A stretch of DNA of 60,493 bases, taken from the NCBI GenBank assembly GCA_005800655.1, contig SYEV01000103.1, positions 1 through 60,493 of the forward strand, in the 5' to 3' direction. The notes under the pieces were generated by a model. The model had not been told where the DNA came from, did not search any database, and was given only the letters and a program-made list of their open reading frames with translations. Of the stretch, positions 1-60,493 are shown piece after piece. Made by a program: the position numbers and the translations under genes. Numbering within the stretch: the first letter of the stretch is position 1; every line of letters begins with the position of its first letter. Source of the DNA: Bacteroidota bacterium. GTDB lineage: Bacteria; Bacteroidota; Bacteroidia; Chitinophagales; Chitinophagaceae.

Positions 1-2
1 AA

Positions 3-1262
3 AAGCATGCTAAAACAGCAAATATCCCAGGTTTTAGAAAAGGGATGGTGCCTGCAAGTATGATTAAAAAAATGTACGGGCAATCCGTTTTTACTGATGA
101 GGTTTTAAAGAAAGTAGAAGGTGAATTAAATCAATATTTGTCTGCAGAAAAAATTGAAATTTTTGCACAACCGCTTCCATTGGATACCCAATTGGCAAAT
201 ATGGATTTCAACAATCCAGGGACCTACGATTTTGCTTTTGAAATTGGCTTAAAACCAAAGTTTGAAATAAAAATAAAAGACATAAAAGTGAAGCGCTATA
301 AAGTAGCAGTCACAGATGCAATGATTCAAAATGAAGTGGATCGTATTCAAACACGCAATGGTAAAATGACCGAGCCTGCAACTGCAGATTCTGAAGAAAA
401 TGTTTTGAATGTTACCTTTATTGAATCAGACAAAGATGGTAATGAAGTGGAAGCTGGCATTAAAAAAGACAACTCTTTATTGATTAAATATTTTACAGCA
501 GCCACTCGAAAAAAATTATTAGGCAGCAAAACTAATGATACCCATATCATTCAATTGAAGAAAGCCTTTGAAGACAAGGAACTTGAAGTAATTGTAGGTG
601 ATCTAGGTATTACTAAAGAAGAAACAGACAAGTACTTTAAATTAGTCGTGACTAAAGTAGGTTTGATAGAAAAAGCGGCCATTGACGAAACTTTATTTTT
701 AGCCACTTACCCCAATGAAGCGATCAAAACGGAGGAAGAATTCCGTGCAGCATTAAAAAAAGATATCGAAGGTTACTACGAACAACAAGCACGCAATCAA
801 ATACATGATCAAATTTATCACAGCTTGATTGAAGATACAAAAATGGAATTCCCTACTGCATTTTTGAAGCGTTGGTTACAACAAGGTGGTGAAAAGCAAA
901 GAACATTAGAAGAAGCAGAAAAAGAATATCCTGTATTCCAAGACCAATTAAAATGGACTTTAATTAGCGGTCATTTAATGAGCGAAAATAAAGTGGAAGT
1001 AGTAGCAGAAGATTTAAAGAATTTTGCAAAGCAACAATTGATGAGTTATATGGGCAACCAAATGGGCGCCATGGGTGATAACGACAAATGGTTAGAAGAC
1101 TATGCCGTTAGAATGATGCAAGACAAGAAATTTGTAGAAGATAGCTACCATAGAATTAGTACTGACAAATTATTCAAAGCCATCGAAAACGAGGTGCAAG
1201 CAAAAGATACCCCAATTGATGCTGAAAAATTTGCAGACATGTTAAAACAGCACCAGCACTAG
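3..1262 (+). CDS. tig: Trigger factor (5' end outside window)
   Basis: Ribosome-associated chaperone that binds nascent chains at the exit tunnel. The reading frame is open from position 3 and crosses the window edge, so the gene is 5'-truncated. The visible start reads IPGFRKG followed by MVP, which is the ribosome-docking signature of the trigger factor N-domain, so the ATG at 45 is internal and not the start. About 419 residues are visible; the family usually has about 430-450. A PPIase-like middle section and a helical, Lys/Glu-rich C-terminal arm follow. Placement just upstream of clpP-clpP-clpX matches the tig-clpPX order common in bacteria. A terminator follows the stop. Confidence 0.93.
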   Translation, partial: KHAKTANIPGFRKGMVPASMIKKMYGQSVFTDEVLKKVEGELNQYLSAEKIEIFAQPLPLDTQLANMDFNNPGTYDFAFEIGLKPKFEIKIKDIKVKRYKVAVTDAMIQNEVDRIQTRNGKMTEPATADSEENVLNVTFIESDKDGNEVEAGIKKDNSLLIKYFTAATRKKLLGSKTNDTHIIQLKKAFEDKELEVIVGDLGITKEETDKYFKLVVTKVGLIEKAAIDETLFLATYPNEAIKTEEEFRAALKKDIEGYYEQQARNQIHDQIYHSLIEDTKMEFPTAFLKRWLQQGGEKQRTLEEAEKEYPVFQDQLKWTLISGHLMSENKVEVVAEDLKNFAKQQLMSYMGNQMGAMGDNDKWLEDYAVRMMQDKKFVEDSYHRISTDKLFKAIENEVQAKDTPIDAEKFADMLKQHQH

Positions 1263-1264
1263 GC

Positions 1265-1275
1265 AAAGGAGGTGA
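1265..1275 (+). promoter_or_regulatory. Shine-Dalgarno-like sequence with no gene
   Basis: AAAGGAGGTGA lies 3 bases after the tig stop. Its first ten bases are a full complement to the CACCUCCUUU 3' end usual for Bacteroidota 16S rRNA. The only AUG nearby (1288) opens a two-codon frame, AUG GUG UGA. It may be chance, or a ribosome-binding decoy. Confidence 0.3.
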
Positions 1276-1319
1276 AGCCAAGTAAAAATGGTGTGACTTG
1301 AAATAAATCATTGAAAGCC

Positions 1320-1352
1320 AAGGCCTTCTATTTTAAATAGAAGGCCTTTTTT
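1320..1352 (+). terminator. Rho-independent terminator after tig
   Basis: Perfect inverted repeat, AAGGCCTTCTATTT at 1320-1333 and its complement at 1335-1348, followed by a T run to 1351. In practice the hairpin would have a slightly larger loop. It separates tig from the clpP operon. Confidence 0.88.
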
Positions 1353-1381
1353 GTGTCATATTCTGAAACTTTGGCATTCTT

Positions 1382-1416
1382 TTTGTAGTTCCTTTGAATA
1401 CAAGGTTTTACCTTTA
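1382..1416 (+). promoter_or_regulatory. Possible clpP promoter
   Basis: TACCTTTA at 1409-1416 matches 7 of 8 positions of the Bacteroidota -7 element TAnnTTTG. A TTTG at 1382-1385 could be the -33 box, but the 23-base spacing is longer than the usual 19-20. It lies between the tig terminator and clpP. Confidence 0.35.
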
Positions 1417-1435
1417 ACCACTGAAAACAGACAAT

Positions 1436-2122
1436 ATGAATTTAGGAAAAGAATTTGAGCAATTTGCGATCAAAGGAAGAGGGATCAGCAGCAATAGTTT
1501 ACATCAATATAAAAATAGCGTCACTAACCTGACCCCCTATATTATTGAGGAACGCCCTATGAATGTGGCAAGCATGGATGTATTTAGCCGCTTAATGATG
1601 GATAGAATCATCTTTCTTGGCGAAGGCATTAATGACTATGTAGCAAATATTGTTACCGCACAGTTATTATTTTTAGAAAGTACGGATCGTACCAAGGATA
1701 TTCAAATGTATATCAACAGCCCAGGCGGAAGCGTTTATGCTGGATTAGGTATTTATGATACCATGCAGTTCATTAGTCCCGATGTGGCAACTATTTGTAC
1801 AGGCATGGCAGCAAGCATGGGTGCCATTTTATTATGCGCTGGTGTGGAAGGAAAAAGAACCGCTTTAAAACATAGCCGTATTATGTTACACCAACCAAGT
1901 GGGGCTATTGGTGGTCAAGCAACAGATATTGAAATCACTGCTAGAGAAATAAAAAAATTAAGAACCGAATTATACGAGGTAATTGCACACCATACCCATA
2001 AGGATTTAGCAACAGTGAGTAAGGATTGCGACAGAGATTTTTGGATGACTGCCGCTGAAGGAAAAGAATATGGATTAGTGGATGAAGTTTTATTAACGAA
2101 CCCGCGCAAGATTAAAAAATAA
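1436..2122 (+). CDS. clpP: ATP-dependent Clp protease proteolytic subunit 1
   Basis: Serine peptidase that forms the barrel of ClpXP/ClpAP and degrades unfolded substrates in the cytoplasm. The catalytic triad is intact: Ser127 in MAASMGA, His152 in LHQPS and Asp201 in CDRDFW. All three sit exactly 16 residues later than in E. coli ClpP, because this protein has a longer N-terminus (about 35 residues before TPYIIEE). At 228 residues it is slightly longer than the family average. The ATG at 1436 is the first start after the promoter-like region. A second clpP follows after 18 bases, then clpX, forming one operon. Confidence 0.93.
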   Translation: MNLGKEFEQFAIKGRGISSNSLHQYKNSVTNLTPYIIEERPMNVASMDVFSRLMMDRIIFLGEGINDYVANIVTAQLLFLESTDRTKDIQMYINSPGGSVYAGLGIYDTMQFISPDVATICTGMAASMGAILLCAGVEGKRTALKHSRIMLHQPSGAIGGQATDIEITAREIKKLRTELYEVIAHHTHKDLATVSKDCDRDFWMTAAEGKEYGLVDEVLLTNPRKIKK

Positions 2123-2140
2123 AGAAGAAAAAATAATTGT

Positions 2141-2764
2141 ATGATACTTACCAATCAATATTTAATGTCAGAGGACGACGAGCCAAAAGAAAATAAGAAA
2201 GAAGAAACAGGACCTAGTTTTTTGAATAAAAAAATGGAGCAAATCTTTTTTGAAAAAAGATCCATTTACTTATGGGGTCAGGTAGATGATAAATCAGCAA
2301 AAGACATTGTAACAAAATTATTATTGTTAGATGCGGACAAACCAGGTGAAGAAATTAATTTTTATATCAATAGTCCAGGTGGCGTTGTTACAAGTGGCAT
2401 GGTCATGTTTGATACCATGAACTTAATCAAAAGCCCGGTGCAAACTATTTGTATGGGATTAGCTGCAAGCATGGGTTCCATCCTTTTAAGTATGGGCGAA
2501 AAAGGAAAGCGTACCATTTTCCCGCATGGGGAAGTCATGATACACCAACCTAGCCTTGGCGGATATTACCAGGCAACGAGTGCAGACATTGAAATTCAGG
2601 CAGAGCAAATTAGAAAGACGAAAGAATTAGGCGCTAAAATATTAGCGAAGAATTGTGGCAAAACCGTTGAGCAAATTATGGCCGATTTTGATAGAGATTA
2701 TTGGATGGATGCCAAAGAAGCGGTAGCATATGGCATTGTTGATAAAATAGCGAAATCGCTTTAA
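2141..2764 (+). CDS. clpP: ATP-dependent Clp protease proteolytic subunit 2
   Basis: Second ClpP paralogue, 207 residues, with its own intact triad: Ser110 in LAASMGS, His135 in IHQPS and Asp186 in DRDYWM. It differs from the upstream copy in a charged, disordered-looking N-terminus (residues 9-30, rich in D/E/K) and a two-residue longer His-Asp spacing around GGYYQATS. ATG 2165 is an alternative start that would remove eight residues. Intact triads in both copies suggest two active subunits that could form homo- or mixed rings; that is inference. It sits 18 bases after clpP copy 1 and 7 bases before clpX. Confidence 0.92.
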   Translation: MILTNQYLMSEDDEPKENKKEETGPSFLNKKMEQIFFEKRSIYLWGQVDDKSAKDIVTKLLLLDADKPGEEINFYINSPGGVVTSGMVMFDTMNLIKSPVQTICMGLAASMGSILLSMGEKGKRTIFPHGEVMIHQPSLGGYYQATSADIEIQAEQIRKTKELGAKILAKNCGKTVEQIMADFDRDYWMDAKEAVAYGIVDKIAKSL

Positions 2765-2771
2765 TAAATAA

Positions 2772-4013
2772 ATGATCATGAGTAAAGTTGAAGCAATACA
2801 ATGTTCCTTTTGTGGACGCAAGCGAGAAGAAGTTAAAATTTTGATCGCTGGTCAAGAAGGACATATATGCGAGCATTGTATTGAACATGCCCATGAAATT
2901 ATTGTGAAAGAATTTCACCAAAAAAAGGCGGATGGAAAAGCAGGAAATTTAAAAGTGCAGAAACCAACAGCCATCAAAGCTTTTTTAGACCAATACATCA
3001 TTGGACAGGATGAAGCTAAAAAAATATTATGCGTTGCCGTTTACAATCACTTTAAAAGAATTAATTTACCTGTCACTACCAAGAATGAAGTGGAAATTGA
3101 AAAGAGTAATGTAATCATGATTGGTGAAACAGGCACTGGTAAAACCTTATTGGCAAAAACCATAGCAAAATTATTAAACGTTCCTTTTGCAATCGTGGAT
3201 GCAACTGTATTTACCGAAGCGGGATATGTGGGTGAGGATGTGGAAAGTATGTTAACGCGTTTGTTACAGAACTGCGACTATGATGTAGAAGCGGCACAAA
3301 GAGGCATCGTATACATTGATGAAATCGACAAAATTGCGCGTAAAAGCGATAACGCTTCTATCACTCGAGATGTAAGCGGCGAAGGTGTTCAACAGGGCTT
3401 ATTGAAAATGCTAGAAGGAACGGAGGTTTTGGTACCCCCACAAGGAGGTCGTAAACACCCTGACCAAAAAATGATTAAGGTGGACACTAAAAATATTTTA
3501 TTTATTTGCGGTGGCGCATTTGACGGTATTGATAAAATTATTGCCCGTCGTATTAACACCAACGCCATTGGATTTAGTGTCAATAAGGACGAACAAGAAT
3601 TACAGAGAAAGAATTTATTACGTTTTGTAAATGCACAGGATATTAAAACCTTTGGGTTGATCCCAGAAATGTTAGGTCGTCTACCTATTGTCACCCATTT
3701 GGAACCATTGGATGCCGAAACCTTAAGAAGCATTTTAACGGAACCTAAGAATGCATTAATCAAACAATACACCCAATTGTTTGCGATTGAAAAAATAAAG
3801 CTCAGTATTGATGATGACGTTTTTGATTATATCGTAAACAAAGCAATGGAGTATAAATTAGGCGCCAGAGGATTAAGAAGTATTTGTGAAAGCTTGTTTA
3901 CACAAGCCATGTTTGAAATGCCTGGAACTAATGTGAATGAATTTAATGTGACATTAGACTACGCCAAAAATATGTTTGACAAGAGTAAATTGAGCACTTT
4001 AAAAGTAGCTTAG
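2772..4013 (+). CDS. clpX: ATP-dependent unfoldase ClpX
   Basis: AAA+ unfoldase that recognises tagged substrates and feeds them into ClpP. The N-terminal zinc-binding domain has Cys11, Cys14, Cys33 and Cys36. Walker A is GETGTGKT at 118-125 and Walker B is IVYIDEIDK. The RKH substrate loop (GRKHPDQ) and the sensor-2 motif GARGLR are present. Length of 413 is normal. ATG 2778 (MSKVEA) is an equally good start. It is the third gene of the clpP-clpP-clpX operon, so peptidase and unfoldase are probably made together. Confidence 0.95.
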
Positions 4014-4048
4014 TACAAATTATAAATTAAATTATTAAATCAAATTTT

Positions 4049-4201
4049 ATGCAAGAACTAATTGATCGTTTAGTTAAAGAAACAGGCGTTACACCGGAGC
4101 AAGCAAAACAATCTATTGAAACTATCGCGGCATTTGTAAAAGAGAAATTCCCAATGTTAGGTGGTGCTGTAAATCAAATATTTAAAGCAGGCGGAAAATA
4201 G
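4049..4201 (+). CDS. Small helical protein of 50 residues
   Basis: Short frame of 51 codons from ATG 4049 to TAG 4199-4201, between clpX and a strong terminator. The product begins MQELIDRLVKETG and continues with TPEQAKQSIETI, then FVKEKFPMLGG and a Gly/Lys tail. It is amphipathic, predicted all-helical, with no signal peptide or membrane segment. The coding-like composition, clean start and immediate terminator suggest a real gene at the end of the clp operon. I recall similar small 'TPEQA...VKEKFP' proteins in Bacteroidota but cannot assign a function. Confidence 0.7.
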   Translation: MQELIDRLVKETGVTPEQAKQSIETIAAFVKEKFPMLGGAVNQIFKAGGK

Positions 4202-4221
4202 TCAGGAACTTGGATTGGACA

Positions 4222-4266
4222 CTTGCTAAAAAGTAAAATCCTCCCGAAGGAGGATTTTCAAGCAAG
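4222..4266 (+). terminator. Rho-independent terminator of the clp operon
   Basis: AAAATCCTCC (4235-4244), loop CGAA, GGAGGATTTT (4249-4258). An outer arm CTTGCT (4222-4227) pairs with AGCAAG (4261-4266). The A/T flanks make it usable on either strand, but it directly follows the 50-residue gene. The remainder of the gap to 4383 holds nothing I recognise. Confidence 0.85.
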
Positions 4267-4383
4267 CAATCGAAAACAAGGAAATTAATCCTAACTCAAA
4301 CTAATGCTTTTTTGCTGAGTGTTTACTTTTTTTTAACAGTATTTATTCAGACTCCGATACTGCCAATTCTAGTACATTGTTTT

Positions 4384-5292
4384 TCAATCATTTATAATAA
4401 TTCGGCCTTTTAGCCATCGGGCCTGCTTTTCAGGCAAATCAAATAAAATAACCAGTTCCCGCCAGGAAATTTGGCCGCCCTGCTGCTTTCTCCATTTCAA
4501 AATTTCAAAAATTTGCTGATCTTCAAAAATTCCCAATGATTTCCATTGAGAAAAGTTCATGTTTTTACTATTAAGTAGGGGTTTGAATTTTTTTTGTACC
4601 AACAAATGGGGACGCAAATTTTGAAAAGCGGTATCTGCTAATCCATAAACCTTTTTTAATTGCATGGGATGCGTAAAACCGCCTAAATGATTTTTATAAT
4701 TGATAATTTGATAAATAATATTCATAGGCAACTTAGTTTTAACATGCCATTCATTCGCATCCGCTTCATTAACATCAATGGTCCAACTGACAGCGCCTTT
4801 TTTCATTTTTAACCAAGGCCCGTCATTACTTTCTTTATCCTTATTGGATTTATACCCTGACTCATAATTTGATTTAAAATTATTATCCTTAGCATTATTG
4901 GTATAACTCCCCCACTTACTACTAATTTCAGTTGACTTTAATTCAATAAATGGAATTAACTGATACGCAATAACAGGATCTAACCCATACAACTTAAAAA
5001 TATCTTCTTTTTTGTAAAAGCGCCCACCCTTTTCACGATAATGAATTAATGTGTTGACTTGTTTTACGGGAATTCCTAATTGAATTGCATTTGCACTATC
5101 AATGGTATTAGGATCAAATGCAAACAAATGAAGTTTGGGTATAGCCAAAGGCGAGCCCTTACCCACTATATCATTTTTATGGGGTACTAATAAGGTGAAC
5201 ACTATACTCAATGTTAATATTACACCGAGTACAATAATCCCTTTCCTTTCCTTTTCTGAAAATATAAAATAGGCCTCCCAAGAATTTATCAT
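4384..5292 (-). CDS. ComEA-like helix-hairpin-helix protein
   Basis: Membrane-anchored protein with one transmembrane segment near residues 18-36 and at least two ComEA-type HhH repeats. The first spans about 58-120 and contains LGIPVKQVNTLIHYREKGG; the second, about 173-232, contains LPMNIIYQIINYKNHLGG. A third weaker copy ends the protein with the segment around FDLPEKQARWLKGR. HhH repeats bind DNA non-specifically, and ComEA acts in DNA uptake, but no other competence gene is nearby, so the role is open. Length 302. A -7-like TTACTTTG (minus strand, 5329-5322; 7 of 8) lies upstream. Confidence 0.75.
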   Translation of the reverse strand: MINSWEAYFIFSEKERKGIIVLGVILTLSIVFTLLVPHKNDIVGKGSPLAIPKLHLFAFDPNTIDSANAIQLGIPVKQVNTLIHYREKGGRFYKKEDIFKLYGLDPVIAYQLIPFIELKSTEISSKWGSYTNNAKDNNFKSNYESGYKSNKDKESNDGPWLKMKKGAVSWTIDVNEADANEWHVKTKLPMNIIYQIINYKNHLGGFTHPMQLKKVYGLADTAFQNLRPHLLVQKKFKPLLNSKNMNFSQWKSLGIFEDQQIFEILKWRKQQGGQISWRELVILFDLPEKQARWLKGRIIIND

Positions 5293-5381
5293 GTTAAATT
5301 TTCACACGAATTAGTGAAAAATACAAAGTAATAAAATGTAATTATTCAACCGCATATAGGTACAAATAAACCTAACCGTGG

Positions 5382-6146
5382 TTAACAGTCAAATTCAAGC
5401 CCATCATAGGTCAAATGCATGCCAGCAGGCAAACTAGCTTCCACCTGATCATGCAACCCTATTTGGTGGCTAAAGTGAATAAAATATACCGTGGGCACTT
5501 TCAACTCTGATGCCAAAGCAATAGCTTGCGCCAAATTAAAATGGGTGGGATGATCCTGTTTTCGTAAAGCATTTAAAATTAAAATTTTTGATCCCTTTAC
5601 TTTTTCTTTTTCTTCTGCTGAAATATAATTTGCATCCGTGATGTAACTTAAATCCCCAATTCTAAAACCTAGCACTGGCATTTCTCGATGCATTACATGA
5701 ATAGGCAAAAAAGAAATATCTCCAACTTTGAATTCAGCTTGGTCAATCGTATGTAAAATCATTTCAGGAAGTCCCACATCTTTCTTTTCCTCAAAAGCAT
5801 AATAAAAATCTCTTTTGATAGCAATTTGTGTAAGTGCATTTGCGTAAATGGGCATAGACTTGTTGGAAAAAAAATTAAAAGGCCGAATATCATCTAATCC
5901 TGCATAATGATCACGGTGCGGATGCGTAAAAACAATAGCATCTAATTTAGTTGTTTGTGTGCGCAGCATTTGATACCTAAAATCAGGGGTAGTATCAATC
6001 ACCACTGTAGTAGTCGCACTTTGAATTTTTATGCTTGTTCTTAATCTTTGATTAATGGGGTCAGCTGATTTACATACTTCACAATCACAACCTATTAAAG
6101 GCACGCCTGTACTTGTTCCTGAACCGAGGATGGTGAAATGTAACAA
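5382..6146 (-). CDS. PhnP-like metallo-beta-lactamase-fold hydrolase
   Basis: MBL-fold enzyme with the metal motif HPHRDH (H75, H77, D79, H80). Its N-terminal cysteines C20, C22 and C25 (GCDCEVC) resemble the structural zinc site of the phosphodiesterase PhnP. Family members hydrolyse cyclic phosphodiesters; the true substrate here is unknown. No ATG fits the start. TTG 6146 gives MLHFTILGSGTS, the expected N-terminus, whereas TTG 6170 would add eight hydrophobic residues unlike the family. About 254 residues. It lies 42 bases downstream of the 91-residue gene at 6189-6464, probably in the same transcript. Confidence 0.8.
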   Translation of the reverse strand: MLHFTILGSGTSTGVPLIGCDCEVCKSADPINQRLRTSIKIQSATTTVVIDTTPDFRYQMLRTQTTKLDAIVFTHPHRDHYAGLDDIRPFNFFSNKSMPIYANALTQIAIKRDFYYAFEEKKDVGLPEMILHTIDQAEFKVGDISFLPIHVMHREMPVLGFRIGDLSYITDANYISAEEKEKVKGSKILILNALRKQDHPTHFNLAQAIALASELKVPTVYFIHFSHQIGLHDQVEASLPAGMHLTYDGLEFDC

Positions 6147-6188
6147 AATAAATATTTTTACAACAAACAAATAAACCGAGTCCGCCTA

Positions 6189-6464
6189 TTATTCCGCAGG
6201 GGTCAAACTCAATTTTTTGACTTCTTCATATACCTTTTGAGAATTGTGCGTCAATTTATCAAATTGAATATCCAATTGTGGAATTAATTCCAACAAGGTA
6301 TTGATACGCGCCTCTAAATTTAAAAATTTATTCAAAACCACAATTCTTCTTGATTCAAGTAAACACCAGCCACTCTGAAAATTTCCGCGCTCATATCTAA
6401 CTACGTATTCAGATTCTCCCAAAATATCTTCCAATTTATCTAAGGTGGTTTGATTTAATTTCAT
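6189..6464 (-). CDS. Conserved hypothetical protein, 91 residues
   Basis: Small cytoplasmic protein starting MKLNQTTLDKLEDILGESEY and containing the motif YERGNFQSGWC and the segment RRIVVLNKFLNLEARI, then a helical, probably coiled C-terminus. No known domain is recognised. A longer start at 6530 is possible in frame, but a perfect -7 element TATATTTG (minus, 6509-6502) lies inside that extension. ATG 6464 is therefore the better start and leaves a leader of about 30 bases. The mixed alpha/beta start and long C-terminal helix recall many small Bacteroidota proteins of unknown function. Confidence 0.65.
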   Translation of the reverse strand: MKLNQTTLDKLEDILGESEYVVRYERGNFQSGWCLLESRRIVVLNKFLNLEARINTLLELIPQLDIQFDKLTHNSQKVYEEVKKLSLTPAE

Positions 6465-6501
6465 ATTAATCGTTTGATTTATAGGGTAATAAGTCGGCAT
6501 A

Positions 6502-6509
6502 CAAATATA
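6502..6509 (-). promoter_or_regulatory. Promoter -7 element
   Basis: TATATTTG on the minus strand matches TAnnTTTG fully. It drives the 6464-6189 gene and rules out the upstream start at 6530. No clear -33 TTTG is seen. Confidence 0.5.
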
Positions 6510-6562
6510 GTTTTTTTGCGCTCCAGCCATTTAATTATGCACTGCGAGTTATTCACATTTCG

Positions 6563-6570
6563 TACCTTTG
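6563..6570 (+). promoter_or_regulatory. Promoter -7 element
   Basis: TACCTTTG, a full match to TAnnTTTG, ends 16 bases before ATG 6587 of the HD-domain gene. It diverges from the minus-strand element at 6502-6509. Confidence 0.55.
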
Positions 6571-6586
6571 TAAACACAACAAGACT

Positions 6587-7816
6587 ATGGCCATTACTAG
6601 TAGAAAAATTATAAACGACCCAGTACACGGATTTATTACCATTAATGATCCGGTGATTGCAGCAATTGTTAACCATCCTTATTATCAAAGATTAAGGCGT
6701 ATACAGCAAATGGCATTGGCGCAATTGGTATATCCTGGTGCAGTGCATACCCGTTTGCACCACTCTTTGGGTGCCTATCATTTAATGTGCAATGCTATTA
6801 CCGAACTTAAGGACAAAGGAATTAACATTACCGACGCCGAGGCACAAGCTGCAAAAGCGGCCATCTTATTACACGATATTGGTCACGGCCCTTTTTCACA
6901 TGCACTTGAAAATGTAATTTTAAAAGGAGTAACCCATGAGGATTTATCGCTTTTGATTATGCAAGCTTTAAATACCGAGAACGACGAGGCACTCCACGGG
7001 AAATTAACCTTAGCCATACAAATTTTCACGAACCAATATCCTAAAAAGTTTTTACACCAATTAATAAGTGGGCAGTTAGATGTGGATCGCTTGGATTATT
7101 TATCTCGCGATAGTTTTTTCACCGGCGTTAGTGAAGGCGTCATTGGCTACCAACGCATTTTAAAAATGCTAACCGTTCATGACAATGAATTAGTGGTGGA
7201 AGAAAAAGGAATTACCAGTGTTGAAAAGTTTTTGGTGTCACGCAGATTAATGTATTGGCAAGTGTATATGCACAAATCGGTGGTTGCTGCTGAAAACATG
7301 TTGGTTAAAATTATTGAACGTGCACAATGGTTGCTAGCACAAAAAGACGATGCTATAAAAACGGGCACTGTACTAGATTATTTTTTAAGCGAGTTCACGG
7401 GCAAATTAGCCGATATTGATTTAAACGCCTATTGCCAATTAGATGATACGGACATTTTAAGTGCCATTAAAAAATGGCAGCACCACAAGGACCCTGTGAT
7501 ATCTCTTTTATGTAACCGCTTATTAAATCGAAAATCCTTTAAGTGTAAGATGCAAGACAAGCCCATTAGCACAAGCGAATGGGATGCAGCCTATGAATTA
7601 GTCAAAGCCAAGTTTTCGATGAATGAGAAGGACCTTTCTTTTCTTTGTTTTAAAGGGGAAGCCACCAACACCTTATATAAGAATGATGGAGAAACTATTA
7701 AAATTTTGCTAAAAACCGGTCAAATAAGCACTATTTCACAAATTCAAAACGCTTTAATCAACGAAAGTCTTTCCGCCCCGGTGAAAAAATTTTACATTTG
7801 CTTGCTTAACGAATAA
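6587..7816 (+). CDS. HD-superfamily phosphohydrolase (dGTPase/SAMHD1-like)
   Basis: Metal-dependent phosphohydrolase of 409 residues. HD-domain ligands are visible as HTRLHHSLG (H58 or H59), LLHDIGHG (H96, D97) and the downstream Asp in LDVDRLDYLSRD. The N-terminal segment KIINDPVHGFI is typical of the YdhJ/SAMHD1-like group that includes deoxynucleoside triphosphate triphosphohydrolases. The substrate cannot be read from the sequence. It is followed after 22 bases by lpxD, and an HD hydrolase in front of the lpx cluster is, as I recall, a common Bacteroidota arrangement. Probably first gene of this operon. Confidence 0.85.
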   Translation: MAITSRKIINDPVHGFITINDPVIAAIVNHPYYQRLRRIQQMALAQLVYPGAVHTRLHHSLGAYHLMCNAITELKDKGINITDAEAQAAKAAILLHDIGHGPFSHALENVILKGVTHEDLSLLIMQALNTENDEALHGKLTLAIQIFTNQYPKKFLHQLISGQLDVDRLDYLSRDSFFTGVSEGVIGYQRILKMLTVHDNELVVEEKGITSVEKFLVSRRLMYWQVYMHKSVVAAENMLVKIIERAQWLLAQKDDAIKTGTVLDYFLSEFTGKLADIDLNAYCQLDDTDILSAIKKWQHHKDPVISLLCNRLLNRKSFKCKMQDKPISTSEWDAAYELVKAKFSMNEKDLSFLCFKGEATNTLYKNDGETIKILLKTGQISTISQIQNALINESLSAPVKKFYICLLNE

Positions 7817-7838
7817 CCCCTCATTCAACCCCTAGCGC

Positions 7839-8885
7839 ATGCTACAATTTACTGCACAACAAATAGCTTTAATGATCCAAGGTCAAGTGGAAGGGGATGC
7901 CGCTATAACAGTAAATAATTTTGGTAAAATTGAAGAAGCAAAAAAAGGAGACATTTCCTTTTTAGCGAATCCCAAATACGAGGAATTTTTATACACCACG
8001 CAAGCATCAATTGTTATCATAAATGCATCCTTGGTATTGAAAAAAAGTATTTCCGCTACACTCATTAAAGTTCCTGATGCCTATGCGGCATTTGCAACTT
8101 TACTGACTAAATACCAGGAATTAAAAGCACAACAATTAAACGGAATTGAACAACCTTCCTTTATAGCATCTTCAGCCAAAATGGGTAAGAACCACTATAT
8201 CGCTGCATTTGCGCATATTGGAAATAATGTAAGTATGGGAGATGATGTTAAAGTTTATCCCAATGTAGTGATTGCTGAAAATGTTAGCATTGGTAACAAT
8301 GTAGTATTACATCCGGGCGTAATTATTTATTCCGACTGTGTGATTGGAAACAATGTTACGATACATTCAAATGCAGTAATAGGAAGTGATGGTTTTGGAT
8401 TTGCACCTACAGCGGATGGTAGTTTTCAAAAAGTTCCTCAGTTGGGCAATGTGGTTATTGAAGATAATGTGGAAATCGGATCCAACACCACCATTGATCG
8501 CGCGACCATGGGTTCCACTTATATCAGAAAGGGGGTGAAATTGGATAATCTAATACAGATTGCACATAATGTAGAGATTGGAGAAAATACAGTCATCGCC
8601 GCACAATGTGGCATTAGTGGCAGCACCAAACTCGGTAAAAGCGTAATGATGGGTGGGCAAGCTGGCGCATCTGGACATTTATTAGTGGCCGATGGGGTGA
8701 AAATTGCTGCACGAAGTGGGCTTACCAAAAGCATCAAACAGGCCAATTTAGTGGTCACCGGTTACCCTGCTGGCGAGCATGGCGCCACCTTAAGAAGCCA
8801 AATTCAGGTTAAAAACCTGCCATTATTGGAGAAAAGGGTCAAGGAACTTGAAATATTAGTACAACAACTGGCCCAAAAAGGCTAA
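7839..8885 (+). CDS. lpxD: UDP-3-O-(3-hydroxyacyl)glucosamine N-acyltransferase
   Basis: Third step of lipid A synthesis: transfers a 3-hydroxyacyl chain from ACP to UDP-3-O-acyl-glucosamine. The N-terminal uridine-binding domain (residues 1-100, with [12 protein letters not shown]) is followed by a left-handed beta-helix of hexapeptide repeats. The likely catalytic base is His243 in [11 protein letters not shown], matching His239 of E. coli LpxD. The C-terminus is a short helix ([16 protein letters not shown]). Length of 348 is normal. It leads the lpxD, lpxC-fabZ, lpxA cluster, so the lipid A precursor enzymes are co-expressed. Confidence 0.95.
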
Positions 8886-8946
8886 TTCAGCTTAATTTTG
8901 CTGAAAATCATTGCTTTACATTAGCGAAGCATTAAACAAGAATAGC

Positions 8947-10356
8947 ATGGATCAAAATTTTAATCCCGATAAGCAACATACCTTAAGCAAAAGTATCAGT
9001 ATTAGTGGCACCGGTTTGCATACAGGCGTGTTGGTGGATATGACCTTGACTCCGACCAACCCAGGTTATGGGATCCAATTTCAAAGAGTTGATTTACCCA
9101 ATAAACCGACCATTAAAGCAGATTGCGATTTAGTCACAGATACTAGCCGCGGAACTACCTTACAAGTAGGTGATGTAAAAATTAGTACTGTTGAACATAT
9201 TTTAGCAGCCCTAGTTGGCATGGGCGTTGATAATTTATTAATTGAAGTAAATGGTCCTGAGATTCCAATAATTGATGGAAGTTCTAGTCCCTTTATTGAA
9301 AAAATAGAAGATGCAGGGATTTTTGAACAGGATGCTGCAAAAGCATGGTATATTATTGATGAAAATATATTTAACTACGACGATGAGAAGCGTGTTGAAA
9401 TGGTGGCACTCCCTGCGCTTGATTATCAAATTACGACACTGATTGATTTTAATAGTCCCGTATTAGGCACACAGCATGCAGCATTAAAAACCATCAAAGA
9501 TTTTAAAGCAGAGATTGCACCTTGTCGCACTTTTTGTTTTTTACATGAATTAGAAACCTTACTTAAAAATGATTTGATTAAAGGCGGTGATATCAATAAC
9601 GCTATTGTAGTTGTGGATAAGACTGTGTCCAGTGAGGAAATGAGTAGATTAGCTAAAGTATTTAAGCGTGATAAAATTGAAGTAAAAAGCGAGGGGTATT
9701 TAAATAATTTGGAATTGAGATTCCCGAATGAACCAGCAAGACATAAATTATTAGATGTGGTAGGCGACTTAGCTTTAATTGGTTATCCAATTAAAGCACG
9801 CATTATTGCCAATCGTCCAGGGCATAGTAGTAATGTGGAGTTTGCTAAAAAAATTAAGCAGTACATTAAAAAAAATAAACACGTTAAGGATGTACCCGTA
9901 TATAATCCTGCGGAAACTCCCGTGTTTAATTTAGAACAAATTGAAAAAACATTACCACACAGACATCCGTTTTTATTTATTGATAAAATCATTGAATTAA
10001 CAGACACGATGATTGTGGGTGTCAAGAATGTCACTTACAATGAATGGTTTTTCCCTGGACACTTTCCAGGAAATCCAGTCATGCCAGGTGTTTTACAAAT
10101 TGAAGCATTAGCCCAAACAGGTGGTATATTGTGTATCAATGCAATGCCTAAAGGACAATACGATACTTACTTTTTAAAAATAGATAATTGCAAATTCAAA
10201 CAAATGGTAAAACCAGGTGATACCATGTTGTTGAAAATGGAATTAACCTCCCCTATTCGTCGTGGTATTTGTGAAATGAGAGGCACGGTATATGTTGGAG
10301 GTAAAGTAGCTACCGAAGCTGATTTAGTAGCACAAGTAATTAAAAGAGCAGAATAA
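8947..10356 (+). CDS. lpxC-fabZ: Bifunctional LpxC deacetylase / FabZ dehydratase
   Basis: Fusion of two enzymes. Residues 1-310 are the zinc deacetylase LpxC (committed step of lipid A), with ligands His84 in VEHILAAL, His266 and Asp270 in [11 protein letters not shown], and the active-site His293 in PGHSSN. Residues 325-469 are FabZ, the 3-hydroxyacyl-ACP dehydratase of fatty acid synthesis, with His372 in GHFPGNP and Glu386 in LQIEALAQ. The fusion is characteristic of Bacteroidota. The start is set at ATG 8947 because it gives [10 protein letters not shown]; an in-frame TTG at 8911 lies in the upstream spacer. 61 bases separate it from lpxD. Confidence 0.95.
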
Positions 10357-10370
10357 AAGAAGATTAAATT

Positions 10371-11168
10371 ATGACACATCCATTTACCTATATTGATCCT
10401 AATGCAAAAATTGCCTCTAATGTAAAAATTGATCCATTTACCGTGATTCATGGGGATGTGGTTATTGGAGAAGGCACCTGGATTGGCAGTAGTGTCACCA
10501 TCATGAATGGCACTAAGATTGGAAAAAACTGCCGCATATTTCCAGGAGCAGTCATCGGTGCCGATCCACAAGATTTAAAGTTTAATGGCGAAAAAACAAA
10601 TGTTGAGATTGGAGACAACACCACCATTCGTGAATTTGTCACCATCAATAGAGGAACTTCGGATCGTTGGATTACTAAAGTGGGTAACAACTGTTTAATC
10701 ATGGCTTATAGTCATATTGCACATGATTGTATTATAGGCAACAACTGTATTTTAAGTAATAGTGTACAAATTGCAGGTCACGTAACATTAGGTGATTACG
10801 CGTGGATCGCTGGAGTGAGTGCGGTACACCAATTTGTATACATTGGACAACACGCCTATATTGCTGGAGGTAGCTTGGTAAGCAAGGATGTGCCTCCTTA
10901 TATTAAAGCGGTGCGCAATCCATTGAGTTATGGCGGCGTGAATAGTGTTGGTTTAAAAAGAAGGGGATTTGATTTGGAAAAAATAAATCACATTTTAGAT
11001 ATCTACAGATACATTTTTAGTAAAGGGATGAATACAACGCAAGCTTTAGAATTTATTGAGGAAGAAATTCCAGCAACAGATGAGCGCGATGAAATTGTAA
11101 CCTTTATTAGAGAAAGCGGTAGAGGTGTCATAAAAAGATTCGGCAAAGGTGTCGTTGAAGAAGATTAA
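10371..11168 (+). CDS. lpxA: UDP-N-acetylglucosamine O-acyltransferase
   Basis: First acyl transfer of lipid A synthesis, from 3-hydroxyacyl-ACP to UDP-GlcNAc. The N-terminal two thirds is a left-handed beta-helix of hexapeptide repeats. The catalytic His is His118 in SHIAHDC (His125 of E. coli). The signature GADPQDLKF is present, and the C-terminal helical domain begins near residue 190 (GLKRRGFDLEKI). Length 265, as expected. It starts 14 bases after the lpxC-fabZ stop. Its substrate, hydroxyacyl-ACP, is also used by the FabZ half of the neighbour. Confidence 0.96.
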   Translation: MTHPFTYIDPNAKIASNVKIDPFTVIHGDVVIGEGTWIGSSVTIMNGTKIGKNCRIFPGAVIGADPQDLKFNGEKTNVEIGDNTTIREFVTINRGTSDRWITKVGNNCLIMAYSHIAHDCIIGNNCILSNSVQIAGHVTLGDYAWIAGVSAVHQFVYIGQHAYIAGGSLVSKDVPPYIKAVRNPLSYGGVNSVGLKRRGFDLEKINHILDIYRYIFSKGMNTTQALEFIEEEIPATDERDEIVTFIRESGRGVIKRFGKGVVEED

Positions 11169-11173
11169 TCCAT

Positions 11174-11785
11174 ATGCAAATTAGCTTACAACAAGCCAGC
11201 AAGAGATTCAATAAAGAATGGATTTTTAGAAATCTAGATTATACATTTGAACTTGGACAACATTATGCACTGATTGGCAATAATGGTTCTGGAAAAAGCA
11301 CTTTACTTCAAATTATAGCAGGCTACAGCAGCTTAACCAAGGGTACTATTCACTGGAGTGACAATGACCATACAACCGTTTTTCAACAGATTAGTTTTGC
11401 AGCACCCTACTTAGAATTGGTGGAGGAATTTACCACGATGGAGCAATTTGACTTTCATGCTACTTTCAAAACATTGCAACCATCCATTTCAGTTAATGAT
11501 ATCATTGAACGTATTGGTTTAAAAAATTCAGCGCACAAACAAATCAGGTATTTTAGTAGCGGAATGAAACAAAGATTAAAATTGGCGTTGGCAATTTTAT
11601 CCGACACCCCCTTGTTATTATTAGATGAGCCTTGTAGCAATTTGGACAAAGAAGGCTATAAGCTTTATGCAGAACTCATTCAACAATTTGCGCAACACAA
11701 ATTAATTATTGTGGGAAGTAATGATCCGCAGGAATATGCATTTTGCAATCAGCAAGTAAACTTAATGGAATACAAAAAAGCCTAG
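11174..11785 (+). CDS. ABC transporter ATP-binding protein (CcmA-like size)
   Basis: Single nucleotide-binding domain of 203 residues: Walker A GNNGSGKST at 35-43, signature YFSSGMKQR, Walker B LLLLDEP and D-loop NLD. No membrane segment. It starts 5 bases after lpxA and overlaps the convergent alanine dehydrogenase gene by 4 bases. No permease is adjacent, so its membrane partner must be elsewhere. The small size resembles CcmA-type ATPases, but position in the lipid A operon could equally mean an envelope-related exporter. Specific substrate unknown. Confidence 0.8.
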   Translation: MQISLQQASKRFNKEWIFRNLDYTFELGQHYALIGNNGSGKSTLLQIIAGYSSLTKGTIHWSDNDHTTVFQQISFAAPYLELVEEFTTMEQFDFHATFKTLQPSISVNDIIERIGLKNSAHKQIRYFSSGMKQRLKLALAILSDTPLLLLDEPCSNLDKEGYKLYAELIQQFAQHKLIIVGSNDPQEYAFCNQQVNLMEYKKA

Positions 11786-12996
11786 CTTTTACTTGCAATC
11801 AATAAGTTCAAATCCGTATACTTTAAATTGAATTTTTCACTGATATAAATATCAGTCAAAGCCCCCTTATATAAATAGATCCCCTCTCTCAGTTGTACTT
11901 GCTGCCAAATAATTTCAGACAGTCCACCTAAATCACCAATTTGCACCAACAAAGGCATCAATACATTACTAATCGCTTGGCTTGCAGTTCGCGCAAAGCC
12001 ACTAGGAATGTTTGGAACACCATAATGAAGCACCCCATGTTTTATTTTAATTGGTTTTTCATGATTGGTCAATTCACTGGTTTCAAAACAACCACCGCGA
12101 TCAATGGCAACATCAATAATAATACTACCTGGTCGCATTGCTGACACCATTTCTTCTGTGACAACAATAGGTGCACGGCTAAAATCATTTCGTAAAGCAC
12201 CAATAGCCACCTCACAGGTTTTTAATTGCTTCGCTAAAATTTTAGGTTCTAATACCGAGGTCCAAACTCTTTGTCCTAAATTATTTTGAAGTCGTTGTAA
12301 TCTTGAAACGTTGTTATCAAATACTTTTACCGACGCACCTAATGCGAGCGCATTACGCGTAGCAAATTCACCAATAATATCCGCCCCAATAATCACTACC
12401 TTGGTAGGTGGAACGCCACTAATGCCGCCCAACAATACTCCTTTGCCTTGGTTAAAATTACTCAAGTACTGACCTGCAATTAACATCACAGCACTACCTG
12501 TAATTTCACCCATGCTTCTTAATATAGGATAGTTCTGATTTTCATCTTTTATATTTTCAATAGCAAGTGCGGTAATTTTTTTGGCCATTAATTTTTCCAT
12601 CAGTCCTTTTTCTAATGCAGTTAAATGCAAAGGAGAAATAATGGTTTGGTTGTTTTGTAAAAAAGGTAAATCTGCTTCAACAGGAGGCGCAGTTTTTACT
12701 AATATGGGACACTTATACACTTCTTCTTTGTCAAATACAATTTTAGCACCCGCTTCAGAATAATCCATATCACTATACCTGCTTCCTTCACCTGCATTGT
12801 GCTCCATTAAAACCTCATGTCCATTCGCTACTAAAACACTTACCGCTTCCGGGATTAAACCAATTCTATTTTCTTGAAATGCAATTTCCTTTGGAATACC
12901 AATCATCAAAGGTTTCGTCCTAAACTTAATATCTAAAACCTCCTCCTGTGTTTCATAGGTAATGGAACTATCAATTTGGGGCTTTAAAGTACTCAT
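11782..12996 (-). CDS. ald: Alanine dehydrogenase
   Basis: NAD-dependent oxidative deamination of L-alanine to pyruvate and ammonia. The N-terminal domain shows IGIPKEIAFQENRIGLIPEA and the Lys in ILVKTAPP. The Rossmann fold begins VVIIGADIIGEFATR, and MRPGSIIIDVAIDRGG and a NIPS motif follow, as in the alanine dehydrogenase/transhydrogenase family. At 404 residues it is about 30 longer than classical Ald because of an N-terminal extension ahead of IGIPKE, a form found in Bacteroidota. It is convergent with the ABC gene. tsaE lies upstream on the same strand with 42 bases between. Confidence 0.85.
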   Translation of the reverse strand: MSTLKPQIDSSITYETQEEVLDIKFRTKPLMIGIPKEIAFQENRIGLIPEAVSVLVANGHEVLMEHNAGEGSRYSDMDYSEAGAKIVFDKEEVYKCPILVKTAPPVEADLPFLQNNQTIISPLHLTALEKGLMEKLMAKKITALAIENIKDENQNYPILRSMGEITGSAVMLIAGQYLSNFNQGKGVLLGGISGVPPTKVVIIGADIIGEFATRNALALGASVKVFDNNVSRLQRLQNNLGQRVWTSVLEPKILAKQLKTCEVAIGALRNDFSRAPIVVTEEMVSAMRPGSIIIDVAIDRGGCFETSELTNHEKPIKIKHGVLHYGVPNIPSGFARTASQAISNVLMPLLVQIGDLGGLSEIIWQQVQLREGIYLYKGALTDIYISEKFNLKYTDLNLLIASKS

Positions 12997-13038
12997 AAAA
13001 CAAAATTTTAATGAAGATACAAAATTTGGATGGACAAC

Positions 13039-13446
13039 TTAGGGTATAAAAATACGTCGATGTTCGGGACCCAATATTTCAATTTCAATATGAAGGGCTT
13101 CCGCTGGAATTAAGTTGATTGCTTTTTCTGGCCATTCAATAAAACAATAATCCGAATCCTCCATGGCCATTTCAACACCTGCCCTACGCGCTTCTCCGTC
13201 ATTTTCTAAACGATACCAATCCATATGATAAATCACTTTACCAAGGCCTTGATACTCATTCATAATCGCAAAAGTGGGGCTATTGACTCTATCCTGTACC
13301 CCTAAAATTTTACACAGTGCAGTAATCAAAGTGGTTTTCCCTGCGCCCATGGGTGCATGAAAAGCCCATACGGATTTTGAACCGAATTTCTTCATTAGGC
13401 TTTGCGCTACATCGTCCATTTCCGCTAAAGTGTAAATCATATCCAT
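13039..13446 (-). CDS. tsaE: tRNA threonylcarbamoyladenosine ATPase TsaE
   Basis: ATPase of the TsaBDE complex that makes the t6A37 modification of ANN-decoding tRNAs. Walker A is PMGAGKTT (residues 32-39), followed by the family motifs SPTFAIMNEY and HMDWYRL and the IEWPEK segment. An upstream in-frame start at 13473 exists, but the perfect -7 element TATCTTTG (minus, 13458-13451) lies within that stretch. I therefore place the start at ATG 13446, with ATG 13440 (MIYTLAEM) as the alternative. Either gives a nearly leaderless transcript and about 133-135 residues, normal for the family. Confidence 0.9.
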   Translation of the reverse strand: MDMIYTLAEMDDVAQSLMKKFGSKSVWAFHAPMGAGKTTLITALCKILGVQDRVNSPTFAIMNEYQGLGKVIYHMDWYRLENDGEARRAGVEMAMEDSDYCFIEWPEKAINLIPAEALHIEIEILGPEHRRIFIP

Positions 13447-13450
13447 GATG

Positions 13451-13458
13451 CAAAGATA
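13451..13458 (-). promoter_or_regulatory. Promoter -7 element of tsaE
   Basis: TATCTTTG on the minus strand, full match to TAnnTTTG, ends 4 bases before ATG 13446. The expected transcript start is at or just before that ATG. Confidence 0.5.
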
Positions 13459-13546
13459 TGTGAACAAATACAATGTTTAAAAGGGTATTAAAGCTTTATT
13501 ATATGGGCAAAATGCTTCGTATCTTTACCCTATAAACGGTTTTAAT

Positions 13547-15691
13547 ATGGAATCAGTTCAATGGAAAGTAGATGGGATGAGTTGTACCAATTGTGCCTTA
13601 TCCATACACAAATATTTGCAGACAAAAGGAATCAATGAACCCAAGGTAAATTTCATGGAAGGCGAAGTGCAATTTGACCTGCCCGAAAATGTAACCAAGG
13701 AAACAATAATTAAAGGCATACAAGGTTTGGGATATAAAGTAAGAGGACAGGAAGAAGCAGGCGCTAAAAAAAAGTGGTTGGATAATAATGGAGAACGCGC
13801 CCTTTTTAGTTTTGTGTTTACCCTACCCCTTTTAATTCACATGTTACCTGGGGTTCATATTCACTGGATGATGAACCCTTATGTGCAACTCGGATTTACA
13901 CTCCCTGTTTTTATTATAGGTATGGGTTATTTTGGTAAAAGTGCCTGGCATAGTATTCGCGGTGGTATCCCAAATATGAATGTACTCGTTGCCATTGGCG
14001 CACTCGCCTCATTTGGTTATAGCTTATATGGCACGCTGATGGAATTAGGTGTTGGATTTACGTATTATGAAACCACCGCCACCATTATCACTTTGGTATT
14101 TTTAGGTAATTACATAGAGGATGCAAGCATACAATCCACCCAACGTGCATTAAAAGATTTAGTGAAGGCGCAAAAAGTAATGGCAAATATGATTGTGTTT
14201 GACGAAAATCACAAAGAAATTATTTTTAATGTAGAAAGTACCACCTTAAAAGTGGGCGATATAATTTTAATTAACTCGGGCGAGACCGTTCCGATGGATT
14301 CAAAAATATTATGGGGCGAAGCGAATGTCAATGAATCGATTGTTACCGGCGAAAGTGTACCCGTGCAACGTAAAAAAAATGATTTGTTATTAGGCGGAAG
14401 CACCATTCAAGATGGCAGCCTTAAAGCCTATGTAACTGCTGTTGGCGATGACACCGTCCTTGCTAATATTTTAAAAATGGTGAAAGCAGCACAAGGCGAA
14501 AAACCACCCGTGCAAATTTTAGCGGATAAAATAAGTGCGGTATTTGTTCCCTTGGTATTGAGCATTTCCGTTGCTACCTTGGTATTAAATTATTTTTTTG
14601 CACATAATGCATTAGGCGGAAATATTGGTTTTGGAGAAAGCATGTTGCGCGCCATCGCCGTACTGGTCATCTCCTGCCCATGTGCGATGGGATTGGCTAC
14701 ACCTGCAGCTATTGCAGTTGGCTTGGGCCGAGGCGCGCGTAACGGTGTATTATTTAAAAATGCAAAAAGTTTAGAAACATTTAAAGATATCAAGCAAGTG
14801 GTTTTTGACAAAACCGGCACCTTAACTACAGGGCATTTTTCTGTGGCACAATTTAAAATAGTGGATGGCACCCCTGAAGCTGATTTTAAATCATTGGTGT
14901 ATGCTTTGGAAAAATATTCGAACCATCCTATTGCTAAATGCATCAGCTTGGAATGGAAATCAAGCAATACAATTTCTTGGGGCAAAATTGAAGAAGTCAA
15001 AGGATTAGGTATCAACGCCACAGACAAAGAAGGCAATCAATATTGGGCAGGTTCATTCAAAACTCTAGGGGATCAAAACTACAAGGAGGATGATCATAAT
15101 ATTTATATCCAAAAAAATAACCAACTCATTGGCTGGATTGATGTGGAAGATGAAATAAGACCGGATGCAAAATTGGTGATTGAAACCCTACACAAACAAG
15201 GGGTACATACTATTTTATTAAGTGGTGACCGACAATCCAAATGTGATAAAATAGGAAAAGCATTAGGCATCCAAGAAATTATTGGCGAACAAAGCCCTGC
15301 AGATAAATTAACACAACTTGATAATTTTGTAAAAAAATATCCTACGGCAATGGTGGGTGACGGCATCAATGATGCACCGGCGCTCGCGAAAGCAACCATT
15401 GGAATTTCATTAAGTAACGCATCACATATTGCCATACAAACCGCACAGGTTATTTTAATGAACCAAGGATTGAAAAATTTACCGATGGCATTGGGCTTAG
15501 GTAAAAGAACCTATGAAACCATTAAGGAAAATTTGATTTGGGCATTCTCCTATAATATCATTGCCATCCCTGTTGCAGCCTTAGGACTATTAGGTACTTG
15601 GGGACCCACTTATGGTGCATTAATTATGGGATTAAGTGATGTGGTATTGGCAATAAATTCATTAAGGTTATTCAAGAAAAAATTAGTGTAA
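13547..15691 (+). CDS. Heavy-metal P-type ATPase, probably Cu(+) exporter
   Basis: P1B-type ATPase that exports soft metal ions across the inner membrane. One N-terminal HMA domain has MSCTNC (Cys13, Cys16). Then come the transmembrane core with SCPCAMGLATP (Cys377, Cys379), TGES at 267-270, the phosphorylated Asp421 in DKTGT, the HP motif in SNHPIA, and GDGINDAPAL. The CPC motif and the YN pair in the penultimate helix (FSYNIIAIP) fit Cu(I) pumps. The last helix reads IMGLSDVV rather than the classical MxxSS of CopA, so copper specificity is probable but not certain. 714 residues; recQ follows after 5 bases. Confidence 0.88.
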   Translation: MESVQWKVDGMSCTNCALSIHKYLQTKGINEPKVNFMEGEVQFDLPENVTKETIIKGIQGLGYKVRGQEEAGAKKKWLDNNGERALFSFVFTLPLLIHMLPGVHIHWMMNPYVQLGFTLPVFIIGMGYFGKSAWHSIRGGIPNMNVLVAIGALASFGYSLYGTLMELGVGFTYYETTATIITLVFLGNYIEDASIQSTQRALKDLVKAQKVMANMIVFDENHKEIIFNVESTTLKVGDIILINSGETVPMDSKILWGEANVNESIVTGESVPVQRKKNDLLLGGSTIQDGSLKAYVTAVGDDTVLANILKMVKAAQGEKPPVQILADKISAVFVPLVLSISVATLVLNYFFAHNALGGNIGFGESMLRAIAVLVISCPCAMGLATPAAIAVGLGRGARNGVLFKNAKSLETFKDIKQVVFDKTGTLTTGHFSVAQFKIVDGTPEADFKSLVYALEKYSNHPIAKCISLEWKSSNTISWGKIEEVKGLGINATDKEGNQYWAGSFKTLGDQNYKEDDHNIYIQKNNQLIGWIDVEDEIRPDAKLVIETLHKQGVHTILLSGDRQSKCDKIGKALGIQEIIGEQSPADKLTQLDNFVKKYPTAMVGDGINDAPALAKATIGISLSNASHIAIQTAQVILMNQGLKNLPMALGLGKRTYETIKENLIWAFSYNIIAIPVAALGLLGTWGPTYGALIMGLSDVVLAINSLRLFKKKLV

Positions 15692-15696
15692 CCTTT

Positions 15697-17409
15697 TTGA
15701 AAAATACGACACAAATATTAAAGCAATATTGGGGCTATGAAACATTTAGGCCACAACAAGAGGCAGTGATTGATGCTGTTTTAGCAGGCAATGATGTATT
15801 GACCTTACTTCCAACGGGCGCAGGAAAATCATTGTGTTTTCAAGTGCCCACTATTACCCATGGCGGCATATGTGTGGTGATTAGTCCTTTAATTGCTTTA
15901 ATGCAGGATCAGGTAAAGGATTTGTTAGATAAAAATATTTCAGCCGTTAACCTAGGTGGTCAAATTACACCTGATGCGGAAGAAACTATTTTAAACGATG
16001 CAAAAAAGGGGAAGTACCAATTTATTTATTGTAGCCCTGAGAAATTAGCGCAAACTAATTTTCAAAGCTTCTTAGCACAATTAAACATTCAACTATTTGC
16101 CATTGATGAAGCGCATTGTATTTCACAATGGGGCTATGACTTTAGACCAGCCTATCGAAAATTAAGTATTTTAAAAAAGCTTTTTCCAAAAGTACCCATT
16201 TTAGCGATTACTGCATCCGCAATTCCATTGGTGCAGGAAGACATCATCAAGCAATTGGCATTACAAAAAGCTACTATTATCACGGATCAATTTTTACGGC
16301 CTAATTTAAAATACAGTATTCATCTGGTACCCGTTAAATTGCATAGCTGCCGCTTAATTTTAAATGAAATAAAAGGGGCGATCATTATTTATTGTAACAC
16401 ACGCAACAATGTAAGTCAGTTGACTAATTTATTAAAAGCCTACAAGTACAAAGTCGAAGAATACCACGCGGGTCTTTCCATTGAAACCAGGCAATGCAAT
16501 CAACGTGCCTGGATGAATGATGAAATTCAAATCATGGTTTGTACGAGTGCCTTTGGTATGGGCATCAATAAAAGTAGTGTAAAAGCAGTAATACATTATG
16601 ATATCCCAGGAAGTTTGGAACAATATTATCAGGAAGCCGGAAGAGCAGGTCGCGATGGCCAAGGGGCTGCAGCTATTTTATTGTTACAACAAAATGACTG
16701 GGATTATTGGAAAACTGTACAAGAAAAAAAATATCCTTCCATCGCTACCATAAAAAAAGTTTATCAGGACTTGGCTGACTATGTGCAACTTCCGATTGGT
16801 ATGGGTGAAAAACAGCAATTTTTATTTGACTTTGATACTTTTTGCACGCGATTTGAGTGGGATAAAATGACTGCGCGGAATGCTTTACAATGGATCGAAC
16901 AGGAAGGACATGTGAAATTTTCACCAAGTTCTTTTAAACCCTCCTTGGTGCAAGTATTGGCAGACCGTTCAATGATGGACGACTTTGAAAAGGAAAATAA
17001 TATAGGCACCATTGTACTTCAAACCCTATTGCGCAGTTATGGAGGTATATTAGATAGCCCGCAGTTCATCAATGAAAATTTATTAGCGAATCTTTTACAA
17101 AGAGATATTCCGTTTGTGTTAAATAGCTTATCACTTTTGCAAAAACATGGAATGATTAGTTTTGAACAAAAGGAAAACCAACCCGTAGTGCAATTTATAT
17201 GGAATCGGGCAGCGGCTGCACATATTACCATTGACTTGGATAATTACCAAGCAAGGTTAAAGGCATTTCAGGACAGAATTAAGCATTTTTCAGACTATTT
17301 ATGGGGTCAAAATGCAAGTTGTCGCAGTGTTTTTTTGGCCAAATATTTTGGTGAAATAAATCCAACCCCATGTAAAATATGCGACCTTTGTACAAGTACG
17401 AAGAAATAG
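15697..17409 (+). CDS. recQ: ATP-dependent DNA helicase RecQ, short form
   Basis: Superfamily 2 helicase for recombination and repair. Walker A is TGAGKS at 40-45, the DEAH box is in IDEAHCISQWG, and motif VI is in QEAGRAGRDG. A helical section follows, and a C-terminal zinc cluster with the form C-(17)-PCKICDLC ends near the stop. No HRDC domain follows, so at 570 residues it is shorter than E. coli RecQ (about 610). No ATG lies near the N-terminus; TTG 15697, 5 bases after the ATPase stop, gives the family-like start MKNTTQILKQYWGYETFRPQ. Probably co-transcribed with the P-type ATPase. Confidence 0.9.
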   Translation: MKNTTQILKQYWGYETFRPQQEAVIDAVLAGNDVLTLLPTGAGKSLCFQVPTITHGGICVVISPLIALMQDQVKDLLDKNISAVNLGGQITPDAEETILNDAKKGKYQFIYCSPEKLAQTNFQSFLAQLNIQLFAIDEAHCISQWGYDFRPAYRKLSILKKLFPKVPILAITASAIPLVQEDIIKQLALQKATIITDQFLRPNLKYSIHLVPVKLHSCRLILNEIKGAIIIYCNTRNNVSQLTNLLKAYKYKVEEYHAGLSIETRQCNQRAWMNDEIQIMVCTSAFGMGINKSSVKAVIHYDIPGSLEQYYQEAGRAGRDGQGAAAILLLQQNDWDYWKTVQEKKYPSIATIKKVYQDLADYVQLPIGMGEKQQFLFDFDTFCTRFEWDKMTARNALQWIEQEGHVKFSPSSFKPSLVQVLADRSMMDDFEKENNIGTIVLQTLLRSYGGILDSPQFINENLLANLLQRDIPFVLNSLSLLQKHGMISFEQKENQPVVQFIWNRAAAAHITIDLDNYQARLKAFQDRIKHFSDYLWGQNASCRSVFLAKYFGEINPTPCKICDLCTSTKK

Positions 17410-17487
17410 GTATATTTTAACAAAACATTGGAAATCCTTTTTTACCCACAATAATTAAAAAGCGTTTCTTTACACAAAGCAATCAAT

Positions 17488-18186
17488 ATGGAAGATAAAA
17501 AAACAAGTAAAATTTTGTTGTGCGAGGACGACAGCAATTTGGGTTTGGTACTTAAAAACTACTTAGAGTTAAATGATTACGAAGTAACATTAGAGCGGGA
17601 TGGCCGTTTGGGCTTGGCAGCTTTTCAGCGTGAAAAGTTTGACTTATGCTTATTAGATGTCATGATGCCACATGTGGATGGATTTACCCTCGCTGAGGAA
17701 ATTAGAGATATTGATCCTGATGTGCCTTTGTTTTTTTTAAGTGCTAAAACTTTAAAGGAAGATATTATCACTGGCTACAAATTAGGGGCTGATGATTATA
17801 TCACCAAACCTTTTGATAGTGAAGTATTGTTGTTAAAAATCAAGGTAATTATCAAACGCAATGAAGATGACAATAAAGTTTCAGACAATGTAGAATTTAA
17901 TTTGGCTGGTTACCATTTTAATCCCAAGTTGCGTGAATTAAAATTCAACCAAAAAACACAGGTATTATCGCCTAAGGAAAACGAGTTGCTTAAAATGTTG
18001 GCGGATAATAAGAACGATTTGCTAACCCGCGAAAAAGCACTGAAAAAAATATGGGGTAGCGATACTTACTTTAATGGCAGAAGCATGGATGTGTACATTG
18101 CCAAATTAAGGAAGTACTTAAAGGAAGATGAAAAAATAGAAATCGTAAACATTCACGGGAATGGTTTCCGATTAGTGGTGCAATAA
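17488..18186 (+). CDS. OmpR/PhoB-family response regulator
   Basis: Two-component transcription factor of 232 residues. Receiver domain: acidic pocket CEDD (12-15), phospho-acceptor Asp57 in LLDVMMP, a switch Ser in FFLSAKT and the conserved Lys in ITKPFD. The C-terminal winged helix (about 135-232) contains LSPKENELLKML and GRSMDVYIAKLRKYL. No histidine kinase gene is adjacent, so the partner lies elsewhere. The architecture is close to Bacteroidota RprY-type regulators, but the gene name cannot be fixed from sequence alone. It is convergent with ruvB, 21 bases apart. Confidence 0.88.
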   Translation: MEDKKTSKILLCEDDSNLGLVLKNYLELNDYEVTLERDGRLGLAAFQREKFDLCLLDVMMPHVDGFTLAEEIRDIDPDVPLFFLSAKTLKEDIITGYKLGADDYITKPFDSEVLLLKIKVIIKRNEDDNKVSDNVEFNLAGYHFNPKLRELKFNQKTQVLSPKENELLKMLADNKNDLLTREKALKKIWGSDTYFNGRSMDVYIAKLRKYLKEDEKIEIVNIHGNGFRLVVQ

Positions 18187-18207
18187 CAAAAAATCGTGTC
18201 TAATACA

Positions 18208-19245
18208 TTAACGGAAAAGCTCGGGGTTATCTAAATGGCCTCGGGCTTTTTGTTTGCCCAAATGTTTATATGCTTTATCTGTTACCTCACGACCTCGGGG
18301 TGTGCGTTGTAAAAAACCTTCCTGAATTAAAAAAGGCTCGTATACTTCCTCAATAGTACCCGACTCCTCACCTACCGCAGTAGCAATCGTCGTAATCCCG
18401 ACAGGGCCTCCCTTGAACTTTTCTATAATTGCTAATAATATACGGTTATCCATTTCATCCAAGCCATGCTCATCCACATTCAACGCTTTTAATGCATGTT
18501 TGGTAATGCCAATATCCACAGATCCATCATTTAGTACTTGTGCAAAATCACGTACACGTCTTAGAAGTCCGTTGGCAATACGCGGCGTGCCCCTACTTCT
18601 TCTTGAAATTTCCCTTGCCGCATCTGCATTAATTTTCACATCCAATATTTGCGCACTTCTTAAAATAATTTTTTCAATAACGCTGGCAGGATAATATTCC
18701 AATCTTGATTTGATCCCAAACCTCGATAATAAAGGGGCTGTTAATAAACCACTACGCGTAGTCGCGCCAACTAATGTAAATGGATTTAAATTAATTTGAA
18801 TGCTACGGGCGTTTGGGCCTGTATCAATCATAATATCAATTTTATAGTCCTCCATCGCGGCATATAAATATTCTTCTACCACCGTGCTTAAACGGTGTAT
18901 CTCATCAATAAATAAAACATCATTTGCTTCCAAACTGGTTAATAAGCCTGCTAAGTCGCTGGGTTTTTCAATCACCGGACCCGATGTTTCTTTAATTTGA
19001 ACACCCATTTCATTAGCAACAATTCGGCTTAAGGTGGTCTTACCCAAACCTGGAGGGCCATGAAATAAAATATGATCCAAGGCCTCGCCCCTCATTTTAG
19101 CAGCCTTGATAAAAATGCTTAAATTTTCAATCAGTTGAGGCTGGCCAGCAAAAGCATCCATCTCCCTTGGACGAATACTATTTTCAAACTCCTTGTCTAA
19201 AGGGTTTGAACTATTATTCGAACTATCTAAAATTGGATTGGACAT
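18208..19245 (-). CDS. ruvB: Holliday junction branch-migration ATPase RuvB
   Basis: Hexameric AAA+ motor that drives branch migration with RuvA and hands junctions to RuvC. Walker [10 protein letters not shown] (63-71), Walker [11 protein letters not shown], sensor region GATTRSG, arginine finger in LLSRFGI, and a C-terminal winged helix with [10 protein letters not shown]. Length 345 is normal. ruvC lies about 11 kb away at 30470 and ruvA is not in the window, so the ruv genes are dispersed. It lies 10 bases downstream of the peptidase gene and may share its transcript. Confidence 0.96.
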
Positions 19246-19255
19246 GAATATTTTT

Positions 19256-21364
19256 TTATTTGGTTGCAGGAACTGGCTTTTCTAATAAGTATTTATAAAT
19301 AAATTTATTTTTTAAATCACTGAAGTGTTTCCCTTTGGCACCACCCCATCCATGTCGACCACCTGGATACAACATAAACTCAACATCCTTGCCATTATCC
19401 TGTAATGCACTTAACAACTGTATCGAATTTTGCATGTGTACATTATCATCCATGGTGCCATGTACCAATTGCAATACTCCTTTAAAATTTTTAACATGGG
19501 TCATTACACTACCGGACTTATACCCTTCTGGATTTTCCTTTTGCGTATCCATGAATCTTTCTGTGTAATGTGAATCATATAACTCCCAAGCAGTAACACT
19601 ACCACCTGCCATAGCATGTGTAAATACATCAGCACCATAAGTTAAAGCATAGCAACTCATATAACCCCCATAACTAAACCCAGTGATGGCAATTTTTTTA
19701 GGATCCGCACTTCCATTGGCAATAAACCACTTCGCCATGGTCATGTAATCCTGCATTTCCCAATAACCTAAATTACGATACATATAGTTCACGCCTTCCT
19801 TTCCAAAATGTCCACTCGCACGGTGATCAAATGCCACTTGTATCATTCCTTCCTTCGCCCAGTTTTCTTTCATTTCTGGATTGCTCCAACTATCCATGAC
19901 TGTTCCTGCATTTGGACCACCATAAATGCTCACCATTAAGGGATATTTTTTATTTGGATCCATATTTTTAGGCCAGGTAACTAGCGCTGGTAATTCAAAT
20001 AAGCCATCCGCACTTTTAATTCTGATTAATTCTGTTTTTGCAAAATTTTCAGCCTTAAAACTAGAGTCAACAGCAGTTCCCAAAACTGTAACTACTGGAT
20101 TTTTTTCTTTACGATCCACCAATGCAATCGTAGTTGGTGTGTTTACATTGCTATAAACAGAAACAAATCGTTTTGCATTCGGTGATAAATATATTTGTGC
20201 ATGATTATAATCGCCAATAGAAAGTCGCTTTAAGTTTTTTCCATCAAAATTGACAACATAAAAATCACCACGTGCTGAATTTTCTAATCCACGTGCAGTA
20301 AAATATATGGACCTTGTTTTTTCATCTATCAACTTAATTCCTGTAACGGTAAACTTTCCGTTGGTGATTGGATTGATTAATTGTCCATTCATATTATACA
20401 AATACAACTGATTCCATCCAGACGCATCCGATTGTGCAATATAACCTTCGTTGTTGGCTATAAAATTAATACGACCACTCACCCTATCCTCCAAATCGAT
20501 CCAAGTTTTTTGATACTCTTTGTACACTTCTTTCTTAGCACCAGAAGTCATATCTAATTCATAAATTTTTAAGTTATTTTGTCCACGATCCATCCATGGC
20601 AACCACATACTTTTGTTATTGGGATTCCAGATAGGCCATCCAAAATATTGGTCTTCTTGGTCATTAAAATCAGCCCAAGTAATTTTGCCACCAGTTGGGG
20701 TTGCCCAACCAATTTTTACTGTAGGATTAGGATCACCCACTTTTGGATAACGGGTTTCCTCGACAAAGCCATGCAACCCTTCACTGTTATAGATTGGGAA
20801 CATAGGTACTTTACTTTCATCAAAACGCATAAAGGAAATAAATTTGCTATCTGGGCTCCACCAAAATGCACGGTATTGAGAAGGGCGGCCAAAAATTTCT
20901 TCAAAATATACCCAGCTCGCATAACCATTTAAAATCCCATTTTGTTTTTCAGAAGTAATTGCAGTTACTTTTTTATCGGCAACACTTACAGTATATAAAT
21001 TATTATCCTTTGTATAGCCAACATATTGACCATCCGGTGAAAGTTGTGGATTTTTCTTGTCGCCTTTATCCGATGTTAAAACAGTTTCAACACCACTTAC
21101 CCTAATTGCTACTTCCCCGTTTTTTAAACTAACGGTTGCCTCTTCCTTCATAACAGCAGCAGGCGTAGGCGTGTAAGCTTTTGTATTTATATTATATACA
21201 TAATCAGCAGATGGTGTCCCTGCTTTTAATTTTGTATTAATAACAAATTCATCATTATTCAACCAACGATTAAATCTTGGTAAATTAGATTGTGGCATAC
21301 GCATTTGCGCTTGCAATAGCATCACACAAAAAATACTAGTTAAAAAAAGAAGCTGTTTTTTCAT
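19256..21364 (-). CDS. Dipeptidyl peptidase IV-like serine peptidase (S9B)
   Basis: Exported peptidase that would remove dipeptides, typically Xaa-Pro, from peptide N-termini. A signal peptide covers about residues 1-19 (ends LLQAQ). A beta-propeller domain occupies the first two thirds (with SPDGQYVGY and the Glu-containing motif [12 protein letters not shown] that positions the substrate N-terminus in DPP IV). The alpha/beta-hydrolase domain has Ser564 in GFSYGGY, Asp639 in HGTMDDNVH and His671 in GGRHGWG, with spacing close to human DPP IV. 702 residues. It lies 69 bases after leuS on the same strand. Confidence 0.92.
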
Positions 21365-21433
21365 AATTATTTTTTAAAATTCGTTTAACCCATTTTTGAT
21401 TACTCCATTCGGGTTTTAATTATCCACCATTAT

Positions 21434-24184
21434 TTAAATTACAACATTTATCATTTTACCCTTCACGAAAATCAGTTTTTTTACTGGCTTTCCTTCCATC
21501 CACTTTTGAACAACCGAATTCGCCATTACTATATCACTCACCTCTTGCTCAGTGCAGGATAAATCAATCGCAATATTGGTTCTCATTTTACCATTGATGC
21601 TTACGGGGTAATCCTTGGCGGTTTCTACAACATACTTCGCATCAAATATGGGGAAAGTAGCATCTATCACTAATCCCTGATTACCTAACACCTGCCATAA
21701 TTCCTCGCAAAAGTGCGGCGCGTAGGGCGTCATTAAAACAAGTAAGTCAGATAAAACCGTTTTTTTATGGCAACCCAAATCATATAATTCATTCACACAA
21801 ATCATGAAAGCACTTACCGCTGTATTAAAGCTATGACGATCGGTATCTTCCTCAATTTTTTTTATGGTTTTATGCAACACTTTTAGTTCCTCTAAATTTG
21901 CAGCTTCATCCACCCAAATCTCTCCTTTAATTTCATCAAAAAATAAACGCCAAAACTTTTTCAAAAAGCGATGCACCCCCTCGATCCCTTTCGTATCCCA
22001 TGGCTTGCTCTGCTCCACCGGACCTAAAAACATTTCATACATCCTAAAGGTATCCGCGCCATACTTGTTTACTAAATCGTCAGGGTTGACTGTGTTAAAC
22101 TTTGACTTAGACATTTTTTCAACCTCTACGCCACAAATGTATTTTCCATCTTCTAAAATAAATTCCGCATTCGCATAATCAGGTTTCCACTTTTTAAATG
22201 CTTCCGTATCTAATTCAACGCCGTCTACTTTATTTACATCCACATGTAACTGATCAACTTCATAATCTTTAATTAAACCAGCAGAAACAAAAATGGAACT
22301 TCCTCTTTTGCGATATACAAATCGAGAGCTTCCTTGAATCATTCCTTGATTCAATAATTTTTTATATGGCTCATCAAAACCAATATGCCCTAAATCATAC
22401 AAAGCCTTGGTCCACATTCTACTGTAAAGCAAATGCCCTACCGCATGCTCCGTACCACCAATATATAAATCTACTTGCCCCCAATAATCACTCACTTTTC
22501 TGCTACAAAATTCATTTTTATTATGGGCATCCATATAACGTAAAAAGTACCAACTACTTCCCGCAAAACCAGGCATGGTATTGGTTTCCAATTGCGCTTC
22601 CTTCCAGGAAGGAATATTCGCTAGCGGCCCTTCCCCATCAGGTCCTGGGCCATAATGATCCACCTTAGGTAATAATAAAGGCAACGCTTTCTCATCCAAT
22701 GGATAAGCAATGCCATTGTCCCATTTAATTGGAAATGGCTCACCCCAATAGCGCTGTCTGCTAAAGGCAGCATCACGCATACGATAATTGATTTTGCGAT
22801 TACCCAATCCCAATGCTTCAATTTTATCATTCACAATTGCAATGGCTGCTTTTTGTACCACGCCATTTAGAAAATCACTATTACTTAAAATGGCTTCTTT
22901 GGTGGGATTCGCTTCCAAACCATTAAAGGCATCTCCAATAATATTGGTGATGGGTATATTGAAATGTTTTGCAAATTTAAAATCACGATCATCTCCACAA
23001 GGCACCGCCATAATTGCACCCGTTCCATAACCTGCCAACACATATTCCGAAATCCAAACAGGAATTTCAACACCATTGAATGGATTTATAACATACGCTC
23101 CTGTAAAACATCCTGTAATTTTTTTCTCAGCAATTCTTTCACGCTCACTTCTGCTTTTTACATAAGCAATATATTTTGCTACTTCTGCTTGATGTGAACT
23201 CGGAACAATTTTTTCAATAATTGCATGCTCTGGTGCTACTACCATAAAGTCAACGCCAAACATAGTATCCGGGCGTGTTGTATATACACACAACACTTCG
23301 TTAGCGTCTTTTACTGCAAAATTTATTTCAGCCCCTTCGCTTTTTCCAATCCAATTGGATTGCATTTCCTTCATGGCATCACTAAACTGAATAGTTTCCA
23401 GTCCGCTTAATAACCTATCTGCATATTCTGTGATACGTAAATACCATTGTCTTAATTTTTTCTTCTCCACCGGATGACCGCCTCTTTCACTTAAGCCATT
23501 AATCACTTCGTCATTTGCTAGTACGGTTCCCAATGCTGCACACCAATTCACTTCTCCAATACCACAAAATGCCAAACGGTAATGCATTAAAATATCTTGC
23601 TGTTGTTTTTGAGTATAGGATTTCCAAGCTTCCGCCGGGAATATTTTCACCTCATCCACTGGACAGGGATGATTTTTATTTCCTTCCTTTTCAAATGTCG
23701 ACACCAAATTTTGAATAGGTGTTGCCTTTTGTTGAGCGCGATCAAAATAACTATTAAAAAGTTGTAAAAATATCCATTGTGTCCATTTGTAATAAGTAGC
23801 ATCACAAGTGCGCACTTCTCTATCCCAATCGTAACAAAATCCAATATTGTCTAATTGCTTTCTAAAATTATTAATATTATCATGGGTGCAGATGGCAGGA
23901 TGTACTCCATTTTCAATGGCATATTGTTCTGCTGGTAAACCAAACGCATCATACCCCATCGGATGCAAAACATTAAAACCTTTTAATCTTTTAAAACGGC
24001 TATAAATATCCGAAGCAATATAACCCAAAGGATGTCCTACATGCAAACCAGCTCCGCTAGGATAAGGGAACATATCCAACACATAACACTTGGGTTTGCT
24101 TGATTCATTGCTAACCTGGTATGCTTTTTTCTCCTGCCAAATAGTTTGCCATTTCTTTTCAATGGCCCTAAATTGATACTCCAT
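21434..24184 (-). CDS. leuS: Leucyl-tRNA synthetase
   Basis: Charges tRNA-Leu. The class I HIGH motif appears as HVGH (48-51, in SGAGLHVGHPLG) and KMSKS as VEKMSKSKFN. The CP1 editing domain shows TRPDTMFGVDF and GTGAIMAVPCGDDRD with the editing Asp. 916 residues, typical for Bacteroidota LeuS, which carry small insertions relative to the E. coli enzyme. The C-terminal domain ends VKKLIFVKGKMINVVI. The transcript may start from the -7 element at 24293-24286, giving a leader near 100 bases, unusually long for this window. Confidence 0.96.
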   Translation of the reverse strand: MEYQFRAIEKKWQTIWQEKKAYQVSNESSKPKCYVLDMFPYPSGAGLHVGHPLGYIASDIYSRFKRLKGFNVLHPMGYDAFGLPAEQYAIENGVHPAICTHDNINNFRKQLDNIGFCYDWDREVRTCDATYYKWTQWIFLQLFNSYFDRAQQKATPIQNLVSTFEKEGNKNHPCPVDEVKIFPAEAWKSYTQKQQQDILMHYRLAFCGIGEVNWCAALGTVLANDEVINGLSERGGHPVEKKKLRQWYLRITEYADRLLSGLETIQFSDAMKEMQSNWIGKSEGAEINFAVKDANEVLCVYTTRPDTMFGVDFMVVAPEHAIIEKIVPSSHQAEVAKYIAYVKSRSERERIAEKKITGCFTGAYVINPFNGVEIPVWISEYVLAGYGTGAIMAVPCGDDRDFKFAKHFNIPITNIIGDAFNGLEANPTKEAILSNSDFLNGVVQKAAIAIVNDKIEALGLGNRKINYRMRDAAFSRQRYWGEPFPIKWDNGIAYPLDEKALPLLLPKVDHYGPGPDGEGPLANIPSWKEAQLETNTMPGFAGSSWYFLRYMDAHNKNEFCSRKVSDYWGQVDLYIGGTEHAVGHLLYSRMWTKALYDLGHIGFDEPYKKLLNQGMIQGSSRFVYRKRGSSIFVSAGLIKDYEVDQLHVDVNKVDGVELDTEAFKKWKPDYANAEFILEDGKYICGVEVEKMSKSKFNTVNPDDLVNKYGADTFRMYEMFLGPVEQSKPWDTKGIEGVHRFLKKFWRLFFDEIKGEIWVDEAANLEELKVLHKTIKKIEEDTDRHSFNTAVSAFMICVNELYDLGCHKKTVLSDLLVLMTPYAPHFCEELWQVLGNQGLVIDATFPIFDAKYVVETAKDYPVSINGKMRTNIAIDLSCTEQEVSDIVMANSVVQKWMEGKPVKKLIFVKGKMINVVI

Positions 24185-24283
24185 CTAATTGCATTTCATT
24201 TTAAATGGTTAAATCATAACAATTCTTTAACCAAAATCAAAAAAATACACATTTTGGCCTAAAAAATGGGATAATTCATCCTC

Positions 24284-24324
24284 TGCAAATGTAAGCCATT
24301 AGCGTTCAAAACCCTACATTTGCA
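24284..24324. promoter_or_regulatory. Divergent promoter pair in an inverted repeat
   Basis: TGCAAATGTA (24284-24293) and TACATTTGCA (24315-24324) are perfect inverted copies, 21 bases apart. Each contains TACATTTG, a full TAnnTTTG match: minus strand 24293-24286 toward leuS, plus strand 24315-24322 toward ftsX. The expected -33 zone of each promoter falls on the other's -7 element, so they should compete for polymerase. Confidence 0.5.
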
Positions 24325-24349
24325 AAGTGAACAAGTAAAATTTTATGCT

Positions 24350-25225
24350 ATGGCAGTGACCGGATCTTCCTCTTTAAAACGCAGCAAGCCCAACTACATT
24401 TATAGTGTCATTGGGGTGGCGATTGTTTTATTTATAATGGGCATCATGGGATGGCTATTTTTAAACCTACATTCCATTGGGGACAATTTTAAAGAAGATA
24501 TCCGTATTAGCGTTTATTTGAGAACCTCCGACAAAAATGCAATAGGAAAAGTACAGCAATATATTGCCATCCAACCCTATGCTAAAAACGTCGAATACGT
24601 AAATAAGGAAAAGGCCAAAGACATCTGGAATAAAGAAAATAATGAAGAATGGGCTAAGATATTAGATGTAAACCCCCTTCCTGAAAGTGTCGACTTTTTT
24701 GCCAAAGCCGATTATGTGAATCCAGATAGTTTAGCCAACATTAGCGCAACTATTGAAAATACATTCAAAAATGAAGTAGCAGATATTCAATATCCAAAAA
24801 GCTTAGTGACCAACCTGAATGAAAGAGCCACTAAAATTGGGGTGATTTTTTTAGTGATGTCTATTATATTGTGCATCATCGTAATTATCAGCATCGACAA
24901 TACCATTCGATTAGCTATGTTCAGTAATCGTTTTTTAATTAAAACCATGCAAATGGTAGGTGCGACAAGAAGCTTTATTTCAAAACCATTAGTGATTCGT
25001 GCATTGATCAATGGATTAACCAGTGCCTTTATTTCCATTGTTTTACTATTTGGTTTAATTCAATGGGCAGGTAGTCAATTTCCACAAATCAGAACCATCC
25101 AAGGTGCTGGGAATGATTTATTACTCTTTGGCGGCATCATTATTATGGGTGTGGGCATATCCGTATTTAGCACTTACCGTAGTTTTTTGAAATATTTAAA
25201 AATGAAATTAGACGTTCTATATTAA
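24350..25225 (+). CDS. ftsX: Cell-division ABC permease FtsX
   Basis: Membrane component of the FtsEX complex that activates peptidoglycan hydrolases at the septum. TM1 lies at about residues 17-38. A periplasmic domain of about 120 residues follows, then the FtsX core with TMs near 165-187, 213-238 and 260-280. The motif KTMQMVGATRSFI is typical of FtsX. The start is ATG 24350 (MAVTGSSS), because the upstream TTG at 24320 lies inside the -7 element; this gives 291 residues. ftsE is not adjacent. DUF3098 and uppP follow on the same strand, so cell-wall genes are grouped. Confidence 0.88.
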   Translation: MAVTGSSSLKRSKPNYIYSVIGVAIVLFIMGIMGWLFLNLHSIGDNFKEDIRISVYLRTSDKNAIGKVQQYIAIQPYAKNVEYVNKEKAKDIWNKENNEEWAKILDVNPLPESVDFFAKADYVNPDSLANISATIENTFKNEVADIQYPKSLVTNLNERATKIGVIFLVMSIILCIIVIISIDNTIRLAMFSNRFLIKTMQMVGATRSFISKPLVIRALINGLTSAFISIVLLFGLIQWAGSQFPQIRTIQGAGNDLLLFGGIIIMGVGISVFSTYRSFLKYLKMKLDVLY

Positions 25226-25313
25226 CTAATTCATTAAATTTATAATTCAGAAATTAAGTCCAACCAAAACGAGCAAATCCAGCGGAAACGACAATAGCAT
25301 AAAATAAAATTGT

Positions 25314-25553
25314 ATGACACAGAAAGAAACAAAAAAATCCTTAGACATTTTTGGCAAGTCAAATTATATTTGGATGTTAGTGGGCGCCCTATTAATTACA
25401 GCAGGAATGCTATTAATGACAGGTGGAAAAAGCGCTGACCCGAATGTATTTAATGCAAGTGAAGTGTATAGCTTTAGACGCATTACCTTAGCACCAATCG
25501 TCATGATCATTGGCTTTTTGGTTGAAATTTATGCCCTATTTAAAAAAGCATAA
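25314..25553 (+). CDS. DUF3098 membrane protein
   Basis: 79-residue inner-membrane protein with two predicted helices (about 18-36 and 57-76). It carries the DUF3098 signature DPNVFNASEVYSFRRITLAP, a Bacteroidota family of unknown function. It lies 88 bases after ftsX and ends before a strong terminator. Location between ftsX and uppP suggests a link to cell-wall synthesis or division; that is inference. The first 15 residues are charged and cytoplasmic. Confidence 0.88.
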   Translation: MTQKETKKSLDIFGKSNYIWMLVGALLITAGMLLMTGGKSADPNVFNASEVYSFRRITLAPIVMIIGFLVEIYALFKKA

Positions 25554-25568
25554 TTAAAATAAAATTTA

Positions 25569-25605
25569 AACAGATCCCGACGCCTGCGCTCGGGATCTGT
25601 TTTTT
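25569..25605 (+). terminator. Rho-independent terminator after DUF3098 gene
   Basis: AACAGATCCCGA (25569-25580), 9-base loop, TCGGGATCTGTT (25590-25601), then T run to 25605. It ends the ftsX-DUF3098 unit before uppP, whose ATG follows 12 bases later. Confidence 0.9.
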
Positions 25606-25616
25606 AATACACCATT

Positions 25617-26429
25617 ATGAATACAATACAAGCAATAATCATTGCTATCATTGAAGGTATCACTGAGTTTTTACCCATTTCAAGCACTGCACATATGAAG
25701 TTTGCCAATCCTTTTCTAGGCATTGACGACAGCCCATTTGTTGACTTATTTGAGATAGTAATACAGTTTGCTGCTATTGCATCTGTTGTAGTAATTTATA
25801 AAAAAAGATTTTTTGATTTTAAGCATTTTAGCTTTTATTTAAAATTAATCGTAGCTGTGATTCCAGCTTTGCTATTTGGGGCTTTATTAAAAAAATACAT
25901 TGATGCTGCATTAAATAATTTATGGGTGATTGCCATTGTCATGATTGCTGGCGGGGTTATCCTGTTGTTTATAGACAAATTATTTAAAGCGAATGAGACT
26001 GCTACAAATACGAATAATGAGGCAGGTGAAATCAGTTATCAAAAATCATTCATCATTGGTTGTTTTCAAGTATTGTCCATTATTTTTCCTGGATTAAGCC
26101 GAAGTGCCGCAACTATTATAGGCGGAATGAGTCAAAAATTAAGCAAGAAAATAGCATTGGAGTTTTCCTTTTTCTTAGCTGTGCCAACCATGATGGCAGC
26201 CTCCGCGAAAAGCACTTTGGATGTATACAAAACCAATCCTGAAGTATTCTCTTCAAATAACCTCATTACATTATTGATTGGCGCTATTGTTGCTTTTATA
26301 GTTGCTTTGGTCTCGGTTCAATTTTTTATCAAAATTGTTCAAAAAATGGGATTTGCCCCCTTTGGTTGGTACCGAATTGTGTTGGGTATCACCATTTTGG
26401 TATTGTTATACACGAATCATCTTTGCTAA
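25617..26429 (+). CDS. uppP: Undecaprenyl-diphosphate phosphatase
   Basis: Polytopic membrane phosphatase (BacA family) that recycles undecaprenyl diphosphate to the lipid carrier for peptidoglycan and LPS; overproduction gives bacitracin resistance in model species. Both active-site motifs are visible: EGITEFLPISSTAHM (residues 13-27; Glu and the SST) and FPGLSRSAATI with the catalytic Arg. Most family members have STGH where this has STAH. 270 residues, about eight membrane helices. It starts just after the terminator, so it has its own promoter or depends on read-through. Confidence 0.94.
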   Translation: MNTIQAIIIAIIEGITEFLPISSTAHMKFANPFLGIDDSPFVDLFEIVIQFAAIASVVVIYKKRFFDFKHFSFYLKLIVAVIPALLFGALLKKYIDAALNNLWVIAIVMIAGGVILLFIDKLFKANETATNTNNEAGEISYQKSFIIGCFQVLSIIFPGLSRSAATIIGGMSQKLSKKIALEFSFFLAVPTMMAASAKSTLDVYKTNPEVFSSNNLITLLIGAIVAFIVALVSVQFFIKIVQKMGFAPFGWYRIVLGITILVLLYTNHLC

Positions 26430-26489
26430 CCCCGCCTATAGGAGAGTTGGGTATTTATTAGTATTTTTAAAACACTAATAAACTCGCGT

Positions 26490-27797
26490 ATGCAAACTGC
26501 CTCAAAAAAAGTTGTCAACGGATGGGCCATGTATGATTGGGCCAATAGTGTTTACAATCTTGTAATTACTTCTACTATTTTTCCTGCCTACTATGAAGCA
26601 GTTACCGGCGATGGCAATGAAAATACATTAATCGATAAAATTAAAATTGGAAATTATGAGTTTTCAAACACTGCACTTTATAATTATATACTAGCCATTG
26701 CTTTTGTCATTGTGGCAATCATGTCGCCCATATTATCCTCTATTGCTGATTACAGGGGAAATAAAAAACAGTTTCTCCGCTTTTTTTGTACCATGGGTAG
26801 CTTGTCTTGCGCTTCACTTTACTTTTTTGACAGCGACCATATTATGGGTGGATTAATTTCAGTGATTATTGCTTGTGTTGGGTTTTGGAGTAGTTTGGTT
26901 TTTTATAATTCCTACTTACCTGAAATTGCAGCACCGGAGGATCGTGATCGAATTAGCGCGAAAGGGTTTATGATGGGTTATATTGGTTCAGTACTTTTAC
27001 AAATTATTTGTTTTGTGTTTGTTTTAAAACCTGAACTATTCGGCATCACAGTGGGTAAAGCATCCCAGATTTCATTTTTATTGGTCGGCATTTGGTGGGT
27101 CAGCTTTGGTTGGTTAGCCATTTCAAGACTTCCTGCAAGTAAGGGTGTCAAAGGCGCACATAGTAAAAATTTAATTACACAAGGTTACAAGGAACTGCAC
27201 AAGGTTTGGATTGAACTTAAAACACAACCGCTATTAAAACAATTTTTATTATCTTTTTTCTTTTACAATATGGGCGTTCAAACAGTTATGTTAGCTGCAA
27301 CGCTATATGGTAAGAGTGAATTAAACATACCTACCACCAACTTAATTATTGCCATATTAATTATTCAATTAGTGGCCATTCCTGGCGCCCATTTAATGGC
27401 AAAACTCGCCAGCAAATGGGGTAATTTTAACACGCTAATGATAGCGATATTGATTTGGATTGGCGGATGTATTATGGGTTACTACCTACCACGCAATAGT
27501 GTCATGCCGTTTTATAGCTTAGCCATTATTGTGGGATTTGTCATGGGCGGTATACAATCAGTGAGCAGAAGTACTTATTCCAAGTTGATGCCTGAAACAC
27601 ATGACACTACTAGTTATTTCAGCTTTTATGACGTTACAGAAAAAGTAGCGATAGTTATTGGTATGTTTAGCTTTGGTTTTATTAATGAAATCACTGGATC
27701 ACAACGAAACTCGGTATTGGCTTTGTGTATATTTTTTATCATAGGATTTGTTTTATTGTATCGCACTTCAAAATTAAAAGGACATGCAGGTATTTAG
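26490..27797 (+). CDS. MFS transporter, UMF1/Atg22-like
   Basis: Twelve-helix major facilitator of 435 residues. The N-terminus NGWAMYDWANSVYNLVI and the motif around YLPEIAAPEDRDRISAKG are typical of the UMF1 family, related to the yeast vacuolar amino-acid effluxer Atg22. The C-terminal half shows FVMGGIQSVSRSTYSKLMPE. The substrate is unknown. It overlaps the following hydrolase gene by 14 bases, so the two are translationally coupled. A 9-bp inverted repeat (26454-26482) lies just upstream of its ATG. Confidence 0.85.
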   Translation: MQTASKKVVNGWAMYDWANSVYNLVITSTIFPAYYEAVTGDGNENTLIDKIKIGNYEFSNTALYNYILAIAFVIVAIMSPILSSIADYRGNKKQFLRFFCTMGSLSCASLYFFDSDHIMGGLISVIIACVGFWSSLVFYNSYLPEIAAPEDRDRISAKGFMMGYIGSVLLQIICFVFVLKPELFGITVGKASQISFLLVGIWWVSFGWLAISRLPASKGVKGAHSKNLITQGYKELHKVWIELKTQPLLKQFLLSFFFYNMGVQTVMLAATLYGKSELNIPTTNLIIAILIIQLVAIPGAHLMAKLASKWGNFNTLMIAILIWIGGCIMGYYLPRNSVMPFYSLAIIVGFVMGGIQSVSRSTYSKLMPETHDTTSYFSFYDVTEKVAIVIGMFSFGFINEITGSQRNSVLALCIFFIIGFVLLYRTSKLKGHAGI

Positions 27798-28656
27798 TGT
27801 TGACACAGGTAAGTTTAAATTAGATGGCGGTGCTATGTTTGGTGTTGTGCCTAAAGGAATTTGGAACAAACTAAATCCGGCAGACGATAATAATTTGTGT
27901 ACTTGGTCTTTACGTTGCTTGTTGGTGATTGACGGAGAAAGAAAAATACTTATTGATACGGGTATGGGTGACAAACAAGATGCCAAATTTTTAAGTCACT
28001 ACCATCCCCATGAAACCGTTACCTTAAATGATGCTTTACATCAATTAAATTTTAGTGCCAATGATATCACGGATGTATTATTAACACATTTACATTTTGA
28101 TCATGTAGGAGGTGCTGTTCAAAAGGAAAATGACACATTTAAATTAACTTTTCCGAATGCTACTTACTGGGTGAGTGAACCACAATGGGAATTAGCACTC
28201 AATCCAAATAAGCGCGAAAAAGCATCTTTTTTAAAGGAAAATATTTTACCCCTGCAACAGAGCGGCCAACTAAAATTAATCAGCCTGCCTGCATTTAAAA
28301 GTGGAAGTAACTTACAAGAAATTCATTTTAGCCCCAATATCACCTGCTTTGTTGTCAATGGACATACCCAAGCAATGTTAATCCCTAAAATAAATATAGA
28401 TGGCCGTGCATTGGTTTTTATGGCCGACTTATTACCCAGCGTAGCACATATACCACTGCCTTATGTGATGGGCTATGATATGCAACCACTGATCACACTT
28501 GCCGAAAAAGAACTATTCTTAAATGAAGCTGTGAAAAATAATTACACTTTATTTTTTGAACACGACGCGTTCAATGAATGTTGTAGTTTACACGAAACAG
28601 AAAAAGGAATTAGATCGAATGCAAGTTTTACATTGCATACCTGGTTGCAGCAATAA
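27784..28656 (+). CDS. Metallo-beta-lactamase-fold hydrolase
   Basis: Binuclear metal hydrolase of 290 residues with THLHFDH (H102, H104, D106, H107), a further His in VNGHTQAM, Asp in VFMADLLPS and a terminal His in FEHD. The pattern fits the AHL-lactonase/MBL group but the substrate cannot be deduced. The ATG lies inside the MFS transporter gene, with a 14-base overlap, which suggests that transporter and enzyme act on related compounds; that is inference. No signal peptide, so cytoplasmic. It is convergent with the DUF3108 gene. Confidence 0.85.
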   Translation: MQVFSVDTGKFKLDGGAMFGVVPKGIWNKLNPADDNNLCTWSLRCLLVIDGERKILIDTGMGDKQDAKFLSHYHPHETVTLNDALHQLNFSANDITDVLLTHLHFDHVGGAVQKENDTFKLTFPNATYWVSEPQWELALNPNKREKASFLKENILPLQQSGQLKLISLPAFKSGSNLQEIHFSPNITCFVVNGHTQAMLIPKINIDGRALVFMADLLPSVAHIPLPYVMGYDMQPLITLAEKELFLNEAVKNNYTLFFEHDAFNECCSLHETEKGIRSNASFTLHTWLQQ

Positions 28657-28665
28657 AGTTCACTG

Positions 28666-29460
28666 CTACTCTACTACTTCCATCAATGAGGTTAAGGGAT
28701 GTCGGATGTTTTCATAGCCATCTAAGTCTACTTTAATACTTCCAACAACAATCGGTGTTTCAATACGAACGGGGATATGGTTTTCATCATCCGTTACCCA
28801 TACAATCATTTTTTCACCACCATCAAACATACTGCCCTTCACCAATAAGGGCGCTAATTTAATTACTTTAAAGCGACCATATTGAGTCGTGATTTCAGAA
28901 CGACCTAAAAATTTAAAATAGGAAGGATATAAATTATCGTCAATGAAAAAACTCAAATTGATTTTATCGTTGATTTGACATTTTTCATAATTAATATTTC
29001 GTGCTGCATAAATAGCACTAATAACATCAAATGTACAATCGGCTGTATTAAACACACCTGCTTCACTAGTGGCTGTATTATTTTTTTGATCAAATAACAC
29101 TTCTTGCTTTTTATGAAAGCTGCCTTCGTTAATATGTCGGGTAAATTGATAGGGCAATAAGGTTTTAGCATCTACCACTGACTCATATTTGTCTCTGACT
29201 TTGAAAATCCAATCATATTTTGAATTAGAACGGCCATTGAGTGTAAATGTATAGGCCGGGGTATTATTCCAAGAAGATGATTTTATGCTGAACTCCGCCT
29301 TACCTGCATTCACATACAGACCAATCACATTATAATAAATCGTGTATCTCACTTTTTCGCCAGTTTGATAGGATTTGTTGATTTGATTGCACAGGCCATC
29401 CCGTTCCTTAACAGGAAAAAAAGATAATAAAGAACTTAATATTATGAATAAAATATACAC
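28666..29460 (-). CDS. DUF3108 exported protein
   Basis: 264-residue protein with a hydrophobic N-terminal signal (residues 1-16). A beta-rich body resembles DUF3108: the start around TGEKVRYTIYYNVIGLYVNAG and the later IVWVTDDENHIPVRIE are typical. DUF3108 proteins are periplasmic with a fold reminiscent of lipoprotein-binding barrels; function unknown. The start is GTG 29460, as no ATG fits. It lies 49 bases downstream of the flippase-like gene on the same strand, so both may act in the envelope. Confidence 0.75.
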   Translation of the reverse strand: MYILFIILSSLLSFFPVKERDGLCNQINKSYQTGEKVRYTIYYNVIGLYVNAGKAEFSIKSSSWNNTPAYTFTLNGRSNSKYDWIFKVRDKYESVVDAKTLLPYQFTRHINEGSFHKKQEVLFDQKNNTATSEAGVFNTADCTFDVISAIYAARNINYEKCQINDKINLSFFIDDNLYPSYFKFLGRSEITTQYGRFKVIKLAPLLVKGSMFDGGEKMIVWVTDDENHIPVRIETPIVVGSIKVDLDGYENIRHPLTSLMEVVE

Positions 29461-29509
29461 AGGAGCTTTAATTTAAAATGACGCATTTGATAATTAGCAT
29501 CATGCAAAA

Positions 29510-30427
29510 TTATTGCTTTATGCGGAAATTAATTAATAAAAATGCCCCAATGAGGGCAGGTAATAAAAAGTTAACTGCCCAAATGATGGTACTTAAGCAT
29601 ATCAGCATTAAACTATTGTTATAGTAGGGTTCCAATAACACTACTATAATTTGTCCACGTATCACTAAACCCGTTAAACTGATTGAAGGAATGATACTTA
29701 GTAGTAAAAACAACACCCCTAGAGCAATCCATAAATCAATATTCGCAATAGGTATGTTTAACATTTTAACTGCCCAAGTATATTGAAGCACAAAAACAAC
29801 ATATTTAAAAAAAGAAAGAACCAATAAATTCAATTTTAATTTATTTTCAATTTGGAGTTTATTTATTTTGTTTAACCACCCTTTAAATTGTCCTGGATGA
29901 AAATAAACAAGTAAAGCAGCGACCAAGCCCAATGGCATAAACCATTTGATCCAAGGGAAAAAGGGCAGGTTAAAAAAAAGTGTAATACTCCCAATGCTGA
30001 TGGTAATGATGAGTTGCGCATAGGAGGACCAAGCCAATTGTGCCACCCCTTTAATTTTACTTCCCGGAGGTAGCAATAAAATGCGTCCTACATAGTCACC
30101 CGAACGCGCGGGGGTAAAAAAAGCAAAAGCTTGTCCAATCAAAACAGACTTATAAGATTTAAAAATTGAAATGGGGCTCCAGGATGCAAGTAATTTTTGC
30201 CACTTGATGGCTTCCATTAAATAGTTTAATAAAAAAAGAAATAGCAAAACTGACCATTCAAAAAAAGTAACTTTCTCAAACTGAATTTTAATGTCGGCTG
30301 AGTATTGATTCAAATTTTCATTGTGCGCTACTTTATTATAAATAGCGACCAAGCAAACTACAAATAGGATTAATCCAATTGATTTATTTCCCCAACTGCG
30401 TAAACGATTTATTAATACCTCCTTCAT
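29510..30427 (-). CDS. Flippase-like integral membrane protein (UPF0104/LPG synthase TM)
   Basis: 305-residue protein with about eight transmembrane helices. It belongs to the family of the membrane domain of lysylphosphatidylglycerol synthase (MprF flippase half), recognised by GQAFAFFTPARSGDYVGR in the N-terminal half. It has no aminoacyl-transferase domain. It may move a lipid across the inner membrane; the substrate is not known. The ATG at 30427 diverges from ruvC, with 42 bases between the two starts. Confidence 0.78.
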   Translation of the reverse strand: MKEVLINRLRSWGNKSIGLILFVVCLVAIYNKVAHNENLNQYSADIKIQFEKVTFFEWSVLLFLFLLNYLMEAIKWQKLLASWSPISIFKSYKSVLIGQAFAFFTPARSGDYVGRILLLPPGSKIKGVAQLAWSSYAQLIITISIGSITLFFNLPFFPWIKWFMPLGLVAALLVYFHPGQFKGWLNKINKLQIENKLKLNLLVLSFFKYVVFVLQYTWAVKMLNIPIANIDLWIALGVLFLLLSIIPSISLTGLVIRGQIIVVLLEPYYNNSLMLICLSTIIWAVNFLLPALIGAFLLINFRIKQ

Positions 30428-30469
30428 TGGCGGTAAAGTTCGGAATTTGCCATCATATTTGTAACTTTA

Positions 30470-31036
30470 ATGCAAATGTCAAAAACACCCATTATTTTAG
30501 GAATTGACCCAGGAACACAGATCCTAGGTTTTGCTATTTTAAAAGGCGGCAGTAAGCCTTCTTTAATACATATGGATGTATTGAAATTGACCAAGGAAAA
30601 GGACATTTACGCGCGCCTGCAATTAATACACGCTAAAATCATTGAACTCATCGAAAAATACGAACCTGCCCATTTTGCCATTGAAGCCCCCTTTTTTGGA
30701 AAAAACGTACAAAGTATGCTCAAGTTAGGGCGCGCGCAAGGAGTAGCGATTGCGGCTGCGATGCAGTTTAAATTACCGGTGACTGAATATGCACCAAAAA
30801 AAGTAAAACAATCCATTACGGGCAATGGAAATGCTGATAAGGATATGGTCTGGAAAATGTTGGAGCGAATTTTAGATTTAAAAAAACAACCGCAATATTT
30901 TGATGCCACCGATGCACTCGGTGTGGCACTTTGTCATTGGTATCAAATGAGTAGCCCAGTGATGCCGGCTGCGAAAGGTTTAAAAGGTTGGGATGCATTT
31001 TTAGCAAAAAATCCAGGAAGACAAAAACTTAAATAG
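30470..31036 (+). CDS. ruvC: Holliday junction resolvase RuvC
   Basis: Endonuclease that cuts four-way junctions after RuvAB branch migration. The four acidic metal ligands are visible: Asp13 in LGIDPGT, Glu72 in FAIEAPFFG, and Asp145 and Asp148 in FDATDALGVAL. The family helix KLGRAQGVAI is also present. 188 residues, slightly longer than E. coli RuvC (173) owing to a basic C-terminal tail. ATG 30476 (MSKTPIIL) is an alternative start two residues in. It is convergent with the HIT gene. Confidence 0.95.
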   Translation: MQMSKTPIILGIDPGTQILGFAILKGGSKPSLIHMDVLKLTKEKDIYARLQLIHAKIIELIEKYEPAHFAIEAPFFGKNVQSMLKLGRAQGVAIAAAMQFKLPVTEYAPKKVKQSITGNGNADKDMVWKMLERILDLKKQPQYFDATDALGVALCHWYQMSSPVMPAAKGLKGWDAFLAKNPGRQKLK

Positions 31037-31084
31037 GGGCGCATTTATATTCTCATAATAAAATTATACGCCACTTAAAATTGC

Positions 31085-31486
31085 TTACCCATTCAAATGT
31101 GATTGAATGGTTTTTTGAATTTCCTCAAATTCTTCCTTGGATAATTTTAATTTGGGTTGTGAAAATTCCATATCCTTTGCTTCATTAATAGGAATCAAGT
31201 GTACATGTGCATGCGGCACTTCCAAACCCACGGTAACCATGCCCACGCGATTACATGGGAAGCTTTGTTCGATAGCTTTGGCAATGGGTTTTGCAAAAAT
31301 TAATAACGACCCTAAAAAATCATCCGGCACTTCAAAAATTTTATCAACTTCTATTTTAGGCACCACCAGTACATGCCCTTTTTGTAAAGGGAAAATATCC
31401 AAGAAGGCGAAAAATTGATCCGATTCCACAATTTTATAAGAAGGAATTTCGCCCGCGATAATTTTTGAAAACAAAGTCATAGTCAT
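31085..31486 (-). CDS. HIT-family nucleotide-binding hydrolase
   Basis: 133-residue histidine-triad protein with PHAHVHLIPI (His92, His94, His96). The middle His is the nucleophile in HIT hydrolases that cleave AMP from small molecules. The N-terminus SKIIAGEIPSYKIVE is typical of the bacterial HinT/HIT group. It lies 94 bases downstream of greA, beyond a terminator, so it is probably transcribed separately. ATG 31480 (third residue) is an alternative start. Physiological substrate unknown. Confidence 0.9.
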   Translation of the reverse strand: MTMTLFSKIIAGEIPSYKIVESDQFFAFLDIFPLQKGHVLVVPKIEVDKIFEVPDDFLGSLLIFAKPIAKAIEQSFPCNRVGMVTVGLEVPHAHVHLIPINEAKDMEFSQPKLKLSKEEFEEIQKTIQSHLNG

Positions 31487-31509
31487 TGTATTGAAACACT
31501 AATTTAATT

Positions 31510-31549
31510 AAAAAAACAAAGCGCCCACAAGATTAATGTGCGCGCTTTG
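31510..31549 (-). terminator. Rho-independent terminator after greA
   Basis: On the minus strand, CAAAGCGCGCACA (31549-31537) pairs with TGTGGGCGCTTTG (31529-31517), with one mismatch in 13 and a 7-base loop, followed by a T run. It ends greA transcription before the HIT gene. Confidence 0.85.
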
Positions 31550-31580
31550 ATGCAGTCTAATAGTAATGTATGCTACTTTA

Positions 31581-32057
31581 CTAAATAGTAATATTATCAA
31601 TCATAAATTTCATAGTACCATTTGGCGCAACCACTTCGGCAATTTCGCCCACTTTTTTGCCTAATAAGCCTTTTCCAATCGGCGAGGATGCTGAAATTTT
31701 ACCAGCTTTTAAATCCGCTTCCTTTTCTCCCACCAAATGATAAGTCATTGTTTTTTTAGTCGCTTGATTGGTAATCGTCACCTTAGTTAAAATAGTCACC
31801 TTACTTGTATCAATGGTACTCGTATCCACGATCTTTGCATTGGAGATGGCAGATTCGTGTTGCTTAATTTTTGCTTCTAACATGCCTTGTGCTTCCTTTG
31901 CCGCATCATATTCTGCATTTTCTTTTAAATCCCCTTTTTCTCTAGCTTCCGCAATAGCCCTAGAAGCCGCAGGACGATCCACCGATTTCATTCGATGTAA
32001 TTCCTCACGCATCTTATCAAAAGTCTCTTGCGTAACATACATATTAATTTCACTCAT
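31581..32057 (-). CDS. greA: Transcription elongation factor GreA
   Basis: Rescues backtracked RNA polymerase by stimulating transcript cleavage through the secondary channel. The N-terminal coiled coil (about 1-75) carries the acidic tip motif KGDLKENAEYDAAKEAQ, with the catalytic-tip Asp and Glu. The C-terminal FKBP-like domain ends with SPIGKGLLGKKVGE. ATG 32057 gives MSEINMYVTQ and 158 residues, the E. coli GreA length; an in-frame start at 32096 would add 13 hydrophobic residues unlike the family. A terminator follows. Confidence 0.95.
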   Translation of the reverse strand: MSEINMYVTQETFDKMREELHRMKSVDRPAASRAIAEAREKGDLKENAEYDAAKEAQGMLEAKIKQHESAISNAKIVDTSTIDTSKVTILTKVTITNQATKKTMTYHLVGEKEADLKAGKISASSPIGKGLLGKKVGEIAEVVAPNGTMKFMIDNITI

Positions 32058-32135
32058 ACAGTTCACTTTAGTTATAAAAAAAATACAACGCCACATAAAT
32101 GAAGCGTTGCACTATGCAAAGATATTAAATTAAGG

Positions 32136-33059
32136 TCAAATAATGCCTAATTTTCCTAGTAGGATTTGAGACATCTTCAAATAGGCCTCATGGCTATACC
32201 CTGCGATATGCGGGGTTAAAATGAAATTGGGATATGCCATAAAGGCCTGTAAACGCGCCTGTTCTGATGAGCTATAACTGTCTAATTGTTCGTTTTCAAG
32301 TACATCCATTCCTACTCCGCTAACTAATTGATTTTGAAGCGCTTTAAGCAAAGCATCGGTATTGGTCACCGCACCCCTACAAGTACTTAAAAAATAGGGT
32401 TTTTGAACACAAGCATTAAAAAAGGAATCATTCGCATAATGGTGGGTGAGCTCTGTTAATGGTAGATGCAAACTAATCACATTCGCTTGTTTTTGTATTT
32501 CTTGCAAACTCACTTGTTTAATTTGTGCGGTATCAAAGTTTGTTTTGTAAATATCATGGGCTAATATTTTGACATCAAACCCTGATAAAACTTTTGCAAA
32601 AGCACTACCCGTATTTCCAAAACCAATAATACCCACTGTTTTTCCAGTAAGTTCATCTGCCCTATTCGCATCACGTATCCATTGCCCACTTTTTATTTCA
32701 GCATAAGAACTATGAATATGATTCATTAAACTTAATAATAAACCTAAAGTATGCTCGCCTACGGTGGTGCAATTTCCTTCGGGGCTACTCACACATTGAA
32801 TATTTTTTGAAGCAGCAAATTCGGTATCAATTAATTCCATACCACTTCCGATACGACCAATCCATTTTAATTGCGTTGCCGCACTAATTATAGATTGATC
32901 AATTTTTAAACGCGTTGTAACGACCAATCCTGTTGCAGTATCAATGATTTTTGACAAAGCATCGTAGGTAATAGCAGGCTCATACATTACCTCATACCCA
33001 TGCTGCGTTAATGTTTCCATTAAAAGAGGATGTGCAGGTGCTGTAATAATAATTCTCAT
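32136..33059 (-). CDS. D-2-hydroxyacid dehydrogenase
   Basis: NAD(P)-dependent oxidoreductase of the SerA/PGDH superfamily, 307 residues. The nucleotide-binding motif GFGNTG is at 146-151. The catalytic triad fits Arg228 (STCRGAVT), Glu257 (DVLENE) and His284 (LTPHIAG), with Arg-Glu spacing of 29. It lacks the ACT domain of E. coli SerA, so it may be a short phosphoglycerate dehydrogenase or another 2-ketoacid reductase. The start is ATG 33059 (MRIIITAPAHP); ATG 33065 is two residues earlier. It lies between rsmA and greA on the same strand. Confidence 0.85.
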   Translation of the reverse strand: MRIIITAPAHPLLMETLTQHGYEVMYEPAITYDALSKIIDTATGLVVTTRLKIDQSIISAATQLKWIGRIGSGMELIDTEFAASKNIQCVSSPEGNCTTVGEHTLGLLLSLMNHIHSSYAEIKSGQWIRDANRADELTGKTVGIIGFGNTGSAFAKVLSGFDVKILAHDIYKTNFDTAQIKQVSLQEIQKQANVISLHLPLTELTHHYANDSFFNACVQKPYFLSTCRGAVTNTDALLKALQNQLVSGVGMDVLENEQLDSYSSSEQARLQAFMAYPNFILTPHIAGYSHEAYLKMSQILLGKLGII

Positions 33060-33095
33060 TGCCATTGTACAATATTTTTATTTCGAAAATGCAGT

Positions 33096-33863
33096 TTAGG
33101 TTGAAGCGATGTGCATTTTAAAAGTTAAGGCCGCATAATCTTCAAAAGTTAAATTTTCGGCACGTTTGGTGAAAATTGGATCCTCTAGTTGTGCTGCAGT
33201 AAAAAAAGGCTTCAAAGGATTGCGTAACATTTTACGGCGCTGGCCAAAAGATATCTTTACAATATGATAAAAACTTTTTTCAGTAAGCATCGTAGGAAAA
33301 TTCGCTTTCCTTTTCATTTGAATTACCCCACTCATTACCTTAGGTGGCGGTGTAAATGATTCCGGTGGCACATCAAATAAATAAGTCACATCGTAAAATG
33401 CTTGCGCTAATACACTCAAAATACCATAAGCTTTTGAATTGGGCTTTGCAGCTATACGCTCTGCTACTTCCTTTTGAAACATCCCAATCATCACCGGCAC
33501 TTGCAATTTCCAATCCAGTACTTTATAAACAATCTGTGTAGATATATTGTAAGGGAAATTACCCACCACTACAAATTCATCTGAAAACGGGATATTCATT
33601 TCTAAAAAATCGGCATTGATCAATTTACCCTGCAATTCAGGATACGTATGCAATAAAAAATTGACCTTTTCGGTATCGAGTTCAATCGCCTTAAAATTCT
33701 TGGTGGGAATGTCATAAATATGCTGCGTAAGCGCCCCTCCTCCAGGGCCCACTTCCAATAATTGGGCAATTTCCTGTTCAAGCAAAGCCTCCTTAATTTT
33801 AATACAAATGGAGGCATCCTTTAAAAAGTGCTGACCCAATGATTTTTTTAGCGTGTACTGCAT
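33096..33863 (-). CDS. rsmA: 16S rRNA m6,2A1518/A1519 dimethyltransferase
   Basis: KsgA/RsmA methylates two adjacent adenines in the 3' hairpin of 16S rRNA during 30S assembly. Motifs: N-terminal KKSLGQHFLKD, SAM-binding LLEVGPGGGALT and the catalytic NFPYNIS (variant of NLPYNIS). The C-terminal helical domain has FGQRRKMLRNPLKP. Length 255 is normal. The -7 element TAACTTTG (minus, 33875-33868) ends 4 bases before the ATG, so the mRNA is probably leaderless or nearly so. It diverges from pdxA. Confidence 0.95.
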   Translation of the reverse strand: MQYTLKKSLGQHFLKDASICIKIKEALLEQEIAQLLEVGPGGGALTQHIYDIPTKNFKAIELDTEKVNFLLHTYPELQGKLINADFLEMNIPFSDEFVVVGNFPYNISTQIVYKVLDWKLQVPVMIGMFQKEVAERIAAKPNSKAYGILSVLAQAFYDVTYLFDVPPESFTPPPKVMSGVIQMKRKANFPTMLTEKSFYHIVKISFGQRRKMLRNPLKPFFTAAQLEDPIFTKRAENLTFEDYAALTFKMHIAST

Positions 33864-33867
33864 GAAG

Positions 33868-33875
33868 CAAAGTTA
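33868..33875 (-). promoter_or_regulatory. Promoter -7 element of rsmA
   Basis: TAACTTTG on the minus strand, full match to TAnnTTTG, ends 4 bases before ATG 33863. Confidence 0.5.
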
Positions 33876-33907
33876 GGTTTTTGTGCGTACTTTTACAGCC
33901 TAATCAA

Positions 33908-35005
33908 ATGGATATGACCCCGGAAATCAAAAAACCAATTATAGGCTTTACTTGTGGCGATTTAAATGGTATTGGTATCGAATTAATCATAAAATCATTG
34001 TCTGATAGTCGCTTATTGGACTTTATGGTTCCTGTAATATTTGCCAATAACAAATGCTTAAACTTTTATAAAAAAGGATTACCCGAATACACCATTAATT
34101 ATGCTTCCATTAATGATTTTTCAAAGCTAAATCCTAAGCAAGTCAATGTATTAAATTGCTGGGAGGAAGAAGTAGCCATTACCCCAGGGGAATCTACAGA
34201 AATAGGCGGTAAGTATGCACTCATATCCTTAGAAGCTGCAGTAGCAGCTTTAAAAAATAATCATATTGATGGATTGGTCACTGCTCCTATTCACAAAAAA
34301 AATATTCAATCCCCTAGTTTTAATTTTAGTGGACATACTCCTTATTTACAACATGCTTTTGGAAACACTGAAAATTTAATGTTACTAGTTGCCGATAATT
34401 TAAGAATGGCATTAGTTACAGAACATGTAACAATTCAGGAAGTAGGTAAATATATAACCAAGGAAAAAATAAAACAAAAGCTCACTATTTTAAATAGTAG
34501 TTTGAAAAAGGATTTTGGCATTGACGCACCGCGCATTGCAGTATTAGCATTAAATCCACATGCTGGTGATGAAGGTTTAATTGGTAAGGAAGAAATTGAA
34601 ATTATCAAACCAGCGATTAAAGAAAGTAAACAACAAATGTTGGTATACGGCCCTTATTCTGCAGATGCATTTTTTGCAAGAGGCCAACATGAAAAATTTG
34701 ATGGCGTATTAGCCATGTACCATGACCAAGGTTTAATTCCATTTAAATCATTGGCATTTGGTGAAGGTGTTAATTTTACTGCAGGATTGCCTATTGTAAG
34801 AACCAGTCCTGATCACGGCACTGCTTTTGATATTGCAGGTAAAAACAAAGCTGATGCAGGCTCATTTACAGCAAGTATATTTGAATGTATCAGAATTTTA
34901 CACGCACGCCAAGGCTATAGAGATATGCGCCTTAATCCAATGAAAAAAATTAGCGCCCGTATGTTTGCTGGTGCCAAAGATGAGACCCTGGAGGGGATGG
35001 ATTAA
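33908..35005 (+). CDS. pdxA: 4-hydroxythreonine-4-phosphate dehydrogenase
   Basis: Pyridoxal phosphate (vitamin B6) synthesis by the DXP-dependent route: NAD-dependent oxidation of 4-phospho-hydroxy-L-threonine. Family motifs: IGFTCGDLNGIGIELI at the start, metal-site His in NFSGHTPYL, His in AMYHDQGLIPFK and TSPDHGTAFDIAGK near the C-terminus. The start is ATG 33908 (MDMTPEIKK) or ATG 33914; an upstream TTG at 33881 would add nine residues unlike the family. About 365 residues. A 7-of-8 -7 element, TACTTTTA (33888-33895), precedes it. Confidence 0.93.
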   Translation: MDMTPEIKKPIIGFTCGDLNGIGIELIIKSLSDSRLLDFMVPVIFANNKCLNFYKKGLPEYTINYASINDFSKLNPKQVNVLNCWEEEVAITPGESTEIGGKYALISLEAAVAALKNNHIDGLVTAPIHKKNIQSPSFNFSGHTPYLQHAFGNTENLMLLVADNLRMALVTEHVTIQEVGKYITKEKIKQKLTILNSSLKKDFGIDAPRIAVLALNPHAGDEGLIGKEEIEIIKPAIKESKQQMLVYGPYSADAFFARGQHEKFDGVLAMYHDQGLIPFKSLAFGEGVNFTAGLPIVRTSPDHGTAFDIAGKNKADAGSFTASIFECIRILHARQGYRDMRLNPMKKISARMFAGAKDETLEGMD

Positions 35006-35038
35006 CAATAAATAAGTAGGGCAAACAAGATGATCTGT

Positions 35039-35671
35039 TTACAAAGGACAAGCCTTAATCAAATCTTCTAATATTGGTTTTCCCCAGTGTGGCATTACTG
35101 TAAAATCAGTTTTGACTTGATCAAATGCAAGTTTTGCTTTTTGTGCAATGGGCCTTGCGGAATTACAACCGCCCCCAAATAAAACAGGCATCTTGTATTG
35201 TAGATTGGCTTTTAAAATATAGGGTCTTGGATTATATTTATTTAACGCGATCGCCTGTTCTAATGGTTTCTTTATTCTTGATTCATACACCTTCCATCTA
35301 AATATAGGATTAACTGCCATTTTTGAAGTATAAACGATACTCTCCAAACATAGCACTTCATCACTATTATGTTTCGCCTTAGTTATCGCTAACCATTGAA
35401 TAGCTTCATTGGCAAGTTGATCGGCATCGCCCATTTTTTTCATTGCCATTCTCGCTTTTATAATGCTTGCATAATAGGCAGGTAACCAAGCAGATGGATC
35501 TTGTTTGTGCAATTCCTCCATTTTTGCAAAAGCAGAAACATATTGATCCTGGGTTTGACATTTATCTAGTAAAACGACGGCAGCTTCTAAATTTTTAGCG
35601 AACACTTTAGTTTGCGCCTGAAGCTGGCATATAAATAAGTGAAATATAACAACTAAAAAATATGGACGCAT
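35039..35671 (-). CDS. Exported hypothetical protein, TPR-like
   Basis: 210-residue protein with a signal peptide (1-19, ends CQLQAQ). A helical body follows with TPR-like spacing: DPSAWLPAYYASIIKARMA, later ANEAIQWLAITKAK, and a segment on PLEQAIALNKYNPRPYILKA. The motif FGGGCNSARP near the C-terminus is distinctive. No catalytic residues are recognised. It is the last gene of a four-gene minus-strand cluster after an ABC ATPase, a permease and a LolA-like protein, with a 2-base gap to the last. Function unknown; likely a periplasmic or surface partner of that exporter. Confidence 0.65.
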   Translation of the reverse strand: MRPYFLVVIFHLFICQLQAQTKVFAKNLEAAVVLLDKCQTQDQYVSAFAKMEELHKQDPSAWLPAYYASIIKARMAMKKMGDADQLANEAIQWLAITKAKHNSDEVLCLESIVYTSKMAVNPIFRWKVYESRIKKPLEQAIALNKYNPRPYILKANLQYKMPVLFGGGCNSARPIAQKAKLAFDQVKTDFTVMPHWGKPILEDLIKACPL

Positions 35672-35673
35672 TT

Positions 35674-36378
35674 TTAAAATATATTATTAGGTATGCCCTT
35701 GTTAATAGTATACTTGTTATAAGTTATTTCAATGGTTCCTTTTTTGTTTTTTAGCATCTTTTGTTTACTCGCAGGTTCTTCATCTCCAAACTCTAAAGTA
35801 ATACCATTCGGCAATTTATAATCTTTGGTGTTAAAACTAAAAATAATTTTACTCGCTAACCCTTGTTGGGCATAGGCGCCATATTGCATCGTAATCTCAT
35901 AACTGCCACTTTCCTTAGTTGTAGTCGCAGTTTTGTATACAAGCGCCTCCACTGAATCAATCCATAAAGTAGAAATTACCCAATCCAAATTATCGTCATT
36001 CGGAATTAATTTAATGACAGTTACCTTTTTCCCATTGAGTAATTGGGTTCCCACCGGTATGGTAGTGTACCCTTTTGTATTTAAGAGTGTATTAATGGTT
36101 AAGGAAACGCCACCTCTTGGCAATAAGGAAATTCCACCCTCTTTTTTCACTTTAAGCAAATTGGGTTTTTTGAAATATACCTTTACCTTACCTAATGAGG
36201 CTTTTATAAATGAAACATCGGTTTTCATACTACCCTCGGCCACGTAATCATTGACCAACGCTAATTTTTGTGCCACTTTTTCAATCAAGGGATCTACTTG
36301 TGCACTTGCACGTAAACTAAATAGCAAGCTCAAAAATAAAATAGCAATTGCGAATAAATAGGTGGTGAATTTTTTCAT
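35674..36378 (-). CDS. LolA/LppX-like periplasmic protein
   Basis: 234-residue exported protein; signal peptide about 1-26 (ends RASAQ). The body reads as a half-barrel of beta strands: VAEGSMKTDVSFIKASLGKV, then VKVYFKKPNLLKVKKEGG, and IDSVEALVYKTATTTKES. This pattern fits outer-membrane lipoprotein-sorting (LolA-like) proteins, which bind acyl chains. It is probably not the housekeeping LolA, since it lies directly after an ABC-2 exporter. ABC ATPase, permease, this protein and a TPR-like protein form one tight operon with gaps of 2-8 bases. Confidence 0.68.
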   Translation of the reverse strand: MKKFTTYLFAIAILFLSLLFSLRASAQVDPLIEKVAQKLALVNDYVAEGSMKTDVSFIKASLGKVKVYFKKPNLLKVKKEGGISLLPRGGVSLTINTLLNTKGYTTIPVGTQLLNGKKVTVIKLIPNDDNLDWVISTLWIDSVEALVYKTATTTKESGSYEITMQYGAYAQQGLASKIIFSFNTKDYKLPNGITLEFGDEEPASKQKMLKNKKGTIEITYNKYTINKGIPNNIF

Positions 36379-36386
36379 TGTTGGTA

Positions 36387-37262
36387 TTAGCTAAGGATAT
36401 CTTTTTTCTTAATAATGATGATAGAAGCACTTACAAATAAAATAATATGCAATGTCAATACCACTATAGATGTTTTAATTTTTGGAATGTTTAAAATACT
36501 ACCTGTAATGGCTTCATTATTGGCATTCACCTGAATATCAAAAAACTCCTTCCAATTATTCATATGCGTCGTAAACAAATAAGGCTTTACAAGTGTAAAC
36601 AAGGGGATATTCAAAGTACTCAAAATGGTAAAGAATACAATGGCACTCATGGTGCCCACAATTGGACCAATTGAGTTACTTGACAAGCTCGATAATAAAA
36701 AACCTAAACTAGTTACTGTTAATAAAGCAAAACTCGCAAATACAAAAGCACCCACATAGCGCCACAGCACATCATTTTGTTCAATCAGTACCACATAATT
36801 TGATTTCATTAAAAATAAATCATCCGTACCAAATATCCACATGCTAACAAACAATGCTAGAAAAGCCAGCCATATTAAAAGTAAAATAGTGTAAATACTT
36901 GCAGCGATGAACTTAGCCAATACCCAGCGTGTGCGACTATAGGGCGTTGTGAATAATAAACGAAGTGTGCCTAAGTTGGCCTCCCCCGAAATCATATCCG
37001 CCGCTATCAAAGCTACCAACAAGGGCACATGTACCAATAACAATTGTAATAATATATAACAAATTAAATAGCCATTCAATACTTTACCATCCACCGTTAA
37101 TGTATCATTAATATCTTTCATTAAAAAGGAAGCATAGGAATCTCCATCTATTTTTAATCCTAATTGAATCACTACAATAAGTGCCGCAATAGCGCCAAAG
37201 GCAATATACGTCCTTGGACGGCTAAATATTTTATACAATTCAACTTTGATCAGGGACCACAT
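36387..37262 (-). CDS. ABC-2 type permease
   Basis: 291-residue membrane protein with about six transmembrane helices: an N-terminal helix after the motif ELYKIFSRPRTYI, then ADMISGEANLGTLRLLFTTPYSRTRW (split motif typical of ABC-2 NatB/NosY-type permeases), and a terminal helix at about 270-285. It follows its ATPase by 2 bases, so they form one exporter. The long extracytoplasmic loop after TM1 (about residues 33-60) contains KDINDTLTVDGKVLNG. Substrate unknown. Confidence 0.85.
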   Translation of the reverse strand: MWSLIKVELYKIFSRPRTYIAFGAIAALIVVIQLGLKIDGDSYASFLMKDINDTLTVDGKVLNGYLICYILLQLLLVHVPLLVALIAADMISGEANLGTLRLLFTTPYSRTRWVLAKFIAASIYTILLLIWLAFLALFVSMWIFGTDDLFLMKSNYVVLIEQNDVLWRYVGAFVFASFALLTVTSLGFLLSSLSSNSIGPIVGTMSAIVFFTILSTLNIPLFTLVKPYLFTTHMNNWKEFFDIQVNANNEAITGSILNIPKIKTSIVVLTLHIILFVSASIIIIKKKDILS

Positions 37263-37264
37263 AA

Positions 37265-38170
37265 TTAAGCGTTTGAAGTGATTTGTAAAAAATAATCTTC
37301 TAAGGAGTTCTTTGTTTCAATACCAAGTAGTGCAACCTCTGCTTTTACCAGTGATTCATTCAGCAATGGAATTTCACGGGTGGGTATTTTTAAATAAACA
37401 CCTTCACCGCGAGGTAATAAATAATTACTAAACCTACCCGCAGCTATAACTTTTAACACATTTGCATCATCGGTAGTTTTTATCTGCACAATTCTTTTCT
37501 CGGGATCTAACAATTCCTTGGTCACCCCTTCCACCATTTTTTTACCTTGGTGTATGATTAATATTTGGTTGGCTACTTGTTCAATTTCTGAAAGCAAATG
37601 TGAGGATACCAATACCGTTTTTCCTTCTTCCTTGGCTAAGTATTGAATTAATTGTCTGATATCTGCAATCCCTTGCGGATCCAATCCATTAGTAGGCTCA
37701 TCCAATATAATTAAGGAAGGATTATGTACTAATGCTATACCAATACCTAAGCGTTGTTTCATACCCAATGAAAAAGTTTGCACTTTATCCTTCGCCCGAT
37801 GGGCCAAACCTACTTTTTCAAGCGTGGCATTAATGTCAGCTTCTCCAATTTTTTTCTTTCGTACTTTTGCAAATAATTCCAAATGTTCCCTAGCACTTAA
37901 ATAGGGATACAAATCGGGCCTTTCAATAATCGCACCCACTTGTTCTAAAATTGCTTCCCTGTCTTTTTCGATACGCTTTCCAAAAATTTCAATTTGGCCA
38001 CTTGTTGGGTGAATTAAGGACAGCAACATACGTATGGTGGTACTTTTACCTGATCCATTTTGACCTAAAAAGCCAAATACCTGGCCTGCTTGCACTTCAA
38101 AGCTTAAATCATCTACCGCTTTTAAGCTGCCAAAGTGCTTGCTTATATTTTGTACTTTAATCACAGACAT
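37265..38170 (-). CDS. ABC transporter ATP-binding protein
   Basis: 301-residue nucleotide-binding subunit: Walker A GQNGSGKSTT, signature TFSLGMKQRLGIG, Walker B LIILDEPTNGLDPQG, and an H-loop in VSSHLLSEIEQ. A C-terminal extension of about 80 residues is typical of NatA/CcmA-like ATPases paired with ABC-2 permeases, and resembles GldA-type proteins. It starts the four-gene cluster, 25 bases after the ATP synthase terminator hairpin. Energy source for the permease at 36387-37262. Confidence 0.88.
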   Translation of the reverse strand: MSVIKVQNISKHFGSLKAVDDLSFEVQAGQVFGFLGQNGSGKSTTIRMLLSLIHPTSGQIEIFGKRIEKDREAILEQVGAIIERPDLYPYLSAREHLELFAKVRKKKIGEADINATLEKVGLAHRAKDKVQTFSLGMKQRLGIGIALVHNPSLIILDEPTNGLDPQGIADIRQLIQYLAKEEGKTVLVSSHLLSEIEQVANQILIIHQGKKMVEGVTKELLDPEKRIVQIKTTDDANVLKVIAAGRFSNYLLPRGEGVYLKIPTREIPLLNESLVKAEVALLGIETKNSLEDYFLQITSNA

Positions 38171-38182
38171 ACTATAATAACA

Positions 38183-38211
38183 AAAAACCCTGAACTATGT
38201 TCAGGGTTTTT
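38183..38211 (-). terminator. Terminator at the end of the atp operon
   Basis: Perfect 13-bp stem, AAAAACCCTGAAC (38183-38195) and GTTCAGGGTTTTT (38199-38211), with a 3-base loop. On the minus strand it is followed by T residues. It lies 24 bases after the atpA stop, so it closes the atpBEFHA transcript. A 7-bp palindrome TATATCA...TGATATA (38211-38227) adjoins it. Confidence 0.85.
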
Positions 38212-38235
38212 ATATCAATTTGATATAAACTAATA

Positions 38236-39813
38236 CTATTTGTATTGAGGAATAATGCTGTTCGCTAAATCAAGCATTTGCTTTAATCCATCTTCTGGCA
38301 AATTTCCTTTTTTAAACTCAGCCAATACATTTGGTAATTTATTGGTCATTTCTAATAAGAAATGCGCTTCAAATTCTTTTACCTTACGCACTGCAACATC
38401 TCTCAATAAACCATTCGTACCTAAGTAAATAATGGCTACTTGTTTTTCAACTGAGAATGGTGTGTATTGCGCTTGCTTTAAAATTTCCACGTTTCTAGCG
38501 CCTTTGTCAATTACTGACTTAGTTGCTGGATCCAAATCACCACCAAACTTAGAGAATGCTTCCAACTCTCTGTATAAAGCTTGGTCTAATTTTAATGTAC
38601 CAGATACTTTTTTCATTGACTTAATCTGCGCATTACCACCCACACGGCTTACAGAGATACCTACGTTAATTGCTGGACGAATACCTGCGTTAAATAAGTT
38701 ACCCTCTAAGAATATTTGACCATCAGTAATTGAAATTACGTTGGTTGGAATATAAGCAGATACGTCACCTGCTTGTGTTTCAATGATTGGTAATGCAGTT
38801 AATGATCCACCACCTTTCACCAAATGCTTAATTGAATCCGGTAAATCATTCATATTCTTAGCAACATCGTCATTCGCAATAACTTTTGCAGCACGCTCTA
38901 ATAAACGACTATGCAAATAGAATACATCACCAGGATATGCTTCACGTCCTGGAGGGCGACGTAATAATAAAGAAACCTCACGATAAGCCACCGCTTGCTT
39001 AGATAAATCGTCATAAACAATTAATGCTGGACGACCTGTATCACGGAAAAATTCTCCAATCGCTGCACCCGCAAATGGCGCATAGAATTGTAATGGCGCT
39101 GGATCAGCTGCAGGAGCTGCAACGATAATCGTATAAGCCATCGCACCATTGTCTTCTAAAGTTTTCATTACACCCGCAATAGTAGATGCTTTTTGTCCAA
39201 TCGCTACATAAATACAGTACACTGGCTTTCCTGCATCAAAAAATTCTTTTTGATTAATAATGGTGTCTACACAAATGGCAGTTTTACCTGTTTGACGATC
39301 ACCAATGACTAACTCTCTTTGTCCACGACCTATGGGAATCATCGCATCAATGGCTTTGATACCTGTTTGTAATGGTTCTTTTACTGGCTCACGGAAAATT
39401 ACCCCTGGTGCTTTACGCTCTAGTGGCATTTCATACAATTCACCTTTTATTGGACCTTTACCATCAATGGGCTCTCCTAATGTATTAATAACACGGCCTA
39501 CTATACCTTCTCCAACTTTAATAGATGCGATTTGACCTGTTCTTTTTACTTTATTTCCTTCCTTGATTCCTTTACTGTCTCCCATTAATACCACACCCAC
39601 ATTATCTTCCTCAAGGTTAAGTGCAATTGCTTTAGTTCCATTTTCAAATACCACTAACTCACCACTTCTTACACCATTCAAACCATATACACGGGCAATA
39701 CCATCACCTACTTGTAATACAGTTCCCACTTCCTCTAAATCAGCCGAGGCATTGAAATTGCTTAGTTGTTGTCTAAGAATTGCTGAAATTTCATCGGGTT
39801 TAATGTCCACCAT
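38236..39813 (-). CDS. atpA: ATP synthase F1 subunit alpha
   Basis: Non-catalytic nucleotide-binding subunit of the F1 hexamer. Walker A is GDRQTGKTA; other family blocks are [31 protein letters not shown] and [21 protein letters not shown]. 525 residues, standard for Bacteroidota. It is the last gene of the operon atpB-E-F-H-A; atpG, which usually follows atpA, is absent, and a terminator stands directly after the stop. The gamma, beta and epsilon genes must be elsewhere in the genome. Confidence 0.97.
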
Positions 39814-39834
39814 AACGATTATTTTTTTGTATAA

Positions 39835-40395
39835 TTATATTTTTCCTACGAACTCGTTTTTTAAAAATTGTTTTTTTATGTCTTTCAAATCTCTTGAGAT
39901 ACTTGCATCTAATAAATTATTATTAAACTCAAGTACAAAACCGCCAATCAAACTTTCGTCTGTTTTAGTGGTCAACTCAACTGATGCAAATGAATTATCA
40001 GATTTCACTTTTTGCTCGATCGAATTTTTCATTTCGGCACTTATTTCAACTGCAGTTGTTAAAGTAACCTGATGTATCCCCTTCATTCCATTGTATTGTT
40101 CAATAAAGGTATTTGCAATTTCATCCAAATCACTTTCTCTGCCCTTCTTTACCAATAAAATAATAAAGGAATTTGTTAATACGCCTACATTATTTTTTAA
40201 AACAGCGCTCAAGATGCTATTTTTTTGATCTGCTTTTATAATCGGGCTACGCAACATGCTTACAAACTCGCTACTTGCATTACAAAGTGCTTGTAGGTAT
40301 TTCATATCTGCATATACCGCTTCCAACTGACCTTGTTCGATAGCTAAATCAAGGATGCTTTTTGCATATCTACCTGCTAATCTTGCGTTCGGCAT
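39835..40395 (-). CDS. atpH: ATP synthase F1 subunit delta
   Basis: Links F1 to the peripheral b stalk (OSCP homologue). 186 residues: an N-terminal helical domain beginning ARLAGRYAKSILDLAIEQGQ and a C-terminal domain with the family motif ESLIGGFVLEFNNNLLDASI. It starts 5 bases after atpF and ends 21 bases before the atpA start. Sequence conservation is low in this family, so the assignment also rests on gene order. Confidence 0.93.
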   Translation of the reverse strand: MPNARLAGRYAKSILDLAIEQGQLEAVYADMKYLQALCNASSEFVSMLRSPIIKADQKNSILSAVLKNNVGVLTNSFIILLVKKGRESDLDEIANTFIEQYNGMKGIHQVTLTTAVEISAEMKNSIEQKVKSDNSFASVELTTKTDESLIGGFVLEFNNNLLDASISRDLKDIKKQFLKNEFVGKI

Positions 40396-40400
40396 TTTTT

Positions 40401-40910
40401 TTAATTTAATTTAACTCCGTCAGCTAGTTGTTTAATATACGTTTCTTGCTCTGCTTTGTTAGAAAGCTCACGTCTTAATACTTTTTCTGCAACATCAACG
40501 ACTAATGAACCCACTTGATTTTTAACTTCAGTAAGGGCTGCATTTTTTTGTTGTGTAATGGCCACTTGTGCATCTGCTACAATACGCTCATATTCTGACT
40601 TCGCTTTATCTTTTGCATCAGCGATCATTTTTTCAGATGCCTCTTTTGCTTCTTTGATCAAAGTAGCTCTTTCTTCTCGCGCCTTTGCTAATAATGCTTC
40701 ATTTTCATTTTGCATAGCAGTAATATCTGCTTTCATCTTATCCGCCTTAGCCAAAGAATCTTCAATGCCTTGCTCACGATCACTAATTGCTTTTAACATT
40801 GGCTTCCAAGCAAACTTGCCTAGTACCACAAGTAGTCCAACAAAGGCAACCGTATTCCAGAATACCAATCCGATATCTGGTAACACTAGTGGGTTTATTT
40901 CTAAAAACAT
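40401..40910 (-). CDS. atpF: ATP synthase F0 subunit b
   Basis: Peripheral stalk subunit: one N-terminal membrane helix (about residues 9-28) followed by a long charged coiled coil (about 30-160) rich in Lys, Glu and Ala. Length 169 is normal for bacterial b. A single b gene is present, so the stalk is probably a homodimer. It is separated from atpE by 122 bases that contain a terminator-like hairpin, unlike the tight spacing of the following genes. Confidence 0.94.
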   Translation of the reverse strand: MFLEINPLVLPDIGLVFWNTVAFVGLLVVLGKFAWKPMLKAISDREQGIEDSLAKADKMKADITAMQNENEALLAKAREERATLIKEAKEASEKMIADAKDKAKSEYERIVADAQVAITQQKNAALTEVKNQVGSLVVDVAEKVLRRELSNKAEQETYIKQLADGVKLN

Positions 40911-40968
40911 ATTCCTTAATTTATCTTAATGATTAAAAATCTTTTCTTCTTTTTTATCCATTCCCTTT

Positions 40969-41010
40969 AAAAAAATTATAGGCCCTTCGCCCTGTGCTAG
41001 GGCCTATAAT
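40969..41010 (-). terminator. Intercistronic terminator/attenuator between atpE and atpF
   Basis: On the minus strand ATTATAGGCCC (41010-41000), a 14-base loop, GGGCCTATAAT (40985-40975), then a run of T. The 11-bp stem is perfect. It lies 22 bases after the atpE stop and before atpF, inside the operon, so it may cut off part of the transcripts after atpE or protect the 3' end of a short atpB-atpE mRNA. Confidence 0.7.
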
Positions 41011-41032
41011 GCTTTGGGAATCTTTTGATAGA

Positions 41033-41248
<216 letters not shown>

Positions 41249-41289
41249 TTACGTTTTAATTGTTATTGAAAAAAAATTTATAAATATGA

Positions 41290-42420
41290 TTAATGATGAA
41301 CTAATTCTTTATCTGCGCCTTCCCCTGCTGGATGATGGTCATGATGCGCTTCTTCTGAAGCCATACCAATATACATTGCAGTGAGCATTGTAAAAATATA
41401 GGCTTGTAAAAAAGCGACTAGCAATTCTATCATGAATATAAAAATTACAAAAGGCACTGCTATTGCAGCTGCATACACAGTTTTAAAAATAAAAATCAAA
41501 CAAACCAAACTCAATACCAAGATATGACCCGCTGTGATATTTGCGAACAATCGAATCATCAATGAAATAGGTTTATTAAATACCCCAATCAATTCAATCG
41601 GCGCTAAAAACAATTTCATAGACCAATGCATTCCTGGCATCCAGAAAATATGCTCCCAATAGTTTTTGTTCGAACTTAAGTTCACTACTATGAAAACACA
41701 AACTGCTAAAGTCATTGTAAATGCAATATTTCCACTCACATTAGCGCCACCTGGAAATAAAGGAATTAAACCTAAAAAGTTATTCGTTAAAATCAAAAAG
41801 AAAATGGTCAATAAAAATGGCATGTATTTAGCATAACGCTTTGCACCAATATTTGGAAGGGCGATTTCATCTCTAACAAATAAAACAATTGGCTCCATAA
41901 AAGATTGTAATCCTTTAGGCGCCGAAGTAACCCCTGTTTTTTTATAAGCTCCTGCTGCAGTTAGAATAACCAATAATAAAATGATAACAGAGATAAATAA
42001 ACTAGCCACATTTTTTGTAATCGAGAAATCCCATAATTTTTTACTTGCAACTACATCCACTTCACCCGCTGCGTTGACTATTTTTGTTTTGCCTTCCACT
42101 AACTTATAATCAAATTTTCCCTTGTACACCACAGGCTCGTGATGTTCGTCCACTAATTTTTCTGAAGAAAAAACGTCAAACCCTTGTGGTGTATATAAAA
42201 TTACAGGTAATGCAATTGAAGTATGTCCCCATAAATGCCAGCTATGATCGTCCTTAATATGTTCTAAAATTGTTTCAGTAACATTAAAGCTGCCTTCTTC
42301 CTTATTGGCATGCTCCGCAGTAGCTGCCGCTGGTTCGCTTGCTAAAATATTTGTTGGTTGCAACAAAATAAAAAGGCTAAAACACAACGCCAGTATTGAT
42401 TTAATAGGTCTTAGGGCCAT
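41290..42420 (-). CDS. atpB: ATP synthase F0 subunit a
   Basis: Stator membrane subunit that forms the proton half-channels. 376 residues, far longer than E. coli subunit a (271), because of a signal peptide (1-27, ends NILAS) and a periplasmic extension to about residue 120, as in other Bacteroidota. The core carries the essential Arg in PISLMIRLFANITAGH. The C-terminus is His-rich (EEAHHDHHPAGEG). First gene of the operon; a -7 element TATCTTTG (minus, 42448-42441) lies 20 bases upstream of the ATG. No atpI/atpZ gene precedes it. Confidence 0.95.
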   Translation of the reverse strand: MALRPIKSILALCFSLFILLQPTNILASEPAAATAEHANKEEGSFNVTETILEHIKDDHSWHLWGHTSIALPVILYTPQGFDVFSSEKLVDEHHEPVVYKGKFDYKLVEGKTKIVNAAGEVDVVASKKLWDFSITKNVASLFISVIILLLVILTAAGAYKKTGVTSAPKGLQSFMEPIVLFVRDEIALPNIGAKRYAKYMPFLLTIFFLILTNNFLGLIPLFPGGANVSGNIAFTMTLAVCVFIVVNLSSNKNYWEHIFWMPGMHWSMKLFLAPIELIGVFNKPISLMIRLFANITAGHILVLSLVCLIFIFKTVYAAAIAVPFVIFIFMIELLVAFLQAYIFTMLTAMYIGMASEEAHHDHHPAGEGADKELVHH

Positions 42421-42440
42421 ACAGATCTCAAAATTTGGTG

Positions 42441-42448
42441 CAAAGATA
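42441..42448 (-). promoter_or_regulatory. Promoter -7 element of the atp operon
   Basis: TATCTTTG on the minus strand, full match to TAnnTTTG, ends 20 bases before the atpB ATG. No TTTG is seen at the usual -33 distance. Confidence 0.55.
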
Positions 42449-42547
42449 GGAATATTCCCCTTGAAATTGCAGAAAAATTGAATAGAAATTGTCCTTAAAA
42501 TTGGGAAAAATTGTTGAATGCAAATGCATGTAAATCAATTACTTAGT

Positions 42548-44356
42548 TTAATTGATCGATTTTTTATCTTTGAATTGCATTTCATTGAGTTTTGTATAAA
42601 AGCCTCCCAATTGAAGTAGATCGTCATGTGACCCCATTTCCTGTATTTTCCCTTTATCTAGTACGATAATTTTGTTGGCTTTACGAATGGTAGATAATCG
42701 ATGCGCAATCACGATGGAAGTGCGCCCTTGTATTAAAGTATCAATGGCCTTTTCAATGAGTCGTTCACTTTCTGTATCAATCGAGGAAGTGGCTTCGTCT
42801 AATATTAATACAGCTGGATTGTATAATAAAGCACGAATAAAACTTAATAACTGCCGTTGCCCCATACTCAATGTCGCACCACGTTCCATTACTTGATAAT
42901 CATACCCGCCAGGCAAGCTCAAAATAAAATCATGCATGTCAATCATTTTTGCAGCTGCATGTACTTGTGCTTCCGATATATTGTTGTTTCGTAGGGTGAT
43001 ATTATCATAAATAGACCCTGAAAACAAAAACACATCTTGCAATACCACACCCACAGAAGCCCTTAAAAAGTCCAAGGAATAACTTTCAATGGGCTGGTCA
43101 TCTAAAAATATATTTCCCGACTGATAAGGATACAAGCGATTCAAAATACTAATGACCGAAGTTTTACCACTACCTGTTTGTCCAACAATCGCAACAGTGG
43201 TTCCTGCAGCTACTGAAAAACTTAAATCATCTAAAACCCAGTGGTTCCCTTTATAAGCAAATTGTACATTTTTAAATTCAATTTTACCATCCACTTTTTC
43301 AGGACGAAGTCGCCCTTCGTTCAATGTGATATCCGTATTATCCAAAACTTTAAATACCCTTTCCGCGGCGACCATCCCCATTTGTAACACATTGAATTTA
43401 TCTGCGATCATGCGCAAGGGCCTAAAAATTTGATTTAAAAATAAAATAAAAGCAACCAACATTCCCGCATCTAAACTTTGATCTGCTACCCACCATACAA
43501 TCAAACCCATACTTAAGGCCAATACCACTTCCACGACTGGAAAAAAAACGGAATAAGCAAATATCGCTTTGATGTTTGCTGACTTATGCCCTTCATTAAT
43601 TTTATCGAACTTGGTCATTTCTTTTTCCTCCGCTGCAAAGGCTTGTACCACCGCCATGCCTGAAATATGTTCCTGCACAAAAGCATTTAATGCAGCAACA
43701 GCATTTCGTACTTGTATGAAACTTTTATTGACACTTTCTTTAAAAAAGTAAGTAGCAATCAACATAATTGGAAATAGAATTAAACAGACCAATGTTAATT
43801 GCCAATTAATAAAAAACATCGTTGTCAATGTGATGATAATGGTTAAAAAATCCGCAAGAATTGGAATTAACCCATCTGAAAAAATATCATTGATACTTTC
43901 AATATCATTAATCGTTCGCGTAGTTAATGTACCAATGGGCGTTTTGTCAAATTGCCTCATCTCCCAATGCATTACTTTGTCGTATACTTTATTACGTAGA
44001 TCTCGAATCACTTGCTGACCCAACCAAGCCATTCCAAAAGTGAACATAAATCGAAAAATGGTCTCCACTATAATAAATGCCACTTGAAAAATGGTGATGC
44101 CTATGATTAATTGTATCGCCGATTCAAATGCCGTGTCACTTAAAAAAAAGCGCACCCATTCTGGTAAAATAGTAGGCTTACCAATCGCTGCATTCACGGT
44201 GACCTGAATTAAATAAGGGCGAATTGGGGTAAAAAAAGCAAGGACAATCGCCAATGCTAGATTGCCAATAAACATAAAACGGTAAGGACGCACAAATGAA
44301 AACACCCTTTTCAAAAGGGGGTAATTAAAAAAGGATTTGGGCGATTTCATCGTCAT
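42548..44356 (-). CDS. ABC exporter (MsbA/multidrug-like half transporter)
   Basis: Fused exporter of 602 residues: six transmembrane helices in about the first 320 residues, then a nucleotide-binding domain with Walker A GQTGSGKTS, signature LSMGQRQLLSF and Walker B AVLILDEATSSID. In the coupling section are RTINDIESINDIFSDG and AFVQEHISGMAVVQAF. It could be MsbA (lipid A flippase) or a multidrug pump; lack of an adjacent lpxK leaves this open. It is followed on the same strand by atpB after 127 bases. The start is ATG 44356 or 44350, downstream of a perfect -7 element. Confidence 0.85.
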   Translation of the reverse strand: MTMKSPKSFFNYPLLKRVFSFVRPYRFMFIGNLALAIVLAFFTPIRPYLIQVTVNAAIGKPTILPEWVRFFLSDTAFESAIQLIIGITIFQVAFIIVETIFRFMFTFGMAWLGQQVIRDLRNKVYDKVMHWEMRQFDKTPIGTLTTRTINDIESINDIFSDGLIPILADFLTIIITLTTMFFINWQLTLVCLILFPIMLIATYFFKESVNKSFIQVRNAVAALNAFVQEHISGMAVVQAFAAEEKEMTKFDKINEGHKSANIKAIFAYSVFFPVVEVVLALSMGLIVWWVADQSLDAGMLVAFILFLNQIFRPLRMIADKFNVLQMGMVAAERVFKVLDNTDITLNEGRLRPEKVDGKIEFKNVQFAYKGNHWVLDDLSFSVAAGTTVAIVGQTGSGKTSVISILNRLYPYQSGNIFLDDQPIESYSLDFLRASVGVVLQDVFLFSGSIYDNITLRNNNISEAQVHAAAKMIDMHDFILSLPGGYDYQVMERGATLSMGQRQLLSFIRALLYNPAVLILDEATSSIDTESERLIEKAIDTLIQGRTSIVIAHRLSTIRKANKIIVLDKGKIQEMGSHDDLLQLGGFYTKLNEMQFKDKKSIN

Positions 44357-44362
44357 AAGCTA

Positions 44363-44370
44363 CAAAGTTA
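44363..44370 (-). promoter_or_regulatory. Promoter -7 element of the ABC exporter
   Basis: TAACTTTG on the minus strand, full match to TAnnTTTG, ends 6 bases before ATG 44356. A nearly leaderless transcript is implied. Confidence 0.5.
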
Positions 44371-44427
44371 CACTATCTATGTGTTGTATGTAAAAATCCT
44401 GTTTGATTGTCGTATTTTCGTAATAAG

Positions 44428-46686
44428 ATGGATTTATCCGAACTACATAACGAAGCCAAAATCGCATCCAAATACGATTTAAATGAAGAACAAGAAAATA
44501 AAGAAATTGTTCGTCAGTACCGTGCATTGCTCAGAGCCATTCGTGAAAAATTAAAAAAGGGGGACAAGGAACTATTGCGCACCGCTTTTGAGATGGCTAC
44601 CCAAGCGCATAAAACCATGCGTCGTAAAAGTGGCGAGCCTTATATATTGCACCCCATTGCAGTGGCCATGATTTGTGTGGAAGAAATTGGATTGGGGGTT
44701 CGAAGTACCATTTGTGCTTTATTACACGACACCATTGAGGATACGGATTTAACTTTAGATGATGTCAAGAATGAATTTGGGAATGAAATTGCAAAAATAG
44801 TTGACGGATTAACCAAGATTTCTGGTGTCATGGATGCCAATAGTAGCCAGCAAACTGAAAATTTCAAAAAGATTTTATTGACCCTGACCGATGATCCTAG
44901 GGTGATCTTAATAAAACTAGCGGACCGCTTAAATAATATGCGTACCCTAGATTCGATGAAGCAAGAAAAGCAATTAAAAATTGCCTCTGAAACAATTTGG
45001 GTATACGCACCCTTGGCCCACCGTATGGGTTTGTATAATTTAAAAACCGAGTTGGAGGATTTATCCATGAAATACATGGAGCCAGATACTTATAAAGAGA
45101 TTGCCAAAAAATTAGCGGAAACAAAGCGAGAAAGAACCAAATACATCAACGAATTTATTCGCCCCTTAAATGAAAAATTAATTCCCGAAGATTTTGAATT
45201 TGAAATGCATGGTCGCCCAAAAAGCATTCACTCCATTTGGAATAAAATAAAAAAGAAAGGGGTCAGCTTTGAAGAAGTGTATGATTTATTTGCCATTCGC
45301 ATTATTATAGATGTGCCCTTAGAAAAAGAAAAGGAAGCATGTTGGAAAGTTTATTCCTTAATTACGGACGAATACCTACCCTCTCCTGAAAGATTACGTG
45401 ATTGGTTGAGCAACCCAAAGAGTAACGGTTATGAAGCCTTGCACACCACGGTTATGGGGCCACAAGGGAAATGGGTGGAAGTGCAAATCAGAACAAAGCG
45501 AATGAATGAGATTGCAGAGAAAGGATTAGCTGCACATTTTAAATATAAGGAAGGTTCACAAAATGAAGATCGATTTGATAAATGGTTTGTTCAAATTAGA
45601 GAAGCGCTTAGCAACCAACAAGAAGAAGGCATTGATTTTTTACAAGATTTTAAAACCTCTTTTTTAGCAGAGGAAATTTATGTGTACACGCCAAAAGGGG
45701 AAGTGAAAATGTTGCCCATAAACAGCTCGGCCTTGGATTTTGCTTTTTATATCCATACCGCTATTGGATCCAAATGTATTGGCGCTAAAGTGAATCATAA
45801 ATTAGTACCCATTAGCCATAAATTACGCAGTGGTGATCAAATTGAAATTATCACTAGTAATAAGCAAAAGCCCAATGACGACTGGCTCAATAATGTGGTC
45901 ACTGCGAAAGCTAAAAACAGTATTAAGGATGCTTTGCGGGAAGAAAAAAAATCAATTGCAGAGGAAGGCAAATATACCTTACAACGAAAATTGGAAAGTA
46001 TTGGCGCGCCCTATAGCCCTTACAATATTGACCAATTAGTCAATTATTATAAACAGCCTAGTCAACTTGATTTGCATTTTAAAATCGCAAAAAAGCAAAT
46101 TGAATTAAAAGAGCTAAAATTATTCTTGGTCCTAGGTGATAAAATTGAAGCCCCTAAACCCATCCTCATTGTACCCGAACCTAGTCAAGATACCCATTCA
46201 AATAAATTTATTCCAAAAAAGGAATCCGAACTGATTATTTTTGGAGAATCTAGCGATCAAATAAAATACAGTTTGGGAAAATGCTGCAATCCAATTCCAG
46301 GGGATGATGTTTTTGGTTTTGTGAGTACAGGAAAAGGCTTAATCATTCATCGAACCAGCTGCCCCAATGCCACCCAACTTTTGGCAAATTATGGCCATCG
46401 GGTAGTGAAAACCAAATGGGCAAAAAATAAAGAAATTTCCTTCCTAACAGGGCTTAGTATTGTGGGAATGGATGATGTGGGTGTGGTAAATAATATTACC
46501 ACCATTATTAGTGGGGAACTTAAAATTAACATTGCTGCCATCACCATCGAATCCAAGGACGGCTTGTTCGAAGGAACCATCAAAGTGTATGTTCACGACA
46601 AAGACGAACTTGAATTATTGGTAGAAAAAATAAAATCAGTGAGTGGAATCCAACAAGTTAACAGATTTGACACCGAAACTGTGTAA
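44428..46686 (+). CDS. Bifunctional (p)ppGpp synthetase/hydrolase (Rel/SpoT)
   Basis: Stringent-response enzyme of 752 residues. HD hydrolase domain: LLHDTIEDTDLT with intact HD. Synthetase domain: GRPKSIHSIWNKIKKKG through NGYEALHTTVMGP and VEVQIRTKRMNEIAE. The charge motif before NPKSNGY reads RLRD, the basic form seen in bifunctional enzymes (RXKD) rather than the acidic EXDD of RelA. TGS (IYVYTPKGEVKMLP), a Cys-rich section (GKCCNPIPGD) and a C-terminal ACT domain follow. The start is ATG 44428 (MDLSELHNEAK); a TTG at 44407 adds seven residues. purA lies downstream. Confidence 0.94.
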   Translation: MDLSELHNEAKIASKYDLNEEQENKEIVRQYRALLRAIREKLKKGDKELLRTAFEMATQAHKTMRRKSGEPYILHPIAVAMICVEEIGLGVRSTICALLHDTIEDTDLTLDDVKNEFGNEIAKIVDGLTKISGVMDANSSQQTENFKKILLTLTDDPRVILIKLADRLNNMRTLDSMKQEKQLKIASETIWVYAPLAHRMGLYNLKTELEDLSMKYMEPDTYKEIAKKLAETKRERTKYINEFIRPLNEKLIPEDFEFEMHGRPKSIHSIWNKIKKKGVSFEEVYDLFAIRIIIDVPLEKEKEACWKVYSLITDEYLPSPERLRDWLSNPKSNGYEALHTTVMGPQGKWVEVQIRTKRMNEIAEKGLAAHFKYKEGSQNEDRFDKWFVQIREALSNQQEEGIDFLQDFKTSFLAEEIYVYTPKGEVKMLPINSSALDFAFYIHTAIGSKCIGAKVNHKLVPISHKLRSGDQIEIITSNKQKPNDDWLNNVVTAKAKNSIKDALREEKKSIAEEGKYTLQRKLESIGAPYSPYNIDQLVNYYKQPSQLDLHFKIAKKQIELKELKLFLVLGDKIEAPKPILIVPEPSQDTHSNKFIPKKESELIIFGESSDQIKYSLGKCCNPIPGDDVFGFVSTGKGLIIHRTSCPNATQLLANYGHRVVKTKWAKNKEISFLTGLSIVGMDDVGVVNNITTIISGELKINIAAITIESKDGLFEGTIKVYVHDKDELELLVEKIKSVSGIQQVNRFDTETV

Positions 46687-46737
46687 AAGTTAGTTCAATT
46701 AATAATAGTTTAAATAGGTAATCAACTTGTCAATACT

Positions 46738-46745
46738 TATTTTTG
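46738..46745 (+). promoter_or_regulatory. Promoter -7 element of purA
   Basis: TATTTTTG, full match to TAnnTTTG, ends 19 bases before ATG 46765. Confidence 0.45.
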
Positions 46746-46764
46746 TGTTCTCAAATATTAATCC

Positions 46765-48027
46765 ATGGTAGATGTAATTTTAGGACTTCAATGGGGTGAT
46801 GAAGGAAAAGGTAAAATTGTTGATTATTTCGCGCCCAATTACGATGTCATCGCAAGATTTCAAGGGGGTCCAAATGCAGGACATACTTTATATGTGAACG
46901 GCACTAAAATGGTATTACACCAAATCCCTTCTGGCATTTTTCATCAAGATAAAATAAACATCATTGGTAATGGAGTGGTTTTAGATCCTGTTACATTAAA
47001 AAAAGAATGTGACGCAGTTAAAGCGATGGGAGTAGATGTCAAAAAAAATCTTTTTATATCAGAACGTACTAATATTATCATTCCTTCACACCGCGCACTT
47101 GACAAAGCATCTGAATTATCAAAGGGAGAAGCTAAAATCGGGTCAACGCTGAAAGGCATTGGGCCCGCCTATATGGACAAAACAGGCCGTAATGCAATTA
47201 GAGTAGGTGATTTACTAAGTAAAAATTTTATTAGTAAATACATTGCGCTTCGCATGAAACACCAAAAAATATTAGATAGCTACAATTTCAACGAGGATAT
47301 CAGTGAAATAGAAACCGAGTTTTTTGAAGCGCTTGAGTTTTTAAAAACTTTAAATATCATCAACTGCGAATACTTTATTAATGACCAAATTTCCAAAGGC
47401 AAAAAAGTATTGGCCGAAGGTGCACAAGGATCTATGTTGGATATTGACTTTGGTACCTTCCCATTTGTCACTTCTTCCAATACCATCTCTGCAGGTGTTT
47501 GTACTGGATTAGGCATATCTCCAAAATTAATTGGAGAGGTATTTGGAATTTCTAAAGCTTATTGTACCAGAGTGGGCGGCGGTCCCTTCCCTACGGAACT
47601 ACATGATGCGAAAGGCGAAGAACTTCGTAAAATAGGAAGCGAATTTGGCGCTACCACTGGTAGACCAAGACGCTGTGGTTGGATTGATCTGGTGGCTTTA
47701 AAATTTGCCTGCATGATCAATGGTGTAACACAAATTATCATGACTAAGGCAGATATTTTAGATTCATTTGCGGAATTAGAATTGGGCGTAGCTTATGAAA
47801 TGGAAGGAAAGCAAATTGACTATGTTCCATTTCAAATTGTAGGTACACCTATAACCCCAATTTGGAAAAAAATGACTGGCTGGAACACCGACTCCACAAA
47901 AATGAAAGATGAAAAGGAATTACCTGCAACCATGAAATCATATATAGAATTTATTAATGGTTATCTAGGAGTGCCTGTAAAATATGTTTCTAATGGACCT
48001 GGCAGAGACCAAATAGTACATTTATGA
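46765..48027 (+). CDS. purA: Adenylosuccinate synthetase
   Basis: GTP-dependent condensation of IMP and aspartate, the first committed step of AMP synthesis. The phosphate-binding loop is GDEGKGK at residues 11-17. Other blocks are GPNAGHT, GSTLKGIGPAYMDK, EGAQGSMLDIDFGTFPFVT and TTGRPRRCGW. Length 420 is normal. It follows the Rel/SpoT gene by 78 bases. ppGpp inhibits PurA directly in several bacteria, so the neighbouring genes act on linked pools. Confidence 0.97.
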   Translation: MVDVILGLQWGDEGKGKIVDYFAPNYDVIARFQGGPNAGHTLYVNGTKMVLHQIPSGIFHQDKINIIGNGVVLDPVTLKKECDAVKAMGVDVKKNLFISERTNIIIPSHRALDKASELSKGEAKIGSTLKGIGPAYMDKTGRNAIRVGDLLSKNFISKYIALRMKHQKILDSYNFNEDISEIETEFFEALEFLKTLNIINCEYFINDQISKGKKVLAEGAQGSMLDIDFGTFPFVTSSNTISAGVCTGLGISPKLIGEVFGISKAYCTRVGGGPFPTELHDAKGEELRKIGSEFGATTGRPRRCGWIDLVALKFACMINGVTQIIMTKADILDSFAELELGVAYEMEGKQIDYVPFQIVGTPITPIWKKMTGWNTDSTKMKDEKELPATMKSYIEFINGYLGVPVKYVSNGPGRDQIVHL

Positions 48028-48035
48028 ACTATTAG

Positions 48036-48098
48036 TTGTTGCAACAATAATCATTGTAGCAAATTTTAAAATTTCTAAAAAAAACACGCTGTTTTTTT
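48036..48098 (+). terminator. AT-rich palindromes and weak terminator-like hairpin after purA
   Basis: Two perfect palindromes, TTGTTGCAACAA (48036-48047) and AAATTTTAAAATTT (48061-48074), precede a hairpin AAAAAAACA (78-86 of 48000), loop CGC, TGTTTTTTT (48090-48098). The last could act as a weak terminator for purA. The pairing is mostly A-T. Confidence 0.35.
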
Positions 48099-48132
48099 GG
48101 TAAATAAAAATTTAGTTTGAAAATTTACATTG

Positions 48133-48140
48133 TAATTTTG
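48133..48140 (+). promoter_or_regulatory. Promoter -7 element of the acidic-protein gene
   Basis: TAATTTTG, full match to TAnnTTTG, ends 8 bases before ATG 48149. Short leader expected. Confidence 0.45.
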
Positions 48141-48148
48141 AAAGACTT

Positions 48149-48484
48149 ATGGCAGTGAAAATCGCAAAAGAAAAGAAAAGTAAAGAAGTAAAGCCTACGC
48201 AAAATAAAGCGGCTATACTTAAACCTGTATCCAAAAAAAAGGTGGCAGACGAGGATGACGATTTGGATGAGGAGAAAGAAGTAAATGATGATTGGGAAAG
48301 CTCCGAAGAGGATAGTTGGGATCCCGACTTCGAAGAATTTGATATGCCAAAAAAATCAACCAAAGCCAAAGGGAAATCAAAAAAAGAAGATGATGATGAT
48401 GATTTTTCTTTAGATGATGATTTAAAAAGCTTAGATGACGACGATGATTTATTCGATGATAAAGACGACTTGGATGATTATTAA
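48149..48484 (+). CDS. Bipartite basic/acidic low-complexity protein
   Basis: 111 residues of extreme composition: residues 1-32 are Lys-rich, and residues 34-111 are dominated by Asp and Glu, with runs such as EDDDDDF and LDDDDDLFDD. One aromatic core stands out, DDWESSEEDSWDPDFEEFDM. It is probably intrinsically disordered and cytoplasmic. No domain is recognised. It has its own -7 element and sits between purA and a convergent transglycosylase gene. Possible roles include nucleic-acid mimicry or binding to a basic partner; neither is shown. The Asp codons make a GAT-rich tract that looks like a repeat but is coding. Confidence 0.75.
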   Translation: MAVKIAKEKKSKEVKPTQNKAAILKPVSKKKVADEDDDLDEEKEVNDDWESSEEDSWDPDFEEFDMPKKSTKAKGKSKKEDDDDDFSLDDDLKSLDDDDDLFDDKDDLDDY

Positions 48485-48496
48485 TTACATCTTCAC

Positions 48497-49537
48497 TTAG
48501 TCACTTATCTTATATAAAGACTGTATAGAGGCCTGTAAAATTTCATTTTTATGGGCCTCGAATATTTCTAGCTTATCCTTTGGAAGTATTAATTCAAAAG
48601 ATTTTCCAGTAGCCAATACTTTTTCAATTTGTGGATTTAAGTTCATGAGTTTTTCAAGCGGAAAGGACACAAACTCCGCAATAATTTTTGCGCTATACCT
48701 TCCTTTGATTTCCAACCTCGCTAAATTAGCATTGCCTTCCTCCTTTTTTTTAATTAAAGTGGGCTTATTTAAATAGGTAACCAAATTGGTTTGATCTGAT
48801 TCAAAAACATAAATAGTGGCTATGAACTTTTTTACATGATCTCTGGTTTCAAGCGGCAGTTGATACTGCAAGGCCCAAAAATCATTGGTCTTCATTTTTT
48901 TAATCGTCTGTCTCAATCTGCCTGCACCTCCATTATATGCTGCAACGACCAATAACCAATCGCCAAACTCATCATACAGCTCCTTCAAAATAGTTGCAGC
49001 TGCCTGCGTGCTTTTTTCATAATCGGTTCGCTCATCACTGGGTGTTAACTTTAATCCTAAACGAGTGGCTTCTGCAGGCATAATTTGCCATGGACCAACT
49101 GCGCCTGCGGATGAAGTTACTACCGAACTCAAATGACTTTCAATCACACTTAAATATTTTAACTGTGTTGGTATTCCTTTGCTTTCCAATATAACATCAT
49201 ATAAATTAAAATAAGGCTTGGCCCATGATTTCATTTTCCGCAAGCCCACACCCTGCTTATCCATATAAGTTTGAATAAAACTGATGGCTTTTTCATTGAG
49301 CTCATATTGCAAAGGCCCTTTTTTAACTTCTGCAGCATTGACCGTAAACAAACTAGTAAATCCTACCCTAAATTGGGTGTTGGTATCTTCCAGGTTTTTT
49401 TGAACAGCTAAAGTGGAAGGCTTGACCGTATCGTAATGATTATATCCTGCAGCAATTACCTGTAATTGAATCAATGAAAATGCAAGTATAATATTAGAGA
49501 TACGCTTAATAATATGATAGGTGCGCTTAGGGTACAT
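48497..49537 (-). CDS. Membrane-associated lytic murein transglycosylase (MltD-like)
   Basis: Cleaves the glycan strand of peptidoglycan. N-terminal hydrophobic segment at about 13-30. The SLT domain has the catalytic Glu133 in YLSVIESHLSS, then GAVGPWQIMPAEATRLG and the VVAAYNGGAGRLR block, as in the MltD family. A LysM-like C-terminal section (about 280-335, with FPLEKLMNLNPQI) could bind peptidoglycan. 346 residues. It lies 12 bases downstream of gatA on the same strand. The UuuxxE class (MltD versus MltC) cannot be fixed with certainty. Confidence 0.88.
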   Translation of the reverse strand: MYPKRTYHIIKRISNIILAFSLIQLQVIAAGYNHYDTVKPSTLAVQKNLEDTNTQFRVGFTSLFTVNAAEVKKGPLQYELNEKAISFIQTYMDKQGVGLRKMKSWAKPYFNLYDVILESKGIPTQLKYLSVIESHLSSVVTSSAGAVGPWQIMPAEATRLGLKLTPSDERTDYEKSTQAAATILKELYDEFGDWLLVVAAYNGGAGRLRQTIKKMKTNDFWALQYQLPLETRDHVKKFIATIYVFESDQTNLVTYLNKPTLIKKKEEGNANLARLEIKGRYSAKIIAEFVSFPLEKLMNLNPQIEKVLATGKSFELILPKDKLEIFEAHKNEILQASIQSLYKISD

Positions 49538-49549
49538 GATTTATAAATG

Positions 49550-50998
49550 CTAGGTAATTTTAGATTTTAGGAGGGCTTCCGAAAATTGTAGTAACCCCGT
49601 TTCATTATATGAGGCACTCATCACCTGCAAGCCAAATGGCATTCCATTCGAGTGTTTAAATAACGGCAATGAAATTGCAGGGATCCCAACTAAGTTGGCA
49701 TAAACTGTATATATATCTGCTAAAAACATTTCAGTGGCAGTATGATGATGCGCACCTAAATTAAAGGCAGTCGTTGGAACGGTAGGACAAACGAGCATTT
49801 CATATTTTTTGAACAATTCATTGGTTAAATCTACTAGCTGTTGTCGCACTTGTTGCGCCTTTGTAAAATACGCATCAAAATAACCGGCACTCAAAACAAA
49901 GGTTCCTAATAATATTCTTCTTTGTACTTCGGCACCAAATCCTTCCGTCCTACTTAACTTATATAAATCAGTTAAATCAGCCATGGGTTCGCTAGTTCTA
50001 TGTCCAAATTTTATTCCATCAAATCGCGATAAATTACTGGAGGCCTCTGCAGTTGTTAATACATAATAAGTTGGCACCAGATAATTGAGCAATGGGAAGT
50101 CAATAGCTTCCACCATATAACCAGCAACTTTTAATTGCTCGAGGTAGGCTGTAGTTTTATTTTTAATTTCCTGATCCAAACCCGGATGCGAAAGTGTTTC
50201 TTTAAAGTAGGCCACTTTTTTAGGCGTCGCTTTATTTAATTCATTGGAATAGGAAGGAACAGGTTTCGAAGATACCGTACTGTCAAATTCATCGGGTCCT
50301 GCGATTACTTCAAGTACCAATGCGGCATCAAAAACTGATTTTGAAAATATACCAATTTGATCAAAGGAAGATGCATAGGCAATTAAGCCATACCTTGAAA
50401 TGCGACCATAACTTGGCTTGAGTCCAATTACGCCGCAGAAATCTGCAGGCTGCCGAACTGAACCACCGGTATCTGATCCCAAACTTACCATGCACATATC
50501 AGATTGCACGGCTACGGCTGAACCACCTGATGATCCACCTGGCACTTTGGTAGGATCCAATCCATTTTTTACTGGACCGTATGCTGAATTTTCATTACTA
50601 CTTCCCATCGCAAATTCATCGCAATTTTGACGACCAATAATGATGGCACCCTCTGCCAATAATTTTTCAATGGCAGAAGCTGAATAAACAGCCGTATAAT
50701 TTTCTAAAATTTTTGAAGCGGCACTTACTTTATGCCCTTGATAACAAAGTACATCTTTGATGCCCACCACAACGCCATGTAATTTACCCAAAGCGCCACC
50801 TGTAGATTTTTTTTGGGCATGTAATTCATCTAATGCAATAGCACGCTGTTTAGCGTCTTCAGTAAATACTTCTAAAAAGGCATTGAGATTTTCATTGCGC
50901 GCAATTTGATCCAAGTAAGAATCCACTGCTCGAACGCATGACATGCTTCCTGCTTGTATAGCAGTATGGTAGTCTTTGATTGTAGTAAAACGAAACAA
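49550..50998 (-). CDS. gatA: Glutamyl/aspartyl-tRNA amidotransferase subunit A
   Basis: Amidase that supplies ammonia for converting Glu-tRNA(Gln) or Asp-tRNA(Asn). The Ser-cisSer-Lys triad is intact: Lys81 in GIKDVLCY, Ser156 in GGSSGGSA and Ser180 in GSDTGGSVRQP, with spacing as in S. aureus GatA (79/154/178). 482 residues. The start is TTG 50998, giving MFRFTTIKDYH; no ATG fits. gatB and gatC are not in the window, so the complex is encoded at more than one locus. The close neighbour tatA is 58 bases upstream. Confidence 0.93.
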   Translation of the reverse strand: MFRFTTIKDYHTAIQAGSMSCVRAVDSYLDQIARNENLNAFLEVFTEDAKQRAIALDELHAQKKSTGGALGKLHGVVVGIKDVLCYQGHKVSAASKILENYTAVYSASAIEKLLAEGAIIIGRQNCDEFAMGSSNENSAYGPVKNGLDPTKVPGGSSGGSAVAVQSDMCMVSLGSDTGGSVRQPADFCGVIGLKPSYGRISRYGLIAYASSFDQIGIFSKSVFDAALVLEVIAGPDEFDSTVSSKPVPSYSNELNKATPKKVAYFKETLSHPGLDQEIKNKTTAYLEQLKVAGYMVEAIDFPLLNYLVPTYYVLTTAEASSNLSRFDGIKFGHRTSEPMADLTDLYKLSRTEGFGAEVQRRILLGTFVLSAGYFDAYFTKAQQVRQQLVDLTNELFKKYEMLVCPTVPTTAFNLGAHHHTATEMFLADIYTVYANLVGIPAISLPLFKHSNGMPFGLQVMSASYNETGLLQFSEALLKSKIT

Positions 50999-51056
50999 AG
51001 GCTAAAATGTTAATTGATAAAAAATAGATTGGCGATCCACAGGTATGTCAAAAAAA

Positions 51057-51245
51057 CTAAGAAGCTTTTTCGTCTTTTTCTTTGATACCTTCTTCGATTT
51101 CTTTTTTTACATTGTTTTTAGCATCGTTGAATTCACGGATACCCTTTCCTAATCCACGCATAAATTCAGGGATTTTTCTTCCGCCAAACATCACTAAAAT
51201 AACCACACCAATAATTAATAATTCTTGAAATCCTAAGTTGCCCAT
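51057..51245 (-). CDS. tatA: Sec-independent protein translocase subunit TatA/E
   Basis: 62 residues: one membrane helix (about 6-21, LLIIGVVILVMFGGRKIPEF), the Phe-Gly hinge, an amphipathic helix and a charged tail. This is the TatA/TatE pattern of the twin-arginine pathway for folded proteins. tatC is not adjacent. It is transcribed from the far side of a terminator that closes rplS, with 112 bases between that hairpin and its start and no obvious TAnnTTTG. Confidence 0.93.
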   Translation of the reverse strand: MGNLGFQELLIIGVVILVMFGGRKIPEFMRGLGKGIREFNDAKNNVKKEIEEGIKEKDEKAS

Positions 51246-51341
51246 AATGTTAAATTTAGAATATTAAAGGTAAGGTAATTATAAAATAGAAAGTACACTA
51301 TTTTTAAGGTTTTCATAGATTAAAAAGTCGGAAAATGGCAT

Positions 51342-51371
51342 AAAAAAACCGTCCCGAAAAACGGGACGGTT
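51342..51371 (-). terminator. Rho-independent terminator after rplS
   Basis: Minus strand: AACCGTCCCG (51371-51362), loop of 5, CGGGACGGTT (51356-51347), then a T run to 51342. It closes rplS before tatA. The remaining gap down to tatA holds nothing I recognise. Confidence 0.9.
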
Positions 51372-51414
51372 CAATATATAAGCTAGTACTTTACCCTTGA
51401 AATGGTAATAGCAG

Positions 51415-51765
51415 TTAGAATCTTTTTTCCTTAATACGCGCACTCTTACCGCTTCTGTCTCTCAAGTAGTACAATTTAGCACGACGTACTTTACCAGACT
51501 TGTTCAATAAGATAGAATCAATATTTGGTGATAGGATTGGGAATAAACGCTCAACACCTACGCCATCAGAAATTTTACGTACTGTAAATGATGCAGTGGC
51601 ACCAGTTCCTTGGGTTTTGATTACATCTCCACGGAAACTTTGGATACGCTCCTTACCACCCTCTACAATTTTGTAGTTTACGGTAATATTATCACCAGCT
51701 TTGAAGGCTGGATATTCTTTTTTTGCTGTTAATTGCTCGTGTACAAATTTTACTGCTTCGCTCAT
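51415..51765 (-). CDS. rplS: 50S ribosomal protein L19
   Basis: 116 residues of the L19 family at the 30S-50S interface. Motifs: PAFKAGDNITVNYKIVEG, IQSFRGDVIKTQG, the conserved GVGVERLFPILSPNID and GKVRRAKLYYLRDRSGKSAR. It is monocistronic, bounded by a strong promoter and a terminator, and not linked to trmD/rimM/rpsP as in many bacteria. Minus-strand orientation matches its neighbours rny and tatA. Confidence 0.97.
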   Translation of the reverse strand: MSEAVKFVHEQLTAKKEYPAFKAGDNITVNYKIVEGGKERIQSFRGDVIKTQGTGATASFTVRKISDGVGVERLFPILSPNIDSILLNKSGKVRRAKLYYLRDRSGKSARIKEKRF

Positions 51766-51787
51766 AATACATTGTTTTTGCGGACGG

Positions 51788-51819
51788 CAAAGGTAGGAGA
51801 ACCCACCTTATTATCCAAA
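51788..51819 (-). promoter_or_regulatory. rplS promoter (-33 and -7)
   Basis: Best promoter in the window: TTTG (minus, 51819-51816), 20-base spacer, TACCTTTG (51795-51788). Both boxes match the Bacteroidota consensus at the expected distance. The leader to ATG 51765 is about 18 bases. Confidence 0.72.
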
Positions 51820-51845
51820 TTATTTGATCTTAAATTAATATTCCA

Positions 51846-53411
51846 CTACCTGGCTATGTTCACTGCCCTTTTTTCACGAATTACCGTCACCTTAATTTGA
51901 CCAGGATAAGTCATTTCAGTTTGAATTTTTTGTGCAATTTCAAAGCTCAATTGGTCTGAGGACTGATCGGTCACTTTTTCAGCTTCCACAATCACCCTTA
52001 ACTCACGACCAGCCTGAATCGCATACGCTTTTTCTACCCCTTGGTAGTTCATGGCTAGGTTCTCTAAGTCCTTGATTCTCTGTATGTACTGTTGCATGAT
52101 TTCTCTTCTCGCTCCTGGTCTTGCTCCGCTAATCGCATCACAAGCTTGGATAATTGGAGAAATCACATATTGCATCTCCATCTCATCGTGGTGGGCACCA
52201 ATTGCATTCACCACCGCCGGGTTTTCACCATATTTCTCCGCCAATTTAGCCCCTAATAAGGCGTGGCTTAATTCAGTTTCTTCGTCTGGAACCTTACCTA
52301 TATCGTGTAATAAACCTGCTCTTTTCGCCAATTTCGGATTCAATCCTAATTCGGCAGCCATAATTCCACATAAATTAGCTGTTTCACGAGAGTGCATCAA
52401 TAAGTTTTGGCCATAAGAGGATCTGAATCTCATTTTACCAATAATTCTGATCAACTCTTTATGTAAACCATGAATACCTAATTCAATGACTGTTCTTTCA
52501 CCAATCTCCGCAATTTGATCCTCTAACTGACGACGTGTTTTTTCAACCACTTCCTCAATACGCGCTGGATGTATACGACCATCGGTAACTAATCTCTGTA
52601 AACTTAAACGCGCAATTTCACGACGCAATGGATCAAAGGATGATAATAAGATGGCTTCCGGAGTATCATCTACAATTAAATCCACCCCCGTTGCTGCTTC
52701 AATCGCACGAATGTTACGACCTTCTCTACCAATTATTTGACCTTTCATTTCATCTGATTCCAAATTAAACACAGTCACTGTATTCTCGATAGCAACCTCA
52801 GCTGCTGTACGTTGGATAGATTGTATAATAATTTTACGTGCTTCCTTGTTTGCTTTTTGTTTTGCCTCTTCAATAATTTCTTGCTGTAAAACTAGGGCCT
52901 GTGTTTGTGCCTCATTTTTCAAGCTTTCAATTAATTGTTGTCTTGCATCATCTGCACTCAAGTTGGCAATTTTTTCCAACCTGCGAATATGCTCTTCTTG
53001 ATGCTTCTCTAATTCAGTGCGCTTTACATTGATTAAGTCAATTTCACGATTTAATTTTTCTTTGATCGCTTCATTGTCTTTTACTTGCTTGTCTAAAGCA
53101 GCTTCCTTTTGATTGGTGCTGATTTCTTTTTGCTTTATTCTGTTTTCAGCTTCTCCGATTTTTTTATTTTTTTCTAATAAATCGCGATCGTAGTCTGACT
53201 TAAGTTGCACAAAATGCTCCTTCGCTTCCAGTTGTTTTTCCTTCCGGATGGTTTCCGCCCTAAGTGCTGTTTCCTTTAAAATGTTAGCTGCTTGCGCTTC
53301 TGCTTCTTCAACTTGCTTTTTTGTATTGCGGGCAAAAACTAGTTTGCCGATGAGTAAACCTCCCGATAAGGAAGCAACTCCAATGATGACAAATAATATT
53401 GTTTGGTCCAT
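51846..53411 (-). CDS. rny: Ribonuclease Y
   Basis: Membrane-anchored endoribonuclease that initiates mRNA decay. 521 residues: N-terminal membrane helix (about 4-23), long coiled coil (about 30-190), KH RNA-binding domain ([16 protein letters not shown]) and an HD domain with [12 protein letters not shown] and GAHHDEME. Length is normal for the family. It is separated from zapA by 225 bases with a hairpin, an unusually long gap for this window. It lies upstream of rplS on the same strand, 81 bases apart. Confidence 0.95.
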
Positions 53412-53636
53412 TGTTTAAATCTTGTTTTTTTAAAATAATGCATACTCCCCTTTTTCTTTGTTAATGAGTTAAAAACATTAATCCTATATTATACATAAAT
53501 CATTGATAATCACCTATAGCAAGCTTCGTTCACACAAAAATTACAAGATGACGTATTTCGATTTTCTATAATGCGTCAAAGGTTCCGCTACGAAGATAAT
53601 CAAATAATGGAAAGAATGGAGTCGATGGGGGGTAAT
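53412..53636 (-). other. Long upstream region of rny with hairpin
   Basis: 225 bases without a gene. On the minus strand there is an AACCTTTG (53584-53577; 7 of 8 to TAnnTTTG) with TTTG (53604-53601) 16 bases ahead. Overlapping and downstream lies a 7-bp stem GACGCAT (53577-53571) / ATACGTC (53556-53550), one G-U pair. An outer CTTCG/CGAAG pair (53595-53591 and 53528-53524) may enclose it. It could be a structured 5' leader of rny or a small RNA such as 6S; unproven. Confidence 0.35.
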
Positions 53637-53948
53637 TTATGAAGCAGATAGTGCTTTATCTACCCAATTCGTGAGGGTATCAATCTGTTTTTGGGCTGTT
53701 TCAATCTCATATAGGTTGGACCCCGTTTTTTGCTGCTCGGTGGTAAACCACAATAAAACCATAGAAATATAGTCCTGCTGATCCTTACCGGCATAGGCAT
53801 TTTTAAATTCTACCATCTTTTGATTGATTAAAGCGGCAGTTTTGCGAACCGCCTCCTCGTCCTTGGCAGAAATTTTAACACGATAGGACCTGTCAGCAAT
53901 GGTAATATTAATAGGGATCAAGTCCACCTTTTCAGTATTGTCTGACAT
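53637..53948 (-). CDS. zapA: Cell division protein ZapA
   Basis: FtsZ-ring-associated protein that cross-links FtsZ filaments. 103 residues; N-terminal beta-rich part with IPINITIADRSYRVKI, then a long helix for tetramer formation (about 30-100). Length and the motif set match the family. It starts 3 bases after the upstream coiled-coil gene, so the two are likely co-translated. It follows pheT in the same order as in other Bacteroidota. Confidence 0.9.
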   Translation of the reverse strand: MSDNTEKVDLIPINITIADRSYRVKISAKDEEAVRKTAALINQKMVEFKNAYAGKDQQDYISMVLLWFTTEQQKTGSNLYEIETAQKQIDTLTNWVDKALSAS

Positions 53949-53951
53949 GGC

Positions 53952-54239
53952 TTATGGATTCAGGTTTTTAATAGCAGTATCAATTTCCTTAATGTATTGA
54001 TCAATTTGTTTCACCCACTTTTCCTTATCAGCGGGATTCATTTCAGATTGGTGCATCCTGGAAGCAGTAAACTGATGCTTGGAGGCATTCAATTGTTCCA
54101 ACAACTCCGTATTCTTATTTTCCTGCTTTGTTAAAGATGCTTTAAGCTGTTGGTTCTCCTTGTCCAATACACCATACTGCTTAATTAAAAGCTGTAATTT
54201 TTCTTGTAATTGTTCAAGGGATGTTTTTAAAGCAAGCAT
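53952..54239 (-). CDS. Small coiled-coil protein next to zapA
   Basis: 95 residues, almost entirely heptad-like: LEQLQEKLQLLIKQYGVLD, then KENQQLKASLTKQENKNTE. A C-terminal piece around PADKEKWVKQIDQYIKEID is more variable. No membrane segment. It overlaps no gene, lies 27 bases after pheT and 3 bases before zapA. Shape and position suggest a partner of ZapA, similar in style to ZapB, but it is not recognisably homologous. Conserved in this position in Bacteroidota as far as I recall. Confidence 0.72.
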   Translation of the reverse strand: MLALKTSLEQLQEKLQLLIKQYGVLDKENQQLKASLTKQENKNTELLEQLNASKHQFTASRMHQSEMNPADKEKWVKQIDQYIKEIDTAIKNLNP

Positions 54240-54266
54240 GATTTATTTTTAACAAATTGAATTTAG

Positions 54267-56675
54267 TTATTTTCTAACTTCTGCGGTTAAATTTTTTTCA
54301 AATAATTGTACCAACTTTTTCATCATGGTATCAATTTCAGTATCCATCAATGTTTTATCTGTCGTATTAAATACAAAATTAATGGCCACCGATTTTTTCT
54401 GTGCGCCTAATTTATCGCTCTCAAAAATATCAAATACGCGCGACTCTTTCAATGCATCCAATTTCGCTTCCGTCACACAGGCTTCAATAGCTTCATACTT
54501 GGTATCCTGTGGAATCACCAATGCCAGATCCCTTTCCACTGAAGGATATTTAGATATTTCCTGGTACACCACCTGCTTGCTTTGATAAATCGCAAACAAA
54601 TTAGCAAGGTCAAATTGGATATAAAAAACGGGTTGCTTTATACCAAAGGCTTGTAATTTTTTCGTACCAATGGCTTGTACCGTACCTGTGGTTTTTTTAC
54701 TGATGACATAATCAATTTGATTGGCACTTGTTTGCTTCCATGCGCCTCCCTGCAAGCCTAATAAATTAAATATCGCAGTGGCTATTCCTTTGGCAACAAA
54801 AAAATCAGACAATATTCCTTTCGCTCTCCAACCATCTTGTTGTTGTTTTCCAGAAAGATAAATGGACAATTGCTCCGATTCATAATAAGCACCTTTGGAA
54901 GATTGTCCATACACTTTTCCAATTTCAAATAACGCAATTGAACTTAGTTGACGATTCAAATTATAGGCAATGGTTTCCAATCCTGTTTCTAACATTGAGG
55001 GACGCATCACATCTAAATCAGCACTTAAATTATTCAACATTTTTACAGCACCCGCCAATACTTCTTCTGAAAAATAAGCACTATTGGTAATTGAATTCGT
55101 TAATATTTCTGTGTAGCCGCGGCCCACTAAAAACTGTGCAATTTTATCTTTGAACTTTTCTTTTTTCTCCAATGGATCAATGGAAGGACTCATGGTAATA
55201 ACACTTGGAATTTCAACATTATCCAAGCCATCAATACGTAAAACTTCCTCCACAATATCAGCGGGTATGCTAATATCAGGCTTGTGGTAAGGCACTGCTA
55301 AATCAATACCTTCCGTAGTTTCGTTACTAATTTCAAAACCCAAACTAGTAAGTATTGTTTTTACTTTATCTACTGGATACGTTTTACCACTTAATTTTTT
55401 TAGATAACTAAAACTTAAATGTACCAACGCTTTTTTCGCAGGGTTAGGATATACATCTACCACTTCACTACATTTTCCACCTGCAATTTCTTGTATCATT
55501 TTTGCAGCACGTAACAATACTTTGACCGTGCCATCCACATCTACTCCTTTTTCAAAACGTGTTGCAGCATCTGTCCGAAGGCCATGATGCAATGATGTTT
55601 TACGAATATGTACATTTTCAAACCAAGCACTTTCTAAAAATATATTTGTGGTCGTCGCTTTTACCCCACTTTGTAAACCGCCAAAAACACCCGCAATACA
55701 CATTGGCTTTGCGCCATCCGTAATCATTAAATCATTGGCTTGCGTAGTTCGTTCTACCCCATCGAGTGTAGTGAACTTAGTACCTGCAGCATATTTTTTT
55801 ACGACTACTTTGTTTTCTTTGATCTCACTAGCATCAAATGCATGCAGTGGTTGCCCGGTTTCATGTAATATATAATTCGTAATATCCACGATATTATTAA
55901 TGGAACGTACCCCAATACTTTGCAATCTATTTTTTAACCATGTAGGCGATTCTTTTACTGTTACACCTTCAATGACTAACCCACTATAACGTGCACACCC
56001 TTTTTCATCTTCAATCAAAACTTTAAATGGCGCTACCGATGTATCATGTACCAAATTTTGTATGAATGGACTTACTGCACTCACTGGACTATTATGATAA
56101 GACAAATAAGCACATACATCTTTCGCAACACCATAATGACTCATCGCATCCATTCTGTTGGGTGTTAAACCAATTTCATAAATCCAATCCTGATAGTATT
56201 CGTAAATTTCAGCAACTGGAGTGCCTGCTTTGATGGCAGCATCCAACACAATAATTCCAGCATGGTCATCACTTACCCCAATTTCATCTTCCGCACAAAT
56301 CATTCCTTCACTTTGTTCGCCCCTGATTTTGGCTAATTTCATGGTCATCGGCTCCTTCCCTTTTGGATAGATAGTAGTACCCACAACCGCTACCACCACT
56401 TTTTGACCCACCATTACATTGGATGCACCACAAACAATGCCTAAAGGCGCCGCGCCGCCCGTATCTACTTTGGTCAATTTTAATTTATCTGCATTTGGAT
56501 GTGGTATCACTTCCAATACTTCCCCTACGACTAATCCTGCAAGTCCGCCTTTGAAATTTTCAAAATTTTCTAATGACTCTACTTCCAGCCCTATGGAGGT
56601 TAGGATATTAGATAATTCTTCCGGACGCACCGTTTGGGGTAAATATTCACTCAGCCAGCGATAACTAATCGTCAT
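54267..56675 (-). CDS. pheT: Phenylalanyl-tRNA synthetase beta subunit
   Basis: Beta chain of the (alpha-beta)2 enzyme. 802 residues: N-terminal tRNA-binding (OB) domain with VGEVLEVIPHPNADKLKLTK, B3/B4 editing domain, B5 domain, a catalytic-like core and a C-terminal anticodon-binding (FDX-ACB) domain near SVERDLALVIPQDTKYEAI. pheS is not in the window. It diverges from dnaB across a 277-base region with replication-origin-like features; its own -7 element is in that region. Confidence 0.95.
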   Translation of the reverse strand: MTISYRWLSEYLPQTVRPEELSNILTSIGLEVESLENFENFKGGLAGLVVGEVLEVIPHPNADKLKLTKVDTGGAAPLGIVCGASNVMVGQKVVVAVVGTTIYPKGKEPMTMKLAKIRGEQSEGMICAEDEIGVSDDHAGIIVLDAAIKAGTPVAEIYEYYQDWIYEIGLTPNRMDAMSHYGVAKDVCAYLSYHNSPVSAVSPFIQNLVHDTSVAPFKVLIEDEKGCARYSGLVIEGVTVKESPTWLKNRLQSIGVRSINNIVDITNYILHETGQPLHAFDASEIKENKVVVKKYAAGTKFTTLDGVERTTQANDLMITDGAKPMCIAGVFGGLQSGVKATTTNIFLESAWFENVHIRKTSLHHGLRTDAATRFEKGVDVDGTVKVLLRAAKMIQEIAGGKCSEVVDVYPNPAKKALVHLSFSYLKKLSGKTYPVDKVKTILTSLGFEISNETTEGIDLAVPYHKPDISIPADIVEEVLRIDGLDNVEIPSVITMSPSIDPLEKKEKFKDKIAQFLVGRGYTEILTNSITNSAYFSEEVLAGAVKMLNNLSADLDVMRPSMLETGLETIAYNLNRQLSSIALFEIGKVYGQSSKGAYYESEQLSIYLSGKQQQDGWRAKGILSDFFVAKGIATAIFNLLGLQGGAWKQTSANQIDYVISKKTTGTVQAIGTKKLQAFGIKQPVFYIQFDLANLFAIYQSKQVVYQEISKYPSVERDLALVIPQDTKYEAIEACVTEAKLDALKESRVFDIFESDKLGAQKKSVAINFVFNTTDKTLMDTEIDTMMKKLVQLFEKNLTAEVRK

Positions 56676-56698
56676 ATTGCATCTTTATGGTATAGCTT

Positions 56699-56706
56699 CA
56701 AAAGTA
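56699..56706 (-). promoter_or_regulatory. Promoter -7 element of pheT
   Basis: TACTTTTG on the minus strand, full match to TAnnTTTG, ends 23 bases before ATG 56675. Confidence 0.5.
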
Positions 56707-56732
56707 CAAATTTTTGAGTGCTTTTTAGGTAA

Positions 56733-56758
56733 AAAATAGCCCCTCCAAAATAGCCCCT
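56733..56758. repeat. 12-bp direct repeat, period 14
   Basis: AAAATAGCCCCT occurs at 56733-56744 and 56747-56758. It stands between the pheT promoter and the DnaA-box-like cluster. Confidence 0.7.
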
Positions 56759-56781
56759 TTTTGACCCTAGGCAGGGACCAA

Positions 56782-56952
56782 GGTGGATAAGCGCAAAATG
56801 TTAGTGGAAATCCCGTGAATAACCGAATTTTATTGTGGATACTAGATAGTGAAGCCCTGTGTATAAGGGGATTGCAAAACTAAATTTCTTGAATTGCTAA
56901 TTTGGTTTGATTTTCGCATTAGAAATTTACCCAATCTTATTTATTAATTATT
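56782..56952 (+). other. DnaA-box-like cluster and AT-rich tract; candidate oriC
   Basis: Four same-orientation 9-mers resemble TGTGGATAA: GGTGGATAA (56782-56790, 8/9), CGTGAATAA (56814-56822, 7/9), TGTGGATAC (56834-56842, 8/9) and TGTGTATAA (56858-56866, 8/9). An 86-base tract of about 74% A+T follows, up to dnaB. The layout fits a small origin with an unwinding region, or DnaA control of dnaB. Confidence 0.45.
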
Positions 56953-58518
56953 ATGGCTTTACCCAATATAAATACCAATCGTACCAAAAAGAAAACTGCC
57001 AATGTTGATATTAGCAGTATGATGTATGGAAAAATTCCACCTCAGGTGCGCGAATTAGAAGAAGCGGTATTAGGTGCCATCTTATTAGAAAAAAGTGCGT
57101 TTGATACGGTGACAGAAATTTTGAAACCAGAATGTTTTTATGTTGAATCACATCAAATGATTTATCGTTCGATGCAAAGTTTACAACAAAAAAATATGCC
57201 CATTGACATGTTGACGGTGGTGGAAGAATTAAGGATGCAAGAAAACTTAGACATTGTTGGCGGTGCTTATTATATTTCTAAATTAACCAATGTCGTTGTT
57301 TCTACTGCGAATATTGATGCACACGCAAGAATCGTTTTGCAAAAATTTATTCAACGAGAATTAATTAGAATTAGTGGAGAAGTGATTGCGAATGCTTATG
57401 AGGATAGCACGGATGTTTTTGATTTACTTGATGATAGTGAAACAAAAATGTTTAACATCACCAATAACTATTTAAAGAAAAATTTCGTTGATATTGGTTT
57501 TGCTTTGGCAACCGCGATTACAAGAATTGATGAATTAAGAACGAAGAAAGATGAAATATCTGGTGTGCCTAGTGGCTTTGCCAGCTTAGATAGAATTACG
57601 TATGGTTGGCAACCCACCGATTTAATTATTTTAGCGGCACGACCTTCCGTAGGTAAAACTGCATTTGCATTGAACCTTGCACGTAATGCTGCATTGCATC
57701 CTACAAAACCACAACCCGTTGGCTTTTTTAGTTTGGAGATGAGCGCCTCTCAATTGGTGCAACGTATACTAAGTGCGGAGAGTGAAATTAAAATGGAAAA
57801 AATTTCAAGAGGTAAATTAGAGGATTACGAATACCAACAATTGCATGCAAAAGGTATTAAGCGTTTAGAATCGGCCCCTATTTATATTGATGACACTGCG
57901 GCTTTAAACATTTTTGAATTCAGGGCAAAGGCACGTAGATTAGTGAACAAACATCAGGTTAAAATTATCATCATTGACTACTTACAATTAATGAGTGGAT
58001 TGGGTGATCGTAATTCAAATAGAGAACAAGAAATTAGTAATATATCGCGAAGTTTAAAGGCCTTGGCCAAAGAATTAAATATTCCAATCATTGCTTTATC
58101 TCAGTTGAGTCGTGCGGTAGAAACAAGAAAAGAAAGCAAGATGCCGCAATTGAGTGATTTGAGAGAATCAGGCGCGATTGAGCAAGATGCGGACATGGTT
58201 ATGTTTATCTATCGTCCTGAATATTACGAGGTAATGAGTAATGAAATGGGAGAAAGCACACAAGGTGAAACCCATATCAGAATTGCCAAGCACCGTAATG
58301 GTTCTTTGGATTTAATTAAATTAAGAGCGCGCTTAGATATCCAACGTTTTGAAGAATGGGATGGCGAAGGGGGTATACCAGGATTGGGCAGTAATTACAA
58401 GCCTGTTTCCTCACTCCCAGGAAATACAAGCAACGACGGTGGCCGCTTTTTTATACAAGGAAGTAAAATGAATGGCGGCGAATTTGATGAAGGCATCAAC
58501 GACGACCAACCCTTTTAA
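56953..58518 (+). CDS. dnaB: Replicative DNA helicase DnaB
   Basis: Hexameric RecA-fold helicase that unwinds the fork 5'-3' and recruits primase. The N-terminal collar domain begins VRELEEAVLGAILL. The RecA-like domain has Walker A ARPSVGKT (229-236), GFFSLEMSASQLV and IIIIDYLQLMSG, and the DnaB block LRESGAIEQDADMV. 521 residues, with a Gly-rich C-terminal tail typical of Bacteroidota. It starts 87 bases after the last DnaA-box-like site, and the two DNA-replication features may be linked. Confidence 0.96.
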   Translation: MALPNINTNRTKKKTANVDISSMMYGKIPPQVRELEEAVLGAILLEKSAFDTVTEILKPECFYVESHQMIYRSMQSLQQKNMPIDMLTVVEELRMQENLDIVGGAYYISKLTNVVVSTANIDAHARIVLQKFIQRELIRISGEVIANAYEDSTDVFDLLDDSETKMFNITNNYLKKNFVDIGFALATAITRIDELRTKKDEISGVPSGFASLDRITYGWQPTDLIILAARPSVGKTAFALNLARNAALHPTKPQPVGFFSLEMSASQLVQRILSAESEIKMEKISRGKLEDYEYQQLHAKGIKRLESAPIYIDDTAALNIFEFRAKARRLVNKHQVKIIIIDYLQLMSGLGDRNSNREQEISNISRSLKALAKELNIPIIALSQLSRAVETRKESKMPQLSDLRESGAIEQDADMVMFIYRPEYYEVMSNEMGESTQGETHIRIAKHRNGSLDLIKLRARLDIQRFEEWDGEGGIPGLGSNYKPVSSLPGNTSNDGGRFFIQGSKMNGGEFDEGINDDQPF

Positions 58519-58596
58519 ATTGAAAAGTTATTTTTAAAGTTTAAATAATAATTTTATAGCTTTCAACTTGCATTATTTTTTTTCAAATTTACACCC

Positions 58597-59298
58597 ATGC
58601 CTGTACCCTATTTTTACGAACCTTCCTTAAACATTGGCGTAAATCAGTTTACACTTAGCCCGGAAACAAGTAAGCATTGCGTGCAAGTTTTAAGGATGCA
58701 GGAAGGCACTAAAATTGATATTACCAATGGCATGGGCGCTGTTTTTAATGCAACCATTCAAACAGCGCATAAAGCCAATAGTGTTGTCACCATTGATCGT
58801 CATCAAAGTTTCGCTGCTTCGCAACAAAAAATCACCTTAGGTATTTCCTTATTAAAAAATGTAGTTCGCTTGGAATGGCTTTTTGAAAAAGCAACCGAAA
58901 TGGGCATCCATCAAATTGTACCAATTATTTGCGAACACACCATTCATGAAAGATTCAAAATGGATCGTATGCAAAATATTTTGCAATCTGCCATGATCCA
59001 AAGCCAACAAGCATGGCTTCCTTTACTCTGCGAACCTATCGAATTTGATGCCTTTATACATAAGTACAAAGCACCCATCAATTTAATAGCACACTGCGAA
59101 CTTGGTGATAAAAAAAACATCAAAGACATAATTGCATCGGACGCCGTTAATTTATTAATTGGCCCAGAAGGCGATTTTTCACCTTCCGAAATTGAGACGG
59201 CTATTTCAAATAATTATACCCCCATCCAACTAGGCCCTACCAGACTCAGGACCGAAACTGCAGGAATTTTTGCATTGAGTGTATTAAAAATATTTTAA
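58597..59298 (+). CDS. rsmE: 16S rRNA m3U1498 methyltransferase
   Basis: SPOUT-class (trefoil knot) methylase that modifies U1498 in the 30S decoding region. 233 residues: N-terminal PUA-like domain starting PYFYEPSLNIGVNQF, a central EKATEMGIHQIVPII block, and the knot motifs LLIGPEGDFSPSEI and LGPTRLRTETAGI. Length is normal. It follows dnaB by 78 bases and precedes the GNAT-like gene by 9, so the last two are probably one unit. Confidence 0.94.
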   Translation: MPVPYFYEPSLNIGVNQFTLSPETSKHCVQVLRMQEGTKIDITNGMGAVFNATIQTAHKANSVVTIDRHQSFAASQQKITLGISLLKNVVRLEWLFEKATEMGIHQIVPIICEHTIHERFKMDRMQNILQSAMIQSQQAWLPLLCEPIEFDAFIHKYKAPINLIAHCELGDKKNIKDIIASDAVNLLIGPEGDFSPSEIETAISNNYTPIQLGPTRLRTETAGIFALSVLKIF

Positions 59299-59307
59299 TT
59301 TGTAGCA

Positions 59308-60492
59308 ATGAATATTATTGAAGTAAAATCAGCCGCTACTCAAAAAGCATTTTTAGCCATCAATGCCGAATTAAATCAGCACAATCCCAATTATATTCGC
59401 CCCTTAGACAATGAGGTCAAACAGGTTTTTGATCCCAATAAAAATAAATTATTTCAAAACGGTGACGCGGCAAGATGGCTTTTACAAAATGCGGATGGTA
59501 AAACCATTGGAAGAATTGCTGCATTTTATTACAAAGATTATAAAAACAAAGGAACCGAATACCCCGTTGGATGTATTGGGTTTTTTGATTGTATTAATGA
59601 GCAGGAATGTGCAAATTTGCTTTTTGACACCGCAAAATTATGGCTGCAACAAAATGGTATGGAAGCCATGGACGGGCCTATCAATTTTGGAGATAGAGAT
59701 AAGTGGTGGGGCTTGATGGTAGAGGGTTTCGAAGCGGAACCCATGTATGGCATGTCTTTCAACCCTTCCTATTATGAGGCCCTTTTAACCAATTACGGTT
59801 TTGAAAACTATTACAATCAGTTTTATTATAGAAAAAATTTACTTACCCCACTTCCAGCGCGCTTTGAAGAAAGGTACCAAAAGTTCAAAGCTAAGCCTGA
59901 TTATTCAGCCGTTCATTTAGATAAAAATAAGCTCGCAAAATTTGCCCAGGATTTTGTTACCATCTATAATTCGGCATGGGCACAACACGGAGAAGAAAAA
60001 ACCATCACACTGCCTCAAATCTTAAAACTATTTAATTCCTTAAAAGCCGTCATGGACGAAAGGGTGATTTGGTTTGCTTATTACAAGGAGGAGCCCATCG
60101 CTATGTTTATTAATATACCTGATGTGAATCAATACTTTAAATATTTTAATGGCGCTTTAGGCCTATGGCAAAAACTGCATTTATTATGGATGAAATGGAC
60201 GGGACAAAATAATAAATTAACCGGTTTAGCTTTTGGCGTGGTGCCTAAGTACCAAGCATTAGGTATTGATAGTTTTTTAATTAATTCCTGCCATATTCTT
60301 TTAAATAAAATAAAATTGTACGACCAATACGAAATGGGTTGGGCGGGTGATTGGAACCCGAAAATGGTCAATATTTACAAAAGCTTAGATGCCCTTCCAA
60401 GCAGAAGAATGGTCACATTTAGGTGCATTTTTGACGCAAAATCACATCCATTTGAGCGTCATCCCATCATGGATTATAAAACAGGTGGCTAA
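59308..60492 (+). CDS. GNAT-like N-acyltransferase
   Basis: 394-residue protein with GNAT-type character: the N-terminal part resembles the motif DGKTIGRIAAFYYKDYK. The middle has GFFDCINEQECANLLFDTAK, then MDGPINFGDRDKWWGLMVEG. A second GNAT-like half is suggested by ALGIDSFLINSCHILL near the C-terminus, so it may have two related halves, as in known Bacteroidota proteins of this size. The substrate is unknown. The stop is one base from the window end, so the gene is complete. It follows rsmE closely. Confidence 0.7.
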   Translation: MNIIEVKSAATQKAFLAINAELNQHNPNYIRPLDNEVKQVFDPNKNKLFQNGDAARWLLQNADGKTIGRIAAFYYKDYKNKGTEYPVGCIGFFDCINEQECANLLFDTAKLWLQQNGMEAMDGPINFGDRDKWWGLMVEGFEAEPMYGMSFNPSYYEALLTNYGFENYYNQFYYRKNLLTPLPARFEERYQKFKAKPDYSAVHLDKNKLAKFAQDFVTIYNSAWAQHGEEKTITLPQILKLFNSLKAVMDERVIWFAYYKEEPIAMFINIPDVNQYFKYFNGALGLWQKLHLLWMKWTGQNNKLTGLAFGVVPKYQALGIDSFLINSCHILLNKIKLYDQYEMGWAGDWNPKMVNIYKSLDALPSRRMVTFRCIFDAKSHPFERHPIMDYKTGG

Positions 60493-60493
60493 T

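Follow-up and report, generated by a model that had tools for sequence, protein, structure and literature searches.

The window, the whole 60,493-nucleotide stretch of DNA that was analysed, lies on contig C96 of a freshwater bacterium whose 1.9-Mb genome is in 116 contigs. The closest relatives of its DnaB protein, among the best 80 of 584 matches, are in records titled as Sediminibacterium, Chitinophagaceae, Chitinophaga or Bacteroidetes MAGs. The dnaB and pheT genes diverge from a gap that holds four DnaA boxes in the same orientation, all matching TTATNCACA on the minus strand within an 85-base span (56782-56866):

54267..56675, minus strand: pheT, phenylalanine--tRNA ligase beta subunit (TIGR00472, E = 3.3e-234)
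56676..56952, no strand: divergent pheT/dnaB intergenic gap of 277 bp that bears the array (from ORF ends and families)
56782..56790, minus strand: DnaA box 1, TTATCCACC, 8/9 motif match
56814..56822, minus strand: DnaA box 2, TTATTCACG, 8/9 motif match
56834..56842, minus strand: DnaA box 3, GTATCCACA, 8/9 motif match
56858..56866, minus strand: DnaA box 4, TTATACACA, 9/9 motif match, closest to dnaB
56867..56952, no strand: A+T-rich dnaB side of the gap, 74% A+T by composition, including the GATTTTCGCAGTAAGAAAA block
56953..58518, plus strand: dnaB, replicative DNA helicase (TIGR00665, E = 4.8e-154, above the curated cut-off)

The six family-scanned ORFs at 48497-56675 all lie on the minus strand, and dnaB, the rsmE gene directly after it and the next ORF, which has no family match, all lie on the plus strand. 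The host dnaA gene sits on a separate contig (C29), and its protein carries the signature GGRDHTTVIHSC, which is associated with the box sequence TTATNCACA.

A first-pass annotation of this DNA had proposed that the gap is a replication origin or a DnaA-controlled dnaB promoter. Its description of the locus is largely borne out: there are four boxes in one orientation within 85 bases, about 86 bases of roughly 74% A+T separate them from dnaB, and gene orientation switches at the gap. Three boxes match at 8/9 as it had stated, and the fourth is a perfect match. Successive boxes are 32, 20 and 24 bp apart. In 4000 dinucleotide shuffles the gap never reached four boxes (mean 0.36), and it is also the site of the densest cluster of matches of at least 8/9 in the 60.5-kb window, with four per 120 bp against three for the runner-up. 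The annotation erred in reporting a single 8/9 match elsewhere (21420-21428), since the window holds 83 matches to TTATNCACA at 8/9 or better. Four of these are perfect (6549, 9612, 36948 and 56858), and the one at 9612 reads TTATCCACA itself. With so many scattered matches it is the clustering that argues for an array, as the annotation had reasoned.

The array recurs in related genomes. For the best 80 of 584 loci, we scanned the dnaB upstream region to a maximum length of 450 bp (two of them, L007 and L022, have less than this). These loci are placed in the Chitinophagaceae on the basis of record titles, which in some cases give no more than Chitinophagales, Sphingobacteriia or Bacteroidetes, and they are related rather than independent; the DnaB of one (L015) is 100% identical to that of the window. 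At least one box of 8/9 or better is present in 80/80 of them, at least two in 74, at least three in 66 and at least four in 42. The total is 287 boxes (238 on the minus strand, 49 on the plus strand, 47 of them perfect), compared with 58 when the reversed motif is searched in the same sequence. The mean is 0.61 boxes in 450-bp windows drawn at random from these loci, where overlap with the gap was allowed. In the 62 of the 80 loci with an ORF start that matches dnaB, box density is 7.65/kb in the dnaB gaps and 1.94/kb in 409 other gaps of at least 100 bp, and the dnaB gap is the richest in 53 of these 62 loci. Absence of the boxes from the same gap in relatives, which the annotation had named as a sign against its proposal, is thus not what we find. 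Among 20 loci from other families of the order, four have no minus-strand box, ten have one and six have two to four (the wider-order scan retained 123 loci after duplicates and cut loci were removed), and the sequence signal is therefore weaker beyond the nearest relatives.

When the window is aligned with 14 close relatives (15 rows), the boxes are conspicuous within an otherwise diverging gap. The TGTG of box 4 is identical in 15/15 sequences and that of box 3 is invariant or at least 90% conserved, box 2 is partly kept with an invariant GT and GTTAATAA in some rows, and the columns of box 1 are gapped in three rows (L004, L006 and L013). Across the relatives, distances between boxes on the same strand peak at 11, 21-22, 32 and 41-44 bp, which are whole helical turns. 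Six periods were compared, and the best fits are at 10.5 and 10.67 (R = 0.56 for 254 pairs from related genomes). Some relatives have close pairs, with starts 10-12 bp apart, and the window has none.

The array follows dnaB and not its upstream neighbor, since pheT is not constantly beside it. Loci average 3.02 minus-strand boxes when a PheT match is found upstream (63 loci, at distances of up to 3.8 kb and above 600 bp in 9/63) and 2.62 when it is not (13 loci, whose neighbors are mechanically called ORFs); the remaining four loci, with short upstream sequence, average 3.50. The A+T-rich side of the gap also contains a block near 56909-56926 with the consensus GATTTTCGCAGTAAGAAAA in the alignment of close relatives. 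This block may be the core promoter or transcript start of dnaB, and a sigma-70 promoter scan found no signal above chance.

The strand composition around dnaB bears on whether chromosome copying could start here. Raw cumulative GC skew of the window reaches its minimum at 56767, and one relative with a single-contig genome (G016) likewise has a raw skew switch close to dnaB. Raw skew is misleading at this locus because it tracks gene strand, and both local switches disappear when skew is corrected by taking third codon positions split by gene strand. In three single-contig relatives sampled in 20-kb blocks (40 for G016, 40 for G010 and 20 for G036, plus 20 further stretches), the interpolated skew minimum is at 2.34 Mb in G016, 0.94 Mb in G010 and 2.12 Mb in G036, and dnaB is at 2.64, 1.42 and 1.95 Mb, respectively. 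The separations are therefore ~297, ~476 and ~166 kb. G016 and G036 are close relatives that count almost as one. A distant skew minimum is what the first-pass annotation had listed as evidence against an origin. Corrected skew in the blocks that flank dnaB has the same sign on both sides, positive in G016 and G010 and negative in G036. It is also negative on both sides in the window (left -0.100 for plus-strand and -0.213 for minus-strand genes; right -0.093 for plus-strand genes over 3.5 kb only) and in the pooled 14-locus close clade (left -0.082 and -0.104; right -0.052 and -0.097), which was picked by hand from loci with ~88-91% or 100% DnaB identity.

We also summed the skew of minus-strand genes to the left of dnaB and plus-strand genes to the right within each locus, so that the coding effect cancels and a value near zero is expected at an origin. 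Enough third positions were available in 63 of the 80 loci. The sum is significantly negative in 12/14 loci of the close clade and positive in none, and the 49 other loci divide into 7 negative, 20 positive and 22 undecided. These signs suggest that dnaB lies inside a replichore, and it appears to be in opposite replichores in different relatives, with the array kept throughout.

A better origin candidate emerged from blocks that were selected by skew. In all three single-contig relatives, blocks at the skew switch hold box clusters (G036 at 2340528, G016 at 2294351 and G010 at 949502) in a partly common arrangement, placed between nadA (PF02445) and a gene for a SurA_N/rotamase protein that we name ppiD here. 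The gaps on the ppiD side, each with boxes, a CTACTACTATTA trio-like repeat and an A+T-rich core, are as follows:

Host, L325 (G000:C75), ~45503-46000: ppiD-side gap
G016, L278:4098-4577: ppiD-side gap
G010, L272:4515-5000: ppiD-side gap
G036, L271:540-1019: ppiD-side gap

Skew switches between the blocks starting at 2.25 and 2.27 Mb in G016, where the interpolated minimum is ~45 kb from the ppiD gap. In G010, raw skew is negative at 945-950 kb and positive at 950-970 kb. The switch is blurred in G036, with blocks near zero or weakly negative over 2.24-2.36 Mb and a minimum 0.22 Mb from the ppiD gap. Toward the unwinding side, the core consists of ATATACACA, a four-base spacer, TAATAGTAGTAG (in G016) and an A+T-rich stretch. 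The order of box, spacer and trio is that described for the basal unwinding system (PMC8287927), and the trio is much like the one reported for C. difficile oriC2 (PMC7561715).

Three strict trios follow a box of at least 7/9 in 7/20 ppiD gaps, in one of which (G014) the match is elsewhere in the gap, and in 0/80 dnaB gaps. When the third trio is relaxed, a form that was framed after viewing the sequences, the counts are 19/20 and 0/80, and the sole ppiD gap missed is cut at 358 bp. The host ppiD is on contig C75 and has the core upstream in this relaxed form. Inspection by eye places the core upstream of nadA in those genus members that were viewed; among loci from other families, a loose form of it was seen in four and none in five others. 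The ppiD gap is ~342 kb from dnaB in G016, ~386 kb in G036 and ~467 kb in G010. These features make it probable that the ppiD gap is oriC, and on sequence grounds it is a better origin candidate than the dnaB gap.

The nadA side of this locus is variable. No NadA match was found in the host genome, and one is absent from 20/37 genomes of its genus (host included, and many of them incomplete), so the candidate is often without its nadA neighbor. Six genus genomes have a diverged NadA with 52-59% identity instead, and the G036 nadA (L282/L309) is split near its start into two overlapping frames by a frameshift or sequencing error. Corrected skew around the core on host contig C75 is +0.076 for plus-strand and -0.047 for minus-strand genes on the left and -0.019 for plus-strand genes on the right. 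This is no clean switch, and the case for an origin in the host's own genome therefore comes solely from the core.

If the dnaB gap were the chromosomal oriC, then DnaA would assemble on the boxes, open the adjoining A+T-rich stretch and load DnaB there. The same-orientation cluster, which exceeds chance, the A+T-rich stretch and the gene-strand switch all fit this picture. The raw skew minimum at 56767 and the raw switch in G016 fit as well, but both follow the gene-strand switch. In E. coli and B. subtilis, DnaA opens DNA 3' of TTATNCACA. The A+T-rich side of the gap is instead 5' of the boxes, and the 3' side is 61% A+T compared with 63% for the window. The A+T-rich stretch is consequently more likely to be a promoter and leader than an unwinding element. 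A box followed by a DnaA-trio was found in 0/80 dnaB gaps when boxes had to match at 7/9 and in 2/80 when 6/9 sufficed, with none in the window, so that the succession of box, trio and 3' A+T-rich element is missing. The gap also does not lie at the replication skew switch, judging from the minima ~0.17-0.48 Mb away in the three single-contig relatives and from corrected skew of one sign on both flanks in those relatives and in the window's clade (the right side of the window being only 3.5 kb). Finally, the host has a ppiD-side core on another contig. Skew, conservation and architecture together lead us to reject an origin at dnaB, which we regard as very improbable, and the dnaB gap looks like a site other than the one where copying starts. 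An origin beside dnaA was also rejected; no 250-bp stretch in the nine dnaA loci scanned contains more than two boxes that match at 8/9 or better, and in the single-contig genomes of G016, G010 and G036 some 396-419 kb separate dnaA from dnaB.

The main rival to control of dnaB is a DnaA titration site. A locus for titration or nucleotide exchange, resembling datA or DARS and merely located beside dnaB, would also have dense, conserved boxes away from the likely oriC, and conservation of the array cannot by itself separate the two functions. IHF and Fis sites accompany datA and DARS. In the available account of the E. coli system, datA and DARS provide much of DnaA titration (PMC12371093). A free titration site need not keep its place, but the array keeps its orientation upstream of dnaB in loci without PheT and in the other replichore, and we therefore consider titration unlikely. 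The repeats could alternatively be sites for another regulator with a TGTGNATAA-like motif. Many units do have a different first or last base, GTGAATAACC and GTGCAAAACC being examples from the clade consensus, yet 47 of the units in dnaB gaps of the best 80 of 584 loci match TTATNCACA perfectly and the same motif is found again at the separate ppiD-side candidate. A regulator other than DnaA is thus highly unlikely.

We favor the interpretation that the array is a putative DnaA-binding control region of dnaB rather than oriC, with a probability of roughly 0.7. The array itself, its conservation and phasing, its linkage to dnaB, the canonical DnaA signature and the missing origin signs all point this way, and conserved boxes directly upstream of the gene are what a DnaA-regulated promoter would have. 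Several DnaA molecules would bind the same-orientation boxes on one helix face immediately ahead of the dnaB promoter, and the bound DnaA would raise or lower dnaB transcription with DnaA level or nucleotide state. Helicase supply would thereby track replication initiation. Here we infer DnaA binding, the change in transcription and its direction; activation and repression are not separable from sequence. Within the array of the window, box 4 is the sole perfect match, and no two boxes form a pair 2-3 bp apart, a spacing that E. coli DnaA is described as favoring (PMC11317965). The Caulobacter dnaB gene has predicted DnaA boxes and is a reported member of the DnaA regulon (PMC8203912). Of the two functions offered by the first-pass annotation, the origin is contradicted by skew, the missing trio and the ppiD candidate, and the predicted promoter gains from conservation, phasing, linkage and the Caulobacter precedent. 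Literature searches limited to open-access papers turned up no title or abstract reporting DnaA-controlled dnaB in Bacteroidota or a ppiD-side origin.

A second conserved DnaA cluster is present in the gap between mraZ and queA, where two boxes face each other ~90 bp apart:

L210:3772-3970 (G036); L335 (G000:C36:5150-5700); L336-L338: mraZ/queA cluster

This was the richest box cluster in the first G036 samples. Two perfect convergent boxes are found in 11/60 genomes, nine of them in the genus, and 5/9 are confirmed beside mraZ; the cluster is retained with weaker 8/9 boxes in the host (C36) and in three close relatives examined. The mraZ side of this gap has repeated ACCACTT words, which we presume may be MraZ sites. 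Tentatively, then, there could be a Chitinophagaceae DnaA regulon with conserved arrays at dnaB and mraZ and an origin upstream of ppiD, far from both and from dnaA. If so, DnaA would set the timing of helicase supply and of division along with that of initiation. A scan for boxes alone would place an origin at the dnaB gap, a call that the present result corrects, and DnaA-controlled helicase supply becomes a prediction that can be tested in Bacteroidota. The ppiD-side gap provides a concrete origin candidate of the kind needed for metagenome growth-rate estimates.

Three kinds of characterized systems resemble the dnaB array. Origins with a basal unwinding system, as described in PMC8287927 and for C. 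difficile oriC2 in PMC7561715, likewise have boxes near an A+T-rich stretch, but the dnaB gap has no DnaA-trio, has its A+T-rich stretch on the opposite side and is off the skew switch; these missing features are found upstream of ppiD. The datA, DARS1 and DARS2 loci of E. coli are also box clusters outside the origin in the account cited (PMC12371093), whereas the array here is fixed upstream of dnaB. The array also resembles DnaA-regulated promoters, such as those of nrdAB and dnaA in E. coli and of dnaB and dnaQ in Caulobacter crescentus, in which a replication gene is described as directly preceded by several boxes (PMC8203912). Compared with the promoters described there, the predicted dnaB control region is a helically phased, same-orientation array of ~3-5 boxes, known from sequence and conserved in related Bacteroidota.
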